Below are positions 1 to 47,647 of a stretch of DNA of 47,647 nt, one piece after another. The notes under the pieces are model-generated. The model did no database searches. It saw nothing but the letters and a program-made list of their open reading frames with translations, and was not told the origin of the DNA. A program made the translations under genes and the position numbers. How positions within the stretch are numbered: position 1 is the first letter of the stretch; the number at the start of each line of letters is the position of its first letter. Source of the DNA: Bacillota bacterium (GTDB lineage Bacteria; Bacillota; DTU030; DUMP01); the NCBI GenBank assembly GCA_012837285.1, contig DURJ01000131.1, forward strand, positions 1 to 47,647, read 5' to 3'.

Positions 1-322
1 GTAGCACCCAGCTTCACCGCTGGGTGAGGATTGAAACCCTGTCGATAAGCAGCAAGACGCCACCAAAAACAGTAGCACCCAGCTTCACCGCCGGGTGAGG
101 ATTGAAACGCCGAGAACGTGCCCATCGACCTCTTCCAAAGGCGTAGCACCCAGCTTCACCGCTGGGTGAGGATTGAAACTGGCGATGGTACCGGAAATGT
201 AGGAAAACGGTACCGTAGCACCCAGCTTCACCGCTGGGTGAGGATTGAAACCCGTCGCGTACGGGGTAGGCAGTTGGTTTTTGCGGTAGCACCCAGCTGC
301 ACCACTGAGTGGGAATTGAAAC
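1..322 (+). CRISPR. CRISPR array, trailing end (5 repeats, 4 spacers)
   Basis: Five 37-nt repeats start at 1, 72, 143, 215 and 286. Spacers are 34, 34, 35 and 34 nt. The repeat begins GTAGCACCCAGC, contains a hairpin (ACCCAG/CTGGGT) and ends GAGGATTGAAAC, the typical 3' handle, so the array reads on the + strand. Repeat 2 has one substitution in the stem. Repeat 5 is degenerate at several positions, as expected for the leader-distal end. The array starts exactly at base 1, so more repeats, the leader and any cas genes would lie to the left. Subtype cannot be assigned from the repeat alone. Confidence 0.97.
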
Positions 323-1010
323 TATAGTGGTTAGGGATTTCGTATAATACAGCGGCTGGTATTACATCGGGAGGGTTTGATTTGTTCCGTACACCATACA
401 ATATTGGGTTCTTCTGAAGATCAGAAAAATTGCCCAGTAAAGAATTGGCTACGGGATGGTATAATGGATTCCAGGAGGCAGGCGAATCTCAACAGCTCCT
501 CTTACGAGGTGAGGATTGAAATGTTATTCTAGTTGTTGCCGGAAGCAAGTGTTAAAAACCGTGCCTGCCTCCTGACTGTCTTAGGTGAACCAATTGTACC
601 TTTGACTATAGTACTGGTACCACACGCAAATATTTACAAGGGTTCAACGAATTGATATGTCAATGCCCACTTGAGAATCCCGATATCTGGCTACGAAAAT
701 TTCGCAGCCGACGTTCACCCAAAGATCCTTACTAATGCACTGCTAAGCTTTAGATACGCCTTACTCGCTAGGGATATGCTGTCCACCGTTAGCGGTTGGT
801 TTTTTATGCACCCACTTGTTTTTAGTAGAAACAAACGGAGAATAACACAAGCCAGTACCCCATTCAGCAAATTATCTTGTAGACGAAAAAGATGTCTAAG
901 AAATCAACCCCCTCGTCATTATTGCACTTTGTTCTAAGGCTAGCCAAGAGCTCTTCAAACAACACAACATGCTTTTTCTGGTGCCGGTGGAATTGATGGG
1001 TTTAATCTAA
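323..1010. other. Gene-poor stretch after the CRISPR array
   Basis: Apart from the inverted-repeat element at 472-574 and a promoter-like TATAAT at 460-465, nothing is recognisable here. The short open frames have no plausible ribosome binding site and no family resemblance. The stretch may be decayed sequence, including the lost front half of the BcsB-like gene that follows. Confidence 0.5.
472..574. repeat. 12-bp inverted repeat enclosing an orphan CRISPR-like repeat
   Basis: The arms 472-483 (CAGGAGGCAGGC) and 563-574 (GCCTGCCTCCTG) are perfect reverse complements around 79 nt. Within it, 508-521 (GGTGAGGATTGAAA) matches the last part of the CRISPR repeat exactly and is preceded by a short CCTC/GAGG hairpin (498-509) placed like the stem of the true repeat. 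It could be a relic repeat from an older array or a small MITE-like element. No transposase is visible. Confidence 0.6.
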
Positions 1011-2054
1011 GTCAGCCCTTTCTTAACCTCGATACAAACCCCATATGTCATTTCCAGCGATAGCGTAAAGATCCAGCTTCCCTTGCGTTATTCCAAAGCC
1101 TTGGATTTTGACAAATCGTCGGTTTCTGTGTATCTGAACAACATACCGATAACCGACAAACTGCTGGAGCATGAGCGGGCCGAGAACGATGAATTGATTG
1201 TAGACATACCAAAGGAGTTTTGGGGAGAAGACTTCTTAGAGCTGAAGCTAATCTTTTACCTGGAACCTTACGGGTTCGATTGTACCAACTGGCGGCACGG
1301 CGACATATGGGCCCTAATTTCCAATGATGCTGGGTTTGATATTCCTCAGGAAACGGTCAGGGATAGGTATTTTGAGTATTACCCGGGACTGTTCATCAAA
1401 GACGGTACCGTAGATGACCTGTTGGTGGTTCTACCCCAACAAGCAAACGGAAGTTACTTAACCATGGCAGCCAACATTATGGCTTTTATTGGCCATAACC
1501 TGGACGAAGTTAATAATATAAAGGTAATAAGGAGCTCGGAATTTGAGCGGACCGATAAACAACAGAACCTGATAATAATCGGAACTCCGCCAGATAACAA
1601 CGCCATCAGGCTTATTAACGACCATTTACACCTTAGATTTAATAAGGCCGGGGATAAGTTTGAAATAAGTGGCGCGATTGTCATAGTGCCGGAATACAGT
1701 AATAATCTGGCTTCGATACAATTGCTGGCCTCCCCTTTTGATAACCAGCGGCACCTGATGGTGGTAGCAGGTACGGTCGGGGAGAGCTTGACTGCAGCTG
1801 AAACTTACTTAAAAGACTTCGGCTTTTACACCAGACTGAGCGGCGACGGAGTAGTTATCGACCAAGACGGGCATATCCAGACAGCGTACTTTGTGAGCCC
1901 GAAAGACACCAGGGTAGAGGATAAAGCCATCCGGTCTCGATACCTTTCGCTGAAGTGGCAAGACAATCCACAGCTCATAATGTATGTAGCCTTCTTTTTC
2001 ATGTTGATAGTCACCGGGATCTATGGGGTGATAGTGGTAACCAGAGGGAAGTAA
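1011..2054 (+). pseudogene. BcsB-like protein, C-terminal half only
   Basis: The frame is open from a stop at 1008 and gives about 347 residues. It resembles the second half of cellulose synthase regulatory subunit BcsB: a carbohydrate-binding-like beta segment (LYLNNIPI-like region), a flavodoxin-like domain, and one C-terminal membrane helix (NPQLIMYVAFFFMLIVTGIY, about 24 residues from the end). Full BcsB proteins are roughly twice as long and start with a signal peptide, which is missing. TTG at 1083 is the first conventional start, but similarity seems to begin upstream of it (SSDSVKIQLPLRYS), arguing for 5' truncation. No bcsA is nearby. It could instead be a short stand-alone BcsB-like protein with an unrecognised start. 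Confidence 0.6.
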
Positions 2055-2158
2055 TTACTCTTGCCAATTCCCACGATGATTGGGGGATAGCAGGTAAGAT
2101 TCTGGATAGACTTACGGTCTGGGGTGAGCTATGCGAGCAAGGAATACGAGGTGTTGCC

Positions 2159-3073
2159 ATGAACGGTGTATTGGCTATAGTGCTGGCCGGTGTTTTCTGG
2201 GGTTCGGTGGGTTTGTTCGCGCGCTTTTTGGGTGCGTATCAGCTCAGTCCGTTCTACATTGTGGTTTTGCGCACTTCGTTCGCCGTGTTGTGTTTAGGGC
2301 TTTATTTAGCTTTATTCAGGCGTGAGCTGTTGGTGATAAGACGAGAGGACAGGTGGCGGTTTTTGTTAGCCGGGTTTGTTAGCATTGTTCTGGCTCATCC
2401 GGCGCTGTTTCTGGCCCTGGAAGCCAACGCCATCGCCGTGGCGACAATTCTTTTGTATACGGCGCCTTTTTATGTCATTATTCTGTCCCGCTTCATTTTC
2501 AAGGAGACGATCACTGGGCGCAAATGCGCGGCTTTGCTGCTGGCTGTGGCCGGATTGGCGCTAGTTGTTAATATCTTTGATTTGGGCAGTCTGGCTGTTA
2601 CACCGGCGGGACTGGGTCTCGGTCTAGTGGCCGGTTTCTTACAGGGCGTGCAGACAATAACGATGAAGAACGTTTCCGCTCGTTATCATGCTGCTACGGC
2701 CTTGTTCTACTCCTTTGGTTCCGGGCTGGTTATGTTGTGGTTGATCCTGCTGCTTGTGGGGGTTCCCATGCCAGTTAACTTGCCGGGGCAAGTATGGCTG
2801 GGCGTGGTGGGCATAGGGGTAATGACTACACTGACACCTTTTCTGCTGTTTACCTACGGATTGCAGCGGACGGAAGCAGGTACAGCCAGTATTGCCTCTA
2901 TGTTGGAACCTGTTGCTGCCGGGCTGTTCGGTTATTTTGGGCTGGGGGAGCGGCTAGAGCCGATTCAGATCGTAGGCATGGGGCTGATGTTGGCCGGCAT
3001 CGTTATTGCTACTCTGCCGGCGAAGGCTGTGGATGGGAGCTCGGCTCCTAAGCCGGAGGTGCCGCCGGTTTAA
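2159..3073 (+). CDS. EamA/DMT-family exporter
   Basis: A 304-aa integral membrane protein with about ten hydrophobic helices in two repeated halves, the layout of EamA (drug/metabolite transporter) proteins. Typical family features are visible: the N-terminal GVFWGSVGLFAR segment, and the ending LEPVAAGLFGYFGLGE, where the conserved Glu-Pro and the final Gly-Glu of the second EamA repeat occur. The frame stays open further upstream, but ATG 2159 begins exactly at the first membrane helix and is preferred. The substrate cannot be inferred; members export metabolites or amino acids. The gene stands alone, about 100 nt after the BcsB-like fragment. Confidence 0.88.
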   Translation: MNGVLAIVLAGVFWGSVGLFARFLGAYQLSPFYIVVLRTSFAVLCLGLYLALFRRELLVIRREDRWRFLLAGFVSIVLAHPALFLALEANAIAVATILLYTAPFYVIILSRFIFKETITGRKCAALLLAVAGLALVVNIFDLGSLAVTPAGLGLGLVAGFLQGVQTITMKNVSARYHAATALFYSFGSGLVMLWLILLLVGVPMPVNLPGQVWLGVVGIGVMTTLTPFLLFTYGLQRTEAGTASIASMLEPVAAGLFGYFGLGERLEPIQIVGMGLMLAGIVIATLPAKAVDGSSAPKPEVPPV

Positions 3074-3128
3074 CCGGTGGTGGAAATAAGCTCGTCAGAC
3101 TGCCCGAAAGCCTGCCAATCCATGTTTG

Positions 3129-3182
3129 GATCACCCTGAACTCAGTGAACAGTCTTAGATCCTCCGCTTTGCTCAGGATGAC
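3129..3182. repeat. REP-like dispersed repeat
   Basis: On the minus strand this begins GTCATCCTGAGCAAAGCGGA, followed by GGATCT, and ends with a partial complementary copy (TTCAGGGTGATC). The pattern GTCATCCTGAGC-AAGC-GGATCT is a widespread intergenic dispersed repeat type in bacterial genomes, usually forming an imperfect hairpin. It lies in the 298-nt gap between the EamA gene and the 52-codon gene; nothing else is recognised in that gap before the promoter at 3296. Confidence 0.5.
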
Positions 3183-3295
3183 AATCTTGACAATCCCTTC
3201 ATAACGTGACTTTTGACACGATCTACCGTTGTGATGCTGATGCCACCTATAAGCAGGGAACGACCGGGCGATAAGAAGGGTTTATGCTAAAGGCG

Positions 3296-3349
3296 TTGAC
3301 TTTTGGCTAAGGATTGTATACAATAATACACAAATACCAGTATACAATA
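3296..3349 (+). promoter_or_regulatory. Sigma-A promoter overlapped by GntR-type operators
   Basis: TTGACT (3296-3301), a 17-bp spacer and TACAAT (3319-3324) form a near-consensus promoter. The perfect palindrome ATTGTATACAAT (3313-3324) covers the -10 box. A second GTATAC core (3340-3345) follows 24 bp centre to centre, close to the start site. TNGTATACNA palindromes are typical targets of FadR-subfamily GntR repressors, and such a gene starts at 3798. The arrangement predicts repression of the small gene at 3372. Confidence 0.75.
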
Positions 3350-3371
3350 TCACTCCGGGGAGGTGCCCGCC

Positions 3372-3530
3372 ATGAAGGCCTGTACTCAAGATAATATGGG
3401 TTATCTGTTTGACCAGTACTTGGTCACGGAGTTAGGGAGCGGCCAGAGGCTCTCTATGGTAGACACGTTAAGTCTGTGGATGAATCTGTTACAACGGGAC
3501 TATTTACGCAGCCGACCGTTGGAAGACTAG
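3372..3530 (+). CDS. Small protein, 52 aa, unknown function
   Basis: ATG at 3372 follows a GGGGAGG ribosome binding site (3356-3362). The frame encodes 52 residues: start MKACTQDNMGYLFDQYLVTE, end YLRSRPLED. It is acidic-basic mixed, predicted largely helical, with no signal peptide or membrane segment. I do not recognise a family. The supporting evidence is contextual: its own near-consensus promoter with an operator palindrome on the -10 box, a good ribosome binding site, and a perfect intrinsic terminator 45 nt after the stop, so it looks like a monocistronic regulated gene. It may be a small modulator of the neighbouring GntR regulator or of metabolism; that is only inference. Confidence 0.65.
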   Translation: MKACTQDNMGYLFDQYLVTELGSGQRLSMVDTLSLWMNLLQRDYLRSRPLED

Positions 3531-3574
3531 CGGGTAAGGCTAAACCAGTTGTCTAGCAGGCTTCTCTTAAGATA

Positions 3575-3610
3575 GCACCTGTGCCCTAAGAAGCACAGGT
3601 GCCTTTTTCT
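3575..3610 (+). terminator. Intrinsic terminator of the 52-aa gene
   Basis: A perfect 10-bp stem GCACCTGTGC/GCACAGGTGC with an 8-nt loop is followed by CTTTTT. It closes the small-gene transcript before the GntR gene. Confidence 0.92.
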
Positions 3611-3681
3611 GACTGGCCGAGGGTGATCTAGGTCCGGGAATGAAACCGGATGTGGAGACCGGGAACCGGGCTGTTATGTTC

Positions 3682-3710
3682 TTGCAGTATCCGTGGACAT
3701 GGCATACAAT
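3682..3710 (+). promoter_or_regulatory. Sigma-A promoter of the GntR gene
   Basis: TTGCAG (3682-3687), a 17-bp spacer and TACAAT (3705-3710). The -10 region reads GCATACAATG, sharing ATACAAT with the operators at 3313 and 3340, so weak autoregulation is possible. Confidence 0.7.
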
Positions 3711-3797
3711 GATAGCAATTAGCGGTATGGCCTGGTACAGAAGGCTGGCAGAGTTTGGACTCGGTTAAGGGTGGTACGGGATTGCAGGGAGGGATAG

Positions 3798-4499
3798 ATG
3801 TTGCCACGACGGGGGGACGGTGGTCGGGGCCGGGGTAGAGCAGCAGTGCTCAGGAACAGTATTTTTTTTCAACTTCGGGATGACATTCTTAAAGGTCGGT
3901 TTGAACCGGGTGAGAGCCTGGTGGAACTGAAGTTGGCTGCTCACTACGGTGTGAGTCGGACGCCGGTTAGGGAAGCGTTAAGGCAATTGGAGCTGGAAGG
4001 GTTGGTAAGATATCTGCCGAACCGCGGCGTGTTGGTAGAGGGAATAACGGCTGAAGATGTGGAGGATATCTTTGTTATTCGTGAGCACTTAGAGACGTTG
4101 GTAGCCAACTGGGCGGCGCAGCGGGTTCAGCCGGAAGAGATAAGGAAAATGCAGGAAGTTTTGGATCTGCAGGAGTTTTATACTACTAAGGACGATATTG
4201 AGCAAGTGACAGTGCTTGATACGGAATTTCATCGCCTGCTGTTGGATGCCAGCCGCAGCAAGTCTTTACGCTATGCTTTGGGGAGTATGTTAGATTATGT
4301 GGAGCAGGCTCGATTTCGCTCGCTGCGGGTCCCTGGGCGGATCCACGACTCGATGCGGGAACACCGGAGTATCCTCGAGGCGGTGGCGGCTGGCCAGGCC
4401 GAACTGGCTGGGGAGCGAATGGCCGAGCACATGCGACGAGCCCGACAAAACGTGTTAAGCTTCACTTCGGAAGGAAAAGAGAACAGCAGAAGCAACTAA
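3798..4499 (+). CDS. GntR-family (FadR subfamily) transcriptional regulator
   Basis: A 233-aa regulator. Residues about 18-85 form the GntR winged helix-turn-helix; the signature VSRTPVREALRQLELEGLV is clear. Residues about 95-225 form the all-helical FCD effector domain, with the metal/ligand residues expected for it: Asp and His in DTEFHRLL, His in EHRSILEAV and His in MAEHMRRA. FCD regulators usually respond to small organic acids or related metabolites. The N-terminus carries an extra Arg/Gly-rich stretch (residues 4-15). GTATAC palindromes at 3313 and 3340 are probable binding sites. It is followed by its own terminator. Confidence 0.9.
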   Translation: MLPRRGDGGRGRGRAAVLRNSIFFQLRDDILKGRFEPGESLVELKLAAHYGVSRTPVREALRQLELEGLVRYLPNRGVLVEGITAEDVEDIFVIREHLETLVANWAAQRVQPEEIRKMQEVLDLQEFYTTKDDIEQVTVLDTEFHRLLLDASRSKSLRYALGSMLDYVEQARFRSLRVPGRIHDSMREHRSILEAVAAGQAELAGERMAEHMRRARQNVLSFTSEGKENSRSN

Positions 4500-4501
4500 A
4501 T

Positions 4502-4525
4502 GCCTGGGGTGACCAGGCCTTTTTT
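4502..4525 (+). terminator. Intrinsic terminator after the GntR gene
   Basis: Stem GCCTGG (4502-4507) pairs with CCAGGC (4513-4518), followed by CTTTTTT, immediately after the GntR stop codon. Confidence 0.85.
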
Positions 4526-4599
4526 ATACTTAGACCAGGAGAATTGGGGCAATATATGACCGCTGTCTTCTTGCAAAGCTAGAACGGGGAGGGTTTACG

Positions 4600-7500
4600 C
4601 TGGATATCAAGGAATTGCGTAGTAGGGAGGAGCAATTTCAGGCAATTGTGGGCCGGGAGCTGAAGAAGCTAACGCGACATAAAACCATCGACGTTGTGGT
4701 GGGGGTGCCTTTTTATAACGAGCAGGAAACCCTGGCTCAAGTGGTGACTACAGCGGCCCAGGGGTTGAGCCCGTTTATTAATGTTCGGCCCCTGGTGGTG
4801 TGCGTGGGTGATCCGGCCGGGGCCCAGGCGTTGGCATCCCTGGAAGGGCTTAAAACAGGTATGCCTTGTCACGGGTTTTTGTTGACGGACGGCGTCAACG
4901 GACGGGGCTTCAGTATCCGGGCCATACTGGAAATTGCTCGGGAGCTAGCCGCCGATGTGGTGTTGTTGGAGGCAGACCTAAGGCGGAAGGGCGATCAAGG
5001 CTTTAACCCTTCTTGGTTGGAGCGCTTGTATTTCCCCCTGTTGCAAGATTACGATTTAGTCAGTGGTTGTTTCCGTCGTCATTACTTCGAAGACCCCACT
5101 GGGAGCTTGTTTGTGGGGCCGATGCTGGAGAGCTTCTTTGGCTTAAGGTTGCGCGATCCTCTCAGCGGTGTGTACGGAATTTCCCGCCGGCTGGTAGAAG
5201 ATTATTGTACCGATCTGGACTGGTGGTACGGTGGTGCCGGCGGGTATGGTGTTGATCCTTGGCTGTTGGCCCAAGCGGTAGTGTGGGATAAGAAGATTTG
5301 CGAGGTGAGTTTGGGAGCCAAAATTGGTCCTCCGGCTTTGAGCAAACGGTCTTACGTATTTAAGCAGCTCGCGCTGTCGCTGTTTGATTGTATCAAGGTA
5401 AATGAGGACTACTGGCTCAAATCCCAACTGATCTTGAAACAACCGGACATCTATGGCTTGGAAGCCCGGGATCGGGCGCCGGAGCTCAGCTGTCATCTAG
5501 GGGATCTTGTGGCCAGCTTCACACTTGGTTTTGATCAGTATAGTTCCTTGCTGGCTCGGGTACTGCCGGAAGAGAATTATGCAGCGGTGGAAAAGGTAGC
5601 TCTAACGGCTGAAACAGAGCCAGAATTCAGTTCTAAACTGTGGAGTGCGGTGGTTTACAGCTTTCTTCAGACCTATGTCTTCGCCGACGGCGTGGAAGCA
5701 GAGGATATCATGGAAGGACTGAGGATCGTCTATGACGGTCGCTTAGCTGCTTTTATTGCCGGCGTGAGTAAATTTTCTTACCTGATTAGTGAAGTAAAAC
5801 ACCTGGATAAAGAAGAGCTCACATACAAACAAGTTGAACGGCTGCGCGGAGATCAGGTGGCGGAGTTCTTAGACGGCAAGAGCGGATTCATTAAGACCTG
5901 GGTGGAACGAGCGGCGGAAGTTCGACCGGTGATCACTCCCTTGGACTACCTGGAATTCATTCCCGGGGTACCGCTGGCCTTACCTAAGGACCTGACCGGT
6001 ATTGGTGGGTTACCAGTTAGGGCGAAAACAGTGTTTCGTCGTCTAGAGGAACGCTATAGCGACGCCTTTCACCGGTTTATTCATGCTGGCTTGGGTCTGG
6101 ACGCTGCTCTAACGTCGGCTGAGCTGGGCGCAGAGCTAGAAGGGTTCATGGCTGAGTTAGAACAGATGGCGGACAGACTGGTGCCGGGGAATTTAGCCAC
6201 GGCCGCAGGAACCAAACAGGCGGTGGAGCGAGTCTTCGAGCTGATCCCCCACCAGAAAATTTTAGCGGTGAAAGAAGAGATATTACGTCAACTGCTGACG
6301 GAGTTTCCGCCCTTGAACCTGCTGATCCAACTGGGCTACTCCAGCACCGGCGAACTGCTCAGCCACTTTGAGGTGCGGGATGCGCTGGCCTTGGCCGGTA
6401 TCAGCGAGGAACGGGAGTATACGGACCGTCTGCTCTGGTGGCTGGGGGATAACTTGCGTCCTGACAGTTTGGAAGAAGTGAACATGAGGCCGCTGGTATT
6501 TACTCCGGAGACCTTTCCTGGAGTGGGGGAGCTAAGGGACATATCTCATTTTGACCGGCTGGCCGCCCGACTTACAGTAAGTAATCTGCCTAAGGGACTA
6601 GGCGGCTCCTTTCCAAAATTGCGTTACTTTACCCATGTGGCCAAGATTTTGGTGGAAGCGGAGCATTATTCTTTTATCTGGCAGGCGTATGCCCGGGAAC
6701 GCAAAGGGTTTGGACTTAAACTGGTGAACTCAGTTATTAAGCACCGTGGGCGAGAGGTTTTCTCGGCTGCTAACATCTTTCAGAATTGGCATCAACGGGA
6801 GCTGACTCAGCGGGTGCAGTTGTTGGCGGAGCAACTGAAAACCAAAAACCAGACCAAAGAGGCACGGCTGCTGGAATTGATGGCCGAGGGCTATGGCCTC
6901 AGCCTAACTTTGGGCGACGGGACTTTTGTTCCTTGCTCGGCTTGGACCTGGGCCAGCTATAGTTTTCGCGGCGGCCAAGGAATTCCCACTCCGCTGTCAG
7001 TACGGATCGAGCGCGATTGGTTTCACCACGATTTACTAGAAGAAATATATAAGGAGATGGGCTTTCGGCCCCAGGATATCATGGTGGAAGCCATTAGGCG
7101 CATTGGCGAGGGCCGGGAGGCCACCAGTCTGCTCGATGCTGTTTTGCGCGGTCCAGCGCAGGAAGAAGTGGTTTTGGTTCAAGATGTGGATTCGTACCCG
7201 CCGGCTGGGCAGCTAATACGCCACGAACTGAATCCCTTACTGGAACCCATTGAGGAGCATTACTGGGAAAGCCGTTACGTGCTCAATGCCGCTACGGTGC
7301 GCTTAGACGGGAAGGTGTACGTGCTTTATCGAGCCTTCGGCGAGGATGAAATATCTCGGATCGGACTGGCAATTTTCCACGGGGCTCGGTTGTTAGAACG
7401 GTTGCCGGAGCCGGTGTTCGGCCCGGTGATCCCAGAGGAAAGCCGCGGTTGTGAAGACCCGCGGGTGGTTGTGATTGATGATCGACTGTACATGGTTTAT

Positions 7501-8169
7501 ACGGCCTACAATGGAGTTATTGCCCAGGTGGCAGCGGCGGCCATCGGTATCGATGACTTTTTGGCCCGTCGATTCCAGCGCTTTGAGCACTTGGGCTTGG
7601 CTTTCCCCGGCCTCTGGGACAAAGATGCGATCTTGTTTCCGGAACAGGTGGGTGGGCGTTGGGTAATGTATCACCGGGTAGAGCCCAGCATCTGGGTGTC
7701 TTATGCCAGTGAGCTGCAACTGCCGTGGCCCAAACAAAATCATAAGATTATCATCGGGCCGCGTTCAGGGCTGATGTGGGATTCGCTTAAGATAGGGTCC
7801 GGCTCACAGCCAATTAAGACCAAGTACGGTTGGCTCCTTATTTACCATGGGGTTAGCAACACCATGGTGTACCGGTTAGGAGTTATTCTGGTGGATATGG
7901 AGGATCCGGGGCGTCTGCTGTATCGTTCGCCCAATCCCATCTTGTCTCCGGAGACGGAACTTGAGGTGGGTGCTCCGGGACGCTCGTGGGTACCCAATGT
8001 GGTCTTTACTTGCGGGGCCGTACCGGGGGCAGATAAAGAAGTGCTGGACGATAATGACCAGGTGCTTTGCTACTACGGTGCCTCCGATACTTATCTTTGC
8101 CTGGCTTCGGCCACAGTAGCCGAGCTAATCCCGGAGGCAGTGCGCCGGCGCATTGGCCGGAGACGATAA
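4600..8169 (+). CDS. Large fusion: GT-A glycosyltransferase plus GH130-type domain
   Basis: About 1,189 residues. Residues 1-300 look like a GT-A glycosyltransferase of the glucosyl-3-phosphoglycerate/mannosylglycerate synthase kind: VVVGVPFYNEQETLAQVV nucleotide-binding segment, an acidic LEADLR motif in the DXD position, and DPLSGVYGISRRL plus YGVDPWLLAQAV further on. Residues about 300-870 are an alpha-rich region I do not recognise. Residues about 870-1180 match GH130 mannoside phosphorylases/mannosidases: RYVLNAATVRLDGKVYVLYR, then GCEDPRVV with the candidate catalytic Asp, KDAILFPE and LLIYHGV. Start choice: TTG 4617-frame start at 4615 is too far from the strong GGGGAGGG site (4586-4593); in-frame CTG 4600 sits 6 nt after it. 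Known GH130 enzymes cleave or phosphorolyse beta-mannosides, so the fusion may make or remodel a mannoside or compatible solute; this is inference. Confidence 0.8.
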   Translation: MDIKELRSREEQFQAIVGRELKKLTRHKTIDVVVGVPFYNEQETLAQVVTTAAQGLSPFINVRPLVVCVGDPAGAQALASLEGLKTGMPCHGFLLTDGVNGRGFSIRAILEIARELAADVVLLEADLRRKGDQGFNPSWLERLYFPLLQDYDLVSGCFRRHYFEDPTGSLFVGPMLESFFGLRLRDPLSGVYGISRRLVEDYCTDLDWWYGGAGGYGVDPWLLAQAVVWDKKICEVSLGAKIGPPALSKRSYVFKQLALSLFDCIKVNEDYWLKSQLILKQPDIYGLEARDRAPELSCHLGDLVASFTLGFDQYSSLLARVLPEENYAAVEKVALTAETEPEFSSKLWSAVVYSFLQTYVFADGVEAEDIMEGLRIVYDGRLAAFIAGVSKFSYLISEVKHLDKEELTYKQVERLRGDQVAEFLDGKSGFIKTWVERAAEVRPVITPLDYLEFIPGVPLALPKDLTGIGGLPVRAKTVFRRLEERYSDAFHRFIHAGLGLDAALTSAELGAELEGFMAELEQMADRLVPGNLATAAGTKQAVERVFELIPHQKILAVKEEILRQLLTEFPPLNLLIQLGYSSTGELLSHFEVRDALALAGISEEREYTDRLLWWLGDNLRPDSLEEVNMRPLVFTPETFPGVGELRDISHFDRLAARLTVSNLPKGLGGSFPKLRYFTHVAKILVEAEHYSFIWQAYARERKGFGLKLVNSVIKHRGREVFSAANIFQNWHQRELTQRVQLLAEQLKTKNQTKEARLLELMAEGYGLSLTLGDGTFVPCSAWTWASYSFRGGQGIPTPLSVRIERDWFHHDLLEEIYKEMGFRPQDIMVEAIRRIGEGREATSLLDAVLRGPAQEEVVLVQDVDSYPPAGQLIRHELNPLLEPIEEHYWESRYVLNAATVRLDGKVYVLYRAFGEDEISRIGLAIFHGARLLERLPEPVFGPVIPEESRGCEDPRVVVIDDRLYMVYTAYNGVIAQVAAAAIGIDDFLARRFQRFEHLGLAFPGLWDKDAILFPEQVGGRWVMYHRVEPSIWVSYASELQLPWPKQNHKIIIGPRSGLMWDSLKIGSGSQPIKTKYGWLLIYHGVSNTMVYRLGVILVDMEDPGRLLYRSPNPILSPETELEVGAPGRSWVPNVVFTCGAVPGADKEVLDDNDQVLCYYGASDTYLCLASATVAELIPEAVRRRIGRRR

Positions 8170-8190
8170 GGCAGTGCACCTTTAGGCATA

Positions 8191-8374
8191 GGCAATTTGA
8201 TCGCTTTGGTACCGTTTATCGGGTGGATCCTGGGCGCCGTTTGGGGGTATAGTTAATCTGGTGGAGATGCTGGCTGTGCTGCTGGATCCACAGGGACGTC
8301 GTATCGGTGATCGGTGGGTGGTGGTGGCTTTGGCTCAATCGGCTGGGCCCGAGGGTGACATAATAGACGTGTGA
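8191..8374 (+). pseudogene. Frameshifted remnant of an RDD-type membrane protein
   Basis: Two adjacent frames together give a plausible membrane-protein tail: GNLIALVPFIGWILGAVWGY in one frame, then, after a frameshift near 8250, NLVEMLAVLLDPQGRRIGDR and WVVVALAQ in another. The DPQGRRIGDRW stretch resembles the end of RDD-family proteins (pattern like PKGQTLGDR-AGT-VV). No start codon or intact frame exists, so it is scored as decayed. Confidence 0.45.
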
Positions 8375-8383
8375 GCGCAGACC

Positions 8384-8423
8384 CAAAAAGACAAGCCTGG
8401 CGGGGTAGTTCCGCCAGGCTTGT
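8384..8423 (-). terminator. Intrinsic terminator of ribU
   Basis: A 13-bp perfect stem (8391-8403 with 8411-8423; arm CAAGCCTGGCGG) and, on the minus strand, CTTTTTGGG after the hairpin. It lies 16 nt beyond the ribU stop. Confidence 0.9.
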
Positions 8424-8439
8424 TGGCACTCTAGTTAGG

Positions 8440-9015
8440 TTATGGCCGGACTTTGTCGGTAGAGGGTATCAAGGCGTCTGCTCCGAGCCATGCACTTACC
8501 CGCTTGTAAAGCAGAAAAGTGGACACGGAAGTGAACAAGCCCTTCATGAGATTAAAGGGAATAATGCCGGCTTTTACCATGGGCATTACTTGCTCCACCG
8601 GTACGTTCCACAAGGGCAAAAACACATAAATGTCGGCAATGGTAATAACAGCCGTCATAACAACAGAGCCGACAATAAGAGATGCGGTGGCACCTTTCAG
8701 GGTACGATAACGACGATAAATAAGGGCGGCCGGAATGACCAGGCTGATGCCGGTGACAAAATTGGCTGACGTGCCGATAATGCCGGCTTCGGAGCGCCCA
8801 GACAAGAGAAAGACAGTGCATTTGATGAGTTCGGTCAGGATACCGGCCATGGGGCCATAAGCGAACCCGGCAATAAGGGCCGGCACGTCGCCGAAGTCGT
8901 ACTTGAGAAACGGGGGCATAAAGGGGAGAGGAAACTCCAGATACATGAGCAGGAATCCCAGGGCTCCTAAAAAGGCTATCTTTACTAGGTACCTGGTGTT
9001 GCGAACCTGGGACAT
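8440..9015 (-). CDS. ribU: Riboflavin ECF transporter, substrate-binding S component
   Basis: A 191-aa membrane protein with about six helices. The N-terminus (KIAFLGALGFLLMYLEFPLP) and the DFGDVPALIAGFAYGPMAG motif are characteristic of RibU, the S component that binds riboflavin and docks on the shared energy-coupling module EcfAA'T, which is not in this window. ATG 9015 follows a GGAGG ribosome binding site. Regulation is visible: an FMN riboswitch and its terminator lie between promoter and gene, so high FMN should shut off uptake. It is monocistronic, ending at a strong terminator. Confidence 0.95.
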   Translation of the reverse strand: MSQVRNTRYLVKIAFLGALGFLLMYLEFPLPFMPPFLKYDFGDVPALIAGFAYGPMAGILTELIKCTVFLLSGRSEAGIIGTSANFVTGISLVIPAALIYRRYRTLKGATASLIVGSVVMTAVITIADIYVFLPLWNVPVEQVMPMVKAGIIPFNLMKGLFTSVSTFLLYKRVSAWLGADALIPSTDKVRP

Positions 9016-9035
9016 TAAACCACAACCTCCTTACA

Positions 9036-9069
9036 AGTAAAAGTCCCCGGAAGAAGTGCCTTCCGGGGA
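9036..9069 (-). terminator. Riboswitch-controlled terminator before ribU
   Basis: Stem TCCCCGGAA (9044-9052) pairs with TTCCGGGGA (9061-9069); on the minus strand it is followed by CTTTTAC. Placed between the FMN aptamer and the ribU start, it fits the expression platform. Confidence 0.85.
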
Positions 9070-9098
9070 ACCATGACCAAGCTGGGGGAAACCAATAC

Positions 9099-9238
9099 CT
9101 TCTCCCATCCGGACTATACCGTCGGCTCTGGATTATACCAGATCAACCACTGTCGTGGCTCGCGGGCTCATCTCGGCTTAGACCGAGTTTCACCGCCGGT
9201 CAGGAATTAGAGGCTCTGCCTCTGCACCTTGCCCTGAA
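9099..9238 (-). ncRNA. FMN riboswitch (RFN element)
   Basis: On the minus strand the conserved blocks appear in order: AGGTGCAGAGGCAGAGCC-like 5' part, CCGGCGGTGAAACTCGGT, AGCCCGCGAGCC and the closing GTCCGGATGGGAGAAGG. These are the hallmarks of the FMN aptamer. It precedes a terminator hairpin and ribU, so FMN binding should favour termination. Confidence 0.97.
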
Positions 9239-9256
9239 GGACTTCTTCCTTATTCA

Positions 9257-9290
9257 ATTCTCTTTTAAGATAGCACAACTCATGGAGAAA
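9257..9290 (-). promoter_or_regulatory. Probable promoter of the FMN-riboswitch/ribU transcript
   Basis: On the minus strand TTGTTT, a 17-bp spacer and TATCTT lie just upstream of the aptamer. The match is moderate. Confidence 0.45.
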
Positions 9291-9429
9291 AACAAGATGC
9301 CCCTGGCGGACTTTTTCGACTAAACCGGCAGGGATTCAAAGCCTGATCACGAATAAAGTCTTAAGCTCAGGAATTTCAGGCAATTTCGGCCAGCAGAGGA
9401 TAGATTGCCGGGGAGGGAGCGGAGCGGCC

Positions 9430-10347
9430 ATGAAAGTCCATGTAGCCCAGGTGGTGAGGAGCCAAATTGCTGTTTGGTCCCGGCAGGAAGGCAAAGAAAT
9501 CGGAGGGATCTTGCTGGGACGGGTGCAGCGCCGCGGTGACTCGGTGCGGCGGGTACGGGTGGAAGCGGCTGTTTTGGCCGCAGGGGCGGAGTCTGTGGGC
9601 AGCAGTATCCGCCTGACACCGGAACTGGTAGCTGCCCTGACCCGCCAGGCCAAGGCGGAGTATCCTACATTTGAAGTGGTAGGCTGGTTTCATACCCACC
9701 ACGGCTTAGGGGCGTTTTTGTCCGGCTATGATACCACTGTGCATAAAGAGCACTTCCCTTCACCGTGGCAGATAGCTTTGGTGTTCGACCCTGTGGTGGG
9801 GAACGAGGCTATCTATATTAATCACGGAGATGAACTTGTTCCTTATACGAAGGAAAGCGAGGACTATTATGATCTGATACCTTTGTCCGGTAGTCGCTAT
9901 CGTTTGGTTGACCCTAAGCGGTTTCTAGCAACGGTAGCATTGCTGGTGGTTGTGGTGGCGGCTGCCACCGGTTTGTGGCGTTGGTTTAGGGAACCGTCGG
10001 CGCCGGTTACCCCTGGAGGACCACCGGCGCAGCAGACCGAAGCCCAGCCACAAGATCCGGCTACGTCCCAACCGTCGGGAGACGGAGTGCCGGCTCCGGG
10101 GTCCGAAACCGGGGAGCAGTTGGGGCCGGGAGATACTGTATACACTGTGCAACCAAATGATACCCTCTGGGGGATTAGCCAGCGATACTATGGTCGAGGA
10201 TCGTATTTTGGGTTGATTTTAGAGCATAATCAAATCTCCAATCCAAGAGAATTGGTACCGGGACAGGAATTGTTACTGCCGCCGCTGCCGGACCCACCGA
10301 CGGCAGAAAGGTCGGAGTCGGCGGCAAGCACCCATGGCGGTAACTGA
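9430..10347 (+). CDS. JAMM/MPN metalloprotease-like protein with TM helix and LysM domain
   Basis: A 305-aa protein of three parts. Residues 1-150 form a JAB/MPN domain with a complete JAMM zinc site: Glu23 (KEIGGILLGR), His88 and His90 (FHTHHG), Ser98 and Asp101 (LSGYD). Residues about 166-185 are a membrane helix, followed by a Pro/Gln-rich linker to about 232. Residues 237-284 are a LysM domain (YTVQPNDTLWGISQRYYG, ending LVPGQELLLP). With no signal peptide before the JAMM part, the likely topology is catalytic domain inside, LysM outside on peptidoglycan. JAMM enzymes cleave isopeptide or peptide bonds. The target is unknown. It is followed by a terminator at 10370. Confidence 0.88.
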   Translation: MKVHVAQVVRSQIAVWSRQEGKEIGGILLGRVQRRGDSVRRVRVEAAVLAAGAESVGSSIRLTPELVAALTRQAKAEYPTFEVVGWFHTHHGLGAFLSGYDTTVHKEHFPSPWQIALVFDPVVGNEAIYINHGDELVPYTKESEDYYDLIPLSGSRYRLVDPKRFLATVALLVVVVAAATGLWRWFREPSAPVTPGGPPAQQTEAQPQDPATSQPSGDGVPAPGSETGEQLGPGDTVYTVQPNDTLWGISQRYYGRGSYFGLILEHNQISNPRELVPGQELLLPPLPDPPTAERSESAASTHGGN

Positions 10348-10369
10348 GAGCATTAGCCGAAGTCTAGTT

Positions 10370-10402
10370 AGAGGGCAGCTGTAAGTGCAGAGCCCTCTTT
10401 TT
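10370..10402 (+). terminator. Intrinsic terminator after the JAMM-LysM gene
   Basis: AGAGGGC (10370-10376) pairs with GCCCTCT (10392-10398), followed by a T-rich run (TTTTTG). Confidence 0.88.
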
Positions 10403-10506
10403 GTTTCGAAGAAATAATGAAGACATCTTCAGGCATGTAAAGACCTCCCAACTGAATATCGATTAAGAGACGATCAGTCGTAACCGGCAAGGGAGGGAAG
10501 GCCAGG

Positions 10507-11658
10507 GTGGGAAGGAGACTAACTGTCAGGACCGTGTGGATAGCTATAGGGGCGCAGCTTTGCTGTCTGGCTTTGGTGGGTGGCCTGTTGTGGCAGAACA
10601 ACTCACTGCTGGCGGCAAGTACGGAGTCACCGGCGGTAACGGCTTGGGTAAAGGACTTGTTTAGCTTGCGCACAGAACTTTTGTCCAGGGGAGAATTAGG
10701 GCTGCTGGAGTCTTTTTATGATCTGAAAACCAGCGGGGGCAGGTGGGCGCTGGAAAAGGAACAAGCTCGAATACAGTATGTACGCCAATGGCTGCAGGCC
10801 AGGAAGATAGAACTGGTGCAGACCGAAGTGCAGTTTACCCGGGTGGAAGAAGACAAAGGTAAAGAGCGAACTAATATTTCTGTTTGTGTTCATACGTTAT
10901 TGACTTATCGTCACCGCGACTATGCTGATCAACCGGAGACCACCATGGGTTGGCGTACGGTACACTGGTTGGAACTAAACAAGAGGGGCGGCCGCTGGGT
11001 GCTGGCAGCGGAATGGTTTTTGGATCCGCTGGAAAATGCCAGCCGATGGCCGACAGTGGCAGAAACCAGGCGGACCCTAAAGAGCGGGACCCAGCAACAA
11101 ATCGGAGCCCAAAACTGGCGCCAGGCAGCAGTTCGTTATGCCGATCGTTATTCCGGGGTAAAGCTGGGCCCCGGCAGCGGCCACTATAACCAGGCCTATC
11201 GCGATTTCTCCGGCCTGGGCGGGGACTGTGCCAACTTTGTTTCCCAAGCTCTTACCGACAAGGACGGGGGTAATTTGCCCCAGGACTGGGGATGGTATTA
11301 TGATAACGGGGAAGGTACGGTGGCGTGGCTTAAGGCCGCATCCTTAGTGCAGCATCTCACGGGCAGTGGCCGAGCCTCATGTGTTGCCCGGGGAGACTTG
11401 GCCCAAGTATGCGCTTTTACGCCGGACCATCCGGTCGGGGCCATTCGGGAACTTCTTCCCGGGGACATTATCGCTTACGAAGAGAAGGGAGAAATTGTCC
11501 ATGTTTCACTAGTGGTGGGCTTTGATCCCGCCGGCTACTTACTGGTGAACAGCCATTCGGCTGATCGGCATCGGGTTCCTTGGGACTTGGGGTACAGTGC
11601 TGACACGGTATATTGGCTGTTGCAGGTGTCGGCCGACAACAATGAAAGTAAGTTTTAG
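10507..11658 (+). CDS. Secreted amidase-domain protein (Amidase_6 type)
   Basis: A 383-aa protein starting at GTG 10507. Residues 8-38 are a signal peptide or N-terminal anchor. Residues about 45-180 resemble a small NTF2-like or helical region of unclear role. Residues about 200-378 are an Amidase_6 domain: YADRYSGV, then YRDFSGLGGDCANFVSQAL with the likely catalytic Cys241, and later His332 (VHVSLVVG) and His350 (VNSHSAD), giving a papain-like Cys/His site. Relatives are exported hydrolases common in spore-forming Bacillota, thought to act on cell-wall peptides; the exact substrate is not known. It is separated from the upstream gene by a terminator. Confidence 0.87.
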   Translation: MGRRLTVRTVWIAIGAQLCCLALVGGLLWQNNSLLAASTESPAVTAWVKDLFSLRTELLSRGELGLLESFYDLKTSGGRWALEKEQARIQYVRQWLQARKIELVQTEVQFTRVEEDKGKERTNISVCVHTLLTYRHRDYADQPETTMGWRTVHWLELNKRGGRWVLAAEWFLDPLENASRWPTVAETRRTLKSGTQQQIGAQNWRQAAVRYADRYSGVKLGPGSGHYNQAYRDFSGLGGDCANFVSQALTDKDGGNLPQDWGWYYDNGEGTVAWLKAASLVQHLTGSGRASCVARGDLAQVCAFTPDHPVGAIRELLPGDIIAYEEKGEIVHVSLVVGFDPAGYLLVNSHSADRHRVPWDLGYSADTVYWLLQVSADNNESKF

Positions 11659-11770
11659 TCATAAGTGGGAGGATTAACCTTTGCTTCAGCGAATATAATA
11701 TTAGGTGTGCCTAAGGGCCGTTTGGGCACCCCTAGTAAGGGATTGGATTAGGCGGAGGGGGGTGTTAGGT

Positions 11771-12541
11771 ATGCAGATCGATTTATCGGTAAATACAGCA
11801 CTACCGTTGGCTTTAGAAGGAATTGAGCTGCGCTTTGGAGCAGACGTGGAGCCGGTGGCCCCGACGGTACGTTTAGCCGGGGAGATGCGCGAACTGTTTT
11901 ATGCACCGGCCGTGGTGGACTCTAAGCAGCAGCTTTATTTTATGTATCACGGCATTTGTCTAAACAAAGACCAAGAGTTGATTGAGCGTCATGGCTTGCG
12001 GTATGACATTACTATTATGCCACCGGCTCTCATTGGGCCGGAGTACGTAAAGACCGCCGGGCATTACAATCCGGCGGCAGCGGGGACAGAAGAGACCTAC
12101 CCGGAAGTGTATGAGGTGGTTCAAGGGCAGGCCCACTTTTTGCTGCAGTATCTTGATCCGGAGCTTAACTCAGTGGAAGAAGTAGTCCTGTTTGAAGCCG
12201 GTGCCGGGGATAAGGTCATTATCCCGCCGAACCGGGGCTTGGTGATAATTAACCCGGCTAACGAAACACTGGTGACCGCCAATTGGGTGGCAGACGGCTT
12301 TTCTTCCTCGTCGGAGCTTTTTGTTAAGTTGAGCGGGGCGGTGTATTACGAGGTGCGGGTGCAGGGGGTATCCACCTTTATTGCCAACCCCCACTATGAT
12401 TATGTTCCTCAGCTACAGCGCCGACTGGCGCGCCAGTATAGGGATTTAGGTTTGGTAAAAGGGGTTACACTATACGAAGCGTTCATCGATAGTCCTGAAC
12501 TTTTCCGCTATCTTACCGATCCGAGCTTGTGCCCGTCTTAA
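11771..12541 (+). CDS. Cupin-type glucose-6-phosphate isomerase homologue with altered metal ligands
   Basis: A 256-aa protein of the archaeal-type (cupin) phosphoglucose isomerase family. The cupin core is KTAGHYNPAA, then YPEVYEVVQGQAHFLLQ and KVIIPPNRGLVIINP. The family metal site is normally GHxH, a Glu in the EVY motif and a His after PP. Here His98 and Glu112 are kept, but the second His is Asn100 and the late His position is Leu157. Isomerase activity is therefore uncertain. The ATG at 11771 has a G-rich ribosome binding site; a longer in-frame start at 11705 lies in unrelated sequence. It directly precedes pfkA, fitting a role in upper glycolysis. Confidence 0.82.
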   Translation: MQIDLSVNTALPLALEGIELRFGADVEPVAPTVRLAGEMRELFYAPAVVDSKQQLYFMYHGICLNKDQELIERHGLRYDITIMPPALIGPEYVKTAGHYNPAAAGTEETYPEVYEVVQGQAHFLLQYLDPELNSVEEVVLFEAGAGDKVIIPPNRGLVIINPANETLVTANWVADGFSSSSELFVKLSGAVYYEVRVQGVSTFIANPHYDYVPQLQRRLARQYRDLGLVKGVTLYEAFIDSPELFRYLTDPSLCPS

Positions 12542-12558
12542 GACCGAGGTGATGATTA

Positions 12559-13518
12559 TTGCAAAAAGCAGCGGTTTTAACCAGCGGGGGCGACGCGCCC
12601 GGCATGAATGCCGCTATCCGGGCGGTGGTTCATCAGGCGACAGTACACGAACTAATGGTGGTAGGTATCAGGCACGGGTTTGAGGGGTTGTTAGAGCGGG
12701 ACTTCGTGGAGCTGAATTTGAGCTCGGTGGACGGTATTATCCAGCATGGCGGTACGATCTTACGGAGTGCCCGCTGTGACCGCTTTTTTACACCGGCCGG
12801 ACAGGATCAAGGAGCAGCCAACCTAAAAGAGGCCGGAATACAAGGCCTTATTGTTATCGGTGGAGAAGGTACCTATCGCGGCGGGGCGGCCCTGGTAAGC
12901 CGAGGTGTTTCGGTGGTGGGGATACCCGGTACTATCGATAACGATATCGCGTGTACGGACTCTAGCATCGGTTTCGACACGGCGGTAAACACAGTGGTTG
13001 AGGCCATGAACAAGATTCGCGATACTGCCACCGCTCACGAACGAACCTTTGTGGTGGAAGTGATGGGACGAGCCTCGGGACACATTGCCTTGATGGCCGG
13101 CTTGGCAGGAGGGGCGGAGTCTATTTTGGTTCCGGAGATCGAGTTTGATCTAGACGATGTCTGTCGGCACCTCAAATGGAGTGCAGAGCGAGGCAAGGTG
13201 CACAGTATTATCTTGCTAGCTGAAGGGGTAGCTTCGGCGTATGCCCTGGGCGAAGAGGTGAAAAAGCGAACCGGCTTTGACACCAGAGTTATTGTGCTGG
13301 GTCATCTGCAGCGGGGAGGTGCACCGACGGCTTTCGACCGCATCTTGGCCAGTCGGATGGGGGCCCGGGCGGTGGAAGTGTTGCTCGCGGGTGGACAGGG
13401 GACCGCCATGTCTCTGGTTGCCGGGCAGATAAGGGCGGTACCTTTTTCGCAGGTGTTTGCCGCTACCAAAGAGTTGGATCGCTCACTTTATGATTTGGCG
13501 GCGATTTTGGCTCTCTAA
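12559..13518 (+). CDS. pfkA: 6-phosphofructokinase
   Basis: A 319-aa PfkA-type enzyme that phosphorylates fructose 6-phosphate. Start TTG 12559 with a GAGGTG site. Visible motifs: TSGGDAPGMNAAIRA at the N-terminus, PGTIDNDI with the catalytic Asp127, MGRASGHIA and GHLQRGGAPTAFDR. Gly104 and Gly124 point to ATP rather than pyrophosphate as donor. The nucleotide/magnesium motif is GGEGTYRGG, so the usual Asp103 is Glu. It starts 17 nt after the cupin isomerase homologue and is probably cotranscribed. A GC-rich hairpin follows the gene. Confidence 0.95.
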   Translation: MQKAAVLTSGGDAPGMNAAIRAVVHQATVHELMVVGIRHGFEGLLERDFVELNLSSVDGIIQHGGTILRSARCDRFFTPAGQDQGAANLKEAGIQGLIVIGGEGTYRGGAALVSRGVSVVGIPGTIDNDIACTDSSIGFDTAVNTVVEAMNKIRDTATAHERTFVVEVMGRASGHIALMAGLAGGAESILVPEIEFDLDDVCRHLKWSAERGKVHSIILLAEGVASAYALGEEVKKRTGFDTRVIVLGHLQRGGAPTAFDRILASRMGARAVEVLLAGGQGTAMSLVAGQIRAVPFSQVFAATKELDRSLYDLAAILAL

Positions 13519-13537
13519 ATAGCGGCTCTGAAATAGA

Positions 13538-13581
13538 GGGGGGCGGTTGGCCTGAGAACCGGCTGGGACCAACAGCCCCCC
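13538..13581. terminator. GC-rich hairpin between convergent pfkA and DUF2935 genes
   Basis: GGGGGGCGGTTGG (13538-13550) pairs with CCAACAGCCCCCC (13569-13581) with one mismatch. The flanking U-tracts are poor in both directions, but the location between convergent genes suggests a shared terminator. Confidence 0.6.
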
Positions 13582-13605
13582 TTGGCTTGCCGGCGTTTTC
13601 CAATT

Positions 13606-14424
13606 CTAGAAGATGAGAAATCGGGAAGCACGGAGGTCTTCGGTGAAGCGACGGGCTTCTTTCATCATGTGGCGGAGGAGAAAGCGAGAGTTAGGGTCGG
13701 TATAACGCCCCAGCAGTTCTTCCAGGAACCGCAAATATTCCAGGACCAAGTTTCGGGCCATCAGGGCCAGTCGGCGCACCTCGGCGGTAATTGCTTCTGG
13801 AACCTGCCCTGGAAGAGACAATGCTTCCAGTAATCGGCGGGCCGATAGTTCCAGCGCCCGCCATTCGCGCTCAAACCGAAGTAAGTTTTCTCGGTCGGCA
13901 GCAGTAAGCCCTGGCAAGGTGGCCCGGAGAAGCTGGCTGTGCTCGCGCTGGTCCTTGGTCCAAAACACCAGCTTTCTGAGGAAAGATTCCACTGTCTCCG
14001 GCGGCAGAGGCTGGCTTTGCGGAGGTAGCGCCAATTCCAATCGAAGCAGAATTGCGCCCAAATGTCTTGATTCCATCCGCATATGGTTTAACAGGAGAGT
14101 GCTGTCTGTTTCCGGATACACCGGCATCAGCTCACCGAGAAAGGTCAGGAACTCTTCGTTCAGCCGTTGGGCTTCCCGAACGAGGGTTGCTGCTTGAGCC
14201 AGAAGTTCGGTCTGCTGCTGGGGAGATTGTCTCAGGCGCAACTCGATGTTTTCAACCTGGCTTACCAAATCAGCAAACCGGCGTTGAAAAGAGGACAGCT
14301 CGTTTGCATAGATTGGCCGCAGGCGGGGAAGTACTGTTAGCAGGATCCGGGCGTGTTCACTTTGGATATCTGCCCAAAACCTAACTTGGGCCAGGAGAGA
14401 TCCTATTTCCTCCGAAGTGGGCAC
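13606..14424 (-). CDS. DUF2935 family protein, two repeats
   Basis: A 272-aa soluble, strongly helical protein made of two similar halves. Each begins with a FW...EH motif (FWADIQSEHARILL near residue 17; FWTKDQREHSQLL near 152) and contains a later HM..E segment (HMRMESRHL and HMMKEARRF). This is the DUF2935 pattern; His/Glu residues at these positions suggest a metal-binding helical bundle, though the function is not established. GTG 14424 follows an AAGGGAGGG site. It is divergent from the TGS-uridine kinase gene and monocistronic. Confidence 0.88.
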   Translation of the reverse strand: MPTSEEIGSLLAQVRFWADIQSEHARILLTVLPRLRPIYANELSSFQRRFADLVSQVENIELRLRQSPQQQTELLAQAATLVREAQRLNEEFLTFLGELMPVYPETDSTLLLNHMRMESRHLGAILLRLELALPPQSQPLPPETVESFLRKLVFWTKDQREHSQLLRATLPGLTAADRENLLRFEREWRALELSARRLLEALSLPGQVPEAITAEVRRLALMARNLVLEYLRFLEELLGRYTDPNSRFLLRHMMKEARRFTEDLRASRFLIF

Positions 14425-14503
14425 TGGTTTCCCTCCCTTCGGTTATCTACTCAGGCCATTTTATGCGTATTATCACCGGGGTGTGCCGTCGGCAGATCTA
14501 AGA

Positions 14504-14509
14504 TATAAT
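14504..14509 (+). promoter_or_regulatory. -10 box upstream of the TGS-uridine kinase gene
   Basis: TATAAT at 14504-14509; the -35 is weak. A start site near 14516 would leave only about 5 nt before the GTG at 14521, which argues for the downstream GTG at 14554 as the real start codon. Confidence 0.6.
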
Positions 14510-14553
14510 AAAAGGGCGGTGTGACTACTCTTGATATGGGGGAGGAGAACAAA

Positions 14554-16206
14554 GTGTCACCGAGAAATAGGATCAGAGTTTTGGTTGGTGACCAAGTAGA
14601 GTGGGTTCCGGCTGGGACCACCCTGATGGATTTAAGCCGACGCTGGCAGCCGGAACATGCGTCAACAATTGCTGCTGCTATGGTAAACGGCGAGCTCAGA
14701 GAGCTTACCTGGGCCCTGACGACGGATGCCCAGATTAGATTCCTGGATTTATCCACCGACGACGGACAACGCATTTATATCCGCAGCCTTTCTTTCTTAC
14801 TTGTCCGGGCGGCCAAAGATATTCTTCCCGACAGCCAGATCAGTATTGAGCATTCGCTGGGAAACGGCCTTTATGTAGAGCTCCGGGGCTCCCATCTGCT
14901 GACGGAAGAAGACGTACCGGTATTAGAAGAGCGGATGCGGCAGCTGGCCCAGGCTGATTTGCCGTTCAAGAAGGGTCAACTGCCTTTGAACAGAGCCCAG
15001 GAGATTTTTCGCCGTCAGGGTCAACTGGATAAGGCTGAATTGCTCAACTACCGTAAGAAAGGTTACCTTAATCTGTACGAACTGGATGGACTGTACGACT
15101 ATTTTTTCGGCTATATGGTACCTAGCACAGGCTTTTTGGATAAGTTCGCCCTGCATTTTTATTTGCCGGGCATGATTCTCCTTTTTCCCAACCGTTATCA
15201 ACCGGAAGTGCTGCCGCCATATCAGGATCAGCCCAAACTGGCCGGAATTTTCCGCGAAGCTGAGCGCTGGGGCGATATTCTTCAGGTTGGGGATGTGGCG
15301 TCACTGAACGGTCTTGTGACCTCGGGGCAAGGCCCGGAATTGGTGCAGATTGCCGAAGCTTTGCACGAAAAAAAGATTGCCGAAATTGCTGATGAAATTA
15401 CGGCCAGACATGATGATGTACGGGTGGTGTTTATCGCTGGCCCTTCTTCTTCTGGCAAGACAACCTTCTGCCAGCGCTTGTACATTCAGCTGCGGGTTAA
15501 CGGATTATCTCCAGTAACAATCTCTTTGGACGACTACTTTGTCGATCGAGAAGAGACGCCGCTGGATGAAAGCGGTCAGTATGATTTTGAAGCCTTAGAA
15601 GCCTTGGATCTAAAATTATTTAACCAGCAATTGGTTAAGTTAATTCAAGGAATAGAAGTAGAGGTGCCGGTGTTTGATTTTAAGCAAGGTTGTCGCACCT
15701 GGGTTGGACGTCGGCTGAAGGTGGAGCCTGGCCAGCCTATCCTGATCGAAGGTATCCATGGATTGAATCCCAAACTTACACCGGCTATTCCGAAAGAAAA
15801 GCAGTTTCGTATTTACATCAGCGCCTTGACCCAGCTTAACATAGACCGCCATAATCGCATTCCCACCACTGACACCAGGTTGCTACGGCGTATTGTTCGC
15901 GATAGCAAGTATCGTTCTGCCAGCCCGGAAGATACTATTTTACGCTGGGCGTCTGTTCGGCGGGGCGAGGAACGCAACATCTTCCCTTATCAGGAAGAAG
16001 CTGATGTAATGTTCAACTCGGCGTTGGTGTATGAGTTAGGTGCCATCAAACGCCAGGCCGAGGCAGTATTAGCTCAAATACCTCTTCACAGCCCGGCTTA
16101 CCCTAGGGCGAAGATGTTGACCAAGTTTCTGGCTTATTTTTGTCCTCTGGATGACCTGAAGCACATTCCGCGCAACTCTATTTTACGGGAGTTTATCGGT
16201 TGTTGA
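14554..16206 (+). CDS. TGS-domain uridine kinase-like protein
   Basis: About 550 residues. The N-terminal 60 residues look like a TGS domain (IRVLVGDQVEWVPAGTTLMDL), followed by a threonyl-tRNA synthetase-like second additional domain (EHSLGNGLYVE... region to about 200). From about 275 it is a uridine/phosphoribulokinase-type P-loop kinase: VFIAGPSSSGKTTF Walker A, SLDDYFVD, and LIEGIHGLNP. Members are common in Bacillota and are annotated as uridine kinases, but the substrate of the TGS-fused type is not settled. GTG 14554 lies 6 nt after GGGGGAGGAG (14538-14547), so it is preferred over GTG 14521. Confidence 0.9.
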   Translation: MSPRNRIRVLVGDQVEWVPAGTTLMDLSRRWQPEHASTIAAAMVNGELRELTWALTTDAQIRFLDLSTDDGQRIYIRSLSFLLVRAAKDILPDSQISIEHSLGNGLYVELRGSHLLTEEDVPVLEERMRQLAQADLPFKKGQLPLNRAQEIFRRQGQLDKAELLNYRKKGYLNLYELDGLYDYFFGYMVPSTGFLDKFALHFYLPGMILLFPNRYQPEVLPPYQDQPKLAGIFREAERWGDILQVGDVASLNGLVTSGQGPELVQIAEALHEKKIAEIADEITARHDDVRVVFIAGPSSSGKTTFCQRLYIQLRVNGLSPVTISLDDYFVDREETPLDESGQYDFEALEALDLKLFNQQLVKLIQGIEVEVPVFDFKQGCRTWVGRRLKVEPGQPILIEGIHGLNPKLTPAIPKEKQFRIYISALTQLNIDRHNRIPTTDTRLLRRIVRDSKYRSASPEDTILRWASVRRGEERNIFPYQEEADVMFNSALVYELGAIKRQAEAVLAQIPLHSPAYPRAKMLTKFLAYFCPLDDLKHIPRNSILREFIGC

Positions 16207-16226
16207 CTTTTTCCGCCCTGGAACTC

Positions 16227-16255
16227 TTGACTAATAGAAGGAAATTGTGTAATAT
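16227..16255 (+). promoter_or_regulatory. Sigma-A promoter of groESL
   Basis: TTGACT (16227-16232), a 17-bp spacer and TAATAT (16250-16255), immediately upstream of the CIRCE element. Confidence 0.88.
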
Positions 16256-16267
16256 AAATCTTGGTTG

Positions 16268-16294
16268 TTAGCACTCACCTTAGATGAGTGCTAA
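16268..16294 (+). promoter_or_regulatory. CIRCE operator (HrcA site)
   Basis: TTAGCACTC, 9 nt, GAGTGCTAA: an exact match to the consensus inverted repeat. HrcA bound here represses the chaperonin operon and is released on heat stress. hrcA itself is not in the window. Confidence 0.98.
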
Positions 16295-16317
16295 AAGGAC
16301 GAAAGGAGGTCTAGTCT

Positions 16318-16605
16318 ATGTTAAAACCACTCGGTGATAGGGTTGTGGTGAAGACCATCACCGCCGAAGAAAGGACCAAGGGAGGTATCGTCCTACCTGA
16401 TACGGCTAAAGAAAAGCCGCAGGAGGGCGAGATTATTGCCGTTGGGCCGGGACGGGTTCTAGACAACGGAGAGCGGCTGGCTCCTGAGGTTAAAGTCGGG
16501 GATCGGGTGATTTACGCCAAATATGGCGGCACCGAGGTCAAGTTTGACGACGAGGAATATCTTATCCTTAGAGAAAGTGATGTCCTCGCAATTGTGGAAA
16601 AATAA
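16318..16605 (+). CDS. groES: Co-chaperonin GroES
   Basis: A 95-aa protein of normal GroES length starting [12 protein letters not shown]. The mobile loop that contacts GroEL is present ([18 protein letters not shown]), as is the conserved [13 protein letters not shown] stretch. Seven copies form the lid on the GroEL cage. The ATG follows AAAGGAGGT. First gene of the CIRCE-controlled pair, 17 nt before groEL. Confidence 0.99.
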
Positions 16606-16622
16606 CCGGAGGAGGGATTTAG

Positions 16623-18251
16623 TTGGCCGGTAAACAGCTTGTTTACAAAGAAGAAGCACGTCACGCTTTGGAGCGCGGCGTTAGCGCCGTGGCCGATGCG
16701 GTCAAGGTTACCCTCGGACCGAAAGGGCGCAGTGTCGTACTTAGTAGGAAATTCGGATCTCCGACAGTGACTAAAGACGGTGTCACCGTCGCCAAGGAGA
16801 TCGAGCTCAAAGACCCGTTTGAAAACATGGGTGCTCAGCTTTGCCGCGAGGTTGCATCTAAGACCAACGACGTGGCCGGAGACGGTACTACAACCGCTAC
16901 CGTTTTGGCCCAGTCTATTATGCGCGAAGGGATCAAAAACGTAGCTGCCGGTGCCAACCCCATTTTTATCAAGCGCGGCATTGACAAGGCCGTTGAGGCC
17001 CTGACTGAGGAAATCAGGAAGAAAGCTATTGCAGTCGAATCAAAGGACAGCATAGCTCACGTGGCGTCAATTGCTGCCAATGACCATTTAGTCGGTGACC
17101 TTATCGCCGATGCCATGGACAAGGTAGGCAAAGACGGCGTCATAACGGTGGAAGAATCCAAGAGCCTAACCACCACCGTTGAAATTGTGGAAGGTATGGA
17201 GTTCGACCGCGGCTATGTTTCTCCTTACTTTGTCACCAATGCCGAGACGATGGAAGCGGATTTGGAGGAGCCCTATATTCTTCTGTTCGAGAAGAAGATT
17301 ACAGCCATCAACGATTTGCTGCCGCTATTGGAGAAGGTAGTTCGCACCGGTAAGCCGTTACTGATTATCGCTGAAGATGTGGAGGGCGAAGCCCTGGCTA
17401 CTCTAGTGGTGAACAGATTACGCGGAACATTGCAGTGCGTAGCCGTAAAGGCACCGGGCTTTGGCGATCGCCGCAAGGCCATGATGGAAGACATCGCTAT
17501 TTTGACCGGCGGTAAGTTTATCTCCGAGGATCTGGGGATTAAGCTGGAGAATGTCGAGTTGGAAGACATGGGCCAGGCGAAGAAGGTTAAGATTGGCAAG
17601 GAGAAAACTACCATTGTGGAAGGTCTGGGCCAAAAAGAGAACATCCAGGCTCGCGTAAGCCAGATTAAGAAGCAAATTGAGGAGACGGAATCGGATTACG
17701 ACCGCGAAAAGCTGCAAGAGCGTCTGGCCAAGTTGGCTGGCGGGGTAGCAGTAGTTAAAGTCGGTGCCGCCACGGAAACCGAGCTGAAAGAGCGGAAGAT
17801 GCGTGTGGAGGACGCCCTTAACGCTACCCGGGCAGCAGTGGAAGAAGGGATTGTCGCCGGTGGCGGCACGGCCTTGCTCAACGCTGTTCATGTTCTAGGG
17901 AATCTGAACATGTCAGGCGATGAAGCTGTTGGCCTGAACATTGTGCGTCGTGCCGTGGAAGAGCCGGTGCGCCAGATTGCCACTAATGCCGGACTGGAAG
18001 GTTCTATTGTAGTCAACAAAGTGAAGGAACTGGATCCCGGCGTAGGTTTTGACGCGGTAACGGAAGAGTATGTAGATATGGTTAAAGCCGGTATTGTGGA
18101 TCCGGTGAAGGTTACTCGCTCTGCCCTGGAGAATGCGGCCAGTATCGCCTCTTTACTTTTGACCACTGAGTGCTTGGTGGCCGAGCTCCCAGAAGAAGAG
18201 AAACCAATGCCCGCTATGCCGCCCGGAGGCATGGGAGGCATGGATTACTAA
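16623..18251 (+). CDS. groEL: Chaperonin GroEL
   Basis: A 542-aa ATP-dependent chaperonin of normal length. Visible signatures are [17 protein letters not shown], the ATP-site motif [11 protein letters not shown], the family signature [15 protein letters not shown] and the C-terminal Gly/Met tail ([11 protein letters not shown]). It uses a TTG start at 16623 behind GGAGGAGGG. With GroES it folds newly made proteins in the cytoplasm. It ends at a strong terminator. Confidence 0.99.
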
Positions 18252-18265
18252 CAAACCCAAAAAAA

Positions 18266-18289
18266 GGCTGCCAAGCGGCAGCCTTTTTT
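18266..18289 (+). terminator. Intrinsic terminator of groESL
   Basis: GGCTGCC/GGCAGCC stem with a 4-nt loop followed by TTTTTT. Confidence 0.95.
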
Positions 18290-18380
18290 CCTAATTTCCC
18301 TACAGCCGATAGTCTCTTACAGCCAGTAGGGAAACGCAGAAGCGAAGCGTGGTCATGAGCCCAAAAAGGAGCGGAGGAGA

Positions 18381-19097
18381 ATGAAGGCCAATACAGAAAT
18401 TCTGGGAGTAGTAGGCGGTATGGGACCAGCAGCTACGATCCAGTTTATGCATTTGGTGGTCAGTTTGACACCGGCGCAGCGGGATCAGGATCATATCCGC
18501 ATGCTGGTAGACATGAACCCGGCTATCCCCGATCGCACAGCGGCGATCTTGGGCCAGGGGCCGTCGCCGGTACCAGAGCTGGTTAAATCAGCGCGCCTAT
18601 TAGAGCAGGCCGGAGCCACGTTTTTGGTCTTTCCTTGTAATACGGCCCACTACTTCTTACCACAAGTACAAGCTCAAATTAATATTCCTATACTTAACAT
18701 GATCGAAGAAACAGCGGCCTATATTGGGGAGCGGGGGATGAACAAAATAGCTTTACTGGCCACGGATGGCACCGTCCAGACAGGCCTCTACCAACAGGCG
18801 CTTTCCGGCCGCAAGCTGAATTATTTAGTGCCGGACGAAGCGGCCCAACAGGCAGTGATGAAGACTATTTACGATATTAAGGCCGGTTGCGACTTAAAGA
18901 AGGCGAAGCAAACCTTTGCCCCGGCCATTAAGTGGTCTCGGAGCCAGGGGGCGGAAGCGGTTATTGCCGGCTGTACCGAATTGTCGTTGATCTTGATCGG
19001 GGACACATACGAGGACCTACAAGTGGTGGATGCCATGAAAGCAGTAGCCTACAGGGTGCTGGAGCGAGTTCTTGGTCCAGATCCAACGGTGGCCTAA
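18381..19097 (+). CDS. Aspartate/glutamate racemase family protein
   Basis: A 238-aa cytoplasmic enzyme of the Asp/Glu racemase superfamily. It starts MKANTEILGVVGGMGPAATI, a typical family opening, and has both catalytic cysteines in VFPCNTAHYF and VIAGCTELSLIL. Such enzymes interconvert L- and D-aspartate (or glutamate) without cofactor; D-amino acids feed peptidoglycan. The ATG follows GGAGCGGAGGAG. It lies alone between the groESL terminator and the promoter of the next gene. Aspartate preference is likely from the overall pattern but not certain. Confidence 0.9.
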   Translation: MKANTEILGVVGGMGPAATIQFMHLVVSLTPAQRDQDHIRMLVDMNPAIPDRTAAILGQGPSPVPELVKSARLLEQAGATFLVFPCNTAHYFLPQVQAQINIPILNMIEETAAYIGERGMNKIALLATDGTVQTGLYQQALSGRKLNYLVPDEAAQQAVMKTIYDIKAGCDLKKAKQTFAPAIKWSRSQGAEAVIAGCTELSLILIGDTYEDLQVVDAMKAVAYRVLERVLGPDPTVA

Positions 19098-19111
19098 AGC
19101 GGTTGATTTAT

Positions 19112-19139
19112 TTGCAGTCTCGATACCGAGTGGTATAAT
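19112..19139 (+). promoter_or_regulatory. Promoter of the endonuclease IV gene
   Basis: TTGCAG (19112-19117), 16-bp spacer, TATAAT (19134-19139). Confidence 0.65.
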
Positions 19140-19163
19140 GGGGCCATCGAAAGGATGACCACG

Positions 19164-20006
19164 ATGATTATCGGAGCACACTTATCTATCAGCAGGGGTT
19201 ATCCGGCGGCGGCCAGACAGGCCGGGCGGCTTAAGCTGGACGGGTTTCAGTATTTTTCCCGGAATCCCCGCGGCGGGGCGGTGCGGTCCTTGCCTGCAGC
19301 CGAGGTAGCGGAGTTTAGACAAGCGGTGCAACAAGAGGGTCTACAAGTTAATTTGGCTCATCTGCCTTATACGGTGAACTTAGGCAGCGATGAGCCGCGC
19401 CGGCAGGAGTTTGCCGTGATGGTGGTAAGCGAAGATATGGAGCGCGCGGCGGCTTTGGGCACTCCTTTAGTGGTAGCGCACCCGGGGCATTTCGGTGCCG
19501 CCGAGGTTGAAGCAGGGCTGAACCGAGTGGCTGCTACACTCAAGGCCGGACTAGAGGGCGTACCGCCCGGTCCGATGTTTTGCTTGGAAACCATGGCCGG
19601 GCAAGGCCGGGAAATCGGTGGGCGCCTGGAAGAGCTGGCCGAAATTATCAGTCTGGTGGGGGACCGAGCTGAAATCGGTATTTGTCTTGACTCGGCCCAC
19701 TTGTTTGCTGCCGGCTGGGACATGCGCACCAGGGCCGGCCTAGATGAATTGGTAGCAGCCATTGAGGCCACTGTTGGCTGGGAACGGGTGCAGGTAATGC
19801 ATCTTAACGATTCCAAGGCACCCCGGGGCAGTCGACGGGACCGGCACGAACTTATCGGCCAGGGCGAAATTGGCTTAGATGGGATTAAGGCTATTGTTAA
19901 CCATCCGCGGCTGGGTCAGTTACCGATGTTTTTGGAGACACCGGTGGCTGACTACAAGCAGTATCAACAACAGGCCCAACTGGTACGGGAGTTGGCCCAG
20001 GAGTAG
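19164..20006 (+). CDS. nfo: Endonuclease IV-type AP endonuclease
   Basis: About 280 residues, an AP endonuclease family 2 TIM barrel. Motifs with metal-binding residues are in order: IGAHLSISRG near the N-terminus, NLAHLPYTVNLGS, VAHPGHFG, FCLETMAG, ICLDSAHLFAAG, VMHLNDSK and RDRHELIGQGEIG. It cuts DNA at abasic sites with three zinc ions. ATG 19164 gives MIIGAHLS, matching family starts and having AAAGG at proper distance; ATG 19155 is too close to that site. A promoter lies just upstream; the permease gene follows by 57 nt. Confidence 0.94.
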   Translation: MIIGAHLSISRGYPAAARQAGRLKLDGFQYFSRNPRGGAVRSLPAAEVAEFRQAVQQEGLQVNLAHLPYTVNLGSDEPRRQEFAVMVVSEDMERAAALGTPLVVAHPGHFGAAEVEAGLNRVAATLKAGLEGVPPGPMFCLETMAGQGREIGGRLEELAEIISLVGDRAEIGICLDSAHLFAAGWDMRTRAGLDELVAAIEATVGWERVQVMHLNDSKAPRGSRRDRHELIGQGEIGLDGIKAIVNHPRLGQLPMFLETPVADYKQYQQQAQLVRELAQE

Positions 20007-20063
20007 GATAAAACTGGTGACCCTGGGCAAAATAGGGGTAAAAGATGGGCGGAGGTAAGCTAC

Positions 20064-20936
20064 GTGGCTGGAATCACAGCTGCACTAATTGACAGTTGGG
20101 CAGACACCAAAGGGATGCTGCCCTTACTCTTTCTACTTTTTCTAGGGTTAGAGTTCTTCCAGCACCAGCGTTGTGAGCAACTGGGAGAGCTTCTTCGGCG
20201 CGCCGGTGTCTTGGGACCGCTAATTGGAGCTGGGCTGGGAATTATTCCCCAGTGCGGGTTTTCCGTGCTGGCCAGCTTGCTGTACCTGCAAGGCTGTATT
20301 ACACCGGGCACCTTACTGGCGGTGTTTTTGTCCACATCGGACGAAGCAATACCGGTAATACTGGCTCAGCCAGGTCGACTGGCCACAGTTGCTCCGCTAC
20401 TGGCGATCAAATTAATGGTAGGCGTAAGCGGCGGATATATTACCGACCTGATCCTGGCACCCAAATGGCAGCGGCCGGACTATGGGCCCACGGGCAGTAT
20501 GCCGGTGGGGTCTACGCTGGGCGTACACGCCCATGTTGAACCGGTGCCGACAATTGTCCAACATGCTGTGGCGCAGACGGTCCAAATCTATTTGTTCGCT
20601 TTTCTGGCTACAGCGGCTCTTACTTATGGTAGCCAGCGCCTGGGTTTTGAGCAAATGGCCAAGCTCCTTCTTGCCGGCAGTTCCTGGCAGATTCCGCTGG
20701 CGGCTGTCTTAGGCCTCATTCCTAACTGCGTCGTTTCCGTAGTTATAACCCAGCTTTATCTGGAAGGTGCGCTAGGTTTTGGTGCCACCGTGGCCGGACT
20801 GGCATCGGCAGCCGGGTTGGGATTGTTGGTCTTACTCCGCCATAACCGTAGCTGGCTCGATACACTTCGTATTATGGGCCTGCTGGTTGGTTTCGCAGTG
20901 GCGGGTGGTATGGTGTTGGAACTGGTGCTAACGTAG
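20064..20936 (+). CDS. ArsP_2-type putative heavy-metal (manganese) transporter
   Basis: A 290-aa membrane protein with about eight to ten helices in two related halves. Each half has a GLIPxC motif (GLGIIPQCGFSVLAS near residue 52 and GLIPNCVVSVVITQLY near 217), and LSTSDEAIPVILA follows the first. This is the pattern of the ArsP_2/putative manganese transporter family. A His-rich loop sits mid-protein (GVHAHVEPVPTIVQHA), possibly metal-binding. Starts at GTG 20064 with GGAGG. The 183-nt gap to plsY holds nothing I can support. Confidence 0.8.
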   Translation: MAGITAALIDSWADTKGMLPLLFLLFLGLEFFQHQRCEQLGELLRRAGVLGPLIGAGLGIIPQCGFSVLASLLYLQGCITPGTLLAVFLSTSDEAIPVILAQPGRLATVAPLLAIKLMVGVSGGYITDLILAPKWQRPDYGPTGSMPVGSTLGVHAHVEPVPTIVQHAVAQTVQIYLFAFLATAALTYGSQRLGFEQMAKLLLAGSSWQIPLAAVLGLIPNCVVSVVITQLYLEGALGFGATVAGLASAAGLGLLVLLRHNRSWLDTLRIMGLLVGFAVAGGMVLELVLT

Positions 20937-21119
20937 CGGCAAGGCTGCAGGACGCCAATGGGGGCAAGGCGAAATCCAACGGAGGTTAACGGAAGGCAGA
21001 GATGCGGCTGCAAAATCTCCCCTAAAGCGAAGAAAAACATGCCTGCCCAGGAAGGAAATTGGTTTGGATGGGCAGAATACTGTTATTGAAAAGCGAAATG
21101 ATTAAGGGGGTAGGGGTTC

Positions 21120-21701
21120 TTGATTGGCAGCATAATCCTTTCCTACCTTCTGGGATCGATCCCATGTGGGGCCATTGCCGGCAAGATTAAGGGACGAGAT
21201 GTTACGCGTTTGGGCAGCGGGAATATCGGTACCGCCAATGTGGCACGGGTGCTCGGTGTTCCCATGGCGCTGGCGGTTTTTGTCGGAGATGTGCTTAAAG
21301 GTTTTTTGGCTGTCTATATAGGGCGCTGGCTGGGAGGAACGCCGGCGGCTGCTGTACTGGCCGGTTTGGCTGCCGCTTGTGGGCACAATTGGTCGTTGTT
21401 TTTGGGATTTAGAGGTGGAAAAGGTGTGGCCACATCCTTCGGCGCTTGCCTGGCTTTGTCACCGCTGTTAGCACTGTCACTGATTGCTGTTTGGATTGTG
21501 GCGGTCGCCATTACTCGTTATTCATCTCTAGGATCAATACTGGGAGCAGGCGCGGCTCCGTTTATGGCTGCTATTTTGCGGCAAGGTTGGCCGGTCTTTT
21601 GGTTTGGAGTGGCTGGGGCGGCTTTGATCATTGTCCGCCACCGGAGTAATATTGAGCGCTTGTTATCCGGCACCGAGCTTAGGTTGGGAGATCGGCTTTG
21701 A
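21120..21701 (+). CDS. plsY: Glycerol-3-phosphate acyltransferase PlsY
   Basis: A 193-aa polytopic membrane enzyme that transfers acyl from acyl phosphate to glycerol 3-phosphate, the first step of phospholipid synthesis. The three conserved loops are visible: YLLGSIPCGAI plus GSGNIGTANVAR, GHNWSLFLGFRGGKGVATSFG, and the C-terminal RHRSNIERLLSGTE. It starts at TTG 21120 after a G-rich site. It lies 34 nt upstream of glpP1, at the head of the glycerol cluster, which fits since its substrate is glycerol 3-phosphate. Confidence 0.96.
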   Translation: MIGSIILSYLLGSIPCGAIAGKIKGRDVTRLGSGNIGTANVARVLGVPMALAVFVGDVLKGFLAVYIGRWLGGTPAAAVLAGLAAACGHNWSLFLGFRGGKGVATSFGACLALSPLLALSLIAVWIVAVAITRYSSLGSILGAGAAPFMAAILRQGWPVFWFGVAGAALIIVRHRSNIERLLSGTELRLGDRL

Positions 21702-21735
21702 CCCTGTCGACCATGGTTGTTAAGGGAGAGGGATC

Positions 21736-22341
21736 ATGGAGCTGCAATACTACATCGATAGTAACCCCATCATTGCGGCCGTGCGGAATATGGGAGACTT
21801 AAATGCGGCCCTCTCGTCTTCTGTCCGGGCGGTATTTCTTCTTACCGGCGACATCAATACTGTGGGTCAGGCGGTGCGGTTAGCCCGCCAAGCCAATAAG
21901 GGCATATACATTCATTTGGATTTATTAGAGGGTCTTGGTCGAGACAAGGCGGCGGTACGGTTTTTAGCTCAGGAAGCACAGCCGGACGGAATAATCACTA
22001 CTCGCAGTCATTTGATTCAGGCGGCTAAGTCGCTAGGACTATATACTATCCAGCGGATTTTTGTGCTGGACTCGTTATCCGTTAACACCGGAGTAGCCAG
22101 TGTGCTCAAGACGGGTCCCGACGCTGTAGAATGTTTGCCGGGGATCTTGCCCCGGGTATTTATGGAGATTAGCCAGCAAATCCACCGACCTATTATTGCC
22201 GGTGGCCTGCTGCAGTACCCGGAAGAGATGCGGGCTGTGTTCAATTCGGGTGTTAGGGCCGTATCGGTAAGTAAAAAAACTTTTTGGAATTTCTTTCATA
22301 CTAAGGAGGAATTTTTGCAGTTTTGCCGAATACCTATATAG
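21736..22341 (+). CDS. glpP: GlpP antiterminator regulatory protein (copy 1)
   Basis: A 201-aa GlpP family TIM-barrel protein. In Bacillus, GlpP with bound glycerol 3-phosphate binds leader RNA of glp genes and prevents termination. Family motifs include NPIIAAVRN at the start, IYIHLDLLEGLGRDKAAVRFL, GIITTRSHLIQAAK, VECLPGILPRV and PIIAGGLL. The phosphate-binding barrel loops are intact. It precedes glpK; the structured leader between them is the likely RNA target. A second paralogue is at 27432. Confidence 0.93.
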   Translation: MELQYYIDSNPIIAAVRNMGDLNAALSSSVRAVFLLTGDINTVGQAVRLARQANKGIYIHLDLLEGLGRDKAAVRFLAQEAQPDGIITTRSHLIQAAKSLGLYTIQRIFVLDSLSVNTGVASVLKTGPDAVECLPGILPRVFMEISQQIHRPIIAGGLLQYPEEMRAVFNSGVRAVSVSKKTFWNFFHTKEEFLQFCRIPI

Positions 22342-22343
22342 AG

Positions 22344-22374
22344 ACAAAGTGTTAATTTATGCGGTACACTTTGT
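22344..22374. promoter_or_regulatory. 9-bp inverted repeat after glpP1
   Basis: ACAAAGTGT (22344-22352) and ACACTTTGT (22366-22374) are exact reverse complements with a 13-nt loop. There is no U-tract, so an operator or a weak terminator are both possible. Confidence 0.5.
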
Positions 22375-22419
22375 GGTAGATGAATCGGCTTTAGTCGGGA
22401 AAAGTAAATATGCGCGGAC

Positions 22420-22493
22420 GGAGATGTGGAGAAAGTCCTATCCTAGGTTCATGTTTTGTGACATGGGCCCTGGGTAGGACTTTTGCTATCTCC
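22420..22493 (+). promoter_or_regulatory. Structured leader of glpK, probable GlpP-responsive terminator
   Basis: A long nested hairpin: GGAGAT (22420-22425) pairs with ATCTCC (22488-22493), AAAGTCCTA (22432-22440) pairs with TAGGACTTT (22475-22483), and inner CATGT/ACATG closes it. The descending arm ends in ACTTTT. GGAGAAAG at 22428-22435 recurs at the base of the leader at 24158. Its position in a 250-nt leader between glpP and glpK matches GlpP antitermination sites. Confidence 0.7.
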
Positions 22494-22571
22494 AAAAAGC
22501 GGTATCAAGGGGGTATGCTAGGAGGAAAAATCTGAGTTGTGCGAGAATGGGGCGGCTAAGGCGGAATCTAA

Positions 22572-24089
<1,518 letters not shown>

Positions 24090-24157
24090 GGGTGATTTGG
24101 CAACGATAGGGGCTCCTGGCCAGTCGCAGCATAATTTGTAGTAGGTGGCAAAGAAAC

Positions 24158-24225
24158 GGAGAAAGCCACACCTGAAAGCATGGGAACAAGCTATGGCTTA
24201 CAATGGTTTCCTTGGGTGTGGCTTT
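24158..24225 (+). promoter_or_regulatory. Structured leader of the G3P dehydrogenase genes, probable GlpP target
   Basis: AAAGCCACACC (24162-24172) pairs exactly with GGTGTGGCTTT (24215-24225), followed by GTCTTCTTTG. GGAGAAAG (24158-24165) overlaps the base of the ascending arm exactly as in the glpK leader. The hairpin falls between glpK and the ribosome binding site at 24246. Confidence 0.7.
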
Positions 24226-24261
24226 GTCTTCTTTGCCGGCCGGACAAAGGAGGTTCTGGTG

Positions 24262-25746
24262 ATGGAAAGACTGAAGGGGGACGTGGTGGTTATCGGTGCC
24301 GGTGTTACCGGCACAGCAGTGGCCCGCGAGTTGGCTCGCTATCAGGTGAAAGTGTTTCTAGTTGAGAAGTATCCTGATGTGGCTTGTGGCTGCACCAAGG
24401 CCAACACAGCTATTGTGCACGCGGGCTACGACGCTACGCCCGGATCCTGGAAGGCTAAGCTCAATGTCCGGGGTGCCGCGGTTTATCCTCAGGTTTGTCA
24501 AGAATTGGAGGTGGAATTTAAACCCACGGGATCGTTAGTGGTTGCTTTAGCTGAGGATCAAGTGTCCCACTTGTATGAACTGCTGAACCGGGGCTATGTA
24601 AATGGTGTGCCCGATCTTGAAATTATCGGTCGCGAACAACTGTTGGCCCAGGAGCCCTATGTAAACCCGAAAGCGGTGGCGGCTTTGTGGGCACCAACCG
24701 CTGGGTTGGTAAATCCGTGGGGGTTGGCTATTGCCCAAGCGGAAAACGCGGCCGAAAACGGAGTCGAAGTGTTGCTAGGAGCTCCGGTGGTGGGTCTTGA
24801 ACTTAAAGACGGACTGGTTACTTCTGTACAGACACCGACGGTAATAATCGAAACCCGTTATGTGGTTAACGCCGGCGGCAGGTACTCGGATGAAATTGCC
24901 GCCATGGTGGGCCAGGATGATTTCCGCATCGTGCCGCGCAAGGGCGAGTACTATGTTTTTGACAAGCGCTTTGGCTATATGGTGGGCTGCCCTTTGTTCC
25001 CGGTACCGACGGCTGTTTCTAAAGGCATTCTGGTCACGCCGTCAGTGGACGGCAATCTGCTGATCGGTCCTAATGCCCAAGATCAGGAAGATAAAGAGGA
25101 TTTGGATACAACACCGCAGGGATTAGCGGAGGTGTTGAAAGAAGCGTTGGATATGATGCCGGATCTTCCGGTAAGAGATGCCATTACCAATTTTGCCGGG
25201 CTGCGGGCGGTGGCGAGACCAAGTAACGACTTTGTGCTGGGGCCGGCACCGGGAGTCGCCAATTTCATTAACGCGGCCGGTATCCAATCACCGGGTTTAA
25301 CAGCAGCACCGGCAGTGGCAGAAGTAGTGCGTGATTTTCTCCAACTGGCCGGGTTAGAACTGAAGGGCAAGGCTAAGTTCAATCCGTTTCGCCGCGGAAT
25401 TGTCACTTTTCGGGACAAGAGCCATAAGCAGCAGGCCGAGCTCATCGAGGGCGACCCGCGTTATGGGCAGATTGTGTGTCGTTGTGAGACCGTAACTGAG
25501 GCGGAAATTGTCCAGGCACTTCACCGACCGGTACCTTGTACGACCATTGACGGTGTTAAGCGCCGCACTCATGCCGGCATGGGAAGGTGTCAAGCCGGTT
25601 TCTGCACGCCGCGGGTGATAGAGATTATGGCTCGGGAATTGGGGCTCTCCTGGGATCAGATTACGAAAAAAGGTGGCAGTTCCAGATTGCTGCTCAATCA
25701 CACCAAGTGTTCAGGTGCCGTAAAGGGGGCCGGGGAAGATGCATAA
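24262..25746 (+). CDS. glpA: Anaerobic glycerol-3-phosphate dehydrogenase, GlpA-like FAD subunit
   Basis: A 494-aa flavoprotein. Residues 5-35 hold the FAD-binding Rossmann motif (VVVIGAGVTGTAVAREL), and the DAO fold continues to about 365, with TNFAGLRAVARP near the end. The C-terminal 90 residues are a BFD-like [2Fe-2S] domain with CRCETVTEAEI and GMGRCQAGFCTPRV cysteines. It oxidises glycerol 3-phosphate to dihydroxyacetone phosphate. ATG 24262 follows AAAGGAGG; the open frame upstream covers the leader hairpin and is not coding. The next gene overlaps by 8 nt, indicating translational coupling. Confidence 0.92.
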   Translation: MERLKGDVVVIGAGVTGTAVARELARYQVKVFLVEKYPDVACGCTKANTAIVHAGYDATPGSWKAKLNVRGAAVYPQVCQELEVEFKPTGSLVVALAEDQVSHLYELLNRGYVNGVPDLEIIGREQLLAQEPYVNPKAVAALWAPTAGLVNPWGLAIAQAENAAENGVEVLLGAPVVGLELKDGLVTSVQTPTVIIETRYVVNAGGRYSDEIAAMVGQDDFRIVPRKGEYYVFDKRFGYMVGCPLFPVPTAVSKGILVTPSVDGNLLIGPNAQDQEDKEDLDTTPQGLAEVLKEALDMMPDLPVRDAITNFAGLRAVARPSNDFVLGPAPGVANFINAAGIQSPGLTAAPAVAEVVRDFLQLAGLELKGKAKFNPFRRGIVTFRDKSHKQQAELIEGDPRYGQIVCRCETVTEAEIVQALHRPVPCTTIDGVKRRTHAGMGRCQAGFCTPRVIEIMARELGLSWDQITKKGGSSRLLLNHTKCSGAVKGAGEDA

Positions 25747-27016
25747 ACTGCAGTGCGATGTGGCCGTGATTGGAGCTGGACCGGCGGGATTGGCTGCAGC
25801 TGGGCGGGCCAAGGCTGCGGGAGCCGAAAGAGTAATGCTCATCGACCGCGACCGTGAGCCGGGAGGTATCCTGCAACAGTGTATTCACAATGGGTTTGGC
25901 TTACATCTGTTTAATGAAGAGCTCACCGGCCCGGAATACGCATATAAATTTATTCAGGAGAACTTTGCCAGTGGAGTGGAATTCTTTCTTAACACCATGG
26001 TACTGCAGGTGCAACCCAGTGGCCACATTTATGCCATCAGCAAAAAGCTGGGTATGGTTGATATAGCTGCCGGCGCCGTCGTGCTGGCCATGGGCTGTCG
26101 GGAAAGAAACCGTGGGGCGGTGACGATTCCTGGCAGCAGACCCAGTGGAATATTTACCGCCGGCACGGCCCAGCGCTTCGTCAATGTGGAGGGGTATCTG
26201 CCCGGTAAACGAATAGTGATCCTCGGCTCCGGTGACGTCGGTCTGATCATGGCTCGGAGGTTTACTTGGGAAGGGGCCAAAGTAGAGGGTGTTTTTGAGA
26301 TTATGCCGTACTCCAACGGCCTCACCCGCAATTTGGTACAGTGCTTGCGGAACAACAATATCCCGCTGCATCTTAGCCATACCGTGACTAAGATCCACGG
26401 CCAAGAGCGGGTTCAAGCGGTTACGGTATCTAAGGTAGACGAGCAGTTTCACCCGGTACCGGGAACCGAACAAGTACTTGATTGCGACACGCTGCTACTT
26501 TCGGTGGGTTTGATTCCGGAAAACGAACTTAGCCGCGACGCCAATATCGACCTTGATCCGGTGACCGGAGGGCCTGTGGTTACCGACGAGATGGAGACCA
26601 CCCTACCGGGTGTGTTTGCCTGTGGCAATGTGGTCCATGTACACGATCTGGTTGATAACGTTACCCGAGAAAGCTGGTTGGCCGGCGAGGGAGCGGCCCG
26701 GAGGGTCTTGGGGCAACAGCCGGGGGGAGACTTGATCACCACTAGGGCTGGTGAAGGGGTTCGCTACGTGGTACCACACAAGATTCATGTAGCCAATTTG
26801 GCAGCCAAGAAAACCACGCTTTACCTTAGAGTCCTGGAACCGGACGAAAACGTAAAGCTGGAGCTCCTGTTAGGAACAAAACCGGTGTATAGTAGGAGAG
26901 AACGGGTGGTGCGCCCGGCCGAAATGGTAAGTGTTAGTCTGTCATCGGGGCAAATTACCGCCTCTGCCGGTGAGGAGCTAGTGGTTCGTTTGGTAAGGGA
27001 AGGTGACCAGGCATGA
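25739..27016 (+). CDS. FAD/NAD(P)-dependent oxidoreductase of the G3P dehydrogenase complex
   Basis: A 425-aa flavoprotein with two dinucleotide-binding motifs: VAVIGAGPAGLAAAGRA at residue 8 (FAD) and IVILGSGDVGLIMARRF near 157 (NAD(P)). GGILQQCIHNGFGLHLF and LAMGCRERNRGAV are typical of the pyridine nucleotide-disulfide type oxidoreductases that accompany GlpA in clostridia and Thermotogae. It probably passes electrons from GlpA to NAD or another acceptor. It overlaps glpA by 8 nt and the DUF1667 gene by 4 nt (ATGA). It corresponds in role, not sequence, to E. coli GlpB. Confidence 0.88.
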   Translation: MHKLQCDVAVIGAGPAGLAAAGRAKAAGAERVMLIDRDREPGGILQQCIHNGFGLHLFNEELTGPEYAYKFIQENFASGVEFFLNTMVLQVQPSGHIYAISKKLGMVDIAAGAVVLAMGCRERNRGAVTIPGSRPSGIFTAGTAQRFVNVEGYLPGKRIVILGSGDVGLIMARRFTWEGAKVEGVFEIMPYSNGLTRNLVQCLRNNNIPLHLSHTVTKIHGQERVQAVTVSKVDEQFHPVPGTEQVLDCDTLLLSVGLIPENELSRDANIDLDPVTGGPVVTDEMETTLPGVFACGNVVHVHDLVDNVTRESWLAGEGAARRVLGQQPGGDLITTRAGEGVRYVVPHKIHVANLAAKKTTLYLRVLEPDENVKLELLLGTKPVYSRRERVVRPAEMVSVSLSSGQITASAGEELVVRLVREGDQA

Positions 27017-27402
27017 CCGAAATTCATGAATTAATTTGCATTGCTTGCCCGGTAGGATGTCAAATAAAGGCGCAAGTCCGGCAAGACAAGATCATAAGTA
27101 TAGAAGGTAATCAGTGCAAGCGGGGCGAAATCTATACCCAAGACGAAATTTTCAGACCGGCGCGGGTGGTTACCAGTACGGTACGAGTGCAAGATGGGGC
27201 TCTGCCAGTGGTTCCGGTGCGAACAGCTGAGCCGGTGCCTAAAAAAAGCATTGGGGCCATATTGCAGGAACTGGCTCAGGTGACAGTGATAGCCCCAATC
27301 GAGTTTCACCAGATAATAGCGCACGATATTGCCGGGACCGGGGTGGCGGTGGTGGCCAGTCGTCCGCTGCCAGTCAGAGAAGCCAAAGACAAAACTGCCT
27401 AG
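27013..27402 (+). CDS. DUF1667 small Cys-containing subunit of the G3P dehydrogenase set
   Basis: A 129-aa protein. The N-terminal ELICIACPVGCQIKAQV and later GNQCKRGEIYTQDE give a four-cysteine pattern (C-x2-C-x3-C...C) typical of DUF1667, plausibly holding an iron-sulphur or zinc site. This family is regularly found as a third gene after the two flavoproteins of clostridial glycerol-3-phosphate dehydrogenases. The ATG overlaps the previous stop by 4 nt, so the three proteins are likely made in step. The C-terminal third is poorly conserved and Lys/Asp-rich. Confidence 0.9.
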   Translation: MTEIHELICIACPVGCQIKAQVRQDKIISIEGNQCKRGEIYTQDEIFRPARVVTSTVRVQDGALPVVPVRTAEPVPKKSIGAILQELAQVTVIAPIEFHQIIAHDIAGTGVAVVASRPLPVREAKDKTA

Positions 27403-27431
27403 GCCAAAGCAGGGTAGAGGAGGAGAACACG

Positions 27432-28064
27432 GTGACGGAACTTGAGCGTCAGCTGGCAATAAGCCCCATCATAGCGGTGATCCGCGACGATGTCAGTTTT
27501 GAGTTGGTACTGAAGTCGCCTGTGTGCTGTGTTCTTCTGGCCTATGGTGAGCTGGTGAGCGTGGGTGCGGCCGTGCGCAAGCTTATAGCGGCGGAGAAAC
27601 TGGTATTTCTTAATTTTGATCTGATCGACGGTTTCGGCAGTGATCAGGCAGCAGTGCGCTTTGTGGCGCAACGTATTAGACCCCATGGCATCCGCAGCAC
27701 GCGCAGCCAACTGATTAAGGCTGCTCATAAGGAAGGCCTGCTCACAATTCAGAGTCTGTTTCTGCTCGATTCGTTGGCAGTGAAAAACGGACTGCGCTCG
27801 GCTCTGGGCTCTTCACCCACAGCGGTGGAAGTACTACCCGGGATCATGCCTCGGGTTATTCGGGACATCAGTAGCAAGTGTCCGTTGCCTATCATTGCCG
27901 GGGGCCTGATTCGCAGTCTGAAGGAGGCGGAAAATGCCCTGGCAGCCGGAGCGGCCGGTTGTGCCACAGCGGAAAAGTCTCTGTGGGACTTAAGACGCCG
28001 ATTCAAAGGAGGTGGTAATAAGGTTAATCAGCCAAAGAGCACAAGTCTGGTACACTATGCCTGA
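27432..28064 (+). CDS. glpP: GlpP antiterminator regulatory protein (copy 2)
   Basis: A 210-aa second GlpP family protein, clearly related to but diverged from the copy at 21736. Shared motifs: SPIIAVIRDD, LNFDLIDGFGSDQAAVRF, GIRSTRSQLIKAAHKEG, VEVLPGIMPRV and PIIAGGLI. It starts at GTG 27432 after GGAGGAG, 29 nt after the DUF1667 gene. It may control the downstream membrane protein/dha part or respond to a different ligand such as dihydroxyacetone phosphate; this is inference. The last 20 residues are a non-conserved tail. Confidence 0.92.
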   Translation: MTELERQLAISPIIAVIRDDVSFELVLKSPVCCVLLAYGELVSVGAAVRKLIAAEKLVFLNFDLIDGFGSDQAAVRFVAQRIRPHGIRSTRSQLIKAAHKEGLLTIQSLFLLDSLAVKNGLRSALGSSPTAVEVLPGIMPRVIRDISSKCPLPIIAGGLIRSLKEAENALAAGAAGCATAEKSLWDLRRRFKGGGNKVNQPKSTSLVHYA

Positions 28065-28082
28065 AAAAAGGGGGATTAGGGG

Positions 28083-28955
28083 ATGGCCATTGACATTCAG
28101 TATTTAGCGGCGGCGTTTGGCGGTGGTGTTTTGGGAGCCTGCTTGGGAGGCTTGCCGGCTTTTATTATGACCGGGTTTGTGTTAATGGTGGGTATAGCGG
28201 CTGGTTTCTTTGGTTCACCGGAAGCGGCCAATGTTATTGCCGGGGTTGGTTTTGGACCGGTGTTGGCACCCTGGGTTGCTTTTGCCGGCGGTGTAGCTGC
28301 TTGTACCTATGCTTCCAGTCGTGGATTGGAAGTTGCCGGGAAGGATATCGGGTCTCCTCTGGCTCAGCTAAATAATCCGGGTGTCCTGTTAGTGGGCGGT
28401 GTTTTTGGTGTTATTGGATGGTTATTATTCTCCCTCTGGAACGCTCTAGGGCTGATGACGGACACTGGCGGACTGACGGTAGCTTTGTCGGCGATAATTG
28501 CACGGGCCGCATTTTATCAAGAAGGACCCTTTGGCACCTTAACCGCAGAGGCTAGGTCAAAAGGTGGACTGTTTGCGGTTACTGAGGGCCACTGCTGGTT
28601 GCCATGGCAAAGCGATTGGGCCCAAGTGGCGATGATCGGCGTGGGCTTCGGGCTGACAGGCGGACTGGTCGGTATTGTCACGGGTCAGCCGGTGCTGGCC
28701 TTTGCCATCAGTGCTGCTTCGCTGGTGTTTCTCCGCTTTGCTCCCGGTTTTCCGGTAACTCACCATATTACTCTACCGGCAGCTTCGGCGGCACTGGCCA
28801 CCGGCAGCATCTGGATGGGTGCGCTGTTTGGTCTCCTGGGCGCTATCTTCGGCGAGGTGGCGGCGCGGACTTTCTATAACTATGGTAAGAACCATATCGA
28901 CCCGCCGGCGGTATCGCTGGTAATTACCAATACAATTATTCAACTGCTTCTCTAA
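28083..28955 (+). CDS. Polytopic membrane protein, candidate glycerol or dihydroxyacetone transporter
   Basis: A 290-aa protein with about eight to ten hydrophobic helices rich in Gly and Ala, no signal peptide, and repeated GVGFG/FGxxG motifs (GVGFGPVLAPWVAFAGGVAA; IGVGFGLTGGLVGIVTGQP). A polar loop with GPFGTLTAEARSKGG and EGHCWLPWQSDW lies between halves. I do not recognise a characterised family. It starts 18 nt after glpP2 and precedes dhaK. Because the cluster has no glpF-type aquaglyceroporin, it may supply the substrate; a role in holding the dehydrogenase at the membrane is an alternative. Confidence 0.7.
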   Translation: MAIDIQYLAAAFGGGVLGACLGGLPAFIMTGFVLMVGIAAGFFGSPEAANVIAGVGFGPVLAPWVAFAGGVAACTYASSRGLEVAGKDIGSPLAQLNNPGVLLVGGVFGVIGWLLFSLWNALGLMTDTGGLTVALSAIIARAAFYQEGPFGTLTAEARSKGGLFAVTEGHCWLPWQSDWAQVAMIGVGFGLTGGLVGIVTGQPVLAFAISAASLVFLRFAPGFPVTHHITLPAASAALATGSIWMGALFGLLGAIFGEVAARTFYNYGKNHIDPPAVSLVITNTIIQLLL

Positions 28956-29001
28956 TAACTGTTTAAATCACCGTATCCGAGGAAACAGAGGGAAAGAATT
29001 T

Positions 29002-29062
29002 AGCTCGAGTATGCCAGTGGCTTCAAGCCTTGAAGCCACTGGCACTGTACGCTTCTCGAGCG
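29002..29062 (+). repeat. Perfect 14-bp hairpin upstream of dhaK
   Basis: GCCAGTGGCTTCAA (29013-29026) and TTGAAGCCACTGGC (29030-29043) pair exactly around a 3-nt loop; outer CTCGAG copies (29004-29009 and 29055-29060) can extend it. No U-tract follows, so it is not a normal terminator. It could be an mRNA processing or stability element in the 176-nt gap before dhaK. Confidence 0.7.
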
Positions 29063-29131
29063 GCTTAACAAAAAGAAAGACGGTAGGAAGTAGAACGGGG
29101 TTATCCATCTATCAAAAGAAGGGGTGATGAA

Positions 29132-30130
29132 ATGAAAAAGCTCATTAATTTGCCGGAGCAGGTAGTGAAAGAGATGCTGGCCGGTATGGAAGCGGCCTAT
29201 CCGGATTATATCCGGCTCTTGCCCGAGCTTAATGTAGTGGTGAGAACAGATGCTCCAATTCAGGGACAGGTGGGATTGGTTAGCGGCGGCGGCAGCGGTC
29301 ACGAGCCGACCCATGGCGGGTTTGTCGGCAAGGGGATGCTATCGGCGGCTTGTGCCGGCGATGTCTTTACTTCGCCAACACCGGATCAAATCTTGGCGGC
29401 TATTAAGGAAGTGGACGGTGGAGCCGGGGTTCTGCTCGTGATAAAGAACTATACCGGCGATGTGATGAACTTTGAGATGGCAGCCGAGCTGGCAGCAGCC
29501 GAGAACATAGAGACTGCCAGTGTAGTGGTAGACGACGATGTAGCCGTGGAAGACAGCCTGTATACCCAGGGTCGCCGGGGTATTGCCGGTACTGTCTTTG
29601 TGCATAAGATTGCCGGGGCCAAAGCGGAAGCCGGCGGCACTCTGGCTGAGGTGCAGGCAGTGGCCAACAAAGTGATCGCCAATGTGCGCAGCATGGGGAT
29701 GGCTTTGACACCTTGCATTGTGCCTGCTGCCGGTAAACCGACGTTTACCTTGGCTGAAGATGAAGTGGAAATCGGGATGGGAATTCACGGTGAGCCTGGC
29801 ACTCACCGGGAAAAAATTAGACCGGCGGATGAGATCACCAAGCACCTTACCGACAAGGTCTTAATTGATCTGCCCTTTAACGAAGGGGATGAAGTGGCAG
29901 TTATGATCAATGGGCTGGGGGCTACTCCGCTGATGGAATTGTTTATTCTCAACAAGAAAGTAGCTGCTATGCTGGCCGAACGGAACATTAAGGTATTCCG
30001 TACTTATGTGGGCGAATACATGACCTCACTGGAGATGGCAGGAGCTTCAGTAACCTTGCTCAAACTGGATGAAGAGCTGAAAGAGCTGCTGGCCGCACCG
30101 GCTGATACGCCGGGATTTAAGCAACTGTAG
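29132..30130 (+). CDS. dhaK: Dihydroxyacetone kinase subunit DhaK
   Basis: A 332-aa subunit of PTS-dependent dihydroxyacetone kinase that binds the substrate covalently through a His hemiaminal. Visible motifs are LVSGGGSGHEPTHGGFVG (substrate-binding loop), NYTGDVMNFEMA, RGIAGTVFVHKIAGA and MGIHGEPGTHRE with the substrate His near residue 219. Length is normal. The ATG follows AAGAAGGGGTGATGAA. It is followed at 52 nt by dhaL. Confidence 0.97.
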   Translation: MKKLINLPEQVVKEMLAGMEAAYPDYIRLLPELNVVVRTDAPIQGQVGLVSGGGSGHEPTHGGFVGKGMLSAACAGDVFTSPTPDQILAAIKEVDGGAGVLLVIKNYTGDVMNFEMAAELAAAENIETASVVVDDDVAVEDSLYTQGRRGIAGTVFVHKIAGAKAEAGGTLAEVQAVANKVIANVRSMGMALTPCIVPAAGKPTFTLAEDEVEIGMGIHGEPGTHREKIRPADEITKHLTDKVLIDLPFNEGDEVAVMINGLGATPLMELFILNKKVAAMLAERNIKVFRTYVGEYMTSLEMAGASVTLLKLDEELKELLAAPADTPGFKQL

Positions 30131-30182
30131 CAGTCCGGGGCGCCGGAAGGCGCCCCTGTGTTGAGGAAAGAGGGGTAGCGGG

Positions 30183-30821
30183 ATGGGACTTAAAGTGAGC
30201 GATCTGAATGAATTAATCTTGGCTATGGGTGCAGTGATTGAGGAGAATAAAGCGTTCTTGACGGAACTCGATAGTGCCATCGGAGATGCTGACCATGGGA
30301 TTAACATGGCCAAAGGGTTTCGAGCCGTAGCCGAAAAAATACCCACGTTAGCCGGCAGTGATGCCGGAACCGTACTTAAAACAGTGGGTATGACTTTGGT
30401 CAGTACAGTGGGCGGCGCGTCGGGTCCCCTATACGGCACCGCGTTTTTGCGTGCTGGCATGAAAATAGGTAATAAAACCGAACTGTCAGCTAATGATTTG
30501 CAGCAGGCTTTGGCTGCTGCCCTGGAGGGGATCAAGCAGCGGGGCCGGGCCGAACCAGGTGACAAGACCATAGTGGATGCTCTTGAGCCGGCGCTGGCGG
30601 CACTAACCGAGGCTCTGGCAGCGGGCAACGGAGCCGCCGCAGCCTTAGGGTCGGCTGTGAGTGCGGCCGAAAACGGGGTGGAATACACTAAAGGAATTAT
30701 TGCCCGCAAAGGGCGCGCCAGCTATCTGGGCGAGCGCAGCCTCGGTCACCAGGATCCTGGAGCCACATCCACCTACTTAATACTGAAGACCATAGAAGAG
30801 TTTTTGACTAGGAGGCAATAG
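30183..30821 (+). CDS. dhaL: Dihydroxyacetone kinase subunit DhaL
   Basis: A 212-aa helical-barrel subunit that carries ADP as a tightly bound cofactor and transfers phosphate to DhaK-bound dihydroxyacetone. The Mg/nucleotide motif DSAIGDADHGINMAKGF (residue about 29) carries the conserved Asp and His residues. Also typical are VGGASGPLYGTAFLRAG, GDKTIVDAL and the C-terminal LGERSLGHQDPGATST. Ends one base before the ATG of the DJ-1/PfpI gene. Confidence 0.97.
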   Translation: MGLKVSDLNELILAMGAVIEENKAFLTELDSAIGDADHGINMAKGFRAVAEKIPTLAGSDAGTVLKTVGMTLVSTVGGASGPLYGTAFLRAGMKIGNKTELSANDLQQALAAALEGIKQRGRAEPGDKTIVDALEPALAALTEALAAGNGAAAALGSAVSAAENGVEYTKGIIARKGRASYLGERSLGHQDPGATSTYLILKTIEEFLTRRQ

Positions 30822-30822
30822 G

Positions 30823-31347
30823 ATGGCTGAACTTACAGGTAAGAAAATAGCGGTATTAGTGGAGGACGGTTTTGAAGACCTGGAGCTTTGGTATCCGGTG
30901 CTGCGCCTGCGGGAAGCCGGTGCTGAAGTGGATGTGATCGGTACCGGTAGCGCTGCCGAATACAGAGGTAAGTATGGGCTTTCCTGTCCAGCGGGAAAAA
31001 ATATCGTCGCTGTCAAGGCGGCTGACTACGACGGGTTAATAGTCCCCGGCGGCTGGGCACCGGACAAGCTGCGCCGCTATGGGAATATATTGGATTTTGT
31101 CCGCGACATTTTCCTGGCCGGCAAACCGGTAGGTGCTATTTGCCATGCTCCTTGGGTGTTGATCTCGGCCAAAGTGCTGACCGGTAAGACCATGACTTCC
31201 ACCGTGGCGGTGAAAGACGATGTGGAAAACGCCGGTGCCACCTGGGTGGATCGGGCGGTAGTGGTGGATGAAAACTTAATCAGTTCCCGGCGTCCGGCTG
31301 ATTTACCGGATTTTTGCCGGGAATTTATCGCCGCCTTCAAGCAGTAG
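30823..31347 (+). CDS. DJ-1/PfpI family protein within the dha operon
   Basis: A 174-aa class I glutamine amidotransferase-like protein of the DJ-1/PfpI/YraA group. The elbow AICHAPWVLI places the nucleophile at Cys107, and the acidic partner is in VEDGFEDLELW near residue 14. GLIVPGGWAPDKLR is also typical. Members act as general stress proteins or on glyoxal/methylglyoxal adducts. It sits between dhaL and dhaM with 1-nt and 9-nt gaps, so it is cotranscribed; protection against methylglyoxal arising from triose phosphates is a reasonable but unproven idea. Confidence 0.92.
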   Translation: MAELTGKKIAVLVEDGFEDLELWYPVLRLREAGAEVDVIGTGSAAEYRGKYGLSCPAGKNIVAVKAADYDGLIVPGGWAPDKLRRYGNILDFVRDIFLAGKPVGAICHAPWVLISAKVLTGKTMTSTVAVKDDVENAGATWVDRAVVVDENLISSRRPADLPDFCREFIAAFKQ

Positions 31348-31356
31348 GGTCAGATT

Positions 31357-31746
31357 ATGGTAGGACTGGTGATTGTATCCCACTCGCAGGCAGTGGCCTT
31401 AGGAACCAGAGAGCTGGCCCTGCAGATGGCACCCAGCGTGCCCATAGCCGCTGCCGGCGGTACGGCTGACGGTCGCTTGGGTACAGATGCTGTGTTGATT
31501 CGACAAGCTATTGAAGAGGTTGCTGATTGTGACGGAGTGCTGGTACTAATGGATTTGGGCAGCGCTGTGTTAAGCACGGAAGTGGCACTGGAGCTTATGG
31601 CGGCCGAGCTGCAGACAAAGGTGCAGCTAGCCGATGGACCGCTAGTTGAAGGTGCGGTAGCAGCGGCAGTAGAGGCTAGCTTAGGGAGCCCGCTGAAAGC
31701 AGTGAAAGCGGCGGCTGAAGGGGCCGCCGGCTTGAAAAAACTCTAG
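31357..31746 (+). CDS. dhaM: DhaM, EIIA-like phosphotransfer subunit of dihydroxyacetone kinase
   Basis: A 129-aa protein of the EIIA-Man fold. It starts MVGLVIVSHSQAVALG, with His9 as the probable phosphorylation site, and continues GGTADGRLGTDAVLIRQAI and VLMDLGSAVLSTEVALE, typical DhaM motifs. It accepts phosphate from HPr and gives it to ADP on DhaL. Unlike E. coli DhaM it has no fused HPr or EI-like domains; those functions are encoded separately just downstream. Confidence 0.95.
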   Translation: MVGLVIVSHSQAVALGTRELALQMAPSVPIAAAGGTADGRLGTDAVLIRQAIEEVADCDGVLVLMDLGSAVLSTEVALELMAAELQTKVQLADGPLVEGAVAAAVEASLGSPLKAVKAAAEGAAGLKKL

Positions 31747-31760
31747 CATGAGGTATAAAG

Positions 31761-32024
31761 ATGAAAGAGATTCAATTAGTACTGACTAACAAGCTGGGAC
31801 TTCATGCCCGGCCGGCGGCGGCGTTTGTGCAAACGGCGGCGGGGTTCAAGTCCCAAATTAGCATTTCCACCGGAGGAAAAACAGCGGATGCCAAAAGCAT
31901 TCTTGGTGTCTTAGGACTGGGGGCCCGCCAAGGGGCTGCCGTTACAATTAGGATTGACGGGGTGGACGAAGAGAAGGCGGCGGCAGGATTGCAGGCATTT
32001 TTTGCCGGCCAGGCTGAAGAGTAG
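31761..32024 (+). CDS. ptsH: Phosphocarrier protein HPr
   Basis: An 87-aa HPr. His15 in KLGLHARPAAAF is the phosphorylation site, and Ser46 in AKSILGVLGLGA is present, so HPr-kinase control is possible. It carries phosphate from EI to DhaM. It lies 14 nt after dhaM and 22 nt before ptsI, so it may be dedicated to the dihydroxyacetone route or be the general HPr of the cell. Confidence 0.95.
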   Translation: MKEIQLVLTNKLGLHARPAAAFVQTAAGFKSQISISTGGKTADAKSILGVLGLGARQGAAVTIRIDGVDEEKAAAGLQAFFAGQAEE

Positions 32025-32046
32025 TTGGAGACAGGGGTGAACACTG

Positions 32047-33765
32047 GTGGAGAACAGATACTTAGGCTTGGGGGCGGCACCAGGAATAGCCATCGGTCCG
32101 GCAGTGGTGTGGTGCCCGGAGCTGCCGAGTGTAGACAAAGAACCGACGACAGGTAGCCCAGAAGAGGAGAGAGCCCGACTGAAGGCGGCAGTACGAGCTG
32201 CGGAAACAGAGTTGGCCGAGCTAAAAAGCCGGACCGAGCGGGAATTGGGACCCGAGGAGGCTGCCATCTTTACCGCCCATCTGCTCATGCTGGCTGATCC
32301 GGCTCTTGTAGGGAGAGCGGCCGGGCTTATTTCCCAGGGCGAAAGTGCTGATACAGCCATGGCTCAGGCGGTAGCAGAGCAGGCGGCTCTGCTGGAAGCC
32401 CTGCCCGATGAGTATTTGGCTGAGAGGGCGGCTGATGTACGCGATGCGGGAGGACGGGTGTTGGCCCATCTACGGGGCCAACAACAACAGCTGCCGCAGC
32501 TTGATGTACCCTCCATTGTAGTAGCCCCTGACTTGACACCGTCCCAGACAGCTCGTCTGCCGAAAGAGCGATTGCTGGGCTTGGTCACGGAGACTGGAGG
32601 TCGTACATCCCATGTGGCTATTATGGCCCGTTCTTTGGGTATTCCGGCGGTGGTGGGGACAGGTGGAATTGTCGCCCAGGTAAAAAGCGGCCAGGTGGTG
32701 GCTCTGGATGGAACCAGCGGGGAAGTAGTGCTACATCCGGAAGCCGCTGAGCTTGCCGAATGGCAGCAACGACAGAACCAACTTAAAACCGACCGCCGTC
32801 GTCGGCAAGCCCTGGCCGCGCAGCCGGCAATCACTGTGGACGGTCAGCGGGTAACTCTGATGGCCAATATCGGCCGCCCATCCGAAGTCCAACCGGCCCT
32901 AAACATGGGGGCCGCGGGAATAGGCCTTTTCCGAACCGAATTCTTGTATATGGATCGGGAGCAACTGCCCAGCGAAGAAGAACAGTTGGCTGCGTATCGG
33001 CAGGTGGTGGAACTGATGGCCCCGCAGCCGGTAATTATCCGCACGCTGGATATCGGCGGCGACAAGGATTTGCCGTATTTAGGCCTGGTTCGAGAGGCTA
33101 ACCCGTTCTTAGGCTGGCGAGCACTGCGTTACTCTTTGTCGCACCCGGAAATATTTCGCACTCAACTGCGAGCTATTCTCCGCGCTGCTGCTGCCGGTGA
33201 GGTTAGAATCATGTTTCCCCTGGTGGTGTCGATTCAGGAGATAAGACAGGCTAAGGAGCAACTGGCTCAGGCTCAAAGAGAGCTGGACGAACGCAAGGTA
33301 CCGCGCGGGGATAAAGTTCAGGTGGGCATTATGGTGGAAACTCCGGCGGCGGCAATAATAGCTGATCAGCTGGCTCGGGAAGCGGATTTCTTTAGCATCG
33401 GTTCTAACGATTTGATCCAGTATACTCTAGCCGCCGACCGGCAGAACGAAAGGGTGGCGGCGGTATTCGATTCGTTTCACCCGGCGGTGCTGCGTCTTAT
33501 TGACACCACTATAGCTGCCGGCCGCGAGGCTGGAATCGAAGTGGGCCTGTGCGGTGAGATGGCCGGCGATCCCCTGGCGACCCCGCTACTTTTGGGGCTG
33601 GGGCTGCAAAAGTTTAGTATGGCGGCACTGTCGCTGCCGGCAGTAAAAGAAAAAGTCCGCACCTGGTCTTTGGACGCAGCCCGGTCACTGGCTCGACAAG
33701 CGCTAGAACTGTCGTCAGGGGAAGAGGTGCAAACACTTGTCTTAAACTGGGGAGACGGAGCCTAG
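32047..33765 (+). CDS. ptsI: PTS enzyme I (PEP-protein phosphotransferase)
   Basis: A 572-aa enzyme I of normal length. The swivel domain carries the active His189 in GGRTSHVAIMARSLGIPAVVG; the PEP-binding barrel has IGLFRTEFLYMDR, RTLDIGGDKDLPYL, EANPFLGWRALRYSL, FFSIGSNDLIQYTLAADR and the catalytic Cys in EVGLCGEMAGD. It moves phosphate from PEP to HPr. GTG start at 32047. Last gene of the glycerol/dihydroxyacetone cluster; no sugar EIIBC is present in the window. Confidence 0.97.
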   Translation: MENRYLGLGAAPGIAIGPAVVWCPELPSVDKEPTTGSPEEERARLKAAVRAAETELAELKSRTERELGPEEAAIFTAHLLMLADPALVGRAAGLISQGESADTAMAQAVAEQAALLEALPDEYLAERAADVRDAGGRVLAHLRGQQQQLPQLDVPSIVVAPDLTPSQTARLPKERLLGLVTETGGRTSHVAIMARSLGIPAVVGTGGIVAQVKSGQVVALDGTSGEVVLHPEAAELAEWQQRQNQLKTDRRRRQALAAQPAITVDGQRVTLMANIGRPSEVQPALNMGAAGIGLFRTEFLYMDREQLPSEEEQLAAYRQVVELMAPQPVIIRTLDIGGDKDLPYLGLVREANPFLGWRALRYSLSHPEIFRTQLRAILRAAAAGEVRIMFPLVVSIQEIRQAKEQLAQAQRELDERKVPRGDKVQVGIMVETPAAAIIADQLAREADFFSIGSNDLIQYTLAADRQNERVAAVFDSFHPAVLRLIDTTIAAGREAGIEVGLCGEMAGDPLATPLLLGLGLQKFSMAALSLPAVKEKVRTWSLDAARSLARQALELSSGEEVQTLVLNWGDGA

Positions 33766-33966
33766 GGTGCGGAGGGTGAAGCATAACCCTATTGTAGCCG
33801 GGACGGCTAATGAACCGCCAAAGTAGAACGGGGCGGCCGGGCCGAAGGCATGCCAGAGCAAGCCGCCCATAAGCAATACTGGCAGCAGAGCGATACTGAT
33901 TAAGGTGAATGCCTTTAATGGTTTGTCTAAGACGCCCCAGTTTAGTGCTAGGGCTTTTTCTTTTTC
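33742..33966 (-). pseudogene. MFS-like transporter remnant, C-terminal two helices
   Basis: One minus-strand frame between stops gives 74 residues that look like a transporter tail: LKAFTLISIALLPVLLMGGL, then LWHAFGPAAPFYFGGSLAVPA and a last helix. There is no start codon with ribosome binding site, and the rest of the gene is absent. It overlaps the last 24 nt of ptsI on the other strand. Just upstream are direct repeats TCGTGTTAAG (33965-33974 and 33975-33984 region). Confidence 0.4.
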
Positions 33967-34028
33967 GTGTTAAGTTCGTGTTAAGGGGACTGAGCTGTTG
34001 ACACATTCCTTGATAATGCCTTTTGGCC

Positions 34029-34493
34029 CTAGCGGAAGGTTTGCCACTGTGAAAGAATTTGGGGATGGGAGTTAAAGAAGGCCAGGAGTCGTTCTAATCC
34101 AGTTACTGCAGCCGGGCTAATGTTATGCTCGATTTTCTCGGCATCTTCCAGTACATCTTCTAAGCCCAGAAGGCGCAAGAAATCTTCTAGTATGTGGTGG
34201 CGGTTGAGCAAATAAGCTCCGCGTTTCCGACCTTTGTCTGTGAGCCGGACAATGCTGTATTTTTCGTATACCAGCCAGTTTCTCTCGGCTAACCTTTGAA
34301 TCATATTGGATGCCGACGGCGGCTGGACGTTCAATGCGGTAGCCAGCTCAAGAACACGAGTATGCCCGCTGTCCTGAGATAGGCGATAAATCATTTCCAG
34401 ATAGTCTTCCATACTGGGGGTTAGGCTCTCGCGGCGTAGCGTGTTTCTTAAGTGGTAGCCGCGGAAGGTATAAAAGTCGGTTTTGTTATCCAT
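34029..34493 (-). CDS. DtxR/MntR-family metal-dependent repressor
   Basis: A 154-aa regulator. Residues about 22-85 form the winged helix-turn-helix (SMEDYLEMIYRLS; LNVQPPSASNMIQRLAERNW), and residues 90-150 the metal-binding dimerisation domain (RHHILEDFLRLLGLE, EHNISPAAVTGLERLLAF). No SH3-like third domain is present, the MntR-type length. ATG 34493 follows AAAGGGGAG; longer starts read into non-coding sequence. It lies downstream of feoAB on the same strand and is likely the iron- or manganese-sensing regulator of that block. Confidence 0.92.
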   Translation of the reverse strand: MDNKTDFYTFRGYHLRNTLRRESLTPSMEDYLEMIYRLSQDSGHTRVLELATALNVQPPSASNMIQRLAERNWLVYEKYSIVRLTDKGRKRGAYLLNRHHILEDFLRLLGLEDVLEDAEKIEHNISPAAVTGLERLLAFFNSHPQILSQWQTFR

Positions 34494-34536
34494 AACATCT
34501 CCCCTTTCTACCGCCGGGACAACAATCTCTCTACCC

Positions 34537-34547
34537 TTTAGCCTACG
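34537..34547. promoter_or_regulatory. Candidate DtxR-type half-site upstream of the repressor gene
   Basis: TTTAGCCTACG resembles the TTAGCCTAA half of DtxR boxes and shares TTAGCCT with a site in the feoA promoter at 37097. It is short, so support is limited. Confidence 0.3.
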
Positions 34548-34687
34548 CCGTGTTCTTTGTGGGCAGAACCTGGCTCTGTCGATAGGTGTGTGGGTGAGTA
34601 GGCTCGCTCGCCGGCGCCATGTTAATAGCGGTCGCCACATTGTGCTCAAAGGACAATCCTACGGGCTTCGCATGTAGTGGAGCTAGC

Positions 34688-36076
34688 TTACAGTGACGGT
34701 AACAATAGATTTAGAAGGAACAACACAGTGCAAGCTAGCGTTAGAGGCAACAAAAATGCTACCGCTGTCCAGAGCTTGCTGCCGGTTTCTTTTTTGATGG
34801 TCCATAAAGTGGTGCTACAAGGGAAATGAAGCAAAGAAAACAGCATTACTAAGATGGCAGTTTTGGCAGTCCAGCCGTGAGCCACCAGCAGCTGCTGCAA
34901 TTCGCTCAAGCTACCCGGCCACAGCAGGGCACCTTCGGCCAAATAGCCCATAACCACAATGGGTAGGACAATTTCGTTAGCCGGCAAACCGAGGAAAAAG
35001 GCCAGTAGAATAACGCCGTCAAGGCCTAGGCAACGGGCAAATTTGTCTAAGTGTCCAGCGGCTATACTTAGCATTGTCTCCGATCCCAGCGGGGTGTTGG
35101 CTAAGATCCAGGTAACAGCCCCTGCCGGTGCTGCCCAAACGATGGCCCGCATGAGCACGTGAATGGTACGATCTAAGACTGACCGGACCAAGATGCGCCC
35201 CACTTGTGGCGGTCGGTAGGGAGGAAGCTCCAGCACAAATGCTGACGGCACGCCCCGAAGCAGGGTACGGGTTAGCAGCCAAGACACACCCAAGGTAGTG
35301 CCGATCCCAACTAGAATCAGGGACAATACGGCAAACGATGCCAGGAATCCGGAATCAACACCGTAGAGAGTGCTGCCTAGGAAGATACTGCTTAAGGCAA
35401 TAAAGGTGGGAAAACGACCGTTGCAGGGCACGAAAGTATTAGTCAAGATTGCCACCAGCCGTTCCCGTGGGGAATCAATGATCCGACAGGCGATAACGCC
35501 GGCAGCATTGCAGCCGAAACCCATGCTCATGGTAAGGGCTTGCTTGCCGTGCGCCCCCGCCCATTGAAAGAAACGGTCCAGGTTAAAGGCTACCCGGGGC
35601 AAGTAGCCTAAGTCTTCAAGTAAGGTAAACAGAGGGAAGAAAATAGCCATGGGCGGAAGCATTACCGACACCACCCAGGCGGTACTACGGTAAATACCTA
35701 AGACCAAAAGACCGTGCAGCCAAGTGGGGGCGTTCATCGTTATGAACAAAGCGGAAAGAAAGTCTTCACCGACGTGAAAGAGTGCCGATAACATCTCTGA
35801 GGGGTGGTTAGCCCCTTCAAAAGTCAACCAAAACACAATTACCAGTAATGTTATCATTACCGGGAAGCCCAACCAGGGGGAAGTAAGTACCCGGTCTAAT
35901 CGTTCTTGCCAAGTGATTTTCGGACCGGACTCTATTTTCACTACTAGTTCCGCAATGGTTTGGGCAGTATCATAAATGCTATGAACCAGCTGATCGTGCG
36001 ATGGCGTTGGCAGGTCGGCAGCGAGCTGGCTGGCTTGCTGCAAAGCAGCTGCTTGGTTCGGATTTAGCCGAGCCAT
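34688..36076 (-). CDS. feoB: FeoB membrane part (ferrous iron permease), separate gene
   Basis: A 462-aa protein equal to the membrane half of FeoB. It has about eight to ten helices and the family Gate motifs GFGCNAAGVIACRIIDSPRE, LTNTFVPCNGRFPTFIAL and LPANEIVLPIVVMGYL. The GTPase that normally precedes it is encoded separately; the ATG at 36076 overlaps the end of the GTPase gene by 13 nt in another frame (ATGGCTCGGCTAA). Residues 1-55 look like the helical linker that follows the GTPase in fused FeoB. It imports Fe(II). Confidence 0.93.
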   Translation of the reverse strand: MARLNPNQAAALQQASQLAADLPTPSHDQLVHSIYDTAQTIAELVVKIESGPKITWQERLDRVLTSPWLGFPVMITLLVIVFWLTFEGANHPSEMLSALFHVGEDFLSALFITMNAPTWLHGLLVLGIYRSTAWVVSVMLPPMAIFFPLFTLLEDLGYLPRVAFNLDRFFQWAGAHGKQALTMSMGFGCNAAGVIACRIIDSPRERLVAILTNTFVPCNGRFPTFIALSSIFLGSTLYGVDSGFLASFAVLSLILVGIGTTLGVSWLLTRTLLRGVPSAFVLELPPYRPPQVGRILVRSVLDRTIHVLMRAIVWAAPAGAVTWILANTPLGSETMLSIAAGHLDKFARCLGLDGVILLAFFLGLPANEIVLPIVVMGYLAEGALLWPGSLSELQQLLVAHGWTAKTAILVMLFSLLHFPCSTTLWTIKKETGSKLWTAVAFLLPLTLACTVLFLLNLLLPSL

Positions 36077-36810
36077 GGAGCCACCTTCTTTGTGGCCCGG
36101 GCAAGAACAGGGGCGGTAGCTGGCGTTTGTTCTTGTTCTTGGTCCAGAAGGCGTTGTAGCAAACTGTTGTCCCGCTCCAGTATGCGCAGAGCTAACCAGC
36201 GGGGAGAAAACTGCGAAGCCAGCGGTGCCAATTCCGCCGTAATAACAGCCAGGGATGCTTCTATGTCGGCGCCGTAACGTACAAAACGGGGAGAGCGGAT
36301 AGAATGTCTGTTACCGATGTCCCGGATGGCAGTTTTAAGGGCCGCCATTCCTTCACCGGATCGAGCTACGCTGGGTATGCAGGGGACACCAAGCTCAGCA
36401 GCCAGTCTATCTGTATCTATAGCCAAACCTTGGCGGCGGGCTTCATCCATCAGGTTAACGCAAACCACAGTTTTAGGGGTTAGTTCAAGTATTTGCAACA
36501 CTAGATTCAGATTTCTCTCCAGGCAGGTGGCGTCTACCACCACCACTGTGACATCAGGTGCTTCAAACAAAATGAAATCCCTGGCAACTTCTTCCTCCGG
36601 GGAGTTAGCAAACAAAGAGTAAGTGCCGGGTAGATCAACGATGGTATAGGCGGTATTTTGCCAGGCAAATGAGCCCGTGGCCAAGGTAACTGTCTTTCCG
36701 GGCCAGTTACCGGTATGCTGATTAAGGCCGGTTAACGCGTTAAAAACGGTACTTTTGCCGGTGTTTGGGTTGCCGGCCAGTGCTACAACCGGTCGTGCCA
36801 AGCTGGTCAT
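36064..36810 (-). CDS. feoB: FeoB GTPase part, separate gene
   Basis: A 248-aa soluble GTPase equal to the N-terminal domain of FeoB. G1 is GNPNTGKSTVFNALTG, G2 lies in HTGNWPGKTV, G3 is DLPGTYSL, G4 is NLMDEA and G5 is SVARSGEG. The helical GDI-like region follows to the end (VAPWLG). It ends inside the beginning of the permease gene with a 13-nt overlap, so the two are translationally coupled. It starts with 4-nt overlap to feoA. Confidence 0.94.
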   Translation of the reverse strand: MTSLARPVVALAGNPNTGKSTVFNALTGLNQHTGNWPGKTVTLATGSFAWQNTAYTIVDLPGTYSLFANSPEEEVARDFILFEAPDVTVVVVDATCLERNLNLVLQILELTPKTVVCVNLMDEARRQGLAIDTDRLAAELGVPCIPSVARSGEGMAALKTAIRDIGNRHSIRSPRFVRYGADIEASLAVITAELAPLASQFSPRWLALRILERDNSLLQRLLDQEQEQTPATAPVLARATKKVAPWLG

Positions 36811-37064
36811 GGTTCCAACCTCCTCACCATAATTAACTGCGCTTCCTTGGCCCTAAGGGCCAAGGTTGTGCCGCGTACGCGATAAGCACTAGGGTCACCC
36901 ATCGGGCTGGAGAAGGCGACCGCTGTTTGTGTTCCAGGAACAAGTCCCAGGTCCAGAAGGCGGCGCTTTATACCGCCCGTCATTTCCAGGGAAATAATCT
37001 GTGCTGACTGGCCAGACGGTAACATACTAAGCGGTATCAGCGTTTCTTTATTGTCAGTGATCAT
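36807..37064 (-). CDS. feoA: FeoA
   Basis: An 85-aa SH3-like FeoA protein, the small cytoplasmic partner required for FeoB iron uptake. The typical LLDLGLVPGTQTAVAFSSPMGDP stretch appears as RRLLDLGLVPG and SPMGDPSAYRVRGTTLALR. It overlaps the GTPase gene by 4 nt. ATG 37064 has an AGGTGACC-type site. First gene of the iron operon. Confidence 0.93.
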   Translation of the reverse strand: MITDNKETLIPLSMLPSGQSAQIISLEMTGGIKRRLLDLGLVPGTQTAVAFSSPMGDPSAYRVRGTTLALRAKEAQLIMVRRLEP

Positions 37065-37096
37065 TTAGGTCACCTCACTTAGACAACGCAAACAAA

Positions 37097-37135
37097 CTTA
37101 GCCTCGCCTTATAACTGGTTTATTCTATGACTAAA
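37097..37135 (-). promoter_or_regulatory. feoA promoter with candidate metal-repressor box
   Basis: On the minus strand TTTTAG, 17 bp and TATAAG form a modest promoter; CTTAGCCTCG (37097-37106) at its downstream edge resembles a DtxR half-site and recurs at 34537. Confidence 0.4.
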
Positions 37136-37155
37136 ACCCGATAAAGGTCACCGAC

Positions 37156-37184
37156 TTGTCGTGTTTGCACCTAGAAGATAATGT
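37156..37184 (+). promoter_or_regulatory. Probable promoter of the dipeptidase gene
   Basis: TTGTCG (37156-37161), 17-bp spacer, TAATGT (37179-37184), about 100 nt before the GTG start. Confidence 0.5.
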
Positions 37185-37286
37185 CTGACTGTCGAAGATA
37201 ACTCCTGTTGGCAGGGAAGAGGGTGTCTTAGATGGAAGTATTATCCCAGATCAAAAGAGAGTGACGGCAAGAAAGGGCGATGTACG

Positions 37287-38243
37287 GTGGAACAGACGAC
37301 GAACTATTTTGTTATCGATGGTCATTGTGATGCTTTGTATCAACTGGAACAAGAGGCCGGCCAGGGTTCGCTAAAGCAGCGACCTCAAGGACAGGTCGAT
37401 ATTAAACGCCTACAAGAAGGCCAAGTGGTAGCTCAGTTTTTTGCCCTCTATGGCGGGGAGCCTAACCGGCTACTCCTGGCTCAGTCCAGTGCTCTAAAGC
37501 AGATTAAGTTACTTTATCGTGAACTTAGAGTTAATCCGGAATTGATGCTAGCCTTTAACCAAGCTGATGTTATAAAAGCACAACAAGAGGGCAAAATTGC
37601 GGTTATCCTCAGTCTGGAAGGCGGTGAGGCACTCGGCGATGATCCTGGGTTACTGGAAGTGTTCTACCGCTTAGGGGTAAGGTCTCTGGGTCTAACCTGG
37701 AATCAGCGTAATCTGTTGGCTTCCGGTGTGGATGACGGTGACTCCGGCGGCGGCCTTACCGCTTTGGGCGGCGAAGCGGTAAAGGTAGCCCAGAACCTAG
37801 GCATACTACTGGATGTATCTCATCTTAGCGCCAGGTCGTTCTGGGATTTAATTGATTACGCCCGGGGACCGGTCATCGCTTCTCATTCCTCGGCCTTTGC
37901 TCTTTGCCCACACCCGCGCAATCTTACTGACCAGCAGGCTCGGGCTGTGGCCCAAACCGGCGGTGTTATCGGTGTGAATTTCCACTCGCCGTTCTTATGT
38001 AAACAGGGTGGGGCTAAGTTGATCGATGTGGTGAACCATATTGATTACTTGGTGCAATTGGTGGGGCCTAAGCATGTGGGGCTAGGGTCAGATTTCGATG
38101 GCATCCCAGCCGGTCCCCAGGGACTGGAGGGACCGCACCGGTTTCCGGATCTAGCTCGGGCCCTGACTGAGCGCGGGTATAAGGATCAAGAAGTGAGGGC
38201 CATTATGGGCTTGAATTTTTTGCGAGTTCTTCCATCAACTTAG
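37287..38243 (+). CDS. Membrane (renal)-type dipeptidase, peptidase M19
   Basis: A 318-aa zinc dipeptidase. The HxD metal motif is in VIDGHCDALY, with a bridging Glu in ILSLEGGEAL, later His residues in DVSHLSARSFWDL and IASHSSAFAL, and HVGLGSDFDGIP near the end. Bacterial M19 enzymes hydrolyse dipeptides, including those with a D-residue at the C-terminus. No signal peptide, so cytoplasmic. GTG 37287. Possible link to D-amino-acid turnover; no operon partner. Confidence 0.93.
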   Translation: MEQTTNYFVIDGHCDALYQLEQEAGQGSLKQRPQGQVDIKRLQEGQVVAQFFALYGGEPNRLLLAQSSALKQIKLLYRELRVNPELMLAFNQADVIKAQQEGKIAVILSLEGGEALGDDPGLLEVFYRLGVRSLGLTWNQRNLLASGVDDGDSGGGLTALGGEAVKVAQNLGILLDVSHLSARSFWDLIDYARGPVIASHSSAFALCPHPRNLTDQQARAVAQTGGVIGVNFHSPFLCKQGGAKLIDVVNHIDYLVQLVGPKHVGLGSDFDGIPAGPQGLEGPHRFPDLARALTERGYKDQEVRAIMGLNFLRVLPST

Positions 38244-38282
38244 GTATTAAGACTCAAAACCAGCCCGTTTCTTGCTGGAGAG

Positions 38283-38291
38283 TGATATAAT
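38283..38291 (+). promoter_or_regulatory. Extended -10 promoter of the capA-type gene
   Basis: TGATATAAT (TGN plus TATAAT at 38286-38291) without a clear -35, about 65 nt before the start codon. Confidence 0.5.
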
Positions 38292-38355
38292 AAGGGCTGT
38301 TTGTTGGTAAAGACTAGAAAGGAATGGGTCAGTCAAGCCAGAGAGGGGGAGAAGG

Positions 38356-39405
38356 TTGACCAAGATTAGAATCGGCGGCGGGACAGCTGCGGCCCTGATG
38401 GTAGTTTTCGTTGTCGTCGGTTGTGGGCTCGGCAACGCTGTTACAGCTGGAGAAGATCCGGCCAAAACAGCGGCAGAATTGCCGGCACCGACGCTAATTA
38501 CGGTGGCGGCGGTGGGAGATGTGATGGCCCATATGCCCCAGGTACACGGAGCTTGGGATCCGGAGCGGCAGGTGTATGATTTTAGCCCTTCTTTCAGGGA
38601 AATTGCCCCTTACTTAAGCAGTGCCGACCTTACTATCGCCAACTTAGAAACAGTGCTGGACGACAGCCGTCCGTACCACGGTTATCCGCGCTTCAATAGC
38701 CCCAGCAGTTTGGCTGTAGCCTTAAAGGAAGCCGGGGTAGACGTGGTCACTACTGCCAACAACCATGCTTTGGATCAAGATGAAAGCGGGCTGCTAAACA
38801 GCTTGGATCACTTGGATCAGATCGGCCTTTTGCATACGGGCACTTTTCGGACAGAGACCGAGCGACAACCATTGTTGATATCGGTGCCAGGATTTGATTT
38901 GGCTTGTTTGGCTTACACTACCACTACCAATGGTTTGCCGGTGCCGATAGGCAAAGACTACTTAGTAAATATATGGGACCAAGAAAAGGCCGCGGCTGAT
39001 ATCCGGTGTGCCCGCCAGCAGGGGGCGGAGTTTGTCATCACCTGTATCCATTTTGGTCCCGAGTATCAGCGTCAGCCGTCGGCACAGCAGCAGCAGATTG
39101 CACAGGAACTAATAGACGCCGGTGCAGACTTGGTCCTGGGATGCCACCCCCATGTGGTACAACCGTGGGCTGAGCAGATGAAACCAAATAGTGATGAGCG
39201 AGTTCTTATTGTCTACTCACTGGGCAACTTTATTTCCAACCAATACTTCCCTTATACTGATCGCGGTATTATTCTTTACGTTACTCTAGCCAAGGATCCT
39301 CTCTCGGGCATCATCAACGTTGATTCCTATGAAGTTGTGCCCACACGGGTTCTGCGGGAGCAGCGCCATACCGTTGTAGTGGATGATAAACTAGAATTTC
39401 CCTAG
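38356..39405 (+). CDS. CapA-family lipoprotein (metallophosphatase-like)
   Basis: A 349-aa exported protein. The N-terminal signal ends in a lipobox (VVVGC, Cys23), so it should be anchored outside the membrane. The rest is the CapA fold: [45 protein letters not shown] and [11 protein letters not shown], with metal-binding Asp, Asn and His residues of a metallophosphatase-like site. Relatives take part in poly-gamma-glutamate capsule synthesis or release, but no capBC is nearby, so the role is open. TTG 38356 follows GGGGGAGAAGG. Confidence 0.9.
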
Positions 39406-39456
39406 CCAGAGAATTGCCAGCGGGGGCCCGACACGGACCTTGTGTAGGGGTGGGCC

Positions 39457-39518
39457 CTCTGTGGCTGCTTGTTTCCCGGGCCGGGACGGAGTCCGGCCCT
39501 CCGCGGCCGCCCACAGAG
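39457..39518 (+). ncRNA. Nested hairpin in the typA leader
   Basis: CTCTGTGG (39457-39464) pairs with CCACAGAG (39511-39518); inside it GGGCCGG (39478-39484) pairs with CCGGCCC (39493-39499). The structure is followed by no U-tract and lies 33 nt before the TypA start. It may be a regulatory leader, or a terminator of the capA-type gene without a tail. Confidence 0.5.
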
Positions 39519-39550
39519 TTATGGTTAGACTAACTGTCGGAGGAGATATT

Positions 39551-41392
39551 ATGGAGCTTAGAAACATTGCTATTATTGCTCATGTAGATCACGGTAAGAC
39601 CACTTTGGTTGATACTTTGCTACATCAAACCGGTGTGTTTCGGAGTCACCAAGAAGTAAGAGATCGCGTTCTCGACTCCGGTGAGCTGGAACGGGAACGG
39701 GGAATCACGATATTGGCCAAGAACACAGCGGTCTTTTATCGAGACACCAAGATTAACATTGTGGATACCCCCGGCCATGCCGATTTTGGCGGCGAGGTTG
39801 AACGAGTATTGTCCATGGTGGACGGTGCGTTGCTGCTGGTGGATGCCTTTGAAGGGCCCATGCCCCAGACCCGGTTTGTACTGGAGAAAGCGTTAGTGCA
39901 GGGAATAAAACTGTTAGTTGTTATCAATAAAATTGACCGCCAAGGAGCACGGCCGCAAGAAGTGGTGGATGAAGTACTTGATTTATTCATTAATCTGGGT
40001 GCCACTGAAGAGCAAATAGAATTTCCGGTGCTGTACGGTTCGGCCCGAGCCGGAGCTTTACACCCCGATCTGGACCAAGCGGAACGCTTGTTGGCGGCCG
40101 GAAAGCAAGATATCCTGCCGCTGCTGGAGGCAATATTAGACTATATACCCGGGCCCAGCGGTAACCCGGAGGCGCCGTTGCAGCTTTTGGTGACCACCCT
40201 TGATTGGAGCGATTATGTCGGGCGGATAGCCATCGGCCGAATTGACAACGGTATGCTCCATCCCGGACAGGAAGTGGCCGTAGCCCGAGGGGATGAAGAA
40301 CCGGTACTGACTAGAATTGCCGATGTGTTCACTTTCCAAAGCCTGAAACGAGTTCCCATCGAGGCAGCGCTAGCCGGCGATATTGTGGCTGTAACCGGAC
40401 TGGGAGATGTAGATATCGGCGTTACGGTAATGGATCCCAACGATCCGAGACCGTTGCCGCCGATTACGGTGGATGAACCGACGCTTACCATGACGTTTCG
40501 AGTGAACGACAGTCCTTTTGCCGGCGAGGAAGGCGACTACCTCACCTCACGCCAGCTGCGCCAGAGGCTGTGGAAAGAGGCACGCAAAGATGTGGCCTTA
40601 AGGGTGGAAGAGACTGATACTCCGGACGCGTTCACTGTGGCCGGTCGGGGAGAACTGCATCTGGCCATTCTAATCGAAACCATGCGGCGTGAAGGTTATG
40701 AACTAGCTGTCTCCAAACCAAATGTAATAATGAAAGAAATCAATGGGATCCAGCATGAACCGTTGGAACGAGTAACCGTCGATGTTGGACAGGAATATAC
40801 CGGCGCTGTTATTGAGGGACTGGGAATACGTAAAGGTGAGCTACAAAGCATGACACCTCGGGGCGACGACCGCGTGCGGTTGGAGTTTGTTGTCCCCATG
40901 CGTGGACTGATCGGCTATGCTTCTCAGTTCGCTACCGAAACCAAGGGCTCCGGCATTTTAAACCAAAACTTCGCTGGCTACGGGCCCTATCGTGGACCAG
41001 TACCAACTCGTCCCGGTGGCAGTTTGGTAGCCTGGGAAGAAGGCGAAGCCACCGCTTATGCCATCAGTAACATTCAGGAGCGGGGTACACTCTTTGTTAC
41101 GCCCGGCACCCGGGTTTATCAGGGAATGATTGTGGGAGAAAACTCCCGACCGGTTGATATCGATGTGAACATAGCCAAAAAAAGACACGTGACCAACATC
41201 CGGTCGGCCACGTCGGAAATAGCTGTGAAGTTAGATGAACCGCGGATTCTAACGTTGGAACAGGCGCTGGCTTACATTAATAACGACGAGCTGGTAGAAA
41301 TAACCCCCAAAAGCATTAGATTGCGGAAGCTGATCTTAAACCGGGACGAACGCAAAGATGCTAAGTACCACGGAGGGGGTCAGGAGTCTTAA
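39551..41392 (+). CDS. typA: Ribosome-associated GTPase TypA/BipA
   Basis: A 613-aa translational GTPase, normal length. It begins [20 protein letters not shown] with the P-loop, then [27 protein letters not shown] (G3) and [12 protein letters not shown] (G4). The C-terminal domain carries [13 protein letters not shown] and GERGTLFV-like segments typical of BipA. It assists 50S assembly and growth at low temperature. ATG 39551 follows GGAGGAG; the frame is open upstream but covers the leader hairpin. Its last 32 nt overlap the convergent hydrogenase-like gene. Confidence 0.96.
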
Positions 41393-42740
41393 CTGAGTGC
41401 AGCTTCACTGCCTGGCCGTACCTGGTATAGAGTCGATGGGCACGCCGGTTGCGGACGGCTTCGCCGATGGGTGCTCGGTCGGCAAACGTGTCGACCTGGG
41501 TCTTTCCGGTTTCTGGGGGGATAAGCTTTCCTGGGCCACCGACGCAGCCGCCGACACAGGCCATACCCTCAATAAAAGTTGCGTCGAGCAAACCTTGTTC
41601 AGCCAGTTTCAGCAGCTGGCTGCATTCTTTAATACCGTTGCCGCGCTGGATCCTAACTTCTAAACTGGGAGCCAGGGTGTTGATGCTACGGACAATGGCG
41701 GTGGAGACACCGCCGCTACGCCCGTAGATACGCCCGTCGTGGCTGGCATCAGCTAGATCGGCAGTTTGAGTTGCACCGTCAACTTCGATTCCACCGGCTT
41801 GGAGCATGGCCGCGGTTTCTTCAAAGGTAAGAACAAAGTCGACGGCGCCGGCCAGCTCCGGTTGGCGGGCTTCTGATTTCTTAGCGATACAGGGGCCGAT
41901 AAACACTACCTTGAGCTTAGGGTTTTCGGCTTTGAGCAATCGTCCGATGGCGATCATGGGGGAAACGGAATCAGAGATGAGATGAGCCAGGAGGGGCCGA
42001 AACTTCTGTACCAGGCGAATAAAAGGCGGGCAACAGCAGGATGTGATCATGAACAGATCGCCGCGTTGTCGGCGGCGGATATATTCCTCGGCTTCTTTAA
42101 TGGTGATCACGTCGGCTCCTAAAGCAACTTCCACCACGCGATCAAAGCCGAAAGCTGTAAGGGCAGCGCGAACTTGTTCGCCGAAAACACCGGGACCGAA
42201 TTGACCGGCGAAAGCGGGCGCCACCACCGCCGCCACTTCTTGCGTCTGATCCATCAGTAGCTGGGCAACCTGAACGATTTCTGTCTTGTCCGAAAGAGCG
42301 GCGGCACGGCAAGCACCGATGCAGAACCCACAGCCCAGGCAGCGGTCGTTGTTGATATGGCGCCCGTGCTCATTTCGTTCTAAGGCGTCGGTGATACAGG
42401 CGAGTTCGGCTGCGCACTCCAGGTCGCTGCAGCTACGGCAGGCTGCGGGAATAGCAGATATCAGCGGCTTTTCCGGGGCCGAAAGGAAAGGAGCCCGCCG
42501 GGCGGCTTGAATCAAGTTTTCCCCACCGGTTCGGGGATTAAGGCCTAGGGTGCTACGGACTAAGGCTTCGGCGATTAAGCGGGCCTCTTTCGGCTGCTCG
42601 AGCAACCGAAACCAATAATCGGCGGCTTCAGCTGCTATCACGTCTATTTGGTGTGGCAAATCGCCGTTTAAAGTGGCATAAGTGATCTTGTGCCACAGCT
42701 GACGGCGCAAAGCTTGAGCCGGGGTAATTTCCAGCTTCAC
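41361..42740 (-). CDS. [FeFe]-hydrogenase-like iron-sulphur protein
   Basis: A 459-aa protein. Residues about 101-144 hold eight cysteines of two iron-sulphur sites (CRSCSDLEC...; [11 protein letters not shown]). The H-cluster domain follows with three signatures: ITSCCCPPF (233-240), [11 protein letters not shown] (282-291) and [12 protein letters not shown] (393-404). All H-cluster ligating cysteines are present, but the motifs differ from catalytic TSCCPxW / MPCxxK / FMACPGGC forms and look like the sensory or ancestral groups (C/D). The N-terminal 95 residues are unassigned. No small subunit is adjacent. It begins 39 nt after metQ on the same strand. Confidence 0.85.
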
Positions 42741-42779
42741 AGTATCACCCCGGCTCTAGTTTGCCCTAATGTTCGGTTG

Positions 42780-43613
42780 TTAGAACGCCGGTACTACGGC
42801 ACCTTCGTATTTTTCTTCAATAAATTTCTTCACCGCTTCGTTGTTCAGAGCTTGGGCCACTTTCTTTAGGGCGGCGCTATCTTTATCTTCGGCTCGTACC
42901 ACCAGCACGTTGGCATAGGGCGAATCTTTGTCTTCGATAAAGATGGCATCGGCTTTAGGATTGAGTCCAGCCGGCAGGGCGTAGTTAGTGTTGATGACGG
43001 CAAAATCCACTTCGTCCAAAGTGCGGGGCAGGGAGGCCGCCTCCAGCTCATTGATTTGTAGCTGCTTGGGGTTGGCGGCAATGTCCAGGGGCGTGGCTGT
43101 GAGCCCCACTCCTTCTTTTAAGGTAAGAAGGCCTGCCTTCTGCAGTAGCAGCAGCGCTCGCCCGCAGTTGGTAGCATCGTTGGGGATAGCTACTACCGCT
43201 TTTTCCGGTATGTCGTTGATGCTGGCAATCTTTTTGGAGTACACTCCTAACGGCTCTACGTGAACCTTGGCAATGGGTACCAGATCAGTTCCGGCACCTT
43301 CGTTATAAGTCTCCAGATACGGTACATGCTGGAAGTAGTTGGCGTCCAGTTCCTTACCGGCTAAGCTGGGATTCAGCTGAGTCCAATCACTGAACTCTTG
43401 TATATCAAGCTCAATGCCTTCCTGTTCCAATTCAGGCTTGATGAAGCTCAGCACTTCGGCATGGGGAACAGATGTAGCTCCTATTTTTACCGTAACAACT
43501 TCCTCACCGGAATTGTTGTCTGCTTCCGGCTCGGCCGGGGCAGTGCAGGCACCCAGAGTGAACAGCAGAATAACAGCTAGAGCGATAACAGCAATACGTT
43601 GAAACAAGTTCAA
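42780..43613 (-). CDS. metQ: Methionine ABC transporter substrate-binding lipoprotein MetQ
   Basis: A 277-aa NLPA/MetQ lipoprotein: signal peptide with lipobox LGAC (Cys23), then the mature domain (VKIGATSVPHAEVLSFIKPE, YFQHVPYLE, NDATNCGRALLLLQ). It binds methionine outside the cell and delivers it to MetNI. TTG 43613 directly follows the metI stop, with AGGAGG 9 nt upstream. The operon is preceded by a SAM-I riboswitch, which agrees with methionine as substrate. Confidence 0.95.
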   Translation of the reverse strand: MNLFQRIAVIALAVILLFTLGACTAPAEPEADNNSGEEVVTVKIGATSVPHAEVLSFIKPELEQEGIELDIQEFSDWTQLNPSLAGKELDANYFQHVPYLETYNEGAGTDLVPIAKVHVEPLGVYSKKIASINDIPEKAVVAIPNDATNCGRALLLLQKAGLLTLKEGVGLTATPLDIAANPKQLQINELEAASLPRTLDEVDFAVINTNYALPAGLNPKADAIFIEDKDSPYANVLVVRAEDKDSAALKKVAQALNNEAVKKFIEEKYEGAVVPAF

Positions 43614-44297
43614 TTACTCCAACCTCCTTTGTCCTTTCGACGCTTTTAAAGCCAGGGAATTACCCACTGATTGTGTGACTTGGACCAAGACAATAAGGAT
43701 AACCACTGTTTCCAGAAGGACATCATTGCGAAACCGTTGGTAACCATAGCGAATGGCAATGTCCCCCAGACCGCCACCGCCGATGGCACCGGCCATGGCT
43801 GAGTATCCGACCAGATTGATGGCAGTGAGGGTAAAGCCAAGCAGCAGTGCCGGCCACGCTTCCGGCAGCAATACTTTGGCAATTATCTGGAGCGGCGAGG
43901 CTCCCATAGACTCAGCGGCCTCGATAACACCGGGTTCGATTTCCCTAAGGGAGTTTTCCACTACCCGGGCTACAAACGGCACGGCGGCCACAGCCAGCGG
44001 GAAAATGGCGCCCCGGGTACCAATAGACACGCCTACCAGCAATTTTGTGATCGGCATCAACAAAAAGAGCAAGATCACAAACGGTATCGAGCGTCCAGTA
44101 TTGACGATGCTGCTTAAAATGGCGTTTAGTTGTTGCCGGGGAAGAATATGTCCCGGCGCAGTGACCACTAACAATACGCCCAACGGTACCCCAACAGCCA
44201 AAGCTATGGCCAGAGACAGCCCTACCATGTACAGTGTTTGCCCAGTGGCTGTCAAAATCAGTTTCTGCAGGGCTTTATCAGCCAGAAGAGCTGACAC
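43614..44297 (-). CDS. metI: Methionine ABC transporter permease MetI
   Basis: A 227-aa permease with five or so helices. The EAA-type loop that contacts the ATPase is EAAESMGASPLQIIAKVLLPEA. TGRSIPFVILLFLLMPITKL and GAIGGGGLGDIAIRYGYQRF are typical MetI. It begins at GTG 44297 just after the metN stop and ends one base before the metQ start. Confidence 0.95.
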   Translation of the reverse strand: MSALLADKALQKLILTATGQTLYMVGLSLAIALAVGVPLGVLLVVTAPGHILPRQQLNAILSSIVNTGRSIPFVILLFLLMPITKLLVGVSIGTRGAIFPLAVAAVPFVARVVENSLREIEPGVIEAAESMGASPLQIIAKVLLPEAWPALLLGFTLTAINLVGYSAMAGAIGGGGLGDIAIRYGYQRFRNDVLLETVVILIVLVQVTQSVGNSLALKASKGQRRLE

Positions 44298-44298
44298 T

Positions 44299-45108
44299 TT
44301 ATACCACCTCCCCGACGGCCAGTGCCGGCCTGGCCACAGCCGACTTGTTGCGAGCGACGCCTGCTACAAGACCGCTGGTGGTGATCAGGCGGCGGGTAGC
44401 GGAAGCATGGGGCTGGCTAAAGACATCGGTTACCGAGCCCATTTCCACTAACCGGCCTTCGTCGAGTACGCCTACGCGATCACAGACTTGGTGAATTACC
44501 GCTAATTCGTGGGTGATCAGAATGATGGTAACACCTAAGTTACGGTTGATTTGTTTTAGCAGTGCTAAGATGGATTGAGTTGTCTCCGGGTCCAAAGCTG
44601 AGGTGGCCTCGTCAGAGAGCAGAAGGCGAGGGCGACAAGCCAACGCTCGCGCAATGCCAACCCGCTGCTTTTGGCCGCCGGACAACTGGTGCGGATAAGC
44701 CTGAGCTTTGTCAGTCAATCCCACCATCGCCAGCAGTTCATCCACCCGCTGTTTTATTTCCGCTCCAGGTACACGGGCAATCTCCAGGGGAAAGGCGATG
44801 TTTTGAGCCACGGTTCTAAGCTTAAGCAGATTGAAATGCTGAAAGATCATACCGATTTGTTGACGGGCCTGGGCCAACTGCTGTGGGCTTAACTGACCTA
44901 GGTCCTGGCCGTCAATCTGAACTTGGCCGGCAGTGGGGCGTTCCAAGTAGTTAAGACAGCGGACCAAAGTGCTTTTTCCGGCTCCGGAGGCGCCCATGAT
45001 GCCAAACACCTCCCCCTCAGCCACGGCAAAAGAGATGTTTTGCAAAGCAGTTACAGTTCCCATGGGGGTAACGAACTCTTTGCACAGGTTCTTTACTTCT
45101 ACCATCAT
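44299..45108 (-). CDS. metN: Methionine ABC transporter ATPase MetN, no NIL domain
   Basis: A 269-aa ABC ATPase. Walker A is GASGAGKST, signature [15 protein letters not shown], Walker [14 protein letters not shown], switch His in LITHEL. Typical MetN proteins have about 340 residues with a C-terminal ACT-like NIL domain that binds methionine for transinhibition; here the protein stops soon after the ATPase core. ATG 45108 (second Met of MM) after GGAGGGA. First gene downstream of the SAM riboswitch. Confidence 0.94.
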
Positions 45109-45124
45109 GGTCCCTCCTTATAAG

Positions 45125-45154
45125 CAAAATAAAACCCCTCCGCAGACGGAGGGG
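45125..45154 (-). terminator. Riboswitch-controlled terminator before metN
   Basis: CCCCTCCG (45135-45142) pairs with CGGAGGGG (45147-45154) and is followed on the minus strand by TTTTATTTT. Confidence 0.93.
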
Positions 45155-45177
45155 TAAAATACATAGTATTATCCCAC

Positions 45178-45288
45178 ACTCTCATCTGCCAGGACTTAAG
45201 TCCTGCTGGAATTGGCACCATACCGCGTATGGGCGGCTGGTTGCCGAGGTTTCACCGGGCCAGTCCCTCCACCTCTCTGGATAAGAGC
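45178..45288 (-). ncRNA. SAM-I riboswitch (S box)
   Basis: On the minus strand it reads CTCTTATCCAGAGAGGTGGA, then GGGACTGGCCCGGTGAAACC, CGGCAACC, and closes with GATGAGAG pairing back to the start. This is the SAM-I aptamer. With the following terminator it should switch off metNIQ when SAM is plentiful. Confidence 0.97.
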
Positions 45289-45321
45289 CTAAGTTAGCTC
45301 GGTATTTGCTTGTTGTCAGCA

Positions 45322-45350
45322 ATGTTAGCACAGAATCCAATAGCTGTCAA
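45322..45350 (-). promoter_or_regulatory. Sigma-A promoter of the SAM riboswitch/metNIQ transcript
   Basis: On the minus strand TTGACA (45350-45345), 17-bp spacer and TAACAT (45327-45322). Confidence 0.88.
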
Positions 45351-45386
45351 GAGTTATGAATCATTTGTGTCACGGGACTATGATAT

Positions 45387-45430
45387 AAGGGGACTGAGAA
45401 AATGTCACCATGGGAAAGGAAGACATTTTC
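45387..45430. repeat. Inverted repeat and shared 12-mer in an intergenic scar
   Basis: GAAAATGTC (45398-45406) and GACATTTTC (45422-45430) are exact complements. The preceding AAGGGGACTGAG (45387-45398) occurs again at 33983-33994 beside another decayed gene. It may mark ends of a lost insertion sequence; no transposase is seen. The remaining sequence to 45524 holds only the arsR-type operator region at 45462-45490. Confidence 0.4.
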
Positions 45431-45461
45431 TTGAACAAGATACTGTTGCACTGTGCACATA

Positions 45462-45490
45462 ACTATATTAGAATATTATCATATAGCGAT
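45462..45490 (+). promoter_or_regulatory. ArsR-type operator region, copy 1
   Basis: AACTATATTAGAATATTATC followed by ATATAG is nearly the same as the sequence at 47034-47060 before the intact arsR gene. CTATAT/ATATAG arms are typical of ArsR/SmtB operators. Confidence 0.5.
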
Positions 45491-45524
45491 AGAAAATTAA
45501 TTCCGGGGCTATGGGGGTGAATTC

Positions 45525-45956
45525 ATGATACACATGGATGCAGAACAGCCTATGGCTGACCTATTTAAGGCGTTGGGGCATCCTACTCGGTTGAAGATTT
45601 TGCGGCTGTTGTGCCAAGGGGAGATATGTGTATGCGAGATGGCTCCACAGTTGGAGCACTTTTTGCATCGCCGGCGGCATCTCAGCTGTTCTGTCTGCGG
45701 GGGCAGTGCTGAAGTATTTTGGCCCCCGAACTGAAAAGTGGCTTTCTTATGGTGTGGCTTCGGTGTCGGGAACGGTGTTAGCTGTTTGCTCGTGTACGGT
45801 ACTACCTTTATTTGCTGGCATTTATCGCAAGGGGGCGGGGATAGGACAGCTTTTTTGTATTTCGGGCCGGCTATCAATGTTCTCGCCATAGTACTTACGG
45901 CGCGTATTGACAAAACTAGATTTGATACATATTATATTTCGTATCAAGATTTTTAA
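45525..45956 (+). pseudogene. arsR-permease deletion fusion, broken
   Basis: The first ~44 codons are an ArsR-type regulator (DLFKALGHPTRLKILRLL, GEICVCEMAPQLE), closely matching the intact gene at 47100. At about 45655 the sequence jumps into the middle of a UPF0718/ArsP_1-type permease in another frame (IAGGISAVLSAGAVLKYFGP, SCTVLPLFAGIYRKGAGIG). A second small deletion near 45850 shifts frame again (TAFLYFGPAINVLAIVLTAR), and the match stops at about 45905. The recognition helix of ArsR and most of the permease are missing, so neither product is functional. Confidence 0.85.
45907..45947 (+). promoter_or_regulatory. Promoter and operator of the arsR-DUF2703 unit
   Basis: TTGACA (45907-45912), 17-bp spacer, TATTAT (45930-45935). 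TTGATAC (45922-45928) and GTATCAA (45941-45947) form a perfect palindrome around the -10 box, the expected place for ArsR autoregulation. Confidence 0.8.
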
Positions 45957-45972
45957 ATATGAGGAGAAGAAC

Positions 45973-46311
45973 ATGACATCGATATATGAGGATCAGGCAA
46001 AGGTATTCAAAGCTTTCTGCGATGAAAAGCGCTTGCGGATACTTGAGCTGCTTCGAGCCGGTGAAAAATGTGCCTGTGTTTTGATAGAGCAGCTTGATAT
46101 CCCGCAATCCTCGCTATCTTACCACATGAAGATATTATGTGAATCAGGTATCGTGGATAGCAGGCAGGACGGAAAATGGACCCATTACAAAATAAGTAAA
46201 AAAGGGAGTAGTTCAGCAGCTAAGCTTCTCAAAACTCTAACAACGCCAAACACTGTAGTAGAAACGAATTACTGCTGTAAGGACTGTGGGCCATCCGAAG
46301 ATGGTTTTTAA
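45973..46311 (+). CDS. arsR: ArsR-family metalloregulator
   Basis: A 112-aa winged helix repressor. KAFCDEKRLRILELLRAGEKCACVL carries a CxC pair in the position of the arsenic-sensing ELCVCDL motif, and the recognition helix is in IPQSSLSYHMKILCESGIV. The extended tail contains NYCCKDCG, extra thiols possibly also for metal binding. ATG 45973 follows GAGGAGAAG. Its palindromic operator overlaps its own promoter. It differs strongly from the ArsR at 47100 and precedes the DUF2703 gene by 30 nt. Confidence 0.92.
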   Translation: MTSIYEDQAKVFKAFCDEKRLRILELLRAGEKCACVLIEQLDIPQSSLSYHMKILCESGIVDSRQDGKWTHYKISKKGSSSAAKLLKTLTTPNTVVETNYCCKDCGPSEDGF

Positions 46312-46341
46312 GGACCGGATACATTAAAGGGGTGATTTGTT

Positions 46342-46887
46342 ATGGTTAAAACTCGGGATATGGGAGAGACTTGCTGCTCCTATGGCTGCGGCGAACTTAC
46401 TAAGAAGAAAGTACTTGTTGAATATCTGTATCTTGATTTGAAAACCTGCAATCGTTGCATAGGGACTGACATCGTGCTGGACGAGGTTATGGTGAAGCTT
46501 ACGCCTGCCCTGGAACTTGCCGGATGCTCTGTTGAATATCACAAGGTTGAAATGGCCACGGCGGAAATAGCAAGGCAGTATAAGTTTTTGTCCTCGCCGA
46601 CCATTCGTGTAAACGGGCAGGACATCTGTCAGACTGTTACGGAAACAAGCTGCGGCTGTTGTAGCGAAATTAGTGACACCAATGTGGATTGCCGTGTGTT
46701 TGAATATAACGGGGAAATCTACGAGATACCTCCAAAAGAAATGCTGGCCGATGCTATACTCCGGAGTGTGTTTGGGATGCCTGAAGGCAGTTGTTCCTGC
46801 GACAGCTATAAGCTGCCGGACAATCTAGCAACTTTTTTCGAAGGCAAGGAAGGCACAAAATGCTCTTGCGAAGGCAATTGCTGTTGA
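46342..46887 (+). CDS. Cys-rich DUF2703 protein
   Basis: A 181-aa protein with 17 cysteines. The N-terminus has TCCSYGCGE, then a thioredoxin-like beta-alpha start with C-x2-C (LDLKTCNRCIGTD), FLSSPTIRVNGQDIC in place of the cis-Pro segment, SCGCCSE, and a C-terminal SCSCDSYK and CSCEGNCC. It matches the DUF2703 pattern, often found in arsenic or other thiophilic-metal operons. A role as a metal/metalloid-binding or thiol redox protein is plausible; function is not established. Start ATG after GGGGTGATTT. Confidence 0.88.
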   Translation: MVKTRDMGETCCSYGCGELTKKKVLVEYLYLDLKTCNRCIGTDIVLDEVMVKLTPALELAGCSVEYHKVEMATAEIARQYKFLSSPTIRVNGQDICQTVTETSCGCCSEISDTNVDCRVFEYNGEIYEIPPKEMLADAILRSVFGMPEGSCSCDSYKLPDNLATFFEGKEGTKCSCEGNCC

Positions 46888-47033
46888 TGAATAAGGAACT
46901 TGAATAAGGAAAACTTGCAAGATCAGTCGAACGACGCCTTTAGAGGCAGTATCCTTTGGGGAAAACTGCTTTGCTGCTTTATCCAATTGTACATAGAATT
47001 ATTACAGTAGCGATTTCACTTGATTTTCCATGA

Positions 47034-47060
47034 CAACTATATTAGGATATATGCATATAG
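47034..47060 (+). promoter_or_regulatory. ArsR-type operator region, copy 2
   Basis: AACTATATTAGGATATATGC followed by ATATAG contains CTATAT...ATATAG arms and the inner palindrome ATATGCATAT. It is nearly identical to copy 1 at 45462 and lies 40 nt before the intact arsR. The rest of the 212-nt gap from 46888 shows nothing else recognisable. Confidence 0.55.
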
Positions 47061-47099
47061 TAAATTTGTGAGTAAGCCCGCCTAAGGGGGGAATTGGCC

Positions 47100-47435
47100 A
47101 TGCTTCAAATGGATGCCGAGCAACTATTGGCTGACTTGTTTAAAGCGCTAGGACACCCGACACGAGTAAAGATCTTGAAGATACTGCGCCAGGGAGAAAT
47201 CTGTGTTTGCGATATGGCACCTCAGTTGGAATTGGAGCAGTCTAATGTTTCTCAGCATCTGGCGGTTTTGCGCAACCAAGGCTTAGTTACTTTTAGTAAA
47301 GATGGATTGCGCGTGGTTTATAGATTGGCGCACCCGGGAATTATGCCCCTGCTAGATGCTGCTGCCAGACTATTGGCTCGGCAAGTTCAGGCCCAACAAA
47401 GTGTTCTGTCCCAGTTTAACCGCGATGAGAAGTAG
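47100..47435 (+). CDS. arsR: ArsR-family metalloregulator (intact copy)
   Basis: A 111-aa winged helix repressor. DLFKALGHPTRVKILKILRQ, GEICVCDMAPQLELEQS with the CVC metal-sensing pair, and SNVSQHLAVLRNQGLV as recognition helix. ATG 47100 is 8 nt after a run of six G; TTG 47094 is too close to that site. It is the full-length relative of the truncated gene at 45525 and probably controls the permease that begins at 47490. Confidence 0.93.
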   Translation: MLQMDAEQLLADLFKALGHPTRVKILKILRQGEICVCDMAPQLELEQSNVSQHLAVLRNQGLVTFSKDGLRVVYRLAHPGIMPLLDAAARLLARQVQAQQSVLSQFNRDEK

Positions 47436-47489
47436 TTTGTCAAGATGTTTCAATTAGATGTTTTTGGTTGGAAAAGGAGCTGATTATCG

Positions 47490-47647
47490 TTGATTATCTT
47501 TACAATGCTACAAAGTGGTCTTAGTGAACTGCTGGAATATCTCTCGGCTCATGTGTTAACTTGTTTGGTACCGGCGTTTTTTATTGCCGGTGGTATTTCG
47601 GCTGTGCTTTCTACGGCAGCAGTTTTACAGTACTTCGGTCCAAAGAC
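47490..47647 (+). CDS. UPF0718/ArsP_1-type permease, 5' part, runs off the window
   Basis: The frame starts at TTG 47490, 10 nt after AAGGAG, and is open to the window end: 52 residues including LVPAFFIAGGISAVLSTAAV and LQYFGPK. These match the permease piece in the relic at 45655. Members of this permease family export arsenic compounds or other metabolites. The adjacent arsR supports metal or arsenic efflux. Confidence 0.8.
   Translation, partial: MIIFTMLQSGLSELLEYLSAHVLTCLVPAFFIAGGISAVLSTAAVLQYFGPK

Follow-up and report, generated by a model that had tools for sequence, protein, structure and literature searches.

Several small proteins, such as SgrT, the cyanobacterial glutamine-synthetase inactivating factors and PirA, are known to tune metabolic enzymes or transporters. 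By description, the 52-aa protein dealt with in this study resembles them in its size, its separate promoter and its presumed docking via a short conserved segment. Another small protein, Pid of phage P22 (86 aa), derepresses the dgo operon controlled by DgoR, and an excess of DgoR abolishes this derepression (PMC3573128). The operators of FadR-subfamily regulators are given, in the account available in PMC4494728, as A/T-rich palindromes with TKGT/ACMA boxes at a spacing of 3 or 2, and these sites often carry a weaker half-site 7–12 nt from the centre.

The locus examined here lies in a window of 47,647 nucleotides, i.e., the whole stretch of DNA analysed (contig DURJ01000131.1 of a Bacillota bacterium), and it shares several properties with the FadR/FCD-subfamily systems as described in PMC4494728. 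These are a regulator with GntR and FCD domains, an A/T-rich TKGT/ACMA palindrome with a 2-nt GT-AC spacing, an extra half-site approximately 7–11 nt from the centre of the palindrome, and apparent self-regulation. Unlike those systems, the nearest putatively regulated gene in the window encodes a tiny orphan protein and is not an enzyme/transporter operon. The small gene, the regulator gene (gntR) and the gene of a glycosyltransferase-GH130 fusion enzyme (GT-GH130) follow one another in this order on one strand in all six loci of the window's family, and their features in the window are listed below.

3296..3324, plus strand: sigma-70-type promoter of the small gene, TTGACT-17-TACAAT; TTGAC and the -10 region unchanged in 6/6 loci
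3313..3329, plus strand: probable GntR operator ATTGTATACAAT with a conserved AATAC box; the 15-mer TGTATACAATAATAC (3315–3329) invariant in 6/6 loci
3340..3345, plus strand: second GTATAC core; exact only in G000 and G001
3357..3363, plus strand: Shine-Dalgarno sequence GGGGAGG; a G-rich site at the equivalent place in all six loci
3372..3530, plus strand: gene of the 52-aa small protein; homologues in 6/8 family genomes, under purifying selection
3498..3527, plus strand: conserved C-terminal motif DYLRSRPLED; an invariant L, then RPLED
3558..3564, plus strand: AGGCTTC in the 3' untranslated region of the small gene; (A/T)GGCTTC in 6/6 loci
3575..3608, plus strand: intrinsic terminator; hairpin and T-run in all six loci
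3682..3710, plus strand: separate gntR promoter TTGCAG-17-TACAAT with the operator-like ATGGCATACAAT (3699–3710); TTGCnn-17-TACAAT in 6/6 loci
3798..4499, plus strand: GntR-family regulator of the FCD (FadR) type; Pfam GntR 5.5e-19, FCD 2.4e-27
4600..8169, plus strand: glycosyltransferase-like N-terminus fused to a GH130 beta-1,2-mannoside phosphorylase; adjoins gntR in 6/6 loci

The first-pass annotation had reported a promoter, the palindrome ATTGTATACAAT on its -10 box, a Shine-Dalgarno sequence, an open frame of 52 codons and a strong terminator at this locus, and we located every one of them. The promoter of the small gene, as obtained from reading the sequence and from scans, consists of TTGACT at 3296–3301, a spacer of 17 bases and TACAAT at 3319–3324, and was the sole promoter-like site found by the scan within 3050–4650, with 10/12 matches. 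This match alone is not significant, as shuffled sequences contained 1.1 such sites on average; since chance yields approximately one consensus promoter per such region, the significance of the site rests on its conservation. The frame starts with ATG at 3372 and stops at 3528–3530, and the terminator has a stem of 10 pairs (3575–3602) followed by the T-run. Six genomes share the frame, the promoter and the terminator. The (A/T)GGCTTC sequence is placed shortly 5' of the terminator stem in 6/6 loci.

A single-protein search of 101 genomes, namely the window's own genome and its relatives, gave clear homologues of the small protein in G004 (E 1.0e-8) and G001 (E 1.1e-6); in G003 and G006 the matches were weak, and reading the DNA identified both as the same small gene. 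A sixth homologue was recognized in G005, by reading the sequence on the 5' side of the GntR orthologue. The homologues in G000, G001, G003, G004, G005 and G006 are 48–57 aa in length, and showed E-values of 1.8e-16 to 6.5e-28 against a six-member profile which contains these same members. All six frames are open and end with (S/T)RPLED-stop, the differences in length among them are frame-keeping, and M1, L45, R48, P49, L50, E51 and D52 are invariant in the alignment of the six. The start codon is ATG in G000, G001 and G004, and GTG in G003, G005 and G006. We found that the codons for RPLED vary silently, the six variants being CGA CCG TTG GAA GAC, CGT CCT TTG GAG GAC, CGA CCG CTG GAA GAT, CGT CCC CTG GAG GAC, CGT CCC TTA GAG GAC and CGC CCC CTG GAG GAC. 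In the closest pair, G003 and G006, the differences at codon positions 1, 2 and 3 numbered 12, 8 and 21, respectively; of the 55 codons, 17 differed synonymously and 16 non-synonymously. The pS and pN values of this pair were 0.52 vs 0.16 over the whole frame and 0.68 vs 0.03 over the last 14 codons, and as much amino-acid identity was kept in 3 of 5000 column shuffles. The other pairs gave pS values of 0.59–0.98, and pN values of 0.15–0.38 over the last 14 codons. The earlier view that the small frame is a gene is thus borne out by codons conserved with frame-preserving changes in six homologues, and by the excess of synonymous over non-synonymous changes. We conclude that the small gene is almost certainly real and protein-coding, its translation being predicted from these substitution patterns.

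Six of the eight genomes of the window's family, a small group of uncultured bacteria, have a homologue of the small gene directly 5' of an orthologous GntR (FCD) gene. In the remaining members, G002 and G007, the contig ends before the place of the small gene, the GT-GH130 copy being cut by the contig end (G002:C49 to 15783/15802; G007:C19 to 9863/9892), and the GntR orthologue is likewise missing, so that the absence of the small gene from these genomes is, as far as can be told, an assembly gap. When 398 genomes of the phylum were searched with the six-member profile, six strong matches were obtained, all within the window's family (8 genomes), and no relative of the small gene was seen outside it. 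The 40 further genomes among the 46 that reached E 0.5 were dropped as chance matches, the best of them (E 0.005) containing two internal stops. A single-sequence search of genome contigs gave no match to the small gene, and a profile search of genome contigs matched 18 stretches, of which the two confirmed were only the G004 and G001 members again. The search of plasmids gave one weak place (E 1), and none of the eight pattern matches in viral contigs was confirmed. In line with the first-pass statement that the protein matches nothing known, Pfam, NCBIfam and PHROGs assigned no family to any of the six members, and a search of the PDB with the small-protein profile gave nothing better than E 0.84. 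PADLOC assigned no family to the small protein of the window, and a toxin-antitoxin reading is given little weight.

The exact palindrome ATTGTATACAAT occupies 3313–3324, on the -10 box. Three of the six loci (G000, G004 and G006) have the perfect 12-bp palindrome, and all six have its core TGTATACAAT. The arrangement TTGT-AT-ACAA fits the FadR-subfamily motif at spacing 2, and the invariant AATAC, approximately 7–11 nt from the palindrome centre, fits the extra half-site, as both are described in PMC4494728. The palindrome of the small gene therefore has the operator form of the FadR subfamily, with binding by GntR being putative; a literature search found no paper pairing TTGTATACAA with GntR. 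The peptide and the operator both proved to be conserved next to the orthologous GntR gene. The second GTATAC core, which had been noted earlier, is present in the window, but its conservation is limited to two of the six loci. The 11-mer TTGTATACAAT occurs at a single place in the 2.17-Mb genome (listed on both strands, as the site is palindromic). A second exact copy of TGTATACAATAATAC was absent from the genomes of G000, G001, G003 and G006, and for G004 and G005, where the count covers the small-gene locus, one copy each was seen. For a metabolic regulator, it is unusual to have just one exact candidate operator in each genome. When three mismatches were allowed, the numbers of operator matches vs those of a reversed-pattern control were 40 vs 43 in G000, 11 vs 19 in G003 and 74 vs 55 in G004, so that weaker sites are indistinguishable from noise.

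Copies of the palindrome at G000:C117:55881 (1 mismatch), G002:C213 and G004:C87 were rejected, as they are located inside long frames. Another copy, at G004:C13, is located just 5' of a histidyl-tRNA-synthetase-like frame. At G002:C42 (L115, ~1431), TTGTATACAA and nearby further copies of GTATAC are located between two divergent frames, and this place looks like another GntR-type operator region.

Both domains of the regulator scored above the Pfam cut-offs (GntR, 68 bits, cut-off 27; FCD, 96.3 bits, cut-off 24.3). The metal site of FCD domains is composed of one Asp and three His residues. In an alignment of nine GntR homologues, LDxxxH, EH and a later H are invariant, and these are candidate residues of this site. 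The orthologues are 71–100% identical across the six assembled loci. The gntR promoter is placed 3' of the small-gene terminator in 6/6 loci, and is overlapped in the window by ATGGCATACAAT, a match to the palindrome with 2 mismatches; GTATAC was seen by eye near this promoter in only 4/6 loci. Since the palindrome of the small gene is placed on the -10 box, repression is predicted. Judging from this arrangement, the neighbouring GntR probably controls the small gene, and we infer that it represses both the small gene and itself, with the small protein as its main output. The last point, already put forward in the first-pass annotation, is made plausible by the lack of any second exact operator copy in the four genomes named above, whereas binding by GntR is itself putative, and paralogous GntR proteins exist.

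Homologues of the regulator outside the family were taken as the best 9 of 44 genomes at E 1e-45, and showed 46–55% identity. Inspected by eye (L102–L110), four of these nine have glnR-like and glutamine-synthetase genes as neighbours, and the other five adjoin isocitrate dehydrogenase, an aconitase-type protein or both. The regulator of the window resembles these homologues not only in overall identity; the same FCD Asp/His residues are present in the three that were aligned. Unlike the homologues of other families, beside which no small gene was found, the window's family has the small gene and GT-GH130 as neighbours instead. The neighbours outside the family hint at a citrate/2-oxoglutarate/glutamate context for GntR, and suggest that this FCD-type subgroup is, in several families, a regulator of 2-oxoglutarate/glutamate supply. 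Within the family, a search at E 1e-30 found isocitrate dehydrogenase in 3/8 and glutamine synthetase in 4/8 genomes, with neither enzyme found in G000, the window's own genome, and for this reason the idea that the small protein tunes either enzyme, prompted by those outside neighbours, is not supported as a general role. G000, G001, G002 and G004 have neither isocitrate dehydrogenase nor a glutamine synthetase of the searched type at this threshold, for which auxotrophy, a different type of enzyme or assembly gaps are possible explanations. Since neither enzyme was found in G000 at this threshold, the regulator may no longer have these targets and may have been retained for the small gene.

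What lies upstream of the small gene differs among the loci: G000 and G001 have an EamA-type transporter there, G004 has a CRISPR array, and G003, G005 and G006 have other genes (assigned by Pfam for G000 and by eye for the others), while the linkage of the small gene with gntR and the operator are kept together in 6/6 loci from four genera. Together with the FCD-type GntR regulator next to it, the small gene, which is genuine, monocistronic and confined to the family, makes up a module. The CRISPR array of G004 (L002 1–530) is located just upstream of the small gene, and CRISPR repeats open the window (1–251, Rfam CRISPR-DR9). Rfam also placed an FMN riboswitch at 9093–9245 and a SAM riboswitch at 45179–45287, both on the minus strand.

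The GH130 part of the third conserved gene is closest to beta-1,2-mannobiose phosphorylases, of which a Thermoanaerobacter pair is discussed in PMC4264767. Among the genomes searched, 14 from other families also have the GT-GH130 enzyme; the loci of 12 of these were examined, and none had a relative of the window's GntR in the flank covered (at most 1.5 kb, several being shorter). The enzyme thus exists elsewhere without the small gene and does not need the small protein in general. The GT-GH130 frame seemingly starts with CTG (4600) after GGGGAGGG in the window (4597–4620), and likewise in G004; the corresponding place reads ATG-CTG in G001 and ATG in G005.

We propose that, by binding the TTGTATACAA palindrome at the -10 box, a GntR dimer would exclude RNA polymerase, and that it would also hold its own promoter at 3682–3710. 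A small carboxylate-type metabolite would bind the FCD domain, causing GntR to release the DNA, and the small mRNA would then be made, ending at the terminator (3575–3608). The small protein may dock on a partner protein via its C-terminal helix and the RPLED tail, which is strictly kept, and alter the activity of that partner. As a guess, the adjacent GT-GH130 enzyme would be the first candidate partner, because it is the only other conserved neighbour. The AlphaFold model of the small protein, which is of low confidence (mean pLDDT 62.9, pTM 0.31), has helices at 7–20 and 29–47 and a non-helical RPLED tail; it is at most consistent with a docking peptide. The role of GntR as a repressor, the class of its ligand and the mode of docking are those that we infer for this locus. 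A module with repression by GntR, release by a carboxylate and docking of the small protein, with the partner left open, is the reading that we somewhat favour.

An alternative is that the small protein binds GntR itself, as an autogenous anti-repressor whose RPLED tail fits the FCD or the DNA-binding domain; it would modulate repression and thereby form a feedback loop, its target being the regulator instead of an enzyme. The occurrence of the small gene together with the GntR orthologue in 6/6 assembled loci, and its confinement to the family among the 398 phylum genomes, agree with this, and P22 Pid, which acts against the GntR-type repressor DgoR, provides a precedent (PMC3573128). Compared by description only, the two are alike as small orphan proteins functionally tied to a GntR-type repressor, and they differ in that Pid is phage-borne and acts on a regulator of the host (PMC3573128). 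However, the small gene is missing beside GntR homologues of other families, and with no further exact operator in G000, G001, G003 and G006 such a loop would have few other genes to act on. We regard this alternative as unlikely. Quite unlikely, too, is control of the promoter by a different regulator, e.g., a paralogous FCD-type GntR, with the neighbouring gntR linked by position only. The genomes of the family hold several FCD-type GntR paralogues each, similar TKGT/ACMA motifs are described for FCD regulators (PMC4494728), and one paralogue in G003 (C1:1678185) has TGTATACA just upstream and could therefore bind the small-gene operator. This is opposed by the joint conservation of linkage and operator across four genera despite the differing upstream neighbours, and by the operator-like sequence in the neighbouring gntR's own promoter.

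The transcript might also be a regulatory or leader RNA, in which the frame is incidental or serves as a leader peptide for gntR. An AGGCTTC-type element and a hairpin are indeed conserved 3' of the frame, and the 283-base transcript folds better than its shuffles (z -2.26). The codon-level constraint and the frame-keeping changes in length speak against such an RNA, as do the separate, conserved promoter of gntR beyond the terminator and the Rfam search at gathering score, in which none of the five matches in the window falls at 3296–3610. The RNA reading is therefore disfavoured, and we consider it very improbable.

Returning to the module of GntR repression and small-protein docking, neither isocitrate dehydrogenase nor glutamine synthetase, the usual neighbours of the regulator's relatives, was found at E 1e-30 in four of the eight family genomes, and the regulator may accordingly have been rewired onto the tiny gene. 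The furthest-reaching form of this idea, speculative and in our view rather unlikely, is a one-gene regulon, in which the sole strong site of a metabolite-sensing FCD regulator, besides that at its own promoter, would drive a lineage-specific small protein, which would act through its RPLED tail as a detachable subunit adjusting a metabolic enzyme, the GT-GH130 beta-1,2-mannan enzyme being the first candidate. If this were true, one small protein would be the entire route by which a transcription factor influences metabolism. The novelty of the locus is the small-protein family, the regulatory logic being ordinary. This family is missing from the libraries searched, and its linked regulator, near-unique operator and invariant C-terminal motif provide handles on its function.

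Follow-up and report, generated by a model that had tools for sequence, protein, structure and literature searches.

A single gene in the analysed DNA, a 47,647-nt contig of a Bacillota bacterium (hereafter the window), encoded a protein of 1,189 residues in which a distant relative of the GT81 glycosyltransferases, a middle domain and a GH130 domain were joined (Table 1). With about even confidence, we read the chain from its sequence as an alpha-transferase coupled to a reversible beta-1,2-mannoside phosphorylase, whose acceptor the transferase would prime. No description of such a fusion was found in the open-licence papers or profile libraries searched. If the reading is true, a retaining glycosyltransferase and an inverting glycoside phosphorylase, naturally fused and of single origin, would show a cell coupling the chemistry of nucleotide sugars to that of sugar phosphates within one polypeptide. 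It would also give a handle on a question raised by the Thermoanaerobacter work, namely where the beta-1,2-mannosides in such bacteria come from. The finding further points to a conserved domain of approximately 470 residues that lacks a fold assignment, and to a conserved set of mannose genes whose alpha/alpha-barrel member is uncharacterised.

Table 1. Features of the fusion gene and its upstream region (window positions; residues numbered from the CTG start).
Feature	Position	Strand	Remarks
GntR/FCD regulator gene	3798..4499	+	Adjoins the fusion gene on its upstream side; kept at this place across the window's family (cluster c10)
Intrinsic-terminator-like hairpin	4502..4518	+	Followed by CTTTTTTATA; between GntR gene and fusion gene; consensus match only
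Ribosome-binding site GGAGGG	4588..4593	+	6 nt 5' of CTG; same motif before the starts of family orthologues
Fusion gene	4600..8169	+	1,189 aa; CTG start, stop 8167-8169; open frame and full-length homologues
GT81-like GT-A glycosyltransferase region	4600..5799	+	Residues 1-400; catalytic core about 28-290
E41	4720-4722	+	Mapped glycosyltransferase residue
R102	4903-4905	+	Mapped glycosyltransferase residue
E124	4969-4971	+	Mapped glycosyltransferase residue
D126	4975-4977	+	Mapped glycosyltransferase residue
D219	5254-5256	+	Mapped glycosyltransferase residue
Orphan middle domain	5800..7203	+	Residues 401-868; found only in the fusion
Most conserved middle stretch	6940..7023	+	Residues 781-808, AWTWASYSFRGGQGIPTPLSVRIERDWF; low entropy, on a par with GH130
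GH130 domain, beta-1,2-mannoside phosphorylase type	7204..8166	+	Residues 869-1189
D953, putative catalytic Asp	7456-7458	+	Alignment
K1008, putative beta-1,2-specificity Lys	7621-7623	+	Alignment
R1026, basic phosphate-site candidate	7675-7677	+	Alignment
K1064, basic phosphate-site candidate	7789-7791	+	Alignment
H1083, basic phosphate-site candidate	7846-7848	+	Alignment

The single open frame of the initial annotation was borne out over its full length, and its CTG start was right. A mechanical open reading frame finder picked TTG at 4615 as the start. In four orthologues of the window's family (L082, L083, L046 and L084), CTG occurred at the same position behind GGAGGG, and two other homologues had ATG there. 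Because of the spacing of the GGAGGG motif and the CTG or ATG at the same site in homologues, CTG 4600 is the better start on sequence grounds. Gene finders restricted to ATG, GTG and TTG shorten the gene. A chance frame or an artefactual or assembly-derived gene join was ruled out, since the whole chain was conserved in full-length homologues from 37 fetched loci, with 35–83% identity. The gene is probably transcribed on its own, as a terminator-like hairpin separated it from the GntR gene; terminator-like sites as a class, called by consensus match, numbered nine versus 5.0 expected in shuffled sequence. The GntR/FCD protein is a possible regulator of the fusion.

The presence of a GH130 domain in the same chain, as first annotated, was certain, with a match to Pfam GH130 (PF04041) at residues 893–1177 of 167.9 bits (cut-off 26; E 3.6e-49). 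Residue roles were taken from BT3780, in which Asp142 is catalytic and Lys199 sets the beta-1,2 specificity (PMC4599007). The alignment check of the catalytic residues suggested with the annotation recovered all of them: D953 corresponded to the catalytic Asp and N896, R911 and D1163 to the substrate-binding Asn, Arg and Asp, and these four residues, K1008, R1026, K1064 and H1083 were invariant in all 34 aligned fusion members. K1008, at the position of Lys199, aligned with the NKDA motif of PDB entries 7fip and 9fj8, where TM1225 has Arg. In GH130 phosphorylases, as opposed to mannosidases, three basic phosphate-binding residues replace Glu227/Glu268. Basic residues also occupied the positions of R1026, K1064 and H1083 in 7fip, 9fj8 and 9eqq, and the alignment suggests that R1026, K1064 and H1083 are the three that bind phosphate. 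The beta-1,2-mannobiose phosphorylase model of NCBIfam scored 231 bits, versus 63 bits for beta-1,2-mannosidase. Since 231 bits lay below the equivalog cut-off of 450 bits (NF052550), the domain was not filed as a beta-1,2-mannobiose phosphorylase.

The nearest solved relatives of the GH130 domain were Teth514_1789 and Teth514_1788 (2.4e-55 and 2.2e-48), a beta-1,2-mannobiose and a beta-1,2-oligomannan phosphorylase (PDB 7fip and 9fj8). They shared with the fusion the catalytic Asp, the beta-1,2 Lys, the basic residues and a gene neighbourhood of the same kind (ManC, GT4). Unlike the fusion, they are single-domain proteins of approximately 300–315 residues with neither the glycosyltransferase nor the middle domain. 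No residue that a beta-1,2-mannoside phosphorylase should have was missing from the GH130 half, which was also the most constrained part of the chain: its mean pairwise identity among members was 0.67, whereas the halves of the middle domain reached 0.37 and 0.48, the glycosyltransferase core 0.38 and the glycosyltransferase extension 0.26.

The N-terminal domain scored 13.3 bits against the Pfam GT2 model (PF00535), under the gathering cut-off of 23.3, and 17.6 bits against the NCBIfam GpgS model (NF010496), for which the cut-off is 262. The family profile of residues 1–400 matched stand-alone proteins of approximately 430 residues (E 1e-57 to 2e-60). Among solved structures, these proteins matched only GpgS, MpgS and MgS; for one of them, the values were 4.3e-8, 3.5e-4 and 5.5e-3, respectively. 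Pairwise profile–profile comparison against a true GpgS (hhalign, 89.5%, E 2e-6) gave a match that spanned the domain and kept every motif in order, including DPLSG, GYGVDPW and SLGAK in the C-terminal half. The GT-A domain of glycosylglycerate-synthase type proposed earlier thereby gained indirect support. With the assignment distant and the family cut-off missed, the domain is described as GT81-like rather than GT81. A GT-A core and the motif order NE/GKG/DxD/PLSG/GYGVE/LG were common to the fusion, GpgS/MpgS (GT81) and mannosylglycerate synthase (GT78). Differences from GpgS were an identity of only about 27% in the pairwise profile alignment and approximately 790 extra residues in the fusion.

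The best direct PDB profile matches of the domain were of the GT2 type (sll0501, 3.4e-6, residues 24–167). These matches, and the occurrence of ManC and phosphomannomutase genes near fusion loci, would suit an inverting GT2-type beta-mannosyltransferase, in which case the protein would make and phosphorolyse the same beta-mannan, like a one-chain counterpart of the mannogen cycle of Leishmania. We give this little credence, given the ordered alignment of the three C-terminal motifs with GpgS and the restriction of the stand-alone homologues to matches with GpgS, MpgS and MgS, all retaining families.

The GpgS active site contains an Asp134-Lys114-Glu232 network and the metal-binding Asp136 (PMC2581804). 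By alignment, the window protein held conservative equivalents of all four (E124-R102-D219 and D126), the K-D-E triad of GpgS being conservatively kept. The metal-coordinating His258 of GpgS was not conserved, with Gly at the aligned position of the fusion. The full catalytic set was intact in the window protein, yet in only 8 of the 34 aligned members overall, so the glycosyltransferase may be idle in many of them; the metal Asp position was occupied by another residue in 8 of 34. Within the window's family, the set was fully conserved at an overall identity of 70–83%. A loss of catalytic residues from both halves was therefore not seen, with the GH130 set invariant (34/34) and the glycosyltransferase set complete in the window protein, and the search of Pfam and NCBIfam yielded no family spanning the whole chain. 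In one subclade (L068, L069, L070, L077, L079 and L081), catalytic residues of the glycosyltransferase site, either the metal Asp or others, had been lost and the middle and GH130 domains retained; some genomes of this subclade carried a second fusion paralogue.

The contrast between an invariant GH130 site and a glycosyltransferase set that is mostly incomplete raises the possibility of catabolic salvage only. GH130 would then release mannose-1-phosphate, destined for GDP-mannose or glycolysis, from beta-1,2-manno-oligosaccharides that are either imported or internal, and the glycosyltransferase would be a decaying or purely binding module. Such salvage was proposed by Chiku et al. for a Thermoanaerobacter cluster of GH130, ManC and GT4 (PMC4264767), stand-alone GH130 genes fill the same cluster type elsewhere, and the window genome retained the fusion without ManC. 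We nevertheless regard salvage as a rather doubtful account of the fusion. Decay would not give the full conservation of the glycosyltransferase set at 70–83% identity in the window's family, a sugar transporter was absent beside the gene at the window locus, and loss of the glycosyltransferase by deletion was not seen among the full-length homologues.

GT81 and GT78 enzymes are retaining and form alpha products, and GH130 enzymes act on beta-mannosides. The two halves should for this reason handle different bonds, which makes it unlikely that the protein makes and recycles the same mannoside, as initially suggested. Priming and extension is likelier, because the glycosyltransferase half should form alpha bonds and on that ground could not synthesise the beta bond that GH130 cleaves. 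Under the preferred reading, the protein is an enzyme of mannose metabolism with two active sites, in which the GT81-like domain would place an alpha-linked sugar onto a small acceptor as a primer. The donor would be GDP-mannose where the cluster is complete and may differ in the window's species. GH130 would extend or trim this primer with beta-1,2-mannose in the reversible reaction (beta-1,2-Man)n + phosphate <-> (Man)n-1 + alpha-mannose-1-phosphate. The reaction would supply or consume the mannose-1-phosphate from which ManC would make GDP-mannose. The middle domain may bind the product or keep both sites together. In lineages with a decayed glycosyltransferase site, only the middle domain and the GH130 activity would remain.

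The suggestion that GH130 acts as a second transferase was sound in form, as characterised relatives work in reverse from mannose-1-phosphate (PMC4264767, PMC8950772); in the fusion, this direction is a prediction. A precedent is the mixed-linkage mannoside synthase Uhgb_MS (GH130; PDB 9eqq), which works in the synthetic direction from mannose-1-phosphate and caps alpha-mannosides with beta-1,2-mannose (PMC8950772). It is a single-domain protein and was more distant from the GH130 domain of the fusion (3.6e-31). The Leishmania MTP enzymes (GT108), which act on mannogen both as GDP-mannose transferases and as phosphorylases, were likened to the fusion from the literature only; they have a GH130-related propeller, joined transferase and phosphorylase functions and a beta-1,2-mannan product. 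Unlike in the fusion, both of their activities lie in one propeller domain, and GT-A and middle domains are lacking. A more elaborate form of the hypothesis, which we consider improbable, is a bacterial mannogen-like reserve system in one chain, where the GT81-like site would prime with an alpha bond, GH130 would build beta-1,2-mannan from mannose-1-phosphate and withdraw it, and the middle domain would bind the lengthening mannan or represent a third, novel catalytic fold.

The middle of the protein had been left unassigned in the initial annotation. This held, as searches of Pfam, PDB, plasmids, viral contigs and the profiles of partner proteins returned zero matches. The length of 550 residues given there was too large: homology with the stand-alone glycosyltransferases reaches approximately residue 400, which leaves about 470 residues (approximately 401–868). 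The middle domain was absent from the plasmids and the family from the viral contigs searched, and a phage or plasmid origin was unsupported. AlphaFold models from a seven-sequence input had a mean pLDDT of 39.7 for the whole chain and 40.2 for the middle domain, both too poor for use. Judged by conservation, GH130 is held most firmly by selection, and the middle stretch 781–808 is almost as strongly conserved.

Genes for a GT4 and for an alpha/alpha-barrel-like protein of approximately 340 residues (d340) were each present near the fusion at 23 of 38 loci, phosphomannomutase at 14 and ManC at 12. Across most lineages, the fusion had genes of this set in its surroundings. The link to mannose in the first annotation was upheld by ManC and phosphomannomutase genes adjoining the fusion in many genomes. 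Proteins of the d340 type mostly had no Pfam match and only weak links to alpha/alpha barrels of the GH88 or GH127 type. Of the 399 genomes, 99 encoded d340, and all but three of these (96) also matched the fusion protein, nearly always through its GH130 domain (Fisher 5e-50, uncorrected for relatedness). The d340 gene adjoined or was fused to GT4, often with ManC and phosphomannomutase (L125, L126, L128–L132, L144 and many more), and natural fusions of GT4 with d340 and of ManC with phosphomannomutase were also observed (L071:12745-15183, L072:5987-8287, L125:3721-6831 and L144:7237-9774). By its gene content, the set relates to mannose, and it is widespread.

Unfused GH130 genes often lay in the same cluster type. 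The order in L128, GH130-GH130-ManC-GT4-d340, resembled the published Thermoanaerobacter GDP-mannose salvage cluster (Chiku et al. 2014, PMC4264767), which likewise combines ManC, GT4 and GH130 and in which one hypothetical gene fits d340 by position only. Unlike in the fusion, its GH130 genes are unfused, and the cluster further includes GH5 and ABC transporter genes.

In the window's family, the fusion gene stood alone behind the terminator-like hairpin and the GntR/FCD gene. Searches of the window genome (a 95%-complete draft) found neither d340 nor ManC nor a clustered phosphomannomutase, the last giving only a weak GlmM-like match. Across the window's genus, ManC and d340 were likewise undetected and phosphomannomutase matches were weak and GlmM-like; ManC and d340 were present in some relatives. 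With these genes lacking, GDP-mannose may not be the donor in the window's genus.

The apparently separate transcription of the gene in a species without ManC, the GT81 type of its first domain, and neighbours encoding a cupin-type glucose-6-phosphate isomerase and a phosphofructokinase would be consistent with a compatible solute of the glucosyl- or mannosylglycerate type, made by the glycosyltransferase and modified or recovered by the GH130 part. Such a role seems very unlikely to us. Neither a gene for a phosphoglycerate phosphatase nor any other solute gene was seen beside the fusion, and other members of the window's family encoded a separate true GpgS. Beta-mannosides of glycerate are not among the known solutes.

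In-depth searching was confined to the phylum Bacillota, with a sample of 399 genomes. By the profile of its middle domain, the fusion was present in 48 of these genomes from 11 families, and the middle domain always occurred in the fusion context. Four further genomes matched only the first 110–120 or so positions of the middle profile, in stand-alone GT81-like proteins, and one more gave a weak match. Several genomes encoded two fusion paralogues. In a GH130 tree, all 34 fusion domains lay on one side of a single branch (support 100/99), and the data fit one single origin of the fusion. Stand-alone GH130 domains of the Teth514 type formed a separate branch.

The neighbouring genes for FtsEX, RibD and oligoendopeptidase F were ordinary and were not counted as parts of the system. 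The isomerase and phosphofructokinase genes (window positions 11705–13518, + strand) lay side by side and were conserved downstream of the fusion in close relatives. The product of a gene at 9430–10347 (+), conserved at the same place in the window's family (cluster c27), had a JAB/MPN metalloprotease-like domain at its N-terminus, a hydrophobic stretch, and a LysM domain at its C-terminus. At 1083–2054 (+), a 323-residue protein with a partial profile match resembled the cellulose synthase subunit BcsB and is possibly a truncated or short variant.
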